A stretch of 31,834 nucleotides of DNA from a virus, in IMG/VR virus record IMGVR_UViG_3300020187_000123, positions 1 through 31,834 of that record; one strand, given 5' to 3'. This document shows, piece by piece, positions 1 to 31,834 of the stretch. The position numbers and the translations under genes are program-made. The notes below the pieces were generated by a model. That model was not told the DNA's origin. It worked only from the letters and a program-made list of their open reading frames with translations, and did not search any database. How positions within the stretch are numbered: the first letter of the stretch is position 1; every line of letters begins with the position of its first letter.

Positions 1-642
1 ATTGGCCTGCCAAAATGGATCGTTTCTAGCGTATGTCCATGCAGCCGCTATAGTTTCGTAGTCTCTTCCATCAATCTCACGAATCTTTCTTATGGTGTCG
101 GCCCATTGATTTAAGTTTGGCTTTTTAAATCTGGGGTCTTGTACTAGTAATGACTGATACATACGCTCAACAAAATCTAAGTCTTTACCATCGAACTTCA
201 GCTTTGCTGACGTTTTAGTTTTTATATATGGTTTTTTATATGGGTTTTTATATGGTATAGGTTGCTCAGATTTGGGAAATGCATTGCTCATATTTGGGAA
301 ATCCATTTCGCATTTCTGGGAAATGAGTATTGGTGCGGCTTTGGAGCTAAATTCTGGCATTGAATACCATTTAGTTCGATCATATCCAGCCTTGTTATGG
401 TTGCCAGTAATGAGTGCGCCAGCCGACTCTAATTCTTTTAAAAGTCGGCTTATTTTCTTTGCATTTAGGTAAGGCCAGATTTCAGCCAAGGCCGAAGCAG
501 AGTTAAACGTCCAGAAATAATCATCAATATTATTGTGATTGTTGGCTTTATTTTTAGTCAGCCAAAAGCGTAAGTTATTGAGCATCACAGCCTTTTCAAC
601 TCCGTATATAACCGCTTCTTGAACGTCAAAATGATGATCCAT
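1..642 (-). CDS. Phage replication initiator (O-like), left copy, cut at window start
   Basis: Replication initiator of the lambda-O kind, expected to bind the origin iterons that lie inside this gene and recruit the helicase loader. The 214 visible codons start at ATG 642 (AGGT upstream) and run off the window at base 1. The N-terminus has the look of phage winged-helix initiators: AVMLNNxRFWL, then SRLLKELE, then the DRTKWYS signature near residue 90. The C-terminal part is supplied by 31085-30891 if the genome is circular. It aligns without indels to the full copy at 30891-31727: the last 42 codons are identical at DNA level, the rest differ at about 33 of 214 residues. It lies downstream of the cro and ribbon-helix-helix-like genes, as O follows cII in lambda. 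Family assignment is by motif recognition only. Confidence 0.8.
   Translation of the reverse strand, partial: MDHHFDVQEAVIYGVEKAVMLNNLRFWLTKNKANNHNNIDDYFWTFNSASALAEIWPYLNAKKISRLLKELESAGALITGNHNKAGYDRTKWYSMPEFSSKAAPILISQKCEMDFPNMSNAFPKSEQPIPYKNPYKKPYIKTKTSAKLKFDGKDLDFVERMYQSLLVQDPRFKKPNLNQWADTIRKIREIDGRDYETIAAAWTYARNDPFWQAN
219..327. other. Putative lambda-type replication origin inside the initiator gene (left copy)
   Basis: Three direct repeats with an exact 22-bp period start at 262, 284 and 306. The best is TTGCTCATATTTGGGAAAT at 284; the first matches it at 18 of 19 positions and the third at 15 of 19. Beside them, at 219, 232 and 245, are three AT-rich repeats with a 13-bp period of the form T5-6(AT)2-3GG. 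Neither 22 nor 13 is a multiple of 3, so these are DNA repeats, not protein repeats. Iterons next to an AT-rich unwinding element inside the O gene is the arrangement of ori-lambda; the inference is that replication starts here. Confidence 0.72.
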
Positions 643-662
643 ATATGACCTATATAATCTAT

Positions 663-857
663 TTATTCTATTTCTTGATTCGGTAAAAGGTCTTGGAATA
701 ACCTAATTTCAGCAAAACGCTTTTTACGAATTTCAAGAAAGGTGACTCTAATGTACGCAGACATTTCAAGGCCCATAAGCTCAGAATCACGTTTAGCAAA
801 TAGGTATAGATCATCATCGAAAGTGCTGGTAACAGTGTTTGATAATTTATCGCTCAT
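663..857 (-). CDS. Small ribbon-helix-helix-like protein at the cII position
   Basis: A 64-residue protein of unknown function. The segment with the pattern LYLFAKRDSELMGLEMSAYIR resembles the helix-turn-helix of ribbon-helix-helix repressors, followed by a charged helix (RKKRF). ATG 857 overlaps the cro stop as ATGA, and the initiator gene follows 20 bp after its stop. This is the place of cII in lambda, so a regulatory role in the lysis-lysogeny choice is possible but only inferred from position. A diverged second copy of its 3' end is at 31756-31834. Confidence 0.6.
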   Translation of the reverse strand: MSDKLSNTVTSTFDDDLYLFAKRDSELMGLEMSAYIRVTFLEIRKKRFAEIRLFQDLLPNQEIE

Positions 858-1063
858 GCAGTCGTCCTTAACTGTCCAATTGGAACTTTTTGATAGTGAG
901 CCGAGTCATACTCAAGTTCACCAGAAGTTAACAGATGAAGCTCAGTTGCCCTGCCCTTTGGAATTACATCACCCCATTGGGAAACGGCGGCTTGCTTAAT
1001 GTTTAATTCAAATGCCAATCGGGTTTGTGATCCGAAGTATTTAATGGCTGTTTCTCTTAGCAA
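854..1063 (-). CDS. cro: P22-type Cro repressor
   Basis: DNA-binding Cro protein of the P22_Cro/YdaS kind, expected to bind the operators between itself and the repressor gene and shut down the repressor promoter. The helix-turn-helix reads FGSQTRLAFELNIKQAAVSQWG, followed by the family-typical VIPKGRA and a TSGELEYD tail (69 residues). I chose TTG at 1063: GGAG lies at 1074-1071 with 7-nt spacing, and the FG pair then falls at residues 10-11 as in P22 Cro. The ATG at 1081 would add six residues but sits only about 7 nt from the predicted transcription start and has no ribosome site. First gene of the leftward operon; its stop overlaps the next start. Confidence 0.85.
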   Translation of the reverse strand: MLRETAIKYFGSQTRLAFELNIKQAAVSQWGDVIPKGRATELHLLTSGELEYDSAHYQKVPIGQLRTTA

Positions 1064-1082
1064 TGTGATACTCCATGTCATA

Positions 1083-1096
1083 ATCAGAAATCTTAT
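1083..1096. promoter_or_regulatory. Weak repressor/Cro operator overlapping the cro -10
   Basis: ATCAG-AAAT-CTTAT matches the core of the stronger operator at 1130-1143 at 11 of 14 positions. It overlaps the -10 of the leftward promoter (1095-1100), where a bound repressor or Cro would block RNA polymerase. Assigned by similarity to the other two sites only. Confidence 0.45.
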
Positions 1097-1123
1097 AATA
1101 ATTCATCTTAAACTTGATGTAAA
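1095..1123 (-). promoter_or_regulatory. Leftward early promoter for cro and replication
   Basis: On the minus strand TTTACA (1123-1118) is followed after exactly 17 bp by TATTAT (1100-1095), a good sigma-70 promoter. The predicted start near 1088 gives a leader of about 25 nt with GGAG before the TTG start of cro. Operators sit on its -10 and just upstream of its -35. This is the counterpart of lambda pR. Confidence 0.72.
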
Positions 1124-1126
1124 CCC

Positions 1127-1146
1127 ACTATAAGATAACTTATAGT
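1127..1146. promoter_or_regulatory. Main repressor operator in the cI-cro intergenic region
   Basis: Perfect dyad ACTATAAG, spacer ATAA, CTTATAGT between the divergent repressor and cro genes. Its core ATAAG-ATAA-CTTAT recurs with one change at 2113-2126 in the second early promoter. It ends at the possible rightward -10 TATAGT (1141-1146) of the repressor gene, for which I see only a poor -35 (TGTAAA, 1118-1123), so repressor transcription may be weak or autoregulated. Confidence 0.72.
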
Positions 1147-1178
1147 AATTAATCAGTTTTAGGCAAATAGAGGTATAG

Positions 1179-1793
1179 ATGGAAAGCATAGGTAGCAGAA
1201 TCAAAGCAGCACGAAAAGCTAAGAGAATGACGCAAAAAGAATTGTCTGATTCAGCAGATGTAAGCGCGACCTCAATTGTTTATTGGGAGCGTGATGAAAT
1301 AGAACCTAAGAGCAAAAACTTGGCTTCCTTGGCGAGAGCTTTGGAATGTGCGCCAGACTACTTAATGTATGGTGCGACTTTTGGTGAGGAAGTTTCTATC
1401 CCACAATTTCACTCAAGAGTCCCTTTAATAAAGTGGGATAATGCAGGAGAAGTGCCAATGCAGGGAGATGCAGACTGGATATATTGTCCAGTTCAATGCG
1501 GCAAAAACACTTTTGCTTTAACAGTTCAAAGTGACTCAATGGTATCTACGAGTACAAGCTCAAAGAGTTATCCATTAGGAACTGTGATCTTCATTGACCC
1601 AGATGTTAAGGCTGTCAATGGTGCAAAGGTAATTGCTAAAAAGTCAAAAACAAAGGAGGCAACATTTAAGCAGTACATCATAGATGGTGGTGAAATCTAT
1701 CTAAAGCCATTAAACCCACAATACCCCACTTTACTGGTTGATCACGACACAGTTATTGTTGGCAGTATTATTGGGTCTTTTCAACCAGAGTAA
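1179..1793 (+). CDS. CI-type repressor with S24/LexA self-cleavage domain
   Basis: Prophage repressor that maintains lysogeny and is inactivated by RecA-stimulated self-cleavage. Residues 5-60 form an HTH_XRE domain (RIKAARKAKRMTQKELS then SATSIVYWERD). Residues 80-204 are a peptidase S24 domain: the Ala89-Gly90 cleavage bond (WDNAGE), the nucleophile Ser120 in QSDSM, and the general-base Lys164 in EATFKQ are all present, so it should be SOS-inducible. Length (204) is normal for the family. AGAGG precedes ATG 1179 by 6 nt. It is divergent from cro across a 115-bp operator region and on the same strand as the recombination/integration operon, from which it is separated by a terminator. Confidence 0.92.
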   Translation: MESIGSRIKAARKAKRMTQKELSDSADVSATSIVYWERDEIEPKSKNLASLARALECAPDYLMYGATFGEEVSIPQFHSRVPLIKWDNAGEVPMQGDADWIYCPVQCGKNTFALTVQSDSMVSTSTSSKSYPLGTVIFIDPDVKAVNGAKVIAKKSKTKEATFKQYIIDGGEIYLKPLNPQYPTLLVDHDTVIVGSIIGSFQPE

Positions 1794-1797
1794 TAAA

Positions 1798-2007
1798 ATG
1801 TTAGTAATAAATTTAAACAATAATCGAAGCCAAAAGAAGGCATGGATGCGAGAAAGATGTTGGGAGTGGTGGTTAATCCATACCGATTCAGCTTTTAACG
1901 TCAGACCTGTTTTTGAGACTTTAGAAGCCATGGCGAAAGCGGAATTTAAAATAGCCATTGGTTGCAATTCATCTGCCACCTCACCCCAAGGCCCACCAAA
2001 TAAGTAA
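1798..2007 (+). CDS. Small hypothetical protein downstream of the repressor
   Basis: A 69-residue ORF starting 4 bp after the repressor stop, ending just before the terminator at 2028. It is rich in Trp and basic residues near the N-terminus (KKAWMRERCWEWWL) and has no family I recognise. There is no strong ribosome site (AGAG only), so it would depend on coupling to the repressor. Position suggests co-expression in the lysogen, for example in superinfection exclusion or modulation of the repressor, but nothing in the sequence shows this. Confidence 0.5.
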   Translation: MLVINLNNNRSQKKAWMRERCWEWWLIHTDSAFNVRPVFETLEAMAKAEFKIAIGCNSSATSPQGPPNK

Positions 2008-2027
2008 GATCAAAATACTTAGATAAT

Positions 2028-2052
2028 AGTCTCCTTTGTGGAGATTTTTTTT
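2028..2052 (+). terminator. Rho-independent terminator after the repressor operon
   Basis: Stem AGTCTCC / GGAGATT (7 bp with one G-T pair), loop TTTGT, followed by a run of T's to 2052. It separates the repressor transcript from the early promoter at 2101-2129. Confidence 0.85.
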
Positions 2053-2100
2053 GCTTTAAATTCCTTTAAATCATTTAACTGATTATTTTTATGTAATTAT

Positions 2101-2129
2101 TTGCATTAATAAATAAGATAGCTTATTAT
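2101..2129 (+). promoter_or_regulatory. Rightward early promoter for recombination and integration genes
   Basis: TTGCAT (2101-2106), 17-bp spacer, TATTAT (2124-2129). The predicted start is near 2136, and AAGGA precedes ATG 2161. The operator at 2112-2127 lies across the spacer and -10, so the repressor should silence it. Functional counterpart of lambda pL. Confidence 0.75.
2112..2127. promoter_or_regulatory. Repressor operator in the second early promoter
   Basis: Perfect dyad AATAAG, ATAG, CTTATT. The 14-bp core (2113-2126) differs at one position from the core of the cI-cro operator (1130-1143), and both have 4-bp spacers, implying the same protein binds both promoters. Confidence 0.72.
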
Positions 2130-2160
2130 GTTTATGTAATAACACATCAAGGAACAGCAA

Positions 2161-2580
2161 ATGAACTCAATATCCCACTGCCATGTAACCGCGCAAGTTA
2201 ACGCATACACAGATGATTATGACGCACCTGTCGATGGTGTTTTTAACGAGTGTTCGCCACTTGCTGACATTTATAAAAAATTAATGATGGATCGTGAAGT
2301 GACATTCCAAGCTGGCTGGAATCCTGAGCCAACCACCTACACAGCGTTTGACATATTGCTTGATCGAGTTAATGAAAACGCCAGCGTAACAGACCAAGCC
2401 GCAAGCATATTTGCAGCCGCATTATTTAATGAGAATAAAGGCCAAGCAGCAACAGACCTAGCCCAAGATTGTGACTTTATGCAGTGGGTTTATGACTTCT
2501 TTGATTATTTACAGAATGAAAAGCCTGCGCCATTCGGCAAGTTAAATTTAGACTTTTTGACAATACGAGGTGAGGCATGA
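2161..2580 (+). CDS. Hypothetical early protein, acidic
   Basis: A 139-residue, Asp/Glu-rich protein, first gene of the rightward early operon, with AAGGAACAGCAA before ATG 2161. No family is recognised. The C-terminal half looks helical (FMQWVYDFFDYLQNE). First genes of such operons in temperate phages are often host-takeover, anti-nuclease or anti-restriction factors, but only the position hints at this. Its stop overlaps the next ATG as ATGA. Confidence 0.7.
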   Translation: MNSISHCHVTAQVNAYTDDYDAPVDGVFNECSPLADIYKKLMMDREVTFQAGWNPEPTTYTAFDILLDRVNENASVTDQAASIFAAALFNENKGQAATDLAQDCDFMQWVYDFFDYLQNEKPAPFGKLNLDFLTIRGEA

Positions 2581-2672
2581 ACATTTCAAGATATACGCTG
2601 GTAATAAACACCCTTGGAATATTGATATGGGTAATCTGCTCAACGTTTTTTTGGATAGGTATGACAGCGTGA
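2577..2672 (+). CDS. 31-residue predicted membrane peptide
   Basis: Short ORF beginning at ATG 2577 inside the ATGA overlap with the upstream gene; GAGG lies just before. After a short polar N-terminus, residues 7-30 are almost wholly hydrophobic (LVINTLGILIWVICSTFFWIG), a single transmembrane helix. Tight coupling argues that it is translated. Function unknown; small single-span phage peptides of this kind can act on the host membrane or its proteins, but there is no direct evidence here. Confidence 0.55.
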   Translation: MNISRYTLVINTLGILIWVICSTFFWIGMTA

Positions 2673-2683
2673 GCCGCGCATCA

Positions 2684-2737
2684 ATGAATGTTTGGCTGTT
2701 TGTTTTAATAATAATAATGACGGGGATAGAAATATGA
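2684..2737 (+). CDS. Possible 17-residue hydrophobic leader peptide
   Basis: Tiny ORF (MNVWLFVLIIIMTGIEI) whose TGA overlaps the next start as ATGA, the same junction used throughout this operon. It is hydrophobic and has GTGAG upstream. It may be a coupling leader for the 2734 gene or a chance reading frame; there is no homology support. Confidence 0.25.
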   Translation: MNVWLFVLIIIMTGIEI

Positions 2738-2889
2738 ATGTTGATATTTATTTAGAGGCGTTAAGCGACTTTCACAAATTGTGGATATATCAAAACCCAT
2801 ATTGTGAAAAGTTAAATTTTGAAAAGCATTTAGCCTACAAGGAAGCAGCTTTAAAAATAGTAGATGAAATAAAAAGAGGTGACGCATGA
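2734..2889 (+). CDS. Small hypothetical protein upstream of the annealing protein
   Basis: A 51-residue protein from ATG 2734, preferred over the in-frame ATG at 2692 because GGGGATAG lies upstream and the start is coupled to a preceding stop. It is probably all helical (HKLWIYQ, HLAYKEAALKIVDEIKRG). No family recognised. Stop and next start overlap as ATGA (2886-2889), so it is co-translated with the recombinase. Confidence 0.6.
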   Translation: MNVDIYLEALSDFHKLWIYQNPYCEKLNFEKHLAYKEAALKIVDEIKRGDA

Positions 2890-3566
2890 ACACTTTAGAT
2901 ATGTTGAAGGTTCCGTTTTTGCCAAGGGATATAGAGTGGCGCGTGTGTCGCTCTGGCGTTTCTAAAGCTGGTGCGCCTTGGGTAATGGCTTTGGCTTACA
3001 TCGACAATAGGGCAATCATGGATCGGCTAGATAACACTGTCGGCCCACAAAACTGGCGAAATGAGTACACCCAAGCCCCATGTGGTGGAATCTTATGTGG
3101 CCTGTCAATAAAGATAGGTGGTGAATGGATTACCAAGTGGGATGGTGCAGATAATACAGATGTTGAAGCCATAAAAGGTGGCCTGAGTGGTTCGATGAAA
3201 AGAGCCGCAGTTCAGTGGGGTGTCGGAAGGTATCTTTATGGATTGACTGAAAACTTTGCAACAGTTATCCAAGGCAAGCAAGAAGGTAGCCACTCATCAA
3301 AAGTTAAAGGTGTTGATGGTTACGTCAACTGGCTTGCTCCTACACTGCCAGATTGGGCGCAACCAAGTAAGCAGCGCATCAACAAAGAACAAATGCAATC
3401 GACTCTAATGGCCTTGCTTGAAGCCATAACCAACCAAGACTCATCATTAGCAATAGAAGTGATGGGTGAGCTAACTGAAAAAGAGCAGATATACCTTTGG
3501 AACATGACAAGCAGTAAGCAAAAAGCAGCAATTCATTCATTAACTTATCAAGAAGAGGCAGCGTAA
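2886..3566 (+). CDS. Sak/Rad52-type single-strand annealing protein
   Basis: Recombinase that anneals complementary single strands and promotes phage recombination, working with the SSB encoded next. Residues about 10-125 match the Rad52/22 (Sak) fold: R-x-IMDRLDNTVGPQNWRNEY, the GGxxCGLSIKI-GEWITKWDGA strand pair, then the strongly conserved GSMKRAAVQWGVGRYLY near residues 98-114. The C-terminal 80 residues are variable and helical. Length 226 is usual. No exonuclease gene is adjacent, which is common for Sak phages. The stop overlaps the SSB ATG by one base. Confidence 0.9.
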   Translation: MNTLDMLKVPFLPRDIEWRVCRSGVSKAGAPWVMALAYIDNRAIMDRLDNTVGPQNWRNEYTQAPCGGILCGLSIKIGGEWITKWDGADNTDVEAIKGGLSGSMKRAAVQWGVGRYLYGLTENFATVIQGKQEGSHSSKVKGVDGYVNWLAPTLPDWAQPSKQRINKEQMQSTLMALLEAITNQDSSLAIEVMGELTEKEQIYLWNMTSSKQKAAIHSLTYQEEAA

Positions 3567-3994
3567 TGTTAGCTAAATTAGTACGACTAGGAAGGGATGC
3601 AGAAGTCCGTTATACAGCAAAGGGAGACCCAGTGGCCTCTCTCGCTATGGTCTATGACGTAGGCTTTGGAGATAACAAAAGGGGTCAGTGGATAGACGGG
3701 ACGCTCTGGGGCAAACGTGCTGAGAGTCTAGGCCAATATCTGACTAAAGGCACTCAGGTTGTGCTATATGCCGATGATGTAGAGCTTGAGCAATTTATGA
3801 AAAAAGACGGGACGCAAGGTGCAAAGTTGAAATGCAGAGTCAGTGATTTAAGTTTAATTTCTGGCGGCCCATCAATTCGATCAGGCCACCCACACGAAAG
3901 GGAAAAGGCTCAGAATGTGCAGCAAGCCAAAGCAGCGGTTATGGCTGGGATGGATAAAGGCCCAGATAACTTTGACGATGATATTCCATTTTAG
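3566..3994 (+). CDS. ssb: Single-stranded DNA-binding protein
   Basis: A 142-residue SSB with an N-terminal OB fold (LVRLGRDAEVRYTAKGDPVASLAMVYD, then WIDGTLWGKRAESLGQYLTKGTQV), a flexible linker and the diagnostic acidic tip DNFDDDIPF that docks recombination and replication partners. It starts at the stop of the Sak-like gene (TAATG), an arrangement typical of phage annealing modules. Acts on single strands at forks and during annealing. Confidence 0.95.
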   Translation: MLAKLVRLGRDAEVRYTAKGDPVASLAMVYDVGFGDNKRGQWIDGTLWGKRAESLGQYLTKGTQVVLYADDVELEQFMKKDGTQGAKLKCRVSDLSLISGGPSIRSGHPHEREKAQNVQQAKAAVMAGMDKGPDNFDDDIPF

Positions 3995-4003
3995 AGGTAA
4001 CTT

Positions 4004-4195
4004 ATGAGCGCAAAAGATAAGCCAGTTTCAAGACCATCTAATGACAAGTTTAATCAAAATTTTGACAGGATTTTTGGCAAGAAAGACGATGAAATTAAGT
4101 TCAAGGATTCTACAAAACTCGGCTTGTCTCCCTCAACGTCTGTTGAGTGGTGGGATTGTCGCAAACCAGAATTAGTGGAAAAGATTAGGAATTAG
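4004..4195 (+). CDS. Small hypothetical protein
   Basis: A 63-residue, lysine-rich protein, 9 bp after ssb with GAGGT before ATG 4004. It has a repeated Lys-Phe-Lys/Asp pattern and a VEWWDCRKPEL stretch near the end. No family recognised; it may be an accessory to the recombination or excision genes between which it lies. Confidence 0.6.
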   Translation: MSAKDKPVSRPSNDKFNQNFDRIFGKKDDEIKFKDSTKLGLSPSTSVEWWDCRKPELVEKIRN

Positions 4196-4198
4196 TCT

Positions 4199-4477
4199 AT
4201 GCTAGATCGAGTTTTAATAAGAAAGTTCTGCGAGCTATCTGGCTATGGCTATGATGGTATCTATAAAAAATGTCAAAATGGCGTGTTTAATGAAGGAAAG
4301 GAATTCTTTCGCGCACCAGATGGACGCTATCTAATAAGCATATCGGGGTTTGAGAAATGGTCAGAAAGTACGAAGGTGTCGAGTCCCGTTACTCGACCAC
4401 AATCGAGGTTACGTTCCAGTATCAGGGGCAACGCTGCCGCGAACCAATCAAGCTCAAGCCTACGCCCTCTAACCTAA
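4199..4477 (+). CDS. xis: Excisionase-like protein overlapping integrase
   Basis: Recombination directionality factor that would favour excision by the integrase encoded next. Residues 1-55 match phage excisionase/AlpA-like winged helix proteins: FCELSGYGYDGIYKKCQNGVF, then GKEFFRAPDGRYLISISGFEKW. The last 37 residues are low-complexity Ser/Arg-rich and are encoded in the 121 bp that overlap the integrase N-terminus in another frame, recalling the lambda xis-int overlap. Its start follows the preceding stop by three bases. Confidence 0.8.
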   Translation: MLDRVLIRKFCELSGYGYDGIYKKCQNGVFNEGKEFFRAPDGRYLISISGFEKWSESTKVSSPVTRPQSRLRSSIRGNAAANQSSSSLRPLT

Positions 4478-5562
4478 AGAAAGTATCTAATCACCGAGCA
4501 GCTATCCTCCATGAGATAGCTATAGGCACATTTGACTACGCCACTGTTTTTCCTGAGTCAAAGAACCTTCATAAGTTCGCAGACATAATTAAAGACATAA
4601 CCATTGAAGAAACATTAAAGAAATGGTTTAAAGTAAAATCCCCCCAGTGCCACGCCTCTACTGTCGATGGATATAGAAAGATCGTATTCAATCAGTTAAT
4701 ACCTGAGTTTGGTCACATCTCAATATATGATTTCCGCGCCTACCACATGAGAGATTGGATCATTAGCAGAACCAAGATGAGCAACAAGAGGATTAGGAAT
4801 GTTGTATCTCCTATGCGCTGCGCTTTAGCTCTTGCAGTAGGTGATGAGATCATAGATAAAAACCCTCTCCATTTGTTTATCTATGCAAGGGCTGAGACTC
4901 ACGCCCAGATAAAAGCAAAAACCAAAAAGCTAGACCCATTTAACCTAGAAGAAATGAACCTGATTTTTGAGTCTGCTAAAGGTCAAGAGCGCAATCTGTT
5001 TAGAACTGCTTTTTGGACGGGAATGAGAACAAGCGAATTGTGTGCGTTGCTTTGGGAGGATATTGATTTCATTAACGGCACGATAAACGTAGATAAAGGT
5101 TTAACAATGGCGGCAGATGAGGCAGAACCGCCAAAGACTGTAGCGGGTGAAAGATTTATTAGAATGTTGCCTCAAGCTCGTATTGCTTTAATGGCTCAAA
5201 AAGAACACACATTCCTTGAAGGTAACGAGGTTTTTCATGATTCGCTTTACGGCAAGCCTTGGGCAGGAGATCAACCTATTCGACTTCGATGGAAAGCCAT
5301 ATTGAAAAAAGCAGGATTGCGCTATCGCAGGCCGTACCAAACGAGACACACATACGCTTCTATGATGTTGACCTCTGGCGAGTTGCTTGGCTGGTTCAGT
5401 CGCCAGCTTGGTCATAAAAATATAAATGTAACCACGACAATCTATGCCCAATGGATAGAAACAGAAGGCCATGATGGGGGCAGCTTGATTGATGCTAAAT
5501 TTGGGGACGCGGGTTCGATTTCCAAAATAGGAACTGAACGCAAAAAGTTGATTAAAAAGTGA
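4357..5562 (+). CDS. int: Tyrosine-family integrase
   Basis: Site-specific recombinase for integration at attP, which lies immediately downstream. It has an N-terminal arm-binding domain (about 1-65), a core-binding SAM-like domain (about 80-175) and a catalytic domain (190-380). Catalytic residues: Arg224 (WTGMRTSEL), Lys260 (PPKT), Arg330 in YQTRHT, where Tyr327 replaces the usual His of HxxR, His353 (LGHK) and nucleophile Tyr363 (TTTIYAQW). Length 401 is normal. The first 121 bp overlap xis. Its N-domain is expected to bind the TGCCACTTT arm repeats around 5590-5793. Confidence 0.95.
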   Translation: MVRKYEGVESRYSTTIEVTFQYQGQRCREPIKLKPTPSNLKKVSNHRAAILHEIAIGTFDYATVFPESKNLHKFADIIKDITIEETLKKWFKVKSPQCHASTVDGYRKIVFNQLIPEFGHISIYDFRAYHMRDWIISRTKMSNKRIRNVVSPMRCALALAVGDEIIDKNPLHLFIYARAETHAQIKAKTKKLDPFNLEEMNLIFESAKGQERNLFRTAFWTGMRTSELCALLWEDIDFINGTINVDKGLTMAADEAEPPKTVAGERFIRMLPQARIALMAQKEHTFLEGNEVFHDSLYGKPWAGDQPIRLRWKAILKKAGLRYRRPYQTRHTYASMMLTSGELLGWFSRQLGHKNINVTTTIYAQWIETEGHDGGSLIDAKFGDAGSISKIGTERKKLIKK

Positions 5563-5682
5563 TCAAATATGGGCTTAAATTGGTACAAATGCCACTTTCC
5601 TGCCACTGTCTCTCTCTAAGTCATTGATTCATATAGTTTAGACGGGGGTTCGACTCCCCCCATCTCCACCACATAGCAGTAT

Positions 5683-5726
5683 AAAAAGGCAGCGTTTTCA
5701 ATTACTTGGAGCGTTGCCTTTTTTTT
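5683..5726 (+). terminator. Terminator downstream of the attP core
   Basis: Stem AAAAAGGCAGCG / CGTTGCCTTTTT with one G-T pair, 17-nt loop, then more T's. It can stop integrase transcripts. Because it lies on the 3' side of the tmRNA-like core, it would also become the terminator of the rebuilt host RNA gene after integration. Confidence 0.82.
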
Positions 5727-5838
5727 AAGTGGCACTTTAATTGCCTACATTTGCCACCTTTTGTCTCTGCCCTGCCACTTTTTGTGCCACTTTTTCTGCT
5801 CATTTTTATAATCATTTTATTTATTTTTGAATATACTA

Positions 5839-5868
5839 TTGTTTTATTCTAGTGTTTTGTATTACAAT
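5839..5868 (+). promoter_or_regulatory. Promoter of the small-gene operon with overlapping dyad
   Basis: TTGTTT (5839-5844), 18-bp spacer, TACAAT (5863-5868). A perfect dyad TGTATT-AC-AATACA (5858-5871) covers the -10 and looks like an operator, different from the CI operators. GGAG precedes ATG 5906. The region is very AT-rich, so other -10 choices are possible. Confidence 0.5.
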
Positions 5869-5905
5869 ACATATAAGCTAAGTAAATAAACAAACGGAGC
5901 ATTAC

Positions 5906-6127
5906 ATGATCGAACCTACTGAGTACCATGTTTCTAGATTTTCCTCTATTCAAGTTATTAAAGACGATGGAAAAATTATATCTTATGAAGTCTACAATAA
6001 AGTTTCTGGCTTAATGATTTGTGAAGATTATGAGGATTCCTACAATCCAACAGATTTTGGTTCATATAATGCGGCTAAAACAGCCGCCCTTGAACTTAAA
6101 AATCATTATCTATCTATTGGTGGATAA
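5906..6127 (+). CDS. Hypothetical small protein 1 of the hairpin operon
   Basis: A 73-residue protein of unknown function with CGGAGCATTAC before ATG 5906. The pattern of short strands (SIQVIKDDGKIISYEVYNK) followed by an acidic turn (CEDYEDSYNP) and a C-terminal helix suggests a small alpha/beta fold. First of four tiny genes lying beyond attP; in the prophage these would be next to the rebuilt host RNA gene and could be expressed by the lysogen. Confidence 0.65.
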   Translation: MIEPTEYHVSRFSSIQVIKDDGKIISYEVYNKVSGLMICEDYEDSYNPTDFGSYNAAKTAALELKNHYLSIGG

Positions 6128-6138
6128 CAACAATAATA

Positions 6139-6152
6139 GGGGCTTCGGCCCC
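6139..6152. repeat. UUCG hairpin 1
   Basis: GGGGC-TTCG-GCCCC, a 5-bp GC stem closed by a C(UUCG)G tetraloop, with the Shine-Dalgarno of the next gene starting three bases later. Read leftward it is followed by a T-rich tract. Confidence 0.88.
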
Positions 6153-6164
6153 TTGGAGCATCAC

Positions 6165-6473
6165 ATGACTAATAAAATGCAAGACCTTGGAAGTGTTTTA
6201 GTAAATGAAATTTCAATTGGTGGAGAAATTTATCAACGCCAGCGTGACGTTAATGGTGACAACCTTGGTACGCCTACTTGGTTTATTGCTGAATGTACCA
6301 CTGAGAAAGATTCTTGGGTTTGGGTGGGCAAAGAAGCACAAAGTGCAATTGAGGCTAGTTATCAGGCAGAATTTTACCCTGCGCCAGAGCCTATGACTGA
6401 TGAAGATCATGAAGAAGCTATGTGTGAAGACGCTGCTTCAAGAGATTACGAAAATACTTTTTACGCACAATAA
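6165..6473 (+). CDS. Hypothetical small protein 2 of the hairpin operon
   Basis: A 102-residue acidic protein. ATG 6165 is chosen because TTGGAGCATCAC lies just upstream, after the hairpin; the frame is open further upstream but would run through the previous gene. Contains VNEISIGGEIYQRQRDVNGDN and a strongly acidic C-terminus (MTDEDHEEAMCEDAASRDYE). No family recognised. Acidic small phage proteins include DNA mimics, but that is speculation here. Confidence 0.65.
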   Translation: MTNKMQDLGSVLVNEISIGGEIYQRQRDVNGDNLGTPTWFIAECTTEKDSWVWVGKEAQSAIEASYQAEFYPAPEPMTDEDHEEAMCEDAASRDYENTFYAQ

Positions 6474-6480
6474 CAATAAC

Positions 6481-6494
6481 GGGGCTTCGGCCCC
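6481..6494. repeat. UUCG hairpin 2
   Basis: GGGGC-TTCG-GCCCC again, identical to hairpin 1, followed by AAGGAGCATCAA and ATG 6507. Preceded by AATAACAATAAC, which makes a T-rich tract after the hairpin on the opposite strand. Confidence 0.88.
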
Positions 6495-6506
6495 AAGGAG
6501 CATCAA

Positions 6507-6707
6507 ATGATTAACGCACTATACACAATCAACATAACCAACACTAAAGGCGGGATTACAGTCCTAAACTTTATTAGCAAATCAGAGGCATACGATGCCA
6601 AGGCTAAATTTAAAGCTAAAGGGTTTGATGTAGACTTTGACGGGTTTGGATACCAAATAATAAGAAAAGCCTCAGAAGTAGATAGCTTGATAGAATTTTT
6701 TGAATAA
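6507..6707 (+). CDS. Hypothetical small protein 3 of the hairpin operon
   Basis: A 66-residue protein, ATG 6507 with AAGGAG 7 nt upstream. It has a beta-alpha-beta look: YTINITNTKGGITVLNF, a lysine-rich helix (KSEAYDAKAKFKAKGF), then DVDFDGFGYQIIRK. Function not recognised. The helix-strand layout is compatible with a small binding protein. Confidence 0.65.
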   Translation: MINALYTINITNTKGGITVLNFISKSEAYDAKAKFKAKGFDVDFDGFGYQIIRKASEVDSLIEFFE

Positions 6708-6724
6708 TTATTATAATTAATAAC

Positions 6725-6738
6725 GGGGCTTTGGCCCC
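6725..6738. repeat. Hairpin 3 (UUUG loop variant)
   Basis: GGGGC-TTTG-GCCCC, same stem and length as hairpins 1 and 2 but with one loop base changed. TTGAGGAATATT and ATG 6751 follow. Confidence 0.85.
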
Positions 6739-6750
6739 TTGAGGAATATT

Positions 6751-6927
6751 ATGAGTGATCACTTTAACACTGGAAACACTCACGCTCAAAAGCCAGCCGA
6801 TCAAAAGACTACGGCAGTGCTTCAAGTCAGAGTAAGGGCAGAAGATAAAAAGGCATGGCGTGAAGCTGCTGAGAAATCAAACCAGAAGTTTGGGGCTTGG
6901 GTAATTAGCCAGCTAAATAATAGGTGA
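6751..6927 (+). CDS. Small ribbon-helix-helix-like protein 4 of the hairpin operon
   Basis: A 58-residue protein from ATG 6751 (GAGG upstream). After a polar N-terminus, VLQVRVRAEDKKAWREAAEKS then FGAWVISQLNNR matches the strand-helix-helix pattern of small ribbon-helix-helix DNA-binding proteins. It could be the autoregulator of this operon, perhaps at the 5858-5871 dyad; this is inference. Its stop lies only 4 bp from the convergent holin stop. Confidence 0.68.
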   Translation: MSDHFNTGNTHAQKPADQKTTAVLQVRVRAEDKKAWREAAEKSNQKFGAWVISQLNNR

Positions 6928-6931
6928 TGAT

Positions 6932-7285
6932 TTATTTCTTTTTCATCACGCTATCTGCTAAACCGCCACCAAAGTAGAACATGACTATTGTTAACATAAT
7001 CCAATCAATTTGGAACTCAGATAAAATGGCTTTAACCCCAGTTACATCTCTATCTAAAAAAGTCATGACTATCACCAGAACGTAGGTGCTTATGTACGTT
7101 ACTGAGAACATGGTAGCTAGTATGCGCTGCGCGATCTTGAATGGTGCGTATGCTGTCATTAGATCAGTCTTGGCCTTTGTCTTGGCCTCGATCATTTCAG
7201 TGTCAGAGGTATGGAATGAGTCAATCAAATCCATGCCTTTACTGATCACATCACCACTGCCAAAGATTGTACTTAGAACGCCCAT
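6932..7285 (-). CDS. Holin, 3-TM superfamily type
   Basis: A 117-residue inner membrane protein resembling the holin of 3TMs family (GTA-holin type). It has an N-terminal amphipathic part, a hydrophobic helix at IAQRILATMFSVTYISTYVL running into VIVMTFL, and a C-terminal helix WIMLTIVMFYFGGG with the typical FYFGGG ending and a basic tail. It would permeabilise the membrane to release the adjacent endolysin. ATG 7285 overlaps the endolysin stop (TAATG). Last gene of the leftward late block. Confidence 0.8.
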   Translation of the reverse strand: MGVLSTIFGSGDVISKGMDLIDSFHTSDTEMIEAKTKAKTDLMTAYAPFKIAQRILATMFSVTYISTYVLVIVMTFLDRDVTGVKAILSEFQIDWIMLTIVMFYFGGGLADSVMKKK

Positions 7286-7698
7286 TAATATTCTCCTGAC
7301 CTAATCATGTCTGTAATCGTTATTGATCGGCTTCCTACTTGCTTGGCCCAGTTTGAATCTAAGAATTCTATCGCTGCAATGTCATAGTCACCATTTTTCA
7401 TAGCTGCTAGTGAGTTTTTAAACTTACTCAATCGAGGCAGGCCCATGTTAAAACACATATCAATCATTGCGTCTTTGCGAACTTCATCGAGTTCAGAATA
7501 CCAAGGGAACGCCCTAATCAATTCTGCGCTGACTCTCTTAATATCATTGCTTAATAGGTAATCAATCTCATCATCAGATAAACCTATGCCGCCTGATTTA
7601 TCAATGTTACGACCTACGCCAATGGTCACTTTATCTGCTGTACATTTATAAGCGTATTTCTCAACACCTTCATGCTTTCGCAACATTTCAATAATCAT
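7285..7698 (-). CDS. T4-type endolysin (phage lysozyme, GH24)
   Basis: A 137-residue muramidase that cuts peptidoglycan at lysis. The active-site spacing of the family, E-8aa-(D/C)-5aa-T, is present: Glu10 (KHEG), Cys19 (YKCT) and Thr25 (TIGVG). Cys in place of Asp20 of T4 lysozyme is a known natural variant. No signal peptide or N-terminal membrane anchor, so it needs the holin. Starts directly after the phosphoesterase stop. Confidence 0.92.
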   Translation of the reverse strand: MIIEMLRKHEGVEKYAYKCTADKVTIGVGRNIDKSGGIGLSDDEIDYLLSNDIKRVSAELIRAFPWYSELDEVRKDAMIDMCFNMGLPRLSKFKNSLAAMKNGDYDIAAIEFLDSNWAKQVGSRSITITDMIRSGEY

Positions 7699-8868
7699 CT
7701 AACAACTCTCCAACTGGCCTATGCCGATCTTATGGCGTTGAACCTCGCCATGTTTACTATCAAAAACAATACAAGACATTGAACGGCCTGCACCATATCC
7801 ACTGTCACTATGCCACGCGTCTGGGGCTGGCAATGCTTGGAACCACTCAAAGTTCATGCCGCCTAACTCCTTGCTAACTGAGTGATGAATGTGGCCCATT
7901 AGAAAATAACGATGATCGGTATCTCCCCACTCTTTTGCCATTGAGCGCGTCACATATTCATAAGCCCGTTCTGCTTTCATTCGGTCTCCATGATGGGAAG
8001 CTATCAATACCCTGCCGTATTTGAGGCTCATAAACTTTGAGCTATTATCCAGCACTTCCACCCTTGGCTCATCTTCATAGAACACCTTGAGCATGGTGTT
8101 AATCACGATTGCTGTGTTGCTGTTGTGATTACCTCTGACCATCATCAGAACCACTTTATTGTGAGCCTCAAGCATCATGTTTATTGATTGCCTGTAAATG
8201 CGAACCGCAGCCGCTATGGAGTCGCTAAAATGCCCATCTACATCTAATTGAGTGCCAGACGTAGTTGTGTTCTGCGCGTTATCTGCGTGAGTGAAGTCAC
8301 CAAGATCAAGCATCAATGCAGTATCACCGCCACCACTTGCCTTGATTAGTTTATTAATCGCCTCCAATGTCACCCGTTCTGCTATCTCAAGGTTCCATTC
8401 GCCTGAGTCTCGGTTCCTTGCGTTTGTGGATAACATTCCAATATGAGCATCACCAATGACATAGGCTGTGATGGTCTCAGAATCGTGTTTAGTGGGCGTA
8501 TGATTAAGCGGCTGATACTTGGGTAGGGTTTCAATCAAACCATCTGCAAAGGCTTTTAATAACGCCTCTTGGCTTTCTTTCTTTAGGTCTGTTTTAACCC
8601 ATTGCCTGATAGGTTTTCCGTCCTTATCGTAGAAGGTACTAACGCCTTTGACTACATGAGTGTTGGGTGCTGAATGAACCATGTCGTGATCAGGAGACCA
8701 GCCTTGCCTTGCTGCTGATTTCTTGGCTGACTCTAACGATTTTGAAAGTGTCCTAAGATTTATATTTAAATGAATAGCGGCTTTACTTTGAGTCCCGCAC
8801 TGAATAACCGCGTCAATAATCTCGATCTGTCTTGGCGTTGCCCACTCTTTAAGTGTTTCCCAATCCAT
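7699..8868 (-). CDS. HTH-calcineurin-like metallophosphoesterase
   Basis: A 389-residue two-part protein. Residues about 8-58 form a terminase-small-subunit-like helix-turn-helix (TPRQIEIIDAVIQCG, SKAAIHLNINLRTLSKSL). Residues 130-385 are a metallophosphoesterase with all metal motifs: GDAH (139-142), GDF (190-192), GNHN (246-249), SHHGD (291-295) and GHIHH (325-329). The substrate is unknown; phage relatives are thought to be nucleases or phosphatases acting on DNA or nucleotides. GAGG lies upstream of ATG 8868. Placement inside the lysis/tail-fibre region is noteworthy. Confidence 0.85.
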   Translation of the reverse strand: MDWETLKEWATPRQIEIIDAVIQCGTQSKAAIHLNINLRTLSKSLESAKKSAARQGWSPDHDMVHSAPNTHVVKGVSTFYDKDGKPIRQWVKTDLKKESQEALLKAFADGLIETLPKYQPLNHTPTKHDSETITAYVIGDAHIGMLSTNARNRDSGEWNLEIAERVTLEAINKLIKASGGGDTALMLDLGDFTHADNAQNTTTSGTQLDVDGHFSDSIAAAVRIYRQSINMMLEAHNKVVLMMVRGNHNSNTAIVINTMLKVFYEDEPRVEVLDNSSKFMSLKYGRVLIASHHGDRMKAERAYEYVTRSMAKEWGDTDHRYFLMGHIHHSVSKELGGMNFEWFQALPAPDAWHSDSGYGAGRSMSCIVFDSKHGEVQRHKIGIGQLESC

Positions 8869-8872
8869 CTGA

Positions 8873-9148
8873 TTAGCCTCGCAAGGAGTACGCTATAAAT
8901 GAGATTCCTGCCGTTAGCATGATAAAAAATAAACGTTCTGCTAGGCGGCTTGTCCCAGTGTTTTTAATTACTGAATCGTTAAGTTTATCTAGTCTTAGGC
9001 TGTGGGCATCAAGCCGCTTATCTTGGTTGGCGTTGTGCTGGCTAAAGTGATCGAGCTTGGTATCTATCTCGACTAATTTAGTCAACGACTCTCCCATCTT
9101 ATCTAGCTTATTTTCTAACCTGTCGAACCTAGCTTCCATGATGCTCAT
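8873..9148 (-). CDS. Coiled-coil protein with C-terminal membrane anchor
   Basis: A 91-residue protein: heptad-like coiled coil over residues 3-60 (FDRLENKLDKMGESLTKLVE, KRLDAHSLRLDKLND) and one C-terminal transmembrane helix (LFFIMLTAGISFIAY). Layout resembles hemolysin XhlA-type phage proteins found near lysis genes. ATG 9148 overlaps the upstream stop. Likely inserted in the inner membrane; role in lysis is inferred from position. Confidence 0.68.
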   Translation of the reverse strand: MSIMEARFDRLENKLDKMGESLTKLVEIDTKLDHFSQHNANQDKRLDAHSLRLDKLNDSVIKNTGTSRLAERLFFIMLTAGISFIAYSLRG

Positions 9149-9600
9149 CTCTCAAAGTTGTAAATCATGTAAATTGAAATCCAAGCAATGCCACCTAAAG
9201 CAATAATTAGAAAAAAGGCTTTATATAAAGCATCTAGTGTTGCCGCCCATTCAGAATCCCGCCTTGCTTTTGCTCTCGCTTGCGCCTTAACTGCGTTAGC
9301 CCTTTGCACCTTCCTTTTATTTTTAAATGCCTCAAAATCCTGCCACATTCCAAGCCTAGTTTTTTGCATCAAAAACTTTAAATCGGCCTCTGCTTTATTC
9401 AGTTTTTCAAGTTCATAAAATGCCTCTAAGTCGTTACTACTTGCACCGCTTTTAGAATTAACCTGCTCTTCAACTTTTTCTTTGTGACCCAGATATGCGC
9501 CAATCGCTTTTGCACAATCGCTAATTTCTTTGCCGTTTTGAATGGCTTTTTTAATTACAGAAAACGCAGCGTTTGCAGCAATAACCGACTCTAAGAGCAT
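9145..9600 (-). CDS. Tail-anchored hypothetical protein with long helix
   Basis: A 151-residue protein: long charged helical region (LEAFYELEKLNKAEADLKFLM, then MWQDFEAFKNKRK and an Ala/Arg/Lys-rich helix), ending in a transmembrane helix (FFLIIALGGIAWISIYMIY). It overlaps the next gene by ATGA. It looks like a class of small phage proteins often seen between tail fibres and lysis genes; function unknown, possibly a lysis accessory. Confidence 0.68.
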   Translation of the reverse strand: MLLESVIAANAAFSVIKKAIQNGKEISDCAKAIGAYLGHKEKVEEQVNSKSGASSNDLEAFYELEKLNKAEADLKFLMQKTRLGMWQDFEAFKNKRKVQRANAVKAQARAKARRDSEWAATLDALYKAFFLIIALGGIAWISIYMIYNFER

Positions 9601-9782
9601 TTAGCCACCCAGTGTAAGGTTGATATAAATCTGGGATTTTCGTAGGCCACCACACCCGTAACTTTCGCCACACTAAATCGCTCAGTCACTTCACGCTGAG
9701 AAGTCTGAGGTTCAGCCACGATTGTCTGGCCCATTGGGGCTGGCATAAAAACAGGGCAAACCTCTCCAATCGTTGACCACAT
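9591..9782 (-). CDS. Small hypothetical protein
   Basis: A 63-residue ORF whose ATG directly follows the preceding stop (TAA-ATG) and whose end overlaps the next gene by 10 bp. No clear ribosome site, so expression would rely on coupling. Sequence is not recognised. Confidence 0.5.
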   Translation of the reverse strand: MWSTIGEVCPVFMPAPMGQTIVAEPQTSQREVTERFSVAKVTGVVAYENPRFISTLHWVAKCS

Positions 9783-10034
9783 TTATGGCGTAGATTCTTC
9801 TAAGTGGGCTTGATACTGAGCAACTATTTCATCGGTATGCACTGCTGCACATATTGCTTGCACCTCTGCACTCTCTGCTGAGTAGTCGTCCCCTGCGCTA
9901 ACAACGTGTCTGTGGAAGCCACTAGATAGTTCTACACCATCTTCCATTACTGCTGTTTTGGTGCGTACTTGAACTGCTTTGTAGTCGCCTACGATTTCAA
10001 TCTTGTCTTGTGTAATTACTTTTGTTAATGCCAT
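9783..10034 (-). CDS. Conserved small tail-fibre-region protein
   Basis: An 83-residue protein beginning MALTKVITQDKIEIVGDYKAVQVRT, followed by SSGFHRHVVSAGDD and VQAICAAVHTDE. I recognise this pattern as a small protein recurring next to tail-fibre genes in environmental phages, without known function. Possibly a fibre-associated structural protein or chaperone. GGAG is placed just before ATG 10034, after an inverted repeat at 10048-10065. Confidence 0.68.
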   Translation of the reverse strand: MALTKVITQDKIEIVGDYKAVQVRTKTAVMEDGVELSSGFHRHVVSAGDDYSAESAEVQAICAAVHTDEIVAQYQAHLEESTP

Positions 10035-10047
10035 TTGTATTTCTCCA

Positions 10048-10065
10048 CTAGCAATTCCATGCTAG
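10048..10065. repeat. Intergenic inverted repeat before the 83-residue gene
   Basis: Perfect 6-bp dyad CTAGCA / TGCTAG around a 6-base loop, in the 39-bp gap between two late genes and just upstream of a ribosome site. No T-run, so not a simple terminator; may tune translation or message decay. Confidence 0.45.
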
Positions 10066-10073
10066 ATAATTAG

Positions 10074-10826
10074 TTAAGCTGTAATGAAAGCTAAACCGAG
10101 GTGCATTTGATTTCCGCTCGCCATTGAGCCTGTTGAAGTGCCGTTGTACATTGTAAGTGTGCTAGTCGCACCATTACCTACAACTCCTGTAACATTGCCA
10201 TTTATATAGCCTATTGTTCCTACACAAATATAATTAGCACTTCCTGTGCCAGCATTAAAAGGTAAACCCGTTATAGTTCCATCGGTAGAGCCATTTGCAA
10301 GAATCCACATTTGGGTATGACAGACGTTACCAATCTTGGTGTAAATGCCCACGCTATTTGAGGCATCTATCCCTGTCCCTGCTGGAGTAAAAGTACCCTC
10401 TTCATAATCGTCAAGCGCATTGGCTGCTGCGGTATCTGTGCCAAACAACAAGCCATTCTTTGCTCTTGCCTTGCCATCTGCTAAGACTTCAAAACCAGTA
10501 GTCCAGCTTATCGCTGCGTCTGCTGTGCCACTAGGGGCTACTTTGAATAAGTGAGTGCCATCTTCTTGAATATGCTGAGAGGCTTCATTAGTGGTTATGT
10601 AAGCGTCTGCATTACTAGAATTTACATACGCATTCCCTTGTAAAGATACTCTAGTACCATTAGAAACGTGAGAGTACAACACGCCTCCACTTCCAATTTG
10701 TAATGCTGGATTATTTGAAGACCAAGCCTCTGGCGTTACACCAACACCCACGTTGCCTGTAAAGCTAGGGCTAGCAATGGGAGCCGAAACTTCGTCAGCC
10801 GCTTCTCTTGTTGCACTTTTTGTCAT
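10074..10826 (-). CDS. Tail fibre / receptor-binding protein
   Basis: A 250-residue beta-rich, Gly/Ser/Thr/Asn-rich protein. It begins with ASPSFTGNVGVG repeats common in phage fibres and contains NALDDYEEGTFTPAG, a motif typical of phage tail-fibre C-terminal domains, followed by a receptor-domain-like section (GIYTKIGNVCHTQMWI). Preceded by a GCGC-flanked 7-nt loop dyad and GGAG. Most distal of the fibre genes. Confidence 0.78.
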   Translation of the reverse strand: MTKSATREAADEVSAPIASPSFTGNVGVGVTPEAWSSNNPALQIGSGGVLYSHVSNGTRVSLQGNAYVNSSNADAYITTNEASQHIQEDGTHLFKVAPSGTADAAISWTTGFEVLADGKARAKNGLLFGTDTAAANALDDYEEGTFTPAGTGIDASNSVGIYTKIGNVCHTQMWILANGSTDGTITGLPFNAGTGSANYICVGTIGYINGNVTGVVGNGATSTLTMYNGTSTGSMASGNQMHLGLAFITA

Positions 10827-10869
10827 CGTCTAATCTCCTGCGCTTTTATTGCGCTTCTGCCTAGATAGC

Positions 10870-11322
10870 TCATCCTGCAATCTCCATGAGTGTGATTTGA
10901 CTAGTATTGTCAGCGTCATTTACAGTAACTGCACCTCCATAGGTTACAACTTGTACCTTATAAACTACTGCCGAAGTTGTGGAGGGGGAGTCTAAAACAG
11001 TCCATATTGGTCTTTGTCTATTAAAGCTAGACTCTGCATAAGTGTCATAAGAAGTACCACTTTCATACGCAGAAGCAGAGTTTCTCAATAGTTTAGTACC
11101 AATACCTTTATCAGCACCAAGTTTAACTTGAACAGTCCACATACATAATATCTTGCTTGATGTTGACGAGGGTGTGATTGTTAAAGTAATCGGAGTGTCA
11201 ACATACGACGTTGAATTTATTGATGTAATTGTGTTGGTGTCCATGCTAACAACCTGCAACACAGCACCCGTAGCTGCCTTGATGTTATCAATGCCAGTAG
11301 CACCCGTTATCGTTGTAGTCAT
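10870..11322 (-). CDS. Fibre-type paralogue 4 (QVV...LMEI module)
   Basis: A 150-residue protein made of the module shared by several neighbours: an opening VLQVVSMDT, a middle LTITPSSTSSKILCMWTVQV, the phrase LDSPSTTSAVVYKVQV and the terminal ITLMEIAG. Low Cys, Ser/Thr-rich, all-beta look. Probably a trimeric tip or decoration domain involved in receptor binding; no N-terminal tail-docking domain of its own. Confidence 0.72.
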   Translation of the reverse strand: MTTTITGATGIDNIKAATGAVLQVVSMDTNTITSINSTSYVDTPITLTITPSSTSSKILCMWTVQVKLGADKGIGTKLLRNSASAYESGTSYDTYAESSFNRQRPIWTVLDSPSTTSAVVYKVQVVTYGGAVTVNDADNTSQITLMEIAG

Positions 11323-11325
11323 AAC

Positions 11326-11619
11326 TTACCCCTTTGGATTAGCTGACTTCACTGCTGCTCGTAGAGTCTGCAAGTCAGTCAAGGTATCACCACCATCTAA
11401 CAAGGCATGGATGCAATCTTGAATGGATGGGTACGCTGCTGCACGACTACGGGCATAAGCTGCTGCGTCATAGGCTGCTTGGAGTTCAACAATCTTAGCT
11501 GCAATAGCTGCGTCTGTTGGTTGAGTTTGTACTTCGTCAAGCCATTCTAATTCGTCTCCACGTAGAACCCATTGGGCGTTTGGAGTGAGGGCTTGAAGTG
11601 CTGCTACTTTATCGGTCAT
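11326..11619 (-). CDS. Tail-fibre-associated chaperone-like protein
   Basis: A 97-residue protein with an Ala-rich helical centre (AAIAAKIVELQAAYDAAAYARSRAAAY) and the phrase YPSIQDCIHALLDGGDTLTDLQTLRAAVKSANPK, which matches the YPSIxDQLDAL...AVKxxYPK ending of XkdW-like or fibre assembly proteins. It lies between fibre paralogues, as such chaperones do. Role as fibre assembly factor is inferred. Confidence 0.68.
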   Translation of the reverse strand: MTDKVAALQALTPNAQWVLRGDELEWLDEVQTQPTDAAIAAKIVELQAAYDAAAYARSRAAAYPSIQDCIHALLDGGDTLTDLQTLRAAVKSANPKG

Positions 11620-11630
11620 TGTGAGTTATC

Positions 11631-12155
11631 CTATTGTTTGATTTCGGTAAGAGTTAGGGCGTAGGAAGAGTTAACGTGAATAAACGTCATTTCACTATTA
11701 AAAGTCTTAATAAAGGGTTGAATACTTAAAGTAGCTGTTGATGAGACAACTACATTTCCATTAAATACCCACGGAGAATATTGATTTTTATCAGACTGTC
11801 CATACCCTATTTGGTATACCCCACCAGCCGCCATAGAAGCGTAAGTGCCTCCACCTACAGAACTTCTCATTTCTGCGACAGAAGACCCGTTTGCTGTTTG
11901 CATGGTGTTTGACCAACTAATAAGTATTTTAGAGTTGGAATATTTAGGGGTAATTGTGGCGATAATTCCGCTAGCTACAAGACTTGTTGATGTTGTTGCT
12001 ATTTTTGGGCTGGTGGCTGCATAGTTCTGAACCACTTGAATAACTGAGCCAACCGCCATACTCTCATGCGTCATGCCAGACAACTGATTCGTCAGTGCAA
12101 TCGTGCCAGAGCCGCTTACAGTTTCAAGAACGTCTGTTTTTAGTTTACTTGTCAT
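11631..12155 (-). CDS. Fibre-type paralogue 3 (VIQVV...TEIK module)
   Basis: A 174-residue protein: short N-terminal helix with a KLKTDVLETVSGSGTIALTNQ phrase frequent in phage fibre proteins, then MAVGSVIQVVQ, ITPKYSNSKILISWSN and a final ALTLTEIKQ. It follows the same plan as paralogues at 12160, 13389 and 10870. Likely part of the tail-tip adhesin set. Confidence 0.72.
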   Translation of the reverse strand: MTSKLKTDVLETVSGSGTIALTNQLSGMTHESMAVGSVIQVVQNYAATSPKIATTSTSLVASGIIATITPKYSNSKILISWSNTMQTANGSSVAEMRSSVGGGTYASMAAGGVYQIGYGQSDKNQYSPWVFNGNVVVSSTATLSIQPFIKTFNSEMTFIHVNSSYALTLTEIKQ

Positions 12156-12159
12156 ATTT

Positions 12160-12669
12160 TTACCCTGCGATTTCTTGAATCATAAAAGAACCAGTATTCC
12201 CGCTCTGATAGTTGTAAACTACACCCCCATTATAAGCTGACCCACTTACAGTAAACGTGTGTGAACCTGCGGATAGGGCGTTAGTCAATTTGATTTTATT
12301 AATAGATGGCCTGAAACTGGCTCCGTAAAAGTAATGGTTAGTGCCGTTGTCAACGTCTGTTCCATCTACTCTAAAGTAAATATTAGCGTTGGAAGTGGTT
12401 CCTGACCCATCAATCTGCCCTGACTCAAACCACATCATAACTTTAGAATTTGCTCTAACTGTCATTGTAATTGTCATTAAATCTGTTCTAGCATTTGCAC
12501 TAACTGCTATTGCGCTACTTGACGTATAACCAGTGCTTGCTACTTGGATTACTGAACCTGCTGGCATAGTAACGCTACCTTGACTGTTCAAATCAAGTGT
12601 CTTACCTGCTGCAATCTTAATCACCTCACCGCTAGGGTGGGATAACTCTTTTAATTCTAAGGTACTCAT
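12160..12669 (-). CDS. Fibre-type paralogue 2 (VIQVA...MIQEIAG module)
   Basis: A 169-residue protein. The start at ATG 12669 is chosen over 12681 because it overlaps the upstream stop as ATGA and has GGAG six bases before it. Contains MPAGSVIQVASTGYT, a RANSKVMMWFESG strand and terminal GSFMIQEIAG, the module shared with neighbouring fibre genes. Ser/Thr/Gly-rich, presumed beta-sandwich adhesin. Confidence 0.72.
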   Translation of the reverse strand: MSTLELKELSHPSGEVIKIAAGKTLDLNSQGSVTMPAGSVIQVASTGYTSSSAIAVSANARTDLMTITMTVRANSKVMMWFESGQIDGSGTTSNANIYFRVDGTDVDNGTNHYFYGASFRPSINKIKLTNALSAGSHTFTVSGSAYNGGVVYNYQSGNTGSFMIQEIAG

Positions 12670-13385
12670 ACGATGCTCCATGTACTATTGTTAGGCACTG
12701 TGACAGTTACGCCCGAATTGATAGTAATCGGCCCTGCGCTCATAGCATTTTTGTTGGTGGTTATTGTGTAGTTGGTAGATATTGAAGTTGGATTTTCAAA
12801 AAACACCCCGCCTTGAACACCTACTGCCGCATCTTTCGTGTCTATTTGCGCTTTCGTGTAAGTATCAGCAACAGCAAAAGTAGTAAATGCGACAATTCGC
12901 ACAATCTTTCCAACCACTGCCCCATCTGCCAATGTTATTGAACTGCCGTTGGTAGCGGTATAATCGGAAAATGCTAGGTCTAGGCCACCATAACTTACAA
13001 TAATGCTGCCGACTGTATACGATAAAGTATTTCCATTTAAATCACTTCCAGTAAAAGATGTTTGCCCTGCTGTTGCAATAAATTCGTAAGTAATTTTTGA
13101 TAGTTCACCACCGCCAGCCAGAGCGCCCCATTCCCCATCGTTGTACCCTTCAAACTGGTCTAAGGTGCTATTGTGTCGAAACATACCCAATGCGCCACTG
13201 GGCCGTTGGGCTGTTGTGCCAGAAGGCATTGACGCTGCGCCTGTTGTCGAGTTTTTAGAAACGTACCCAGCTAGTAAATTCGTACCAGTGATTTTTTTCG
13301 TGGTGCCACCATCATTAACCACCAACTCTTCTGCACCATCAGATGATGTTAATGCTGGTAATTCGCTTATTTTAACGTCTGCCAT
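12666..13385 (-). CDS. Tail fibre protein with tail-docking N-terminus
   Basis: A 239-residue fibre protein. The N-terminus MADVKISELPALTSSDGAEELVVNDGGTTKKIT is a widespread phage fibre leader; next RPSGALGMFRHNSTLDQFEGYNDGEWGAL and a beta-rich stretch ending in VADTYTKAQIDTK; the C-terminus resembles a beta-helix segment. Unlike its neighbours it lacks the LMEI terminal phrase, which may be supplied by the separate gene immediately downstream. Confidence 0.75.
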   Translation of the reverse strand: MADVKISELPALTSSDGAEELVVNDGGTTKKITGTNLLAGYVSKNSTTGAASMPSGTTAQRPSGALGMFRHNSTLDQFEGYNDGEWGALAGGGELSKITYEFIATAGQTSFTGSDLNGNTLSYTVGSIIVSYGGLDLAFSDYTATNGSSITLADGAVVGKIVRIVAFTTFAVADTYTKAQIDTKDAAVGVQGGVFFENPTSISTNYTITTNKNAMSAGPITINSGVTVTVPNNSTWSIV

Positions 13386-13388
13386 AAA

Positions 13389-14261
13389 TTACCCCTTAAT
13401 TTCCATGAGTGTCATTGTTGATGCGGCTGGAAAAGATGTATTTCCACCAACCATTGCACTATGATTTGAGTACATACTTCTAAAGCCAACTGTATAATTA
13501 ACTGCGGATGTGCTGGATGGTGAATCAAGATGATTAATATTTAATTGACCCCATTTGTCACCGCTAGTATTTGTGGAACCAAGTGGATCCCAAACACCAA
13601 ATGCAGGAGCAAGTTGCGAATTTGCAAAAGCCGCAAGATTAGTTCCACTTAGATTAGTACCTAAACCTGACCCTCTATAAGCGGTTATATATACTGGGCC
13701 ACCACTTATATTTGCCCCACTTGTGCAAGTGACGTTGCAAATTACTAATATTTTATTTGACGAACTTTGCGGGGTTATTTGACCTGTCAATGAGGAACCA
13801 ACAAAAGATGTAGAATTTGTATTTTCTGCTCCCTCAGTCCTAAAAGTTTTAACTTGAACCACTGAACCTTCGGGCATTTGGGAATCTGTCAAATTACCCA
13901 CTGCCGTTGCCACTGCCGAATCGACTAATGTTTTTACAAAGGCCGTTGTAGCGATTGATGTGTCATTGTCGCCACTAGCAGGAGTGGGTGCTGTGGGATT
14001 GCCTGATAAACTTGGGCTGGCTAGTGTCGCTAGGCCAAGGTTTGTAGCATCTAAAGTGCCAACAGTAATCCACGCATTATTAGCACCATTGCGAATCTTC
14101 AAAAGTCCTGCCGAAGTATCTGCCCACTGCTGATAGCTAAATGTGGTGCTTGGTGCGCTGCCTCCGCTATTTTGGCTAACAACCGCGTCTAGGACGTTAT
14201 TAATATCACTTCTTACGGCTGCGCCCGTCCCGTTTGCTATGTCATAGTCATGTTGAGCCAT
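13389..14261 (-). CDS. Tail fibre protein with C-terminal LMEIKG module (paralogue 1)
   Basis: A 290-residue fibre. Residues 1-60 are a typical docking segment (NGTGAAVRSDINNVLDAVVSQNSG), 75-125 carry the SGNPTAPTPASGDND...TTAFVK motif seen in many phage fibres, and the rest is the adhesin module: MPEGSVVQVKT, ITPQSSSNKILVI, HLDSPSSTSAVNYTV and terminal MTLMEIKG. Directly follows the GpJ-like gene with a 1-bp gap. Confidence 0.8.
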   Translation of the reverse strand: MAQHDYDIANGTGAAVRSDINNVLDAVVSQNSGGSAPSTTFSYQQWADTSAGLLKIRNGANNAWITVGTLDATNLGLATLASPSLSGNPTAPTPASGDNDTSIATTAFVKTLVDSAVATAVGNLTDSQMPEGSVVQVKTFRTEGAENTNSTSFVGSSLTGQITPQSSSNKILVICNVTCTSGANISGGPVYITAYRGSGLGTNLSGTNLAAFANSQLAPAFGVWDPLGSTNTSGDKWGQLNINHLDSPSSTSAVNYTVGFRSMYSNHSAMVGGNTSFPAASTMTLMEIKG

Positions 14262-14262
14262 G

Positions 14263-17004
14263 TTATGCTGCCTCTTTTCCGTATCCGACTGCCTGCCAAT
14301 TTATTGACCTGACAATTCCAGTGTTTGATGAGTTAAAACATTGAACAGTAAATCCCGTTCTAGCCTTGCTAGTCACTCTAAAGTAATCTCCTGAGTTAGC
14401 GTCTTGCATTGTGACTCCAATCACAGGAACCGCTTTAAAATTGCTGCTAAATGATACGGCTGTACTGCTTGCCGATACGCTCAAATCGCTAAATTTTTCT
14501 ACCCGATCAGGCATATCCACAGTGACCGATAGCGCAGTGATTGAGATGTTATAAGATGAATCTGTATTAGTAACGATCACTCGAAACTCATAGGCTCTCG
14601 CGTGATAATCGCCCACTAAGAAAGGCGACCAACTAGACCATGTTGGGTTTGACGCTGGGTTATCAGTAGTCGATCTAAGCTCTAAAACGGCTGTGATTGC
14701 ATCTGAACTGGCCCCGTCAAAGTTCTGCCATAAGTCTATATTCTGCGTTCTGTAGTCAATTAAGTCTGAGACAAGTGAAACGGATGAACTTAGGTTAGCT
14801 GTTAGGCGGCTTGTATAGGTTGAACCAAGGTCAACTGAGTTGGCAAAGTAATAAGAACCTAAATCCTCAATAACGCCAACATCACCTATTTCACGGGCCA
14901 GCCTGTCTCCATCTTCTGTAATCAAAAAGTCACTTGCTTCGGTCAATAGAAATCTTGGAGCACCCTCTAGCTTTAATACATTGTTATCGACAATCATATC
15001 GCTTCTAGTGCCAGTGAAGTTGGGGTGTTCAGTGGCGGCAACTACGGCATTAAAATCTAAGATGTTGGGAACTGTGGTGGTTGCATACTTGGCATTGGTT
15101 GAGAATCTACCGCCAGAATCCACCGCCTTGATCATGTATGTTCCTGTCAATAACGGCAGAACGGCAAAGGTTGCGCTACCAGCAATGGCCTCTCCGATCT
15201 CTTGCCCGTCTAGCCATGTTGCGTTAGCCACTAAAGAAGAGTGGCGTATGATTAGACTGCCACCATTAGTAACGTCTAAAACATTGACTTTTGACCAAGA
15301 CAAATGACACTGCCCATCGAGTGCGCGAATAGAAAAGTTAGCAACATCAGGCGGGACGGCTGTTAGTCCTGATATGGTTTTATTATTCAGATAAGCATAT
15401 TCAGACTTCGCACCCATCGAGTTAATTGATCTAACTCTAAAATCATATTCCCCTGCGGGTATATCATCAACTCTTGCCTCTAGTGCGCTTGTGTTCGTAA
15501 TAAAGGTATAGGTTGATGCGCCATTGAGTTTGTATTCAGCCTCGTATGAAACAACAAAAGCATCATTAGGTGCTGCCCAAATAAAAAACGCCCTTGATTG
15601 AGTGCCTTTTGAGTTAACTGTGGTATATAACTCTTCTGTTACGCCAGTGGGTAAAGGTGAAGCCACCAAAAACGGATTAGGTAGATTGGTGTCTGGTATA
15701 TCATCGGCTTCTGTCTTTGTTGACCAAGGATAAATTGAGTCTTGATGCTCGATTAACTCAACGGATACAGTTCCATCCATGCGAAGCGATAGCGCGTTAA
15801 CTCTGAACGTCTTTTCTGTCCAAGATGGGGTTGAGTGGCTAACGTCTACAATGTCGCCTACTGAGCAATTTAAAGCCTCACTGGTTGCTGTAAACTTACA
15901 CGCTAGACCATTGCGGCTTCTCTTTAATGCAATCTCAGCAATGTCTTGAGCCATGTAAACATTGGTCACAGTTTCTAGCGTGATGCGCTGCTCTAATTCC
16001 ACTCCATCTGCGGCTAAATATTCGGCCTCTTCTGCGCTTCCAGTTGGCGGGTACTCAATCTGATCACTTTGCCAGTTGGCGGTTGGGTTAACAAACGAGG
16101 CTATCACTCTATTGAAGCGGTTCTTTTTAGTGCCACCTTGAATGGCTAAACCACCAATTATATGAGACTCGGTAAAGCTGAAACTGCTTGAACCTTGATC
16201 CTCGACAATAACCCCGTATTTGCCATTGGCATAAGGCATTAAGCCACGAAAGCCAGACAGTAAAATCTTTACATTTTCTAATACTGAGCGATCAGTTTCT
16301 AATATGGTGTTACATTCAAAAATCTTTTGTTGTGACCCGCCTGAGTATGGAGTCACCATTGCATCACATTTGTTAGCGGCTGCTGAGAACTGGGTATCAT
16401 TTATAAATGAAGTGGGAAGCCCTTTTCCGTATCGCGCATTGGTTAGGTAATCCCTAAGACACCATGCAGGGTTAGTGCTATAGGCAGTCGTTGAGCCGTT
16501 GTAAATCTTACGGCCTTGAACCACTGCTTGAATGTTAGGCATGGATGAAAAAGCGTCATTATCCCACTTTAATCGCACCGCTAAATAAGCCACACCTTTT
16601 AGCCTATGGTTGCCTGTCCATCCTATCCCAGCGTTAACAAATGTTGTGTCAGCCGCTTGGGTGTCAGTGCCTACATACTTGGTGATGTTTACCAGCCCTG
16701 AGAACTTTGAGTCACTACTCAGCACATCATCAATATAAATATCACCAATGGAATTTACCTCACCTTCACAAAGCGCAAGAATGATGTATAAATACTTATT
16801 ATCGGCTCCGCTTGTGGCAACAAATACTCTAGTGCCAGCTAATTTCCTTTCCCCATAAACTACTGGAATTTGAGCAATATTACTTTGCTTGTTGACCTTG
16901 GTTCCGCGATCATCACCAATACTATCTCTGACCGCGTTCTTAATTGATTTTGCAGTCAACCAACTGGCAACAACTGAGGCAAGCAAACTAATCCAAAATC
17001 CCAT
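14263..17004 (-). CDS. GpJ-like tail tip / host-specificity protein
   Basis: A 913-residue tail-tip hub protein. ATG 17004 overlaps the preceding stop (TAATG) and has GGGGGC upstream; an upstream TTG would add five residues. Residues 1-25 are hydrophobic, then NIAQIPVVYGERKLAGTRVF, LCEGEVNSIGDIYIDD and later hub repeats typical of lambda GpJ; fibronectin-like domains follow around 430-650 and a beta-rich C-terminus lies before the fibre genes. It would bind the receptor or carry the fibres. Confidence 0.88.
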   Translation of the reverse strand: MGFWISLLASVVASWLTAKSIKNAVRDSIGDDRGTKVNKQSNIAQIPVVYGERKLAGTRVFVATSGADNKYLYIILALCEGEVNSIGDIYIDDVLSSDSKFSGLVNITKYVGTDTQAADTTFVNAGIGWTGNHRLKGVAYLAVRLKWDNDAFSSMPNIQAVVQGRKIYNGSTTAYSTNPAWCLRDYLTNARYGKGLPTSFINDTQFSAAANKCDAMVTPYSGGSQQKIFECNTILETDRSVLENVKILLSGFRGLMPYANGKYGVIVEDQGSSSFSFTESHIIGGLAIQGGTKKNRFNRVIASFVNPTANWQSDQIEYPPTGSAEEAEYLAADGVELEQRITLETVTNVYMAQDIAEIALKRSRNGLACKFTATSEALNCSVGDIVDVSHSTPSWTEKTFRVNALSLRMDGTVSVELIEHQDSIYPWSTKTEADDIPDTNLPNPFLVASPLPTGVTEELYTTVNSKGTQSRAFFIWAAPNDAFVVSYEAEYKLNGASTYTFITNTSALEARVDDIPAGEYDFRVRSINSMGAKSEYAYLNNKTISGLTAVPPDVANFSIRALDGQCHLSWSKVNVLDVTNGGSLIIRHSSLVANATWLDGQEIGEAIAGSATFAVLPLLTGTYMIKAVDSGGRFSTNAKYATTTVPNILDFNAVVAATEHPNFTGTRSDMIVDNNVLKLEGAPRFLLTEASDFLITEDGDRLAREIGDVGVIEDLGSYYFANSVDLGSTYTSRLTANLSSSVSLVSDLIDYRTQNIDLWQNFDGASSDAITAVLELRSTTDNPASNPTWSSWSPFLVGDYHARAYEFRVIVTNTDSSYNISITALSVTVDMPDRVEKFSDLSVSASSTAVSFSSNFKAVPVIGVTMQDANSGDYFRVTSKARTGFTVQCFNSSNTGIVRSINWQAVGYGKEAA

Positions 17005-17558
17005 TAGTTTCGCCCCCAAGCAATATCTTTCACAGCACTGGAGGCGAACTCAAAACCTTTATCCCCTGCAAAGTATATTTGCTGAGAGTTGTGGTTGGTT
17101 CTGCGTCCTGACTCTTTTTCAAAGTCTGACCAGTGCGAGGCAGTTGATAAATTGATCTGGCTGGTTTTGTTATCGTCTTTGATTGAAAACCCATCAATGC
17201 GCCCGTTATATAAAGGAATTGGGGTTCCAATGATTGCGCCCGAACTGTTTAAGATTGCGCGACTTATAATGACTTCTTTGTCGATGTGATTCTCACCCAG
17301 TAGGATGGATATAAAAGACTGCTCGACCCCTGACAGGTTTATAGTGAACGTACCCACTTGCACATCTGGCGTTTCATTAACATCAGTCATTGATAGTAAA
17401 TGTGCGCTTGAGTTGTAGTTATTGCCGCTATAAACAATGTCATAAGCAAAGTCGGTTAGGTACAAAGTAGTCGAGAAATCAATGCTTACAAGATGGGCCA
17501 TATTGAACGCATCTTTAGCAAGCTCAGTGATCACATCAGAATGAATACCCCTGCTCAT
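17004..17558 (-). CDS. Tail-tip baseplate hub protein
   Basis: A 184-residue protein with LVSIDFSTTLYLTDFAYDIVYSGNNY, a GTFTINLSGV strand and the closing DKGFEFASSAVKDIAWGR typical of the small hub protein encoded just before GpJ-like genes (DUF2163/DUF1833-like). Start overlaps the upstream stop by four bases. Placed at the distal end of the tail. Confidence 0.78.
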   Translation of the reverse strand: MSRGIHSDVITELAKDAFNMAHLVSIDFSTTLYLTDFAYDIVYSGNNYNSSAHLLSMTDVNETPDVQVGTFTINLSGVEQSFISILLGENHIDKEVIISRAILNSSGAIIGTPIPLYNGRIDGFSIKDDNKTSQINLSTASHWSDFEKESGRRTNHNSQQIYFAGDKGFEFASSAVKDIAWGRN

Positions 17559-18124
17559 GAAAGTGCCTCGACAAAATCAACCTCATAAGTAAAAAACATT
17601 CCCGCACCTAATTTATAACTCTGCACATCGTTGGCTAGGCGTACAGTAAATGGCACATCGTCATAAGTGACTGTCTCGGTTCCTACGGCCTCAATTAATG
17701 GAGGCGTGATTAACATTGCACCATTGCCACTTCTGTCAGCCGTAAGCATATAAACCTTGTCATGCCCTGAGAACTTAATAACGTCACCCGCCTTTAAAGC
17801 CCCTGTAAGACCCGATACTGTAACCGAGGCCAACCCTTTAGCCGTTGCAGAAGTGCTCACTGTGCCGCTTGCTGTGCCGCTTGTGCTGCTTATTGCTGTG
17901 GGTACAATCGTAAAGACTCCATGACTGCCTTGTTGAGACACCACAAAAGCAAATACAGGGTTAAATTCAGCGCGTGTCATAGGCGCATAAGACGCAGTAA
18001 AGGCCCACTTTTGACCGCCAATCTTTCTGCTTTGCATACGCCCATTAACTGCGCTGCTCATTAGGCTAGGGCTGTCAGATTGTAGATTGATGCCGTTAAA
18101 GGCTGGGCTGGTTGGATAACTCAT
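17555..18124 (-). CDS. Distal tail / minor tail protein
   Basis: A 189-residue beta-rich protein between tape measure and tail-tip genes, the usual place of a distal tail protein. GDVIKFSGHDKVYMLTADRSGNG resembles a hub insertion repeated in related tail proteins; the end reads SYKLGAGMFFTYEVDFVEAL. Start overlaps the tape-measure stop as ATGA. Confidence 0.75.
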   Translation of the reverse strand: MSYPTSPAFNGINLQSDSPSLMSSAVNGRMQSRKIGGQKWAFTASYAPMTRAEFNPVFAFVVSQQGSHGVFTIVPTAISSTSGTASGTVSTSATAKGLASVTVSGLTGALKAGDVIKFSGHDKVYMLTADRSGNGAMLITPPLIEAVGTETVTYDDVPFTVRLANDVQSYKLGAGMFFTYEVDFVEALS

Positions 18125-19998
18125 GCTAGGGCTGTCCTCCCGTTTTCATTGAGAGATTGATTGATTAGGCTCATCAGTGTTCCGCGCCTCTTGGTGAGCA
18201 ATTCATCGAAGCCCTCGGTATCATTTGCAGAGATATTGATGGTGTAATTGCCACCGCCTAATTGATTATTAGGAACCACATTGGCTGCTTGATTTGGAAC
18301 GATAAGCTCAGGCCCGCGCTCTCCTACGATGTACGGGCTACCCGCACTCATTGGCCCGCCTTTTTCACGGAACTGGGTTGCTCTTATTGATTGAACTTGC
18401 ATCATGCCGTTAGCTAAAGCCAAAGCACCAAGGCCGATATTGATAGGGAAAGGCGCAGAAGCCAAGGCTGTAGAAACTGCTTTATAGGTGTTGATCAACG
18501 CATCTTTAAGAGCAAATGACTTATTTAAATCAAAGGCTGCTTTGTAATGTCCACTTAATGCCCCTAGCGTTTCTCTTCCTTCCTCTTTTAGATCACCGAA
18601 ATCTTTTTGTTGAGCTGCTTTTTGCATTGCTGATTGTTTTGATAAATATTGATGAGTTAACTCAATAGACCTGTTTTGACGATATAACTGATCTTGCTCT
18701 GCTAGATCATAATAGGCATTGGTTATGTTTCTAATGGATTCGCTTTGAGCTATTTTATCAGCTTTTGTTTTTTCGGCTGCGGCTGCGGCTGCACTGACTA
18801 AACCATCATCAGCACCAGTACCACCACCAACGGCTTCAATCCCAGCTTTTAACTCATCAAGTTTAATTAATGCCCCATCAAATTTGAACAATTCAATAGG
18901 TTTAAAAGTTGATGCGTATTCACCTAATTTTACTTGCTCATTGAGAGTTATTAGTTCCTTTTCCGCTTTGGCAAGTGAAGTGTTTCTAATCTTCTGCGCT
19001 CTACCAGCAAGTCCTATTTTCTTTTCAGATAATGAAACTATTCTTGTTTCTACAGCTATGATTTTTTGATTCAATGCGTCCATAGTTGGAAGGGCAGAGG
19101 GCAATAAATCAATTAATGAATTAATGGCTTGGCCTGCGGTATTAGCAAAATTAACTAGGCCGTTAAGCATCGAACCCATTGCTGTGACCACAGACTTAGC
19201 AGCCGTAAGAAAGCCAACAGCCACAGTTTTAGCAAACTCTTTCGGGCCTCCTGCGGCTTGCATTGTTGCCTCAATCCATTCTCTTATTGAAACTGTTGCC
19301 GCTTCAATGGTTGGCGCAAGTTCACCAACTGCTCGATTAAAGATGTTAGTAATATAAGAGCCTAATGTGCCTAGCGCATCATTTGCCTTTTCAACGCCTT
19401 TCACTAATCTTTGGCTAAGTCTCAAGCCTAAACGCTCCGCTTCTTGCTCCATTTCAATAATGGCTGCGCTGCCACCTTTTAATGTGTTAACTAAAGCCAC
19501 ACCCTCAGAGTCAAATAGGCGCATAGCTAGACGCACTTTCTCGCCCTGCTGAGTCACACCTTCCATTGCATCTGCAATTGCTTTGAATTGTTGATCAGGA
19601 GCTAGCTTATTAAGAGCGTCTGCGGATAGTCCAAGCTCAATCAATGCGGCTTTAGCTTCGCCTGATCCTGCGGCTGCTTCTGAGATACGCCTGACCATGC
19701 GCTGTAGTCCCATATCTAATGTATTGGACGCAATGCCTGTCAGTTCTGCCGCGTGTCTTAAACCGCCTAATTCAGCCGTTCCTATGCCGATCTTGTCAGC
19801 CATTTTGCCAAGCGCGTCAGTAGACTCAAGAGACTTCTTAATTAGGAATCCAAAGCCAGCCACACCCAACGCAATAAGCGCAGTCTGCATTGAAAAAGCG
19901 ACTTTCTTTATGGCGTTTAAACCCATAGTAACGGCCCGAAAAGACCGCTTAGTTTTATCAACAGCTTTAATGACGATATTTAGATTTTCACTTGCCAT
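18121..19998 (-). CDS. Tape measure protein
   Basis: A 625-residue tail length ruler. It has an N-terminal segment with NIVIKAVDKTKRSFRAV, a hydrophobic stretch near 33-55 (FSMQTALIALGVAGFGFLI), long helical region rich in Lys/Glu/Ala, a poly-Ala patch (SAAAAAAE) and the canonical C-terminus REKGGPMSAGSPYIVGERGPELIVPN. At roughly 0.15 nm per residue the tail would be near 90-95 nm. The ATG at 19998 lies inside the frameshifted chaperone frame. Confidence 0.92.
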   Translation of the reverse strand: MASENLNIVIKAVDKTKRSFRAVTMGLNAIKKVAFSMQTALIALGVAGFGFLIKKSLESTDALGKMADKIGIGTAELGGLRHAAELTGIASNTLDMGLQRMVRRISEAAAGSGEAKAALIELGLSADALNKLAPDQQFKAIADAMEGVTQQGEKVRLAMRLFDSEGVALVNTLKGGSAAIIEMEQEAERLGLRLSQRLVKGVEKANDALGTLGSYITNIFNRAVGELAPTIEAATVSIREWIEATMQAAGGPKEFAKTVAVGFLTAAKSVVTAMGSMLNGLVNFANTAGQAINSLIDLLPSALPTMDALNQKIIAVETRIVSLSEKKIGLAGRAQKIRNTSLAKAEKELITLNEQVKLGEYASTFKPIELFKFDGALIKLDELKAGIEAVGGGTGADDGLVSAAAAAAEKTKADKIAQSESIRNITNAYYDLAEQDQLYRQNRSIELTHQYLSKQSAMQKAAQQKDFGDLKEEGRETLGALSGHYKAAFDLNKSFALKDALINTYKAVSTALASAPFPINIGLGALALANGMMQVQSIRATQFREKGGPMSAGSPYIVGERGPELIVPNQAANVVPNNQLGGGNYTINISANDTEGFDELLTKRRGTLMSLINQSLNENGRTALA

Positions 19999-20125
19999 TC
20001 TTCATCTCCAAAAAAGCTGCCCAAAGTAGTATCTCATCGGTATCTAGGTTCATGATTTCCCCCAGCGTCTTGTGAAGGTGTTCCGCGAGTTGCATGGCGA
20101 AACGTAAATCATGATCCTGTTTTAG
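19988..20125 (-). CDS. GpT-like chaperone extension read by -1 frameshift
   Basis: Forty-five codons in the -1 frame following the slippery site at 20131-20125, ending at TGA 19988. The product continues the upstream chaperone to about 159 residues and contains RFAMQLAEHLHKTLGEI and DEILLWAAFLEM, matching the helical GpT-type domain of tail chaperones. From its own ATG (20095) only 35 residues would be made. It overlaps the tape-measure start by 11 bp. Confidence 0.82.
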   Translation of the reverse strand, partial: LKQDHDLRFAMQLAEHLHKTLGEIMNLDTDEILLWAAFLEMKNGK

Positions 20126-20466
20126 TTTTTTACTGCATCCTCCACAGTGGGCTGATCATCGTCACTCATTTCTGTGACTATTCTGCTAACAACTTCTGGA
20201 TCAACAGTTAAAAGCAATTCAGTCATGTTGGAGCGTGTGAATAACTTCACTCCGTTCTTATCCATAGCCTTGAGAATCAAAGTCATAATCACCGCTTCTG
20301 CTGGCTTATTGTCCCCGTGAAGTTTGAGAACCATACCTTGATCTTTGAAGTTCATGCTGGGCTTGAAATACACTTTTGTTCCCCACTCAGGAACATTCAC
20401 GCATTTAAGATCACCCGACATTCGATCCGAAAAGTGAACTTTTGCTGCTTCTAAAATGTTGCTCAT
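20122..20466 (-). CDS. Tail assembly chaperone (GpG-like)
   Basis: A 114-residue protein between tail tube and tape measure, the place of lambda G. It has the beta strand then helical layout of the family (WGTKVYFKPSMNFKDQGMVLKL, then AVIMTLILKAMDKNGVKLF and the acidic end MSDDDQPTVEDAVKN). The gene ends on GTA-AAA-AAC-TAA, which contains the slippery heptamer A-AAA-AAC in the correct phase. Works with the frameshifted form to keep the tape measure soluble. Confidence 0.82.
   Translation of the reverse strand: MSNILEAAKVHFSDRMSGDLKCVNVPEWGTKVYFKPSMNFKDQGMVLKLHGDNKPAEAVIMTLILKAMDKNGVKLFTRSNMTELLLTVDPEVVSRIVTEMSDDDQPTVEDAVKN
20125..20131 (-). promoter_or_regulatory. Programmed -1 ribosomal frameshift site A-AAA-AAC
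   Basis: The minus-strand heptamer A AAA AAC lies in the X-XXY-YYZ phase of the G-like gene (codons GTA AAA AAC) directly before its TAA stop. A -1 shift enters the T-like frame through CTA at 20125. A strong downstream pseudoknot is not obvious by eye; the stop codon itself may help pause the ribosome. Confidence 0.82.
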
Positions 20467-20479
20467 AATAATTCCCCAA

Positions 20480-20551
20480 TTAGTCCCCCGACTAAATTAA
20501 CGGCAAGCGCATCGGGGAAAACGCCTTTCAGTCATAAGACCTAGCCGTTAA
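20480..20551. repeat. Structured intergenic region upstream of the tail chaperone
   Basis: On the minus-strand message between the tail tube and chaperone genes, an 8-bp inverted repeat TTAACGGC/GCCGTTAA (20544-20551 with 20497-20504) is followed by hairpin TTAGTC-GGGG-GACTAA (20495-20480), just before the ribosome site GGGGAATT of the chaperone. Neither has a T-run, so partial attenuation or lowered chaperone translation is the likely effect. Confidence 0.5.
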
Positions 20552-20555
20552 ACTT

Positions 20556-20945
20556 TTATGACACAGTAGATAGAGCCAGTGCGCCAGTACCAGTGAAGCT
20601 GAAAGAAGTCTCAACGATTCCATCAGTGGCGGCACTTACACCAACCTCAGTCACTAGCACTGTCCCCGTGTAAAACTTATCTCCGCTAGACGCTCCCTCT
20701 GCATAGAATGAGATGGTCAAAGAACTTCCCACAGTGATAGAAGTTTGAGCCGCATCTGCTTCATCCCAATACGCTTCCGCAGAACCAGAAAACGAAGTTT
20801 GTCCAGCCGTATAGGTTTTAGCCGCATCACTTAAAGTGGTGGTTTCTATGGTTCCAGCCGTTTGACTGATACTATAGGAACGTAACTCACCAAGAGTGTC
20901 TGAGCCGATTTTTATAATGCCTTCTGAACTATTGTGCGTAGCCAT
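20556..20945 (-). CDS. Major tail tube protein
   Basis: A 129-residue Ser/Thr/Gly-rich beta protein with the tail-tube look: EGIIKIGSDTLGELRSYSISQTAGTIETTTLSDAAKTY, an EAYWDEADAAQTS segment and a strand-rich end. It lies between the head-tail joining genes and the chaperone, with ATG 20945 overlapping the stop of the small upstream gene (TAATG). Confidence 0.85.
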   Translation of the reverse strand: MATHNSSEGIIKIGSDTLGELRSYSISQTAGTIETTTLSDAAKTYTAGQTSFSGSAEAYWDEADAAQTSITVGSSLTISFYAEGASSGDKFYTGTVLVTEVGVSAATDGIVETSFSFTGTGALALSTVS

Positions 20946-21070
20946 TAATCGGCCTCCTTTTTAGTTGCTTTCTTAGGTTTTGCAGTTGGGGCTTTATCGC
21001 TCCATCCGCGAACTTTCATATTCTCAATCTGTGACGGGTGAACAATCACAGTTGATTTATCTCGATACAT
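20945..21070 (-). CDS. Small tail-region protein missed by length
   Basis: A 41-residue protein from ATG 21070, ending in TAA that overlaps the tail-tube ATG. It contains VIVHPSQIENMKVRGW and a lysine-rich end (KPKKATKKEAD), a pattern I know from tiny genes placed between tail terminator and tail tube in other phages. An in-frame GTG at 21076 overlaps the upstream stop and would add two residues. Function unknown. Confidence 0.65.
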   Translation of the reverse strand: MYRDKSTVIVHPSQIENMKVRGWSDKAPTAKPKKATKKEAD

Positions 21071-21075
21071 TTTCA

Positions 21076-21498
21076 CTAGCTAGAACCTCTCATGTATTGA
21101 TACCTGACTTGTATGGTCATGGTGATACCACCAATAGGATCAATTGCGCCTTGGTCTGTATCTACGGCTGTAACCTGAGTGTCTTTTGCATAACCGCCTC
21201 TAGTGCGATCAACATCAAGCGCATTTTCAATACCTTCGATTAATGCGTTCCGTAATGTGTCAATGCTGGCCCCTTTAACAAAGCCAACAATTCTGTAATT
21301 AATGGTTGATTCTCTTGATCCACCGATTGTCACATCTTCACGCGATTCATCTGCACTTTGCACAAACACCGCAGGGAACTGGGCATTTGATAAACGCTCG
21401 TAGTCAAACGGCTCACGGGTGATCTTCTTTAGTGTTGGGCTGGTCATTGAGTCCAAGACATTCACAATATTGGCGGCGATACTTTCTCTGGTACTCAT
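21076..21498 (-). CDS. Tail terminator-like protein
   Basis: A 140-residue protein. REPFDYERLSNAQFPAVFVQSADE, the STINYRIVGFVKG strand and GGITMTIQVRYQYMRG fit the minor tail/tail terminator family (GpU-like) that caps the tail tube and joins it to the head. Start overlaps the upstream stop as ATGA. Order agrees: head-tail connector, Gp10-like, terminator, tube. Confidence 0.75.
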   Translation of the reverse strand: MSTRESIAANIVNVLDSMTSPTLKKITREPFDYERLSNAQFPAVFVQSADESREDVTIGGSRESTINYRIVGFVKGASIDTLRNALIEGIENALDVDRTRGGYAKDTQVTAVDTDQGAIDPIGGITMTIQVRYQYMRGSS

Positions 21499-21917
21499 CG
21501 GAAAATCTCTCGCTTAAATCGTGATACTATTTTCTTTTCTTCACTGTCAGTCACACCAAACCACGGACGCTGCTTATTAGTTCCTATACCTTTGAATCTT
21601 TCTCTTTCAGAAATAAAGCTAATAACGGCTTTTGAAGGGCTGCTTTTAGACGTTATATCTTTTAACATTTCACCAGTAAATTGAAGGTTGACAGGGCTTA
21701 CACTTCTGCCTTTCTTTGCTCGGTACTCTGCATACTTCGGGTGATAAGCCTTAAACCTTCCTTTAAGACCAACACCCCCATCAACACGATCAACCATATC
21801 CAAGACATGCTCTGCTGCGGCTCTACCAAGAGCGCGTTCAGTTTCCTTGGCAGATGGTCTGGCCTTTTTAATTGCCGCCATAACCGCAGACGTATTAATG
21901 GAAGTGCTGATATTCAT
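21495..21917 (-). CDS. HK97 gp10-like head-tail joining protein
   Basis: A 140-residue protein with RALGRAAAEHVLDMVDRV, KGRFKAYHPKYAEYRAKKGRSVSPVNLQFTGEMLKDIT and a closing RPWFGVTDSE, the pattern of HK97-gp10/phage virion morphogenesis proteins that join head and tail. Coupled by ATGA to its neighbours on both sides. Confidence 0.78.
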   Translation of the reverse strand: MNISTSINTSAVMAAIKKARPSAKETERALGRAAAEHVLDMVDRVDGGVGLKGRFKAYHPKYAEYRAKKGRSVSPVNLQFTGEMLKDITSKSSPSKAVISFISERERFKGIGTNKQRPWFGVTDSEEKKIVSRFKREIFR

Positions 21918-22327
21918 CTAGTCAGCCTGCCAAAGTGGATAGGGAGCTTTTCAGATAGTTCCACAGTGGAATCTTCATCATCGTCATACTCAACTCCATC
22001 CCTCAAAACCTCATCCCACTCTTCCTCATATCGGCTCTTGTAGAAACTGATCATCTTATAAAAACGATCGTTTTCATCCCAAGTTGCAAGCATCGGTAAT
22101 GCGTACTTCCACAGAACCAAATAGGCGGCAGCCTTGGTGAACTGAGATTCAGTCAATAGGTTAGGTTTAAGCTCGCCCGACAAGACCTTATTAGGCCACC
22201 AATCTCTGCGTAATCTACGCTCAATATCGGCTTTACCTTTGGCGTGTTCCCCAGCAAAGTTGCTGATACCAAGGGTTAATATGTCGGGGAGAATGGCTGA
22301 CAAATCACTGTCAGCACTCATAGCCAT
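21914..22327 (-). CDS. Head-tail connector/head completion protein
   Basis: A 137-residue mostly helical protein with FTKAAAYLVLWKYALPMLATW and FYKMISFYKSRYEEEWDEVLRDG, then an acidic patch (EYDDDEDST). Located directly after the major capsid gene, the usual place of the connector (gp6-like adaptor). The first ATG (22327) has TAGGT upstream; an ATG two codons in is also possible. Confidence 0.75.
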   Translation of the reverse strand: MAMSADSDLSAILPDILTLGISNFAGEHAKGKADIERRLRRDWWPNKVLSGELKPNLLTESQFTKAAAYLVLWKYALPMLATWDENDRFYKMISFYKSRYEEEWDEVLRDGVEYDDDEDSTVELSEKLPIHFGRLTR

Positions 22328-22336
22328 AGCTAATAC

Positions 22337-23173
22337 CTACAGCGCAGCATCGGCAGTTAACTTAACGCCATTCAAGTCAACTAACTCACCAACGCCATAA
22401 CAGGCTGTGGCGTTCAACTCAAATCCACGAATCGAAGCATCACGCTGCGGCTCGATCTTCACATCCCAGCATACTGCTAGACCTAAAGCGGAAGGTACAA
22501 ACACTGCGCCAATCGCATCGTCTGAGCTATCAACTGCAATGTTTGAAGATTCATAGACGTTGATTCCAGCTAACTGACCGACATAGCCAGTACGCATGGC
22601 TTCGTTCTGCAAGTCACCGCCATTCGGGTTAGCAAACGTGTTAGTCATGTTGGCTTTAAGCGCATAGGCTTGGAAAGGATGGATAATGGCAGACGCTTGA
22701 CCGCTTGCGCCATTGGCACTCAATGTAGCAGCCGCTTTAAAGAAGTCAGCAACAGTTAACTCACCGCCTGCTGAACCAAAACCTTGAGAGAAGCCAGTGA
22801 ACAATGCAATTAGGTCTTGATCCATTTTCTTAGCTACGGCCTCGCCTAGAACTCGGCCCAAGTCGCCAGCTACATCACCTGTGGCAGCTTGTGCGGCAAG
22901 GTCAGTTAGTACCGCTTGAACACCAACCTCTGCAACAGTAATTGTCTTTGAGCTAGTGCTAACGGCTGTGGATGAAAGATCAGTTCCCTCGGTTAATCCT
23001 GCGGCTGCTACTTCTGGGTAAATGGGTACTTGAACAGTCTTTCCAGACTGACCAGAAATGTCATAGATAGAAACGAAATTGCGAACAAGAGAACGCTGTT
23101 GAGCCGTGAAAATGGCTTCTTGGATAATATTAGCAAAGAGATCGTCAAGGGTTGCTGTAGTTGATGCTGCCAT
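22337..23173 (-). CDS. Major capsid protein (HK97 fold)
   Basis: A 278-residue capsid protein. N-arm region LDDLFANIIQEAIFTAQQRSLVRNFV, then GKTVQVPIYPEV, GTDLSSTAVSTSSKTITV, AVLTDLAAQAATGDVAGDLGRVLGEAVAKKMDQDLIALF and a closing EPQRDASIRGFELNATACYGVGELVD, all typical of HK97-fold subunits in siphophages. Scaffolding gene lies just upstream. GAGG precedes ATG 23173. Confidence 0.92.
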   Translation of the reverse strand: MAASTTATLDDLFANIIQEAIFTAQQRSLVRNFVSIYDISGQSGKTVQVPIYPEVAAAGLTEGTDLSSTAVSTSSKTITVAEVGVQAVLTDLAAQAATGDVAGDLGRVLGEAVAKKMDQDLIALFTGFSQGFGSAGGELTVADFFKAAATLSANGASGQASAIIHPFQAYALKANMTNTFANPNGGDLQNEAMRTGYVGQLAGINVYESSNIAVDSSDDAIGAVFVPSALGLAVCWDVKIEPQRDASIRGFELNATACYGVGELVDLNGVKLTADAAL

Positions 23174-23228
23174 GGGAAGTGCCTCACGTTATTTAAAAAC
23201 AAACGCAAGGCTACTTAATCAGAAAACC

Positions 23229-23900
23229 TTACGAAATGGGTTTGATGTAGCCGCCAACATTATTGCCGCGTCCAATCATTTTCCTATGTTCAGCGTATTC
23301 ATTGCTGGACATATCACCCACAGATTTAGGCTTCTGTGTATTGCCACCAACATTCCCACTAGAGCCAGTGCCACCAGAAGAGGCTTTGACAAAATGCGGG
23401 TTAGTTGTAAGGAATTCATTAACTAACTGCTTAACTGTTAATGGTTCACCACTGTCACCATATAGCGTTGTGCCATCGTTATCCAGCACTTCTGCCCTTC
23501 CTTCACTGTTTAATCTCACTTTGCCTTTTAATAGCTCAGTGACTTGCGTAGGTGCGATTGCGCTGCCCGATTCTGCGGCCCGTAATAAAGCCCCATCAAC
23601 CTCGTTATTAGTGACTAATTTACTTAGCCTCGCTATTTCCGCGTCTTTCTTTTCGGCTTGTAGCTTGATGACTTTTTCAAACTCACCTTTAGCTTTTGCT
23701 TGCTCTTCTTCTGCATTGGCTTGTTGCTCCTGCCACTTTTGAAATTGGTCTACATCGACCCCATCGTATTTTTTCTCAAACTTCCTGCGCTCACGGCCCA
23801 CACGATCTGCGACAATCTTGTCTACCTCGGCCTGAGTTAAGGTTTTTTCTGGTTCATTTGAACTAGATGTTGGTTCAATTACTTCTGCTGCTTCACTCAT
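23229..23900 (-). CDS. Scaffold protein
   Basis: A 223-residue scaffold. ATG 23900 is chosen over the in-frame 23948 because it overlaps the preceding stop (ATGA) and has GGGGAG upstream. Layout is characteristic: acidic N-terminus, LTQAEVDKIVADRVGRERRKFEKKY, long charged coiled coil, then an unstructured Gly/Ser-rich C-terminus. Assembles the procapsid with the adjacent capsid protein. Confidence 0.88.
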   Translation of the reverse strand: MSEAAEVIEPTSSSNEPEKTLTQAEVDKIVADRVGRERRKFEKKYDGVDVDQFQKWQEQQANAEEEQAKAKGEFEKVIKLQAEKKDAEIARLSKLVTNNEVDGALLRAAESGSAIAPTQVTELLKGKVRLNSEGRAEVLDNDGTTLYGDSGEPLTVKQLVNEFLTTNPHFVKASSGGTGSSGNVGGNTQKPKSVGDMSSNEYAEHRKMIGRGNNVGGYIKPIS

Positions 23901-24097
23901 AAAATACTCCCCTGTTTGAAATCCATAGGCACTCCATCTGAAATGCAATCCTCAACTAATTCAAGCCACTCTAAGCTGTCCCAATGTATCGGGGCTTCAA
24001 GTGTTGGCGGGTGTTCATTGAATAAATCAGTGTAGTCATTTACCGCCTCGTTATATCTTGCCGCCATTTCTGGATCATCTAAATCAATATCAGTCAT
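23897..24097 (-). CDS. Small acidic protein between head and scaffold genes
   Basis: A 66-residue acidic protein (DIDLDDPEMAARYNEAVNDYTDL ... DSLEWLELVEDCISDG). The start at 24097 overlaps the head protein stop by 8 bp; a longer reading from 24274 would run through that gene in another frame and is rejected. Unknown role; position suggests a head-assembly accessory. Confidence 0.65.
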   Translation of the reverse strand: MTDIDLDDPEMAARYNEAVNDYTDLFNEHPPTLEAPIHWDSLEWLELVEDCISDGVPMDFKQGSIL

Positions 24098-24998
24098 CAA
24101 AAGTCGCTCTAAAATGGTGCTGGCAGCGATAGCCACCGCGCACGATGAATGGGTTTCCTGCTGACTTTCCAGCCCAAGACTCATTAGCCCAAATGTCATT
24201 AATCTGTTCAGTGGTAAAAACTTGGTCTTTGTATTTCTGACAAAACTCTCGGCTATCCTCAACCAGTGCGCCAAAGTAAACCCACTTATCTGCGCCTAAT
24301 TCCTTTGCCACTGAGAAGTTGATATTTGCGCTAAACTGCATCAACGAATCATGCGAATATACGCCAACATATTTCTTTAAGTTGTTGCCTGCGCGATCAG
24401 AAGCGTACTCTCTTTGAAGTCTGCTTATTGCTTGATCAACTGCCTCGGCCTTGGCTGGATCGTCTTTGTTATCCCTCACAAACTCAACAAGGTCATTGAT
24501 CTCATCTGAATTGGCGCGAATATAAACCCCATTAATCGAGTGTCTTATACGCTGAACCAGATCAGTTGAAGCCTCACCGACTAGAGTCGATTGATAAACA
24601 AACTTTGCCATTGTGTCTAAATGTGCGTTGGCAATGTCCTCAAATCCACTGAACGTGAGCCGCTTTAATTCAGCAATCACCGAAGCCTGACCTGTCGGTA
24701 ATATGCCGCCCACTAGCTGTGATTGATATTGACTAGCCACCCCTGCGACCACCTCATCCAGTGAATCAACTATGTCGTTATAAGGCACAAGTAGCTCGGC
24801 CTCGATTGCCTCACGCAAGCCCCTGCGTATATCAATAGCGGCTGATAGGTCATTAAGTACGCCTGCTTGGGTAGGTAGTCCATCAATCAACTTAGCCACC
24901 TCAAGCTCAAGACTCATCAAAGCCTCATCAATAAGCCTCCCATGTGACTGAGCTAGGGCTGTAAGATTGTTAGCGTGAGCTTTCGCTGCTTGACTCAT
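24090..24998 (-). CDS. MuF/SPP1 gp7-like minor head protein
   Basis: A 302-residue protein after the portal gene. N-terminal two-thirds helical; the C-terminus carries WVYFGALVEDSREFCQKYKDQVFTTEQI and the ending GNPFIVRGGYRCQHHFRAT, the pattern of the phage head morphogenesis (MuF) domain. Likely binds the portal inside the procapsid and may be injected. Start overlaps the portal stop as ATGA. Confidence 0.85.
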   Translation of the reverse strand: MSQAAKAHANNLTALAQSHGRLIDEALMSLELEVAKLIDGLPTQAGVLNDLSAAIDIRRGLREAIEAELLVPYNDIVDSLDEVVAGVASQYQSQLVGGILPTGQASVIAELKRLTFSGFEDIANAHLDTMAKFVYQSTLVGEASTDLVQRIRHSINGVYIRANSDEINDLVEFVRDNKDDPAKAEAVDQAISRLQREYASDRAGNNLKKYVGVYSHDSLMQFSANINFSVAKELGADKWVYFGALVEDSREFCQKYKDQVFTTEQINDIWANESWAGKSAGNPFIVRGGYRCQHHFRATFDD

Positions 24999-26362
24999 GG
25001 ATTACCCACAAGGGCGAGGTTAGGCTCACTGAATTCACCAAGAGTTCTAGCGGCATCAATTTCTATGGTTGCTTGGGCTAAATCATCATCACTCAATACA
25101 AGTTCTGCAATGGCCTTATCAACGCCCTTATTAAATCTAGGGCTGTTAACGCCAGAAGCCTTGGCTCGTTGTAAAAACTCAAGCTCGGTTCCGTAATCGC
25201 GCAGATCAAACGTATCAGGATAATCAATCGTGATCTCTGAGGTGACGCCTTGCCACATAGCAAACAAATGCCATAATTGTTCCTCTGCCAACTCTAATAG
25301 ATCAGCCTTTTCAGACAGTTTGGCATTAAGTAATTGGAACTCAGTTTGCAATGCCACGCCTGACTTAGTTTGAGCATCTGTGGCCCTCACTGCGCCCATG
25401 TGAGTCATTCGGTTAATGGATTCAACCTTGTCTGTAATGCTGGCTCTAATTGCATCCAAGTTGCCGCCACTGGGTTGGAGTAAATAAGGCTGAATAGAGT
25501 CGGTATCTGAGACTTCAATGACGCTGCCTGCGCCTGCCCCTGCATCTGTATCAACTGACTTCACTAGGCTAGGATGGTTGCTGATACGAATTAACTGCTC
25601 GATCTCAGATAGCTCGTTGTATATTGCCCTTTGCATATACGCAACATCGGTTATATCAGAGTGTCCGATTCCGCGAATAGGTGAGCGATTGCCGTATAAA
25701 CAAACGGCTGGAATCACGCCTAATGGGTTATCCATAGTCTCAACTAGCTTGGCCTCTTCACCAATCACCTCATAGCCTTTGATGGTGTCCTTTTCCCAAA
25801 TTCGATAGAAAGCATCCTCATCTTCTACCCACTCGCGCACCTTGAGCATGGTTAACTCATAACGCCCATTTAAGGCTCTTTCATAACGCCAATCTAAGAC
25901 GTTCTCAGGCGTGATCAAAGTGAGGTAAGGTCTAACCTCTTGGGCCAATTCATCGGCTCTTGTGTTAGCAATGACGGCAGGCTTATCCATGATCAACCAC
26001 ACATGACCATAAACGCCTGACCACATCTGGGCCTCACTCATGAACGCGTTAAGGCTGCGACCATCCATATCAGCATCTTTAAGAAATGAATTAAGGGCTT
26101 GATCTTCTACCAAGTTTCCGAAGTTTCTTGTGGGAGGTAAACGCCAGATAAACGATGAGTAAATGTTAATGACATTCTTGCAATGGTTATCTAGTGGAGT
26201 GAGATCAATCCGCTTTTGATATTCATGCTTATCTTCTAGTATATATTTAAGTAGGTAATTACCATCTCGATAGTCATTGCCGCCCATGTAGGAACGCAAA
26301 AAGAACTCCCACTTTGGAGCGTTCAAATTATATACGTCATGCGTTTTTGTGATGCTGTCCAT
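24995..26362 (-). CDS. Portal protein
   Basis: A 455-residue portal, the dodecameric ring for packaging and head-tail joining. ATG 26362 is preferred (AGGTGG six bases upstream, TAATG overlap with terL). Features: NVINIYSSFIWRLPP, NVLDWRYERALNGRY, GVIPAVCLYGNRSPIRGIGHSDI, QRAIYNELSEIEQLIRISN and KSGVALQTEFQLLNAKLSEKADLLE clip/crown helices, resembling DUF4055-type siphophage portals. Synteny terL-portal-MuF-scaffold-capsid agrees. Confidence 0.88.
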   Translation of the reverse strand: MDSITKTHDVYNLNAPKWEFFLRSYMGGNDYRDGNYLLKYILEDKHEYQKRIDLTPLDNHCKNVINIYSSFIWRLPPTRNFGNLVEDQALNSFLKDADMDGRSLNAFMSEAQMWSGVYGHVWLIMDKPAVIANTRADELAQEVRPYLTLITPENVLDWRYERALNGRYELTMLKVREWVEDEDAFYRIWEKDTIKGYEVIGEEAKLVETMDNPLGVIPAVCLYGNRSPIRGIGHSDITDVAYMQRAIYNELSEIEQLIRISNHPSLVKSVDTDAGAGAGSVIEVSDTDSIQPYLLQPSGGNLDAIRASITDKVESINRMTHMGAVRATDAQTKSGVALQTEFQLLNAKLSEKADLLELAEEQLWHLFAMWQGVTSEITIDYPDTFDLRDYGTELEFLQRAKASGVNSPRFNKGVDKAIAELVLSDDDLAQATIEIDAARTLGEFSEPNLALVGNP

Positions 26363-27579
26363 TATGTCCACCTAGTTGGCTGTCTTTGTGTGCTTTCTTT
26401 ACGCACCGGAAATAGATAATCCACACAATAACCAAGAGCGTCATTCATGTGATCGAACCCCGAATCTTTATCAGGCTGAGAAGTTCCTTCTTTGTAAGTG
26501 TGCCTCTCTAAGCCTCTAATAACGTGTTTGCATTTTGGATCAATAATCAAATGTCGATCACCTGATTTAGTCTTTAGCCTGCTATTGACTGCGTTTATTC
26601 TGTCTCTAATTGGTGTATGTGCTGGCCTGACTTTGACTGTAAAGCCTGCGTTTTCTAGGATAGATAAATCAGTCTTGCCGCCTGCGCTTGTCTTGCGTTG
26701 CCTAGCTGCTGGATCAGGGTAAATAGTAATCGGTCTATTCGGGTATCTGTGGTAAATCTCATCTGCCATTTCATCTGTATTTGATCCATGTATGACAATC
26801 TCATCTACTGCATAAAGGTCATTCTTATCTCTAATAAACACCACGGCTGACATTGGGTTAATGTTAAAGTCGACTCCTATGTGAAGCGGCATGAGCGAGT
26901 GCGCTTCTGATTTCTTCACTGATTTCTCGCGCTCAAAGTTGTAATAAATAATGCCTGAGTAGTTAACAAATTGGGCTAGATATTCTTGATTAAAGGTGCG
27001 CTCATCTAAGTCACGCTTTGCCGATTCAATTTCTTTTTCTGGGACGTTACCCCCATCCAAAGTAGTGAACTGAAAGCTATTCCATTCCTCACGCCCGTCT
27101 ACCCCATCAGTCCAAAGGTCATAGAAGTGATTGCGGCCTTTGGGTGATCCAATGAATAAAGCAGAACCGCCTTTGTCAGATAGTGTGGGTCTTAATACCT
27201 CAGTCCATGCCGTATTCTTCATGTCAGCAAACTCATCAAGCACGATAAAGTTAAGACCAACACCTCGCAAAGAGTCTGGATTGTCAGCCCCCTTTAACGA
27301 GATCATAGAGCCATTAAGCAGCCTTATTGATAGCTCACTCTCGTTACGCTTGTCGATGTATTCCAAGGGTAAGAACTCTTTTAGTAATTCCCAAGCAATC
27401 TGCTTTGCGGCTTTATATGTCGGGGCCACATACCAACAGTGTCGCTTGTTATCTATCAAGGCTTGGCGCACTAACTCAACAATAGCCAAATGAGTCTTTC
27501 CAAAGCGTCTGCCTGCGACCATGACTCTGAAACGGGTATCATCACGAAATACTTCGCTTTGTGGTTTACTCAGCCGCAT
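26362..27579 (-). CDS. terL: Terminase large subunit
   Basis: Packaging ATPase-nuclease of about 405 residues from ATG 27579 (an upstream TTG would add five). Counting from that TTG: Walker A AGRRFGKT (27-34), Walker B FIVLDE (116-121) and motif III FIGSPKGRNHF; the RNase H-like nuclease has Asp242 (VDFNINP), Asp294 (YPDPA) and the HMNDALGY acidic end at about 382-389. Overlaps terS by 14 bp. Cuts and pumps concatemeric DNA through the portal. Confidence 0.95.
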   Translation of the reverse strand: MRLSKPQSEVFRDDTRFRVMVAGRRFGKTHLAIVELVRQALIDNKRHCWYVAPTYKAAKQIAWELLKEFLPLEYIDKRNESELSIRLLNGSMISLKGADNPDSLRGVGLNFIVLDEFADMKNTAWTEVLRPTLSDKGGSALFIGSPKGRNHFYDLWTDGVDGREEWNSFQFTTLDGGNVPEKEIESAKRDLDERTFNQEYLAQFVNYSGIIYYNFEREKSVKKSEAHSLMPLHIGVDFNINPMSAVVFIRDKNDLYAVDEIVIHGSNTDEMADEIYHRYPNRPITIYPDPAARQRKTSAGGKTDLSILENAGFTVKVRPAHTPIRDRINAVNSRLKTKSGDRHLIIDPKCKHVIRGLERHTYKEGTSQPDKDSGFDHMNDALGYCVDYLFPVRKESTQRQPTRWT

Positions 27580-27907
27580 ACAACTCAATTTCAATCGGGG
27601 GAAGCTGAGTGATTGCTGTTTCTAGCTTATCCGTCTGGCCTAGCCAGTTCTTACCCAACCAAACCAACATCGTAGGATTGCCCTCCATAGCGGTAGTATA
27701 TTGGGTGCGCCTCAAGCTCATCTTGCCATTACTGGCCTTTTGCTTAAAATAGTCCGAAAAAGCGAGATGTTTTTCACGTTTACAAGCAGTTGCTAGGGTG
27801 TCGTAATCACAGCCTAATACTCCTGCAATCTCTTCACCTGTACACTGAATTGCACATAACTCATCCACTTGATCCCAATTCACATCAAATAGCGGTCTAC
27901 CTGTCAT
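27566..27907 (-). CDS. terS: Terminase small subunit
   Basis: A 113-residue DNA-recognition subunit. N-terminal helix-turn-helix: VDELCAIQCTGEEIAGVLGCDYDTLATACK; C-terminal GNPTMLVWLGKNWLGQTDK is a hallmark of this terS family. Coupled to the upstream gene by ATGA and overlapping terL. It should recognise the phage packaging site, which I could not identify. Confidence 0.88.
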   Translation of the reverse strand: MTGRPLFDVNWDQVDELCAIQCTGEEIAGVLGCDYDTLATACKREKHLAFSDYFKQKASNGKMSLRRTQYTTAMEGNPTMLVWLGKNWLGQTDKLETAITQLPPIEIELYAAE

Positions 27908-28224
27908 AATTTCCCCAATAAAATTGATAAATCTGCCACAACAATTCCCTTCTTAATCATGTCGGGGGTACAGCGATAAACACGCCACCCATTCATCAAG
28001 GCTGCGTTGTACTTTTCGCAGTCATTAGTGAAGCCAGAACCCCTTGTATGCCTACCTCCCGACCATACCCCACCCTCAACCTCTATAGCCAATAAATGCT
28101 CTGGATATGCAAAGTCAAATCGCCATTTCCTTGTTGGATGGAAACGATGCTCACGCACTGGTTCTGGCAGCTTAACGGCCCGTATCTGCAAGGCTAAATA
28201 TTCCTCTGCTTTGCTAACGCCCAA
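27904..28224 (-). CDS. PD-(D/E)XK endonuclease (DUF559/VSR-like)
   Basis: A 106-residue nuclease fold: HPTRKWRFDFAYPEHLLAIEVEGGVWSGGRH provides Asp37 and Glu48/Glu50 of the PD-(D/E)XK site, followed by CEKYNAALMNGWRVYRCTPDMI. No ATG is available; TTG 28224 with AGGGGG upstream and overlap with the previous gene is the likely start. May be a resolvase-like nuclease for recombination or packaging; lying next to terS supports a DNA-processing role. Confidence 0.82.
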   Translation of the reverse strand: MGVSKAEEYLALQIRAVKLPEPVREHRFHPTRKWRFDFAYPEHLLAIEVEGGVWSGGRHTRGSGFTNDCEKYNAALMNGWRVYRCTPDMIKKGIVVADLSILLGKL

Positions 28225-28522
28225 TGATCTGCCCCCTTAGTGATTTAACATCATCAATGGTTTGATCTAAGAGTGTTCTTTCTGTTCCCCAAGCGGCCTC
28301 CCACTCTTCCTGACCAGCGTGAATAGCGATACCATAACCGCCTGTTCTATGATGTGCTGGGCATAGTGGAATGACTTCATAATGGCTGGCTCTTTGGCTC
28401 ATGCCTTGCCCGTTTCTAATATGATGAATTTCGGCTGGGCTTTCTCCCCATTCACAATTCCTGCAAACAACACACCCCATGCTTGCCACATCACCAAGAT
28501 ACAAACGCTCTGCCTTTTTCAT
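28214..28522 (-). CDS. HNH nuclease of the Ref (RecA-dependent nuclease) family
   Basis: A 102-residue zinc/HNH protein: Cys17-x2-Cys20, SPAEIHHIRNGQGMSQRASHYEVIPLCPAHHRTGGYGIAIHAG with His33/His34, Cys54, His57/His58 and His68. This matches the C-terminal domain of P1 Ref and its phage homologues. HNH proteins beside terminase genes are also known to aid packaging, so either recombination or packaging is possible. ATGA overlap with the upstream gene. Confidence 0.86.
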   Translation of the reverse strand: MKKAERLYLGDVASMGCVVCRNCEWGESPAEIHHIRNGQGMSQRASHYEVIPLCPAHHRTGGYGIAIHAGQEEWEAAWGTERTLLDQTIDDVKSLRGQIIGR

Positions 28523-28809
28523 TCTTTCTTCTCAAAATATCTGGGAAAATCTGTAAATTTATAACGCAGTAGATCAAGGGCCATTGCTGTGTCCCATCCC
28601 TTGTTTATTTCTGCGAGTTCATACATGGCTCCGCTATCGTGTCGGCAGCTTTGGCGAATCTCTGTGAGGCTTGTAATGCCTTTCAAACGCTTCATATTCC
28701 AACTGCGACAGGTCACATTCTTCACACCCGTTGCTTTCTCAATGTCAACGTAGCTTCTACCAGCAATTAGCATTTTGATTGCCTTTGCTTTTGTAGATTC
28801 TTTTATCAA
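28519..28809 (-). CDS. Small HTH-like hypothetical protein
   Basis: A 96-residue protein with a TTG start at 28809 overlapping the ninB stop (TTGA) and AAAGAAG upstream; the first internal ATG (residue 12) is an alternative. KAKAIKMLIAGRSYVDIEKATGVKNVTCRSWNMKRL resembles a short helix-turn-helix. Otherwise unrecognised. Confidence 0.62.
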   Translation of the reverse strand: MIKESTKAKAIKMLIAGRSYVDIEKATGVKNVTCRSWNMKRLKGITSLTEIRQSCRHDSGAMYELAEINKGWDTAMALDLLRYKFTDFPRYFEKKE

Positions 28810-29231
28810 GCGGCTTCTTTGTATTCTGAATATAATTGCAGGCTTGGCTCACTCCATTTAACCTGTCTCTCACTGCCAAAGTGATACATATACTCAATAC
28901 ACTCACTCATCTGCTCGACACTTAACTCCGTAGATGAAACGCCAAGCATTATGACGTTACCTTCTGGCGTTATTGATGGATTTTGACCTTTGATAATGCC
29001 GCAAAAGAATTCCCGCCATTTTTTTTCATTGGTTAAATTCATCCATTCAACTTGAGTTTTAATATCCCTTACCATTGGTTGAAGTTTTCGGTTCTGAGCA
29101 TCAGTTCTCTTTGTTCGTCTTAACACTACTTCAACTGGGCCTTTAAAAAGACCTTTGTTGATCATGGCGCATATCTGCGAAATCATGTCAGACACGTTTT
29201 TGTTATCTACTTTGAAAATCACTTCACTCAT
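28806..29231 (-). CDS. ninB: NinB recombination mediator
   Basis: A 141-residue NinB (lambda Orf-like) protein that assists loading of recombination proteins on single strands. Family marks: LRRTKRTDAQNRKLQPMVRDIKTQVEW, EKKWREFFCGIIKGQ, VIMLGVSSTELSVEQMSECIEYMYHFGSERQVKWSEP. ATG 29231 overlaps the upstream stop as ATGA and is preferred over the ATG at 29246. With Sak, SSB and the Ref-like nuclease it completes a phage recombination set split over both strands. Confidence 0.88.
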   Translation of the reverse strand: MSEVIFKVDNKNVSDMISQICAMINKGLFKGPVEVVLRRTKRTDAQNRKLQPMVRDIKTQVEWMNLTNEKKWREFFCGIIKGQNPSITPEGNVIMLGVSSTELSVEQMSECIEYMYHFGSERQVKWSEPSLQLYSEYKEAA

Positions 29232-29506
29232 ATAGCTTCTGCCCATTTATTAAAAGGCAGTCTGGCAAGCCTCATGCTTAATCGAATGTCCCAAGAGCAA
29301 GGCTTTTCATCAATCGGCCTATCCCTAGATTGCTTGTCAAAAATGATTAAATAATCAGTCAATGGATACTGCAATTTATTACAATAACGAATAGCTTTTA
29401 TATGCCCACTACTGATTTTAAGCTGGGCAGATATTGCCCACGTTGGCTTCCCACTGTAATGGAGTCTGATCACCTCTTTACATTCATCAAGTGTTAACGC
29501 AGTCAT
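29228..29506 (-). CDS. Small HTH protein
   Basis: A 92-residue protein: LDECKEVIRLHYSGKPTWAISAQLKISSGHIKAIRYC forms a helix-turn-helix; the rest is basic and includes SWDIRLSMRLARLPFNKW. In other lambdoid phages this interval often carries an antiterminator or regulator of late genes. DNA binding is likely, regulatory target unknown. ATGA overlaps both ends. Confidence 0.68.
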   Translation of the reverse strand: MTALTLDECKEVIRLHYSGKPTWAISAQLKISSGHIKAIRYCNKLQYPLTDYLIIFDKQSRDRPIDEKPCSWDIRLSMRLARLPFNKWAEAI

Positions 29507-29754
29507 ACAGCCACCTTCAATAATCTACGAGCTTTTGAGTGGCTTGTATCATCCCCTGCCTCAATAATTTTGTTTTTGTCGAGCAGTTCACGCACTCGGC
29601 CTGTAACGCGATTAATTTCCCATCCAAGCGTTGCGCCAATGTCTTGTCGAGTAATCGGGCCATGATTTTTAATGACCCTTAAAACCTCAATCCTAGCCGC
29701 GCCTGTAAGCGGTGCGATTGATTCCATAGCTGCCCTGCTGTTTTCATGAATCAT
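29503..29754 (-). CDS. Winged-helix DNA-binding protein
   Basis: An 83-residue protein with a typical winged-helix pattern: AARIEVLRVIKNHGPITRQDIGATLGWEINRVTGRVRELLDKNKIIEAG. Such small proteins in the nin-like region are common in siphophages; they may be transcription or replication regulators. Coupled by ATGA to its neighbours. Confidence 0.75.
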   Translation of the reverse strand: MIHENSRAAMESIAPLTGAARIEVLRVIKNHGPITRQDIGATLGWEINRVTGRVRELLDKNKIIEAGDDTSHSKARRLLKVAV

Positions 29755-30089
29755 GCAGATTTCTCCTTAATCAATTTGTAAACACTGTCAACTAATTTCT
29801 GTCCTTCTTTGGAAAAATTAACAAAATTTATTTCATTGTTTTCACTTTTTTGTATTTCTAAAATACCTACTCTATTTTTTACAAAAAACCTTTTTTGATC
29901 GCAGAGTTTTGCGACATTCCAACTAACTGACGGGTTTGACATAGATAGGTTTTCGCATATATCTGAACGATTAACCTTTCCTTTTTCCATGATTAAAAAA
30001 ATCAATCTAATTTCATCTAAAGTTAGGTTATATTCGCTAATCTTTAAAATGCCGTTGATAATATTGTTTAATTTTTTTATATCACTCAT
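29751..30089 (-). CDS. MarR-like winged-helix regulator
   Basis: A 112-residue protein: LTLDEIRLIFLIMEKGKVNRSDICENLSMSNPSVSWNVAKLCDQKRFFVK fits a MarR-type winged helix, followed by a beta wing and C-terminal helix. Its base composition is noticeably more AT-rich than its neighbours, hinting at recent exchange. It overlaps the 63-residue gene by 8 bp. Candidate phage regulator. Confidence 0.72.
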   Translation of the reverse strand: MSDIKKLNNIINGILKISEYNLTLDEIRLIFLIMEKGKVNRSDICENLSMSNPSVSWNVAKLCDQKRFFVKNRVGILEIQKSENNEINFVNFSKEGQKLVDSVYKLIKEKSA

Positions 30090-30273
30090 ATTTTCCCCTT
30101 TTATTGTTTGCTTTTTTGACTGCTTTACTGATCATCTCTTTGTACATCGTTGGCATACCGCCAGATTCGCCATGTGAGCAATCTTTTATAGTATTGCCTG
30201 CTGATAGGTATGCTTCTAGCTTCGCCTCTGAGAACGCGCTCACGGCCTTGGCAGGGGCTAGGTAATCTTTCAT
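30082..30273 (-). CDS. Small hypothetical protein
   Basis: A 63-residue basic protein from ATG 30273, overlapping the previous stop as ATGA. No family recognised; the C-terminus is Lys-rich (KKANNKRGK). It belongs to the early leftward message by its tight overlaps. Confidence 0.6.
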   Translation of the reverse strand: MKDYLAPAKAVSAFSEAKLEAYLSAGNTIKDCSHGESGGMPTMYKEMISKAVKKANNKRGKYE

Positions 30274-30545
30274 AAGAAATCCAAATCCAAGGCGACACTC
30301 ATATAGCCTTTGCTCATGTTCCAGCGTCTATGCTCACTTAATAAAAGCCGTTCTGTTTTCAAACTTCGCTGCTTTTCAAATGGCGTTTGATGCCCAAGCT
30401 CTCGATGGTGACGCAATAGATTTACTTCGTTATCAATGGCTGTCTGTCTATTCTTTTCACTTAACCGCCTAGAGCCTGCCAAAATGCTTGAAACAACGGC
30501 TTTCTCTAAAACTTGAGTCTTAACGCTTTCTTCACCTATGATCAT
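30270..30545 (-). CDS. Hypothetical protein after the helicase loader
   Basis: A 91-residue, basic, helical protein with an Arg/His-rich centre (NLLRHHRELGHQTPFEKQR, LLLSEHRRWN). ATG 30545 overlaps the upstream stop as ATGA. Not recognised. Position directly behind the P-like gene suggests an early function, perhaps nucleic-acid binding given its basic character. Confidence 0.62.
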   Translation of the reverse strand: MIIGEESVKTQVLEKAVVSSILAGSRRLSEKNRQTAIDNEVNLLRHHRELGHQTPFEKQRSLKTERLLLSEHRRWNMSKGYMSVALDLDFL

Positions 30546-31000
30546 TTAAAAAGTCCTTTTAATGCTTCTGCTTGTTGTGTTCCGTATTCGCGTTCTTCAT
30601 TGGTCTGTTGTTTGGTAATTAATAACGGCCTGCTGTCTGATTGTCTGGCTTGTTGATTAGCAATCATGTTTTGCTCCTCACCGCCTCTGGCCCTGCCTAA
30701 ACACATATTCCGAAAGTCTGTGGCTGTTGGAGGCCACGATTCTGTCCAATCTTTCAATGCGTCAATGCCAGCTTTAAACTGATTGCCGTTTAAGTCCTTA
30801 AGAAAGGAAGTCCAACTGCCGTTATCAGAAAAGTCATGGCTGCTAGTCCACTTGTGACCAAACAGATCAGTCATAACTTCCCATAAGCGGTCAATTAATC
30901 GCTCGTTCAGTTCTGTCGCGCTGTGCCTGTCGTTCTGCGTTTGCTGCCCTGACCCTTGCAGGGGCCGAGTTATTAACTGGCTGATTGTTTTGGCCTGCAT
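30542..31000 (-). CDS. Lambda P-like replicative helicase loader
   Basis: A 152-residue protein that would deliver host DnaB helicase to the origin complex. ATG 31000 has GGAGGT five bases upstream, so it is preferred over ATG 31012. Family signature: LIDRLWEVMTDLFGHKWTSSHDFSDNGSWTSFL then ALKDWTESWPPTATDFRNMCLG, as in phage P proteins. Its first 110 bp overlap the initiator C-terminus in another frame. Confidence 0.8.
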   Translation of the reverse strand: MQAKTISQLITRPLQGSGQQTQNDRHSATELNERLIDRLWEVMTDLFGHKWTSSHDFSDNGSWTSFLKDLNGNQFKAGIDALKDWTESWPPTATDFRNMCLGRARGGEEQNMIANQQARQSDSRPLLITKQQTNEEREYGTQQAEALKGLFK

Positions 31001-31727
31001 ACTGACCTCCATTTGATTTATTTTTGTTAATTGATAAGAAATAAAGTTTCTGAAATTGCTTTCTTAGGCTTAAAGCAGATAAGCAATTGGCCTGCCAAAA
31101 TGGATCGTTTCTAGCGTATGTCCATGCAGCCGCTATAGTTTCGTAGTCTCTTCCATCAATCTCACGAATCTTTCTTATGGTGTCGGCCCATTGATTTAAG
31201 TTTGGCTTTTTGAATTTAGAGTCTTGGGCTGTTAAAGATTGATACATACGATCAGCAAAATCTAAATCAAGATCATTAAAATTCAGCTTTGCTGTAGTTT
31301 TAGTTTTTATATATGGTTTTTTATCTGGTTTTATATCTGGTATAGGTTGCTCATATTTGGGTAATCCATTGCTCATATTTGGGTTATCCATTGCCCATTT
31401 TTGGGAAATGAGTATTGGCGCGGCTTTGACGCTAAATTCTGGCATGGAGTACCATTTAGTTCGGTCATATCCAGCCTTGTTGTAATTGCCTGTAATGAGT
31501 GCGCCAGACACTTCTAATTCTTTTAAAAGTCGGCTTATTTTCTTTGCATTTAGATAGGGCCAGATTTCAGCCAAGGCGGTAGCAGAGTTAAACGTCCAAT
31601 AGTAATCATCAATATTTTGATGGTTGTTAGCCCTATTTTTAGTCAACCAAAAACGGAAGTTATTGAGCATCACAGCCTTTTCAACTCCGTATATAACCGC
31701 TTCATCAACATCAAAATGATGTTCCAT
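30891..31727 (-). CDS. Phage replication initiator (O-like), complete right copy
   Basis: A complete 278-residue initiator with TAGGTG before ATG 31727. N-terminal winged helix with AVMLNNFRFWL and SRLLKELE, the DRTKWYSMPEF signature near residues 89-99, a conserved centre WADTIRKIREIDGRDYETIAAAWTYARNDPFWQ, and an Arg/Gln-rich C-terminus. It equals the left copy at the shared 3' part and is about 84-85 percent identical over the N-terminal 214 residues without any gaps. Contains the second iteron set at 31304-31412. Confidence 0.85.
   Translation of the reverse strand: MEHHFDVDEAVIYGVEKAVMLNNFRFWLTKNRANNHQNIDDYYWTFNSATALAEIWPYLNAKKISRLLKELEVSGALITGNYNKAGYDRTKWYSMPEFSVKAAPILISQKWAMDNPNMSNGLPKYEQPIPDIKPDKKPYIKTKTTAKLNFNDLDLDFADRMYQSLTAQDSKFKKPNLNQWADTIRKIREIDGRDYETIAAAWTYARNDPFWQANCLSALSLRKQFQKLYFLSINKNKSNGGQYAGQNNQPVNNSAPARVRAANAERQAQRDRTERAIN
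31304..31412. other. Putative lambda-type replication origin (right copy)
   Basis: Iterons with 22-bp period start at 31347, 31369 and 31391 (TTGCTCATATTTGGGTAAT, the same with GGGTTAT, and TTGCCCATTTTTGGGAAAT), preceded by AT-rich repeats near 31304, 31317 and 31330. Same layout as 219-327 at the expected offset of 31085, but the iteron bases differ in parallel with the diverged initiator. Confidence 0.72.
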
Positions 31728-31755
31728 ATCGCACCTAAAATTTATTAATTTTTAT

Positions 31756-31834
31756 CTATTTATTAATTTTCTTGATCGGCATTAGGTCTTGAAATACGCT
31801 CAGTTCACTGAATCGTTTCTTACGTTCTCTATCA
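31756..31834 (-). CDS. Second copy of the ribbon-helix-helix-like gene, 5' end cut
   Basis: Twenty-five codons before TAG 31756, homologous to the C-terminus of the gene at 663-857: RKKRFSELSVFQDLMP against RKKRFAEIRLFQDLLP, but with a different last few residues and an 8-bp longer spacer to the initiator. The 5' part lies beyond the window. Confirms that the terminal duplication extends beyond the initiator gene. Confidence 0.7.
   Translation of the reverse strand, partial: DRERKKRFSELSVFQDLMPIKKINK

Follow-up and report, generated by a model that had tools for sequence, protein, structure and literature searches.

In phage lambda, the replication origin lies inside the initiator gene O, where inverted-repeat iterons bound by O dimers are followed by a 40-bp AT-rich region (PMC5043065; PMC7466680). 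In plasmid pSK41, the origin is located centrally in the rep gene, and the linker encoded there is dispensable (PMC5703833). Both origins are intragenic, and the principle is thus already known. A chimeric initiator has also been described from the staphylococcal plasmid pPR9, in which the N-terminal domain and the origin were swapped and the C-terminal part was kept (PMC5703833).

Here we analyze a phage locus that shares features with both systems. Judged by its sequence, positions 214-327 (31298-31412 in a second allele) very probably constitute a lambda-like phage replication origin within the gene of the protein that recognizes it. As in ori-lambda, the element is placed within the initiator gene between the DNA-binding and the C-terminal domain, its iterons are imperfect palindromes with an A-rich centre, and an AT-rich block lies on the 3' side. 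The C-terminal domain is homologous to that of lambda O, and O and P are adjacent downstream of cro, as in lambda, with a weak match for P. In contrast, the N-terminal domain has no detectable sequence relation to lambda O and the iteron sequence differs. The strict 22-bp spacing is a further difference, because the annotated lambda iterons start at 39034, 39054, 39078 and 39101 and are thus 20, 24 and 23 bp apart. A conserved box, CCTATACCAGATA, and 12-bp repeats are present here and absent from the AT-rich tract of lambda.

The best fold match of the N-terminal domain is to the RepA_N initiators (pSK41, pTZ2162) and to PLE RepA. By description, the iterons of RepA_N initiators likewise lie in the rep gene and are semi-palindromic around an A tract (PMC5703833, PMC7145576). 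Unlike pSK41, whose C-terminal domain is DnaD-like, the protein studied here has a lambda-O-type C-terminal domain and belongs to a phage replicon with a P-like loader. An exchange of N-terminal domain and putative origin, resembling that in pPR9, is found between the alleles described here and those of related contigs (L017-L021); in contrast to pPR9, the module that is kept consists of the O tail and the P-like gene. In the open-licence literature, we found no description of an intragenic array in this initiator family. Its fixed, family-wide architecture with the box, and the covariation reported below, appear to be undescribed.

Results

The contig carries two alleles of an O-like initiator gene

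A virus record of 31,834 bp forms the window, that is the whole stretch of DNA analyzed. Its first 728 bp and last 739 bp (1-728 versus 31086-31824) are 86% identical, and the initial 126 bp match exactly. A related contig (L039) runs unbroken from the homologue of window 3150-1 into those of 30652-30097 and 29768-28605, and the ends of the window are therefore joined in nature. These data suggest a genome of about 31.1 kb, circular or permuted, and a contig that was probably assembled from two strains. Because the contig wraps round this genome, it contains two initiator alleles, A at its start and B at its end. A true duplication of the O gene within one genome was also considered as the source of the two copies and judged less likely.

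The gene order cI (+), cro, a small ORF (x), O and P-like, with NinB further downstream, is that of lambda. Coordinates are collected in Table 1. The P-like gene as called overlaps the 3' end of O, and its real start may be internal. The O-like protein (P0002) matches the 'replication initiation' families PHROG 11233, 2514 and 4880 (E 2e-28, 9e-23 and 2e-19), whose descriptions give the function name only and mention neither an origin nor iterons. These matches, together with the lambda O homology of the C-terminal domain, bear out the preliminary description of this DNA, which had placed the repeats in an O-like gene. When genome contigs were scanned for relatives, one (L022) matched in the N-terminal part and another (L023) in the C-terminal part. 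A DNA search of annotated phages with window 1-900 gave no match. GC skew has a turning point near the array, but also where transcription switches direction. Since its turning points coincide with changes in gene direction, the skew does not discriminate for an origin.

Table 1. Features of the replication region in the window
Feature	Position	Strand	Basis or remark
O-like initiator gene, allele A, 5' 214 codons, cut by window edge	1..642	-	winged-helix domain ~358-642
A-rich 12-bp repeats CCATATAAAAAC, CCATATAAAAAA, CCATATATAAAA; putative unwinding element, allele A	214..255	-	period, codon choice, stability
Near-invariant box CCTATACCA (PIP codons), allele A	253..261	-	homologue alignment
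Iteron 1, allele A, adjoins AT block	262..283	-	repeat scan
Iteron 2, allele A	284..305	-	repeat scan; 91% identical
Iteron 3, allele A, farthest from AT block	306..327	-	repeat scan; 68% identical
64-aa ORF between cro and O, in cII position	663..857	-	position only; family search without match
Cro-like regulator (P22_Cro)	854..1081	-	family match
CI-like repressor (HTH + S24 peptidase)	1179..1793	+	family matches
P-like helicase loader gene	30542..31012	-	PHROG 109 'P-like helicase loader', E 8e-5 (weak); co-travel with O tail
O-like gene, allele B, complete, 278 aa	30891..31727	-	winged helix at 5' end; lambda-O-type C-terminal domain, residues 154-254
CCTATACCA box and 12-bp AT-rich block, allele B	31298..31346	-	homologue alignment, stability
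Iteron 1, allele B	31347..31368	-	repeat scan
Iteron 2, allele B	31369..31390	-	repeat scan
Iteron 3, allele B	31391..31412	-	repeat scan

Iterons with a strict 22-bp spacing are read in three frames

Three repeats at 262, 284 and 306 had been noted in the preliminary description. The repeat scan confirmed them, with spacings of 22 and 22 bp, and a period of 22 scored best among all periods from 15 to 30 in the gene. None of 1000 synonymous-codon shuffles reached the observed 22-bp score in either allele. An 18-bp iteron core was searched with up to 3 mismatches and occurs five times in the whole window (0.09 expected), every time in one of the two gene copies. The array is present in both alleles, and the arm sequences differ between them. 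Because 22 leaves a remainder of one when divided by three, each of the three copies falls in a different reading frame. The peptides that they encode in allele A differ accordingly (ISQKCEM, DFPNMSN and FPKSEQP). DnaA boxes (TTWTNCACA) match three times in the window, which is fewer than expected by chance, and none lies near either copy of the array.

The preliminary description had further reported AT-rich repeats at 219, 232 and 245 with a 13-bp spacing. Their location was correct, but the register was not: TATATGG recurs at 225, 237 and 249, thus every 12 bp and in frame, and the minus strand encodes PYKN-PYKK-PYIK. The argument that periods which are not multiples of three point to selection on the DNA consequently holds for the 22-bp repeats and fails for the AT-rich ones.

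The array is conserved in phase among homologues

A search of homologous initiator genes for the 22-bp periodicity had been proposed as a check. The discovery set comprised the best 80 of 419 IMG/VR relatives together with annotated phages, and was reduced to 70 by linker identity; L009, L010 and L012, for which the match start gave a short upstream frame, were placed by motif. Self-similarity of the linker in these 70 non-redundant homologues exceeded the synonymous-codon null in aggregate at 22 bp (Z 21.9), 44 bp (18.5), 12 bp (14.1) and 24 bp (9.7), and was weak at 13 bp (3.4); these Z-scores, like the shuffle and permutation figures in this study, overstate independence because the sequences are related. 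Individually, 50 of the 70 genes had significant 22-bp repeats against the synonymous null at 0.05, and 40 at 0.01. Most of the roughly 20 others contain degenerate copies that are visible in register. Loss of the repeats in genes that keep the protein had been named as a finding that would refute the origin. Most genes keep them, but in a few members, for example L028/L029 and L111, an array is not clearly recognizable.

When the alignment was anchored on the PIP codons, the 22-mers fell in register in nearly all genes. The consensus of the repeat consists of a spacer AATGGAT, an arm, an A-rich centre and a second arm. Spacer and box are kept, and the sequence of the half-sites is phage-specific. 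Each repeat is an imperfect palindrome, in which positions 7-11 covary with positions 16-20 (tested by shuffles between genes). In the three copies nearest to the AT block, the z values of this covariation were 8.9, 11.2 and 10.1, and all three share one position of the axis. Since these copies sit in three reading frames, coding cannot easily yield such a dyad.

As a hold-out, IMG/VR was searched with a DNA pattern of 20 fixed bases (ATGGA-N16-AACCTATACCAGATA), and no criterion was set on the protein. This yielded 79 new sites, 63 of which pass the strict motif of the N-terminal domain upstream and in frame. A variant of the YDRTxWY motif is visible in 15 of the remaining 16, and in the last case the contig starts only 17 codons upstream. 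The pattern matched this family only. In 36 hold-out genes unlike the discovery set, neighbouring repeats had an identity of 0.67 at 22 bp, versus 0.18-0.38 at other spacings from 12 to 33. This identity was scored over positions not fixed by the pattern, and the synonymous null was 0.51 with a maximum of 0.55 in 200 draws. The dyad recurred in the hold-out with z values of 7.3, 6.7 and 5.4.

The N-terminal ~95 residues of the family are conserved in phages annotated from Vibrio, Psychrobacter, Burkholderia, Bacteroides, Flavobacterium and Lactobacillus, and the C-terminal parts vary widely between members. The same N-terminal domain was also found in plasmid-like records from lactobacilli, Bacillus, Geobacillus and Burkholderia. 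Among these plasmid-like sequences (L204-L208), the one from Geobacillus (L208) has similar repeats at 22-23 bp and the others have only degenerate ones; the spacing there may be looser.

A near-invariant box is followed by an A-rich block

In the family, the arrays end exactly at the near-invariant box AACCTATACCAGATA, which is followed by A-rich 12-bp repeats. Codon choice within the box is almost fixed: among 61 homologues, ATA and CCA were used in all and CCT in 57. In the box-bearing genes overall, ATA accounts for 37% of the Ile codons, and CCA and CCT for 45% and 33% of the Pro codons. The 12-bp repeats keep the reading frame, and the peptide that they encode repeats the unit P/T-D-x-x. 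Because of this in-frame period, evidence for a DNA-level constraint on the block rests on its codon choice. In the 36 nt after the box, codons ending in A prevail over those ending in T (ATA 81%, ATT 17%; CCA 91%, CCT 9%; ACA 79%, ACT 17%). AT-richness alone fails to explain this choice, since A-ending codons are preferred even over T-ending ones. In both alleles, no 40-bp stretch of the gene is less stable than the AT block, which ranks 57 of 31,795 across the window.

We regard it as possible, without favouring the idea, that the box and the 12-bp A-rich repeats are themselves a sequence-specific origin element, acting as a single-strand or junction signal. Its reader would be common to all these phages and might be a host factor, a conserved surface of the initiator, the helicase or the helicase loader; the iterons would meanwhile drift along with the recognition helix. 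If true, this would define a new class of two-module intragenic origins, in which the 'opening' half stays fixed and the 'address' half changes fast.

The repeats covary with the predicted recognition helix

An AlphaFold2 model of the protein shows a winged helix in the N-terminal part, where the pLDDT exceeds 90 in most blocks. On this model, helix 61-74 was assigned as the putative recognition helix. The linker is predicted to be disordered, with a pLDDT below 60 over residues 101-150, exactly where the iterons and the AT block are encoded. We compared the similarity of the repeats, corrected for identity in the rest of the domain, with 8-residue windows of the protein in 66 genes. The correlation peaks at residues 60-67, the start of helix 61-74 (r 0.29-0.34; permutation p 0.001, uncorrected for 87 windows). 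In none of the test variants did the peak shift by more than one or two residues, and it survived thinning to 49 and 38 genes. No such peak was seen with two control segments, for which window 60-67 ranked 44 of 87 (AT block) and 12 of 87 (downstream coding DNA). Certain helix types pair with certain arms: NAKKISR occurs with TTTCCCAAATATGAGCAA, SSNKIQK with CAGCCAAACGGCTGA, and xxQIRN often with TTGCCC..GGGCAA. The covariation lends support to recognition of the site by the product of its own gene, as had been proposed.

The N-terminal part gave no BLASTP match to lambda O, an hhalign probability of 0.1% and no Pfam O match. Together with the different iteron sequence, this agrees with the earlier suggestion of a recognition system distinct from that of lambda. 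The top four fold matches were 4pql (Z 9.8), 4pt7 (9.6), 5kbj (with DNA, 9.1) and 4pta (8.7), at 2.9-3.5 A over 90-92 residues. We take these four to be RepA_N proteins; their PDB titles say only 'initiator' or 'Rep-DNA complex'. A sequence-profile search against PDB chains found no relative. Homology to RepA_N is a lead only, because the Foldseek E-value is weak (0.016 at best) and the RepA_N Pfam family PF06970 does not appear among the families listed for 51 members (25 of 28, E up to 0.1). A Pfam match to 'CTD1' (E 0.004) was below its cut-off and was disregarded.

DNA-binding domain and loader are exchanged separately

The C-terminal domain is 33% identical to lambda O over 101 aa (BLASTP, E 1e-13). 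Five related contigs (L017-L021) share the last 43 residues of O with the window and have a P-like gene that is 87-90% identical. Their N-terminal domain is a different one and is encoded together with 21-bp repeats, which are in frame and include the palindrome CACTAGGTAGTG (L017:1915-2691). The reverse combination was found in L037, L039 and L004, which carry an A-type N-terminal part with the array; their O tail differs, and their P-like gene is only 34-36% identical to 30542-31012. From these combinations it follows that the DNA-binding domain and the iterons are exchanged separately from the O tail and P. Such behaviour would be expected if domain and iterons form the address and O tail and P the helicase-loading part. 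The flanks of L037, L039 and L004 are about 90-95% identical, which indicates a polymorphism of the replication module among closely related phages. In L017-L021, the repeats are followed by CCTATCAATGAACCTATAAAAGAA, another AT-rich stretch with a 12-bp spacing; these contigs possibly represent a second family with an intragenic origin.

Discussion

The idea of a phage origin inside the initiator gene, put forward in the preliminary description, gains comparative support from the conserved 22-bp phasing and from dyads that covary in three frames. In the best reading of the data, the system combines a lambda-O-type C-terminal domain and a P-like loader with a DNA-binding domain whose sequence is unlike that of lambda O and whose fold comes closest to RepA_N plasmid initiators. 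Repeats, phasing, dyads, box, low duplex stability, covariation with the helix, homology to the lambda O C-terminal domain and joint travel of O tail and P are all features of the sequence, and from them we infer how dimer binding, bending, melting and loading might lead to origin activity. The N-terminal winged helix would bind each 22-bp iteron as a dimer, and the recognition helix would read the two 5-bp arms (positions 7-11 and 16-20) that flank the A-rich centre. With a rigid phasing of 22 bp, about two helical turns, the dimers would stack on one face, and the DNA would be wrapped or bent. The resulting strain could open the adjacent block of A-rich 12-bp repeats, beginning at the CCTATACCAGATA box. 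Finally, the lambda-O-type C-terminal domain would recruit the P-like protein, and the host helicase would be loaded.

Other roles of the repeats have to be weighed against this origin model. They might be operators only, bound by the protein in order to repress or roadblock its own early operon, while replication starts elsewhere. Initiators often autoregulate, and binding, which the covariation supports, does not alone establish origin function. However, the array lies more than 300 bp inside the gene and not at a promoter, and its core is found nowhere else in the window. It is also locked to the A-rich, least stable block, and the order of array, AT block and C-terminal domain matches that of ori-lambda and of the intragenic pSK41 origin (PMC5703833). 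We therefore consider a purely regulatory role improbable.

It is very hard to credit that the repeats reflect selection on the protein, as a repetitive flexible linker whose DNA-level likeness arose by tandem duplication. The in-frame 12-bp repeats with their P/T-D-x-x pattern and the predicted disorder of the linker would fit such an origin of the repeats. A spacing of 22 bp is not a multiple of three, however, and the peptides encoded by the three copies differ; moreover, the synonymous-codon nulls are exceeded, the arms covary in three frames and the codon choice in the box is near-invariant. We likewise give scarcely any weight to the array being bound by another factor, such as a host regulator, a phage repressor or a partition or packaging protein. 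The link between protein and site was drawn from sequence comparison, which leaves room for such a factor, but the repeats covary with the recognition helix of the gene's own product and not with other stretches of the domain.

With the array read as an origin, 22-bp phased palindromes ending at CCTATACCAGATA would provide a sequence rule for locating the probable origin in many uncultured phages more finely than skew methods allow. Because each gene carries both the reader and the site, the family offers protein-DNA specificities in natural pairs, and from these one could derive and test a recognition code for this winged helix. The locus is also an example of a single piece of DNA that is constrained in three reading frames by both coding and binding, and of an address module (DNA-binding domain and iterons) that is exchanged apart from a loader module (O tail and P).

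Outside the replication region, the window encodes a Rad52/22-type annealing protein (2886-3566) and a tyrosine integrase with an arm-binding domain (4357-5562); given these two genes, the phage is probably temperate. Unlike the lambdoid early region, the large terminase (26362-27594) has its closest matches, at about 54% identity, in Phage DSL-LC06 and Pelagibacter phages.

Follow-up and report, generated by a model that had tools for sequence, protein, structure and literature searches.

A candidate −1 frameshift site at the tail chaperone genes of an IMG/VR virus, followed by a conserved three-way-junction RNA

Of the tail assembly chaperones G and GT of phage lambda, GT is reportedly produced by a −1 frameshift, which takes place near the end of G at GGGAAAG and appends the 144-aa T domain. 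There, the T domain reportedly brings the major tail protein to the tape measure, to which G binds. In HK97, which has the tail chaperone pair gp13/gp14, gp14 is annotated as a −1 frameshift product. Excerpts of published reports place AAAAAAC at the tail chaperone sites of Loki (gp12, where it adjoins the stop), of phiCbK and, tentatively, of Dragolir, and excerpts of PMC5009743 place it at the same position in the archaeal virus HCTV-2. According to the same excerpts, A_AAA_AAC is much less slippery than A_AAA_AAG in E. coli, and excerpts of PMC4066793 argue that bacterial ribosomes tolerate AAC-to-AAA re-pairing less readily. A three-way junction that stimulates frameshifting is reported for IS911 (excerpts of PMC5009743 and PMC4066793, citing Rettberg 1999). 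We found none described at a phage tail chaperone site in excerpts of PMC5009743, PMC4066793, PMC3711429, PMC5313236, PMC6003738, PMC3556154, PMC10885494, PMC7618472, and PMC4493119.

The window, which is the whole 31,834-nt stretch of IMG/VR record IMGVR_UViG_3300020187_000123 that was analyzed, contains tail genes in the order major tail protein, G/T, tape measure, and distal tail protein. Its ends (1-667 and 31086-31750) are 89% identical over 669 columns, which probably means that the genome is circular or terminally redundant and that its assembly continued into a strain variant, or else reflects a real gene duplication. The major tail protein gene, the upstream neighbor of G (20556..20945, minus strand), was recognized by phrog_1407 (E = 1.2e−14) and PF06199 (E = 2.1e−5), and the tape measure gene (18121..19998, minus strand) was recognized by phrog_9483 (E = 4.5e−67). 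Between them, the G-like open reading frame (20122..20466, minus strand) starts with ATG, encodes 114 aa, and ends in GTA AAA AAC TAA. The heptamer A_AAA_AAC (20125..20131, minus strand) is in X_XXY_YYZ phase, as a sequence-only reading of this DNA had proposed; the same reading had placed it one codon before the stop, while in fact it touches TAA at 20124-20122. After a slip, translation would continue from the re-paired AAA codon at 20128 through LKQDHDLRFAMQLAEHLHKTLGEIMNLDTDEILLWAAFLEMKNGK, 45 codons in all, to the stop TGA at 19990-19988. This T-like domain (19988..20128, minus strand) overlaps the tape measure start (ATG at 19998) by 11 nt, so that the length and the end point given by the sequence-only reading both hold.

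The arrangement resembles that of lambda in that the site lies between the major tail protein and the tape measure, the −1 shift would occur near the end of G, and T would be appended. It differs in having a T of 45 codons, a conserved three-way junction 3′ of the site, and A_AAA_AAC in place of GGGAAAG. The last of these differences had already been pointed out, and yet the heptamer has its precedents in print; Loki gp12/gp13 and phiCbK gp93/gp94 also carry AAAAAAC directly 5′ of the stop. On sequence grounds, a programmed −1 frameshift of the lambda G/GT type almost certainly operates at this junction.

G matched PHROG tail assembly chaperones (E = 6.7e−6 and 8.5e−6) but no Pfam family, and a search of its profile against PDB sequences returned one weak match (OSCP, E = 0.018). 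The PDB structure that best matched the AlphaFold2 model of G (pLDDT 80) was 2ob9, the tail assembly chaperone of HK97 (Z = 11.2, with an rmsd of 3.8 over 102 residues), to which G is only 20% identical over the aligned residues. Further matches were YqbN (3klu, Z = 6.0, rmsd 3.8 over 96 residues) and 3fgx (Z = 5.9). G is predicted from this model to have the tail chaperone fold of HK97 gp13 and YqbN.

The 46-aa T frame was modeled by AlphaFold2 as three helices (pLDDT 86), in agreement with the helical domain that had been proposed for it. T matched PHROG tail families (E = 1.6e−4); among 14 T sequences, 8 matched the PHROG "tail protein" phrog_337 at E ≤ 0.01 (best, 1.3e−4), and 1 matched P2 GpE (E = 0.019). 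The match of T to lambda T alone in hhalign was weak (probability 2.6, 29% over 35 columns). The gene order, the PHROG matches on both halves, and the HK97 chaperone fold of G bear out the suggestion of a lambda-like tail chaperone pair.

The T frame is under purifying selection. It is free of stops in 50 sequences, in all of which both other frames contain stops, and its median dN/dS is 0.12 (366 of 1225 pairs with usable dS). In all 40 additional loci listed among distant relatives found through T, T is in the −1 frame relative to the upstream open reading frame. T might instead be a separate protein made from an internal start, without any fusion, and the six relatives that lack the heptamer give this idea something to build on, as they keep T and have a TTG codon within its frame. 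However, conservation of T begins right after the slip site (LKQDHDL), 5′ of any usual start codon; the TTG is replaced by TTA, CTA, or CTG in many relatives; and a fused PHROG family, phrog_16513, spans both halves, with positions 4-106 aligned to G and 117-155 to T. We therefore regard an internal start as extremely unlikely.

Taken alone, the heptamer is weak evidence, because in-phase motifs near the ends of open reading frames are not rare in the window. AAAAAAC occurs 11 times there on both strands, and 9 in-phase X_XXY_YYZ motifs were found within the last 10 codons of the 119 open frames of at least 60 codons. Such counts would leave room for a chance match of no function, which is excluded by the conservation of the heptamer in relatives. 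The genome-contig search for relatives found none. We read the junction in 67 sequences, comprising the window, 64 of 65 IMG/VR loci found by profile search (L054 ran off its contig), and two named phages. A_AAA_AAC is kept in 61 of these, directly 5′ of the stop in 59 and one codon earlier in 2, and the heptamer and the −1 frame are both present in 12 of 12 close IMG/VR loci. Heptamer conservation extends to relatives with 33 to 39% identity in G, the two named phages included, which makes the probability of a chance match very small. The sequence-only reading had made its case depend on conservation of the heptamer and of the −1 frame in relatives, and both are conserved.

The same conclusion can be drawn at the level of single bases. 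The set of junctions, to which we added 18 T-only loci placed by their in-phase A6 run and all read beforehand, comprised 60 distinct junctions, of which 53 have AAAAAAC, 3 have AAAAAAG, and 4 have ACGGGAA. The codon that supplies the first A of the heptamer varies (GTA, ATA, ACA, GCA, CTA, GAA, or AAA), while its third base is always A. That codon encodes V, I, T, A, or L in 50 of the 56 heptamer-bearing junctions, and the third base is A in 50/50, compared to 24% A at the third positions of the other V/A/T/I codons of 49 G genes.

Fusion could also arise if RNA polymerase slipped on the A6 run and added an A, since an extra A yields the same product from altered transcripts. The A9 runs of the Pelagibacter relatives HTVC202P and HTVC026P make such slipping plausible. 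However, the A_AAA_AAC reading phase is the same in 61/61 heptamer-bearing sequences, which polymerase slipping does not require; most runs are A6 only; and the conserved 3′ RNA, with its fixed spacing, points to the ribosome. Polymerase slipping is for these reasons very unlikely. An upstream Shine-Dalgarno-like stimulator is not conserved, with GAGG, GGAG, or AGGA found within 17 nt in only 33 of the 60 distinct junctions; the window itself has GGAGG upstream of the heptamer.

The predicted three-way-junction RNA (20046..20118, minus strand) begins 6 nt 3′ of the heptamer. In the window, its plan consists of the 6-nt spacer, a 12-pair basal stem with one mismatch, and two inner hairpins. The 5′ arm of the basal stem (20106..20118, minus strand, comprising 20118-20116 and 20114-20106) pairs with the 3′ arm (20046..20058, minus strand, comprising 20058-20050 and 20048-20046), with 95.5% of the cells of the alignment of relatives (A6, below) paired. 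Hairpin 1 (20080..20103, minus strand, 20103-20097 with 20086-20080) and hairpin 2 (20059..20078, minus strand, 20078-20073 with 20064-20059) are less well kept, with 76.9% and 82.0% of cells paired, respectively. Folding of the 100 nt that follow the heptamer gave −24.6 kcal/mol (z = −3.16, 1/200 shuffles). Windows of 60, 86, and 35 nt at the same site gave no signal (z = −0.27, −0.05, and 1.35) because they cut the basal stem, and the signal is confined to the 100-nt window. A search of Rfam with window positions 19900-20300 gave no match at E ≤ 1.

We folded 56 distinct relatives, and most members of the core group shared this plan. The structure alignment, A6, holds 50 sequences and omits 6 of the 56 distinct downstream sequences (L066, L067, L068, and L145-L147). 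Against dinucleotide shuffles, z was below −2 in 50/50 core relatives (median, −5.1). Against shuffles that preserve the T protein, z was below −2 in 42/50 (median, −2.9), and the other 8 lay above that line. In a z scan of five loci, the minimum fell just after the heptamer in four and elsewhere in L058. The 6-nt spacing holds in L061 despite its moved stop codon. In L049, there is a second low-z stretch (z = −6.6) inside the G gene, about 78 to 160 nt in.

Double-change cells on A6 numbered 49, compared to 21.3 in shuffled alignments, and 0/500 shuffles were as high. On a tree built from G alone, 11 branch changes altered both partners and preserved the pairing; 8 of them fall in the basal stem, 3 in hairpin 1, and none in hairpin 2. 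In 500 partner permutations, the mean was 1.6 and the maximum was 7, so that 0/500 reached the observed count, and the slid controls yielded 0 to 6. Among single changes, the pair-breaking fraction was 0.32 versus 0.41 in permutations, which is not clearly lower (93/500 as low). RNAalifold, run on the 50 sequences, returned as its own consensus only a 9-pair basal stem. A covariance model, R1, matched 19 stretches in 24 sources and was set aside as evidence of structure, as its matches lean on shared coding sequence.

The protein could account for part of the pairing, because the basal stem sits in codons for conserved residues (DHDL and EIM). Taken further, this would mean that the heptamer suffices for frameshifting and that conserved T residues and base composition give rise to the fold as a by-product, with no role for the RNA. 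In line with such a by-product, relatives with A_AAA_AAG retain similar residues, and some of them retain partial basal pairing without overall stability. However, stability exceeds that of the protein-preserving shuffles, compensatory changes are far more frequent than the permutations predict, and pairs that are synonymously variable on both sides covary. Columns 8-78 hold GC 23 times, AU 13 times, GU 3 times, and others 11 times, and columns 18-68 hold UA 41 times, CG 5 times, UG 2 times, and others 2 times. We consider a fold without a role unlikely and are highly confident that the three-way junction exists as a conserved feature of the RNA, the basal stem being its most secure part.

Stimulation of frameshifting is the probable role of the junction, judging from its position and from the parallel with IS911. 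According to the excerpts on IS911, both systems place a three-way junction on the 3′ side of a slippery, A-rich heptamer in bacteria, while IS911 is a transposon with an SD-like GGAG stimulator upstream and the SD-like motif here is not conserved. Among other tail chaperone sites with AAAAAAC, those of Loki, IMEAB3, and Pavpe01 are followed after 6 to 8 nt by a simple hairpin, unlike the junction here, and those of Shy and QH3 by no clear hairpin. A rule that AAAAAAC always comes with 3′ structure was dropped after examination of eight Loki-family phages in 60-nt windows. Those with AAAAAAC showed a hairpin in Loki (z = −4.39), IMEAB3 (−2.14), and Pavpe01 (−2.00) and none clear in QH3 (−1.60) or Shy (+1.61); those with GGGAAAC showed none in RcTitan (+1.40), KL1 (+0.78), or Guyu (−0.59). 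phiCbK has a strong 3′ fold, seen in a single sequence. In lambda (L148, about 524-594), a similar branched fold is possible 7 nt past GGGAAAG and is not clearly above shuffles (z = −1.87, 9/200 shuffles). The lambda relatives are all 99% identical, which allows no covariation test, and they were left out.

The search was widened to the best 80 of 364 and the best 80 of 371 relatives. Of the 40 new loci found through T, 28 have A_AAA_AAG, placed one codon before the stop, 11 have A_CTA_AAG, and 1 has ATT AAA AAA AAA. In the A_AAA_AAG relatives, 23 distinct 3′ sequences were mostly unstructured (82 nt; median z = −0.76, 5 below −2). At 100 nt, z was below −2 in 46/50 A_AAA_AAC sequences and in 4/23 A_AAA_AAG sequences (Mann-Whitney P = 7e−10, kinship ignored), a contrast that may rest on one or two evolutionary events. 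The four distinct A_CTA_AAG sequences were intermediate (z below −2 in 1/4 at 82 nt and in 3/4 at 100 nt). In the 11 loci of the L212-L228 group, the A_CTA_AAG context offers only an A_AAG tetramer. L066 and L067, two distant relatives with A_AAA_AAC, form a long-range stem of another build at similar spacing (z = −4.1 and −6.0), and the Pelagibacter phages HTVC202P (L068) and HTVC026P (L309) have longer A runs and weaker folds. In both of these phages, an A9 run precedes C TAA at the same place, and the T half is unannotated in both records; polymerase slipping is possible at these runs. Together, the variants suggest a trade-off between slip site and RNA structure, with which the Loki family is not strictly in line.

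Six contigs (L039, L041-L044, and L046; four distinct 180-nt junctions) have GCA CGG GAA TAG, with ACGGGAA in place of the heptamer. T is conserved in them, and so is the RNA fold (z = −4.6 to −6.2 in three distinct 82-nt sequences). The last −1-frame stop lies only 16 nt from TAG, and the tape measure open reading frame that follows T has 632 codons in L039 and L046 and reaches the end of the locus in L041. That six loci keep T and the fold without the heptamer counts against our main reading, as does the low slipperiness of A_AAA_AAC in E. coli. One reading of this lineage is that, while the stop codon occupies the A site, the P-site GAA tRNA may slip to GGA. As a tentative extension, which we think rather doubtful, a single chaperone family would have A_AAA_AAC lineages that depend on the three-way-junction stimulator and A_AAA_AAG lineages that do not, while L039 and the five others would have moved to GCA CGG GAA TAG, where −1 slipping without an X_XXY_YYZ heptamer would be driven by the RNA junction, perhaps together with a stop codon standing in the A site.

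For the window and its A_AAA_AAC relatives, a lambda G/GT-type −1 frameshift that combines a weak slip site with an IS911-like 3′ stimulator is very likely. We infer the slipping itself, its rate, the stimulation by the fold, and the roles of G and G-T as follows. The majority of ribosomes would terminate at TAA and release G, the tail assembly chaperone, while a minority would slip one base back on A_AAA_AAC and produce G-T. The three-way junction, 6 nt past the heptamer, would make the ribosome pause and raise the slip rate, as in IS911. The helical T domain of G-T would, by analogy with lambda, bring the major tail protein to the G-bound tape measure.

A frameshift at this place is in itself ordinary for phages, and AAAAAAC has already been reported at tail chaperones. 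Its chief consequence is a corrected annotation, as the T half is lost when genes are called from long open reading frames. The sequence-only reading had anticipated this loss, and the stretch between chaperone and tape measure is indeed blank in DSL-LC06 and HTVC202P. What is new beyond that reading is the conserved, covarying three-way junction 3′ of a phage tail chaperone site. The natural variants, A_AAA_AAC with the junction, A_AAA_AAG mostly without it, and the junction without the heptamer, form a test set for how site strength and RNA structure set the ratio of G to G-T.
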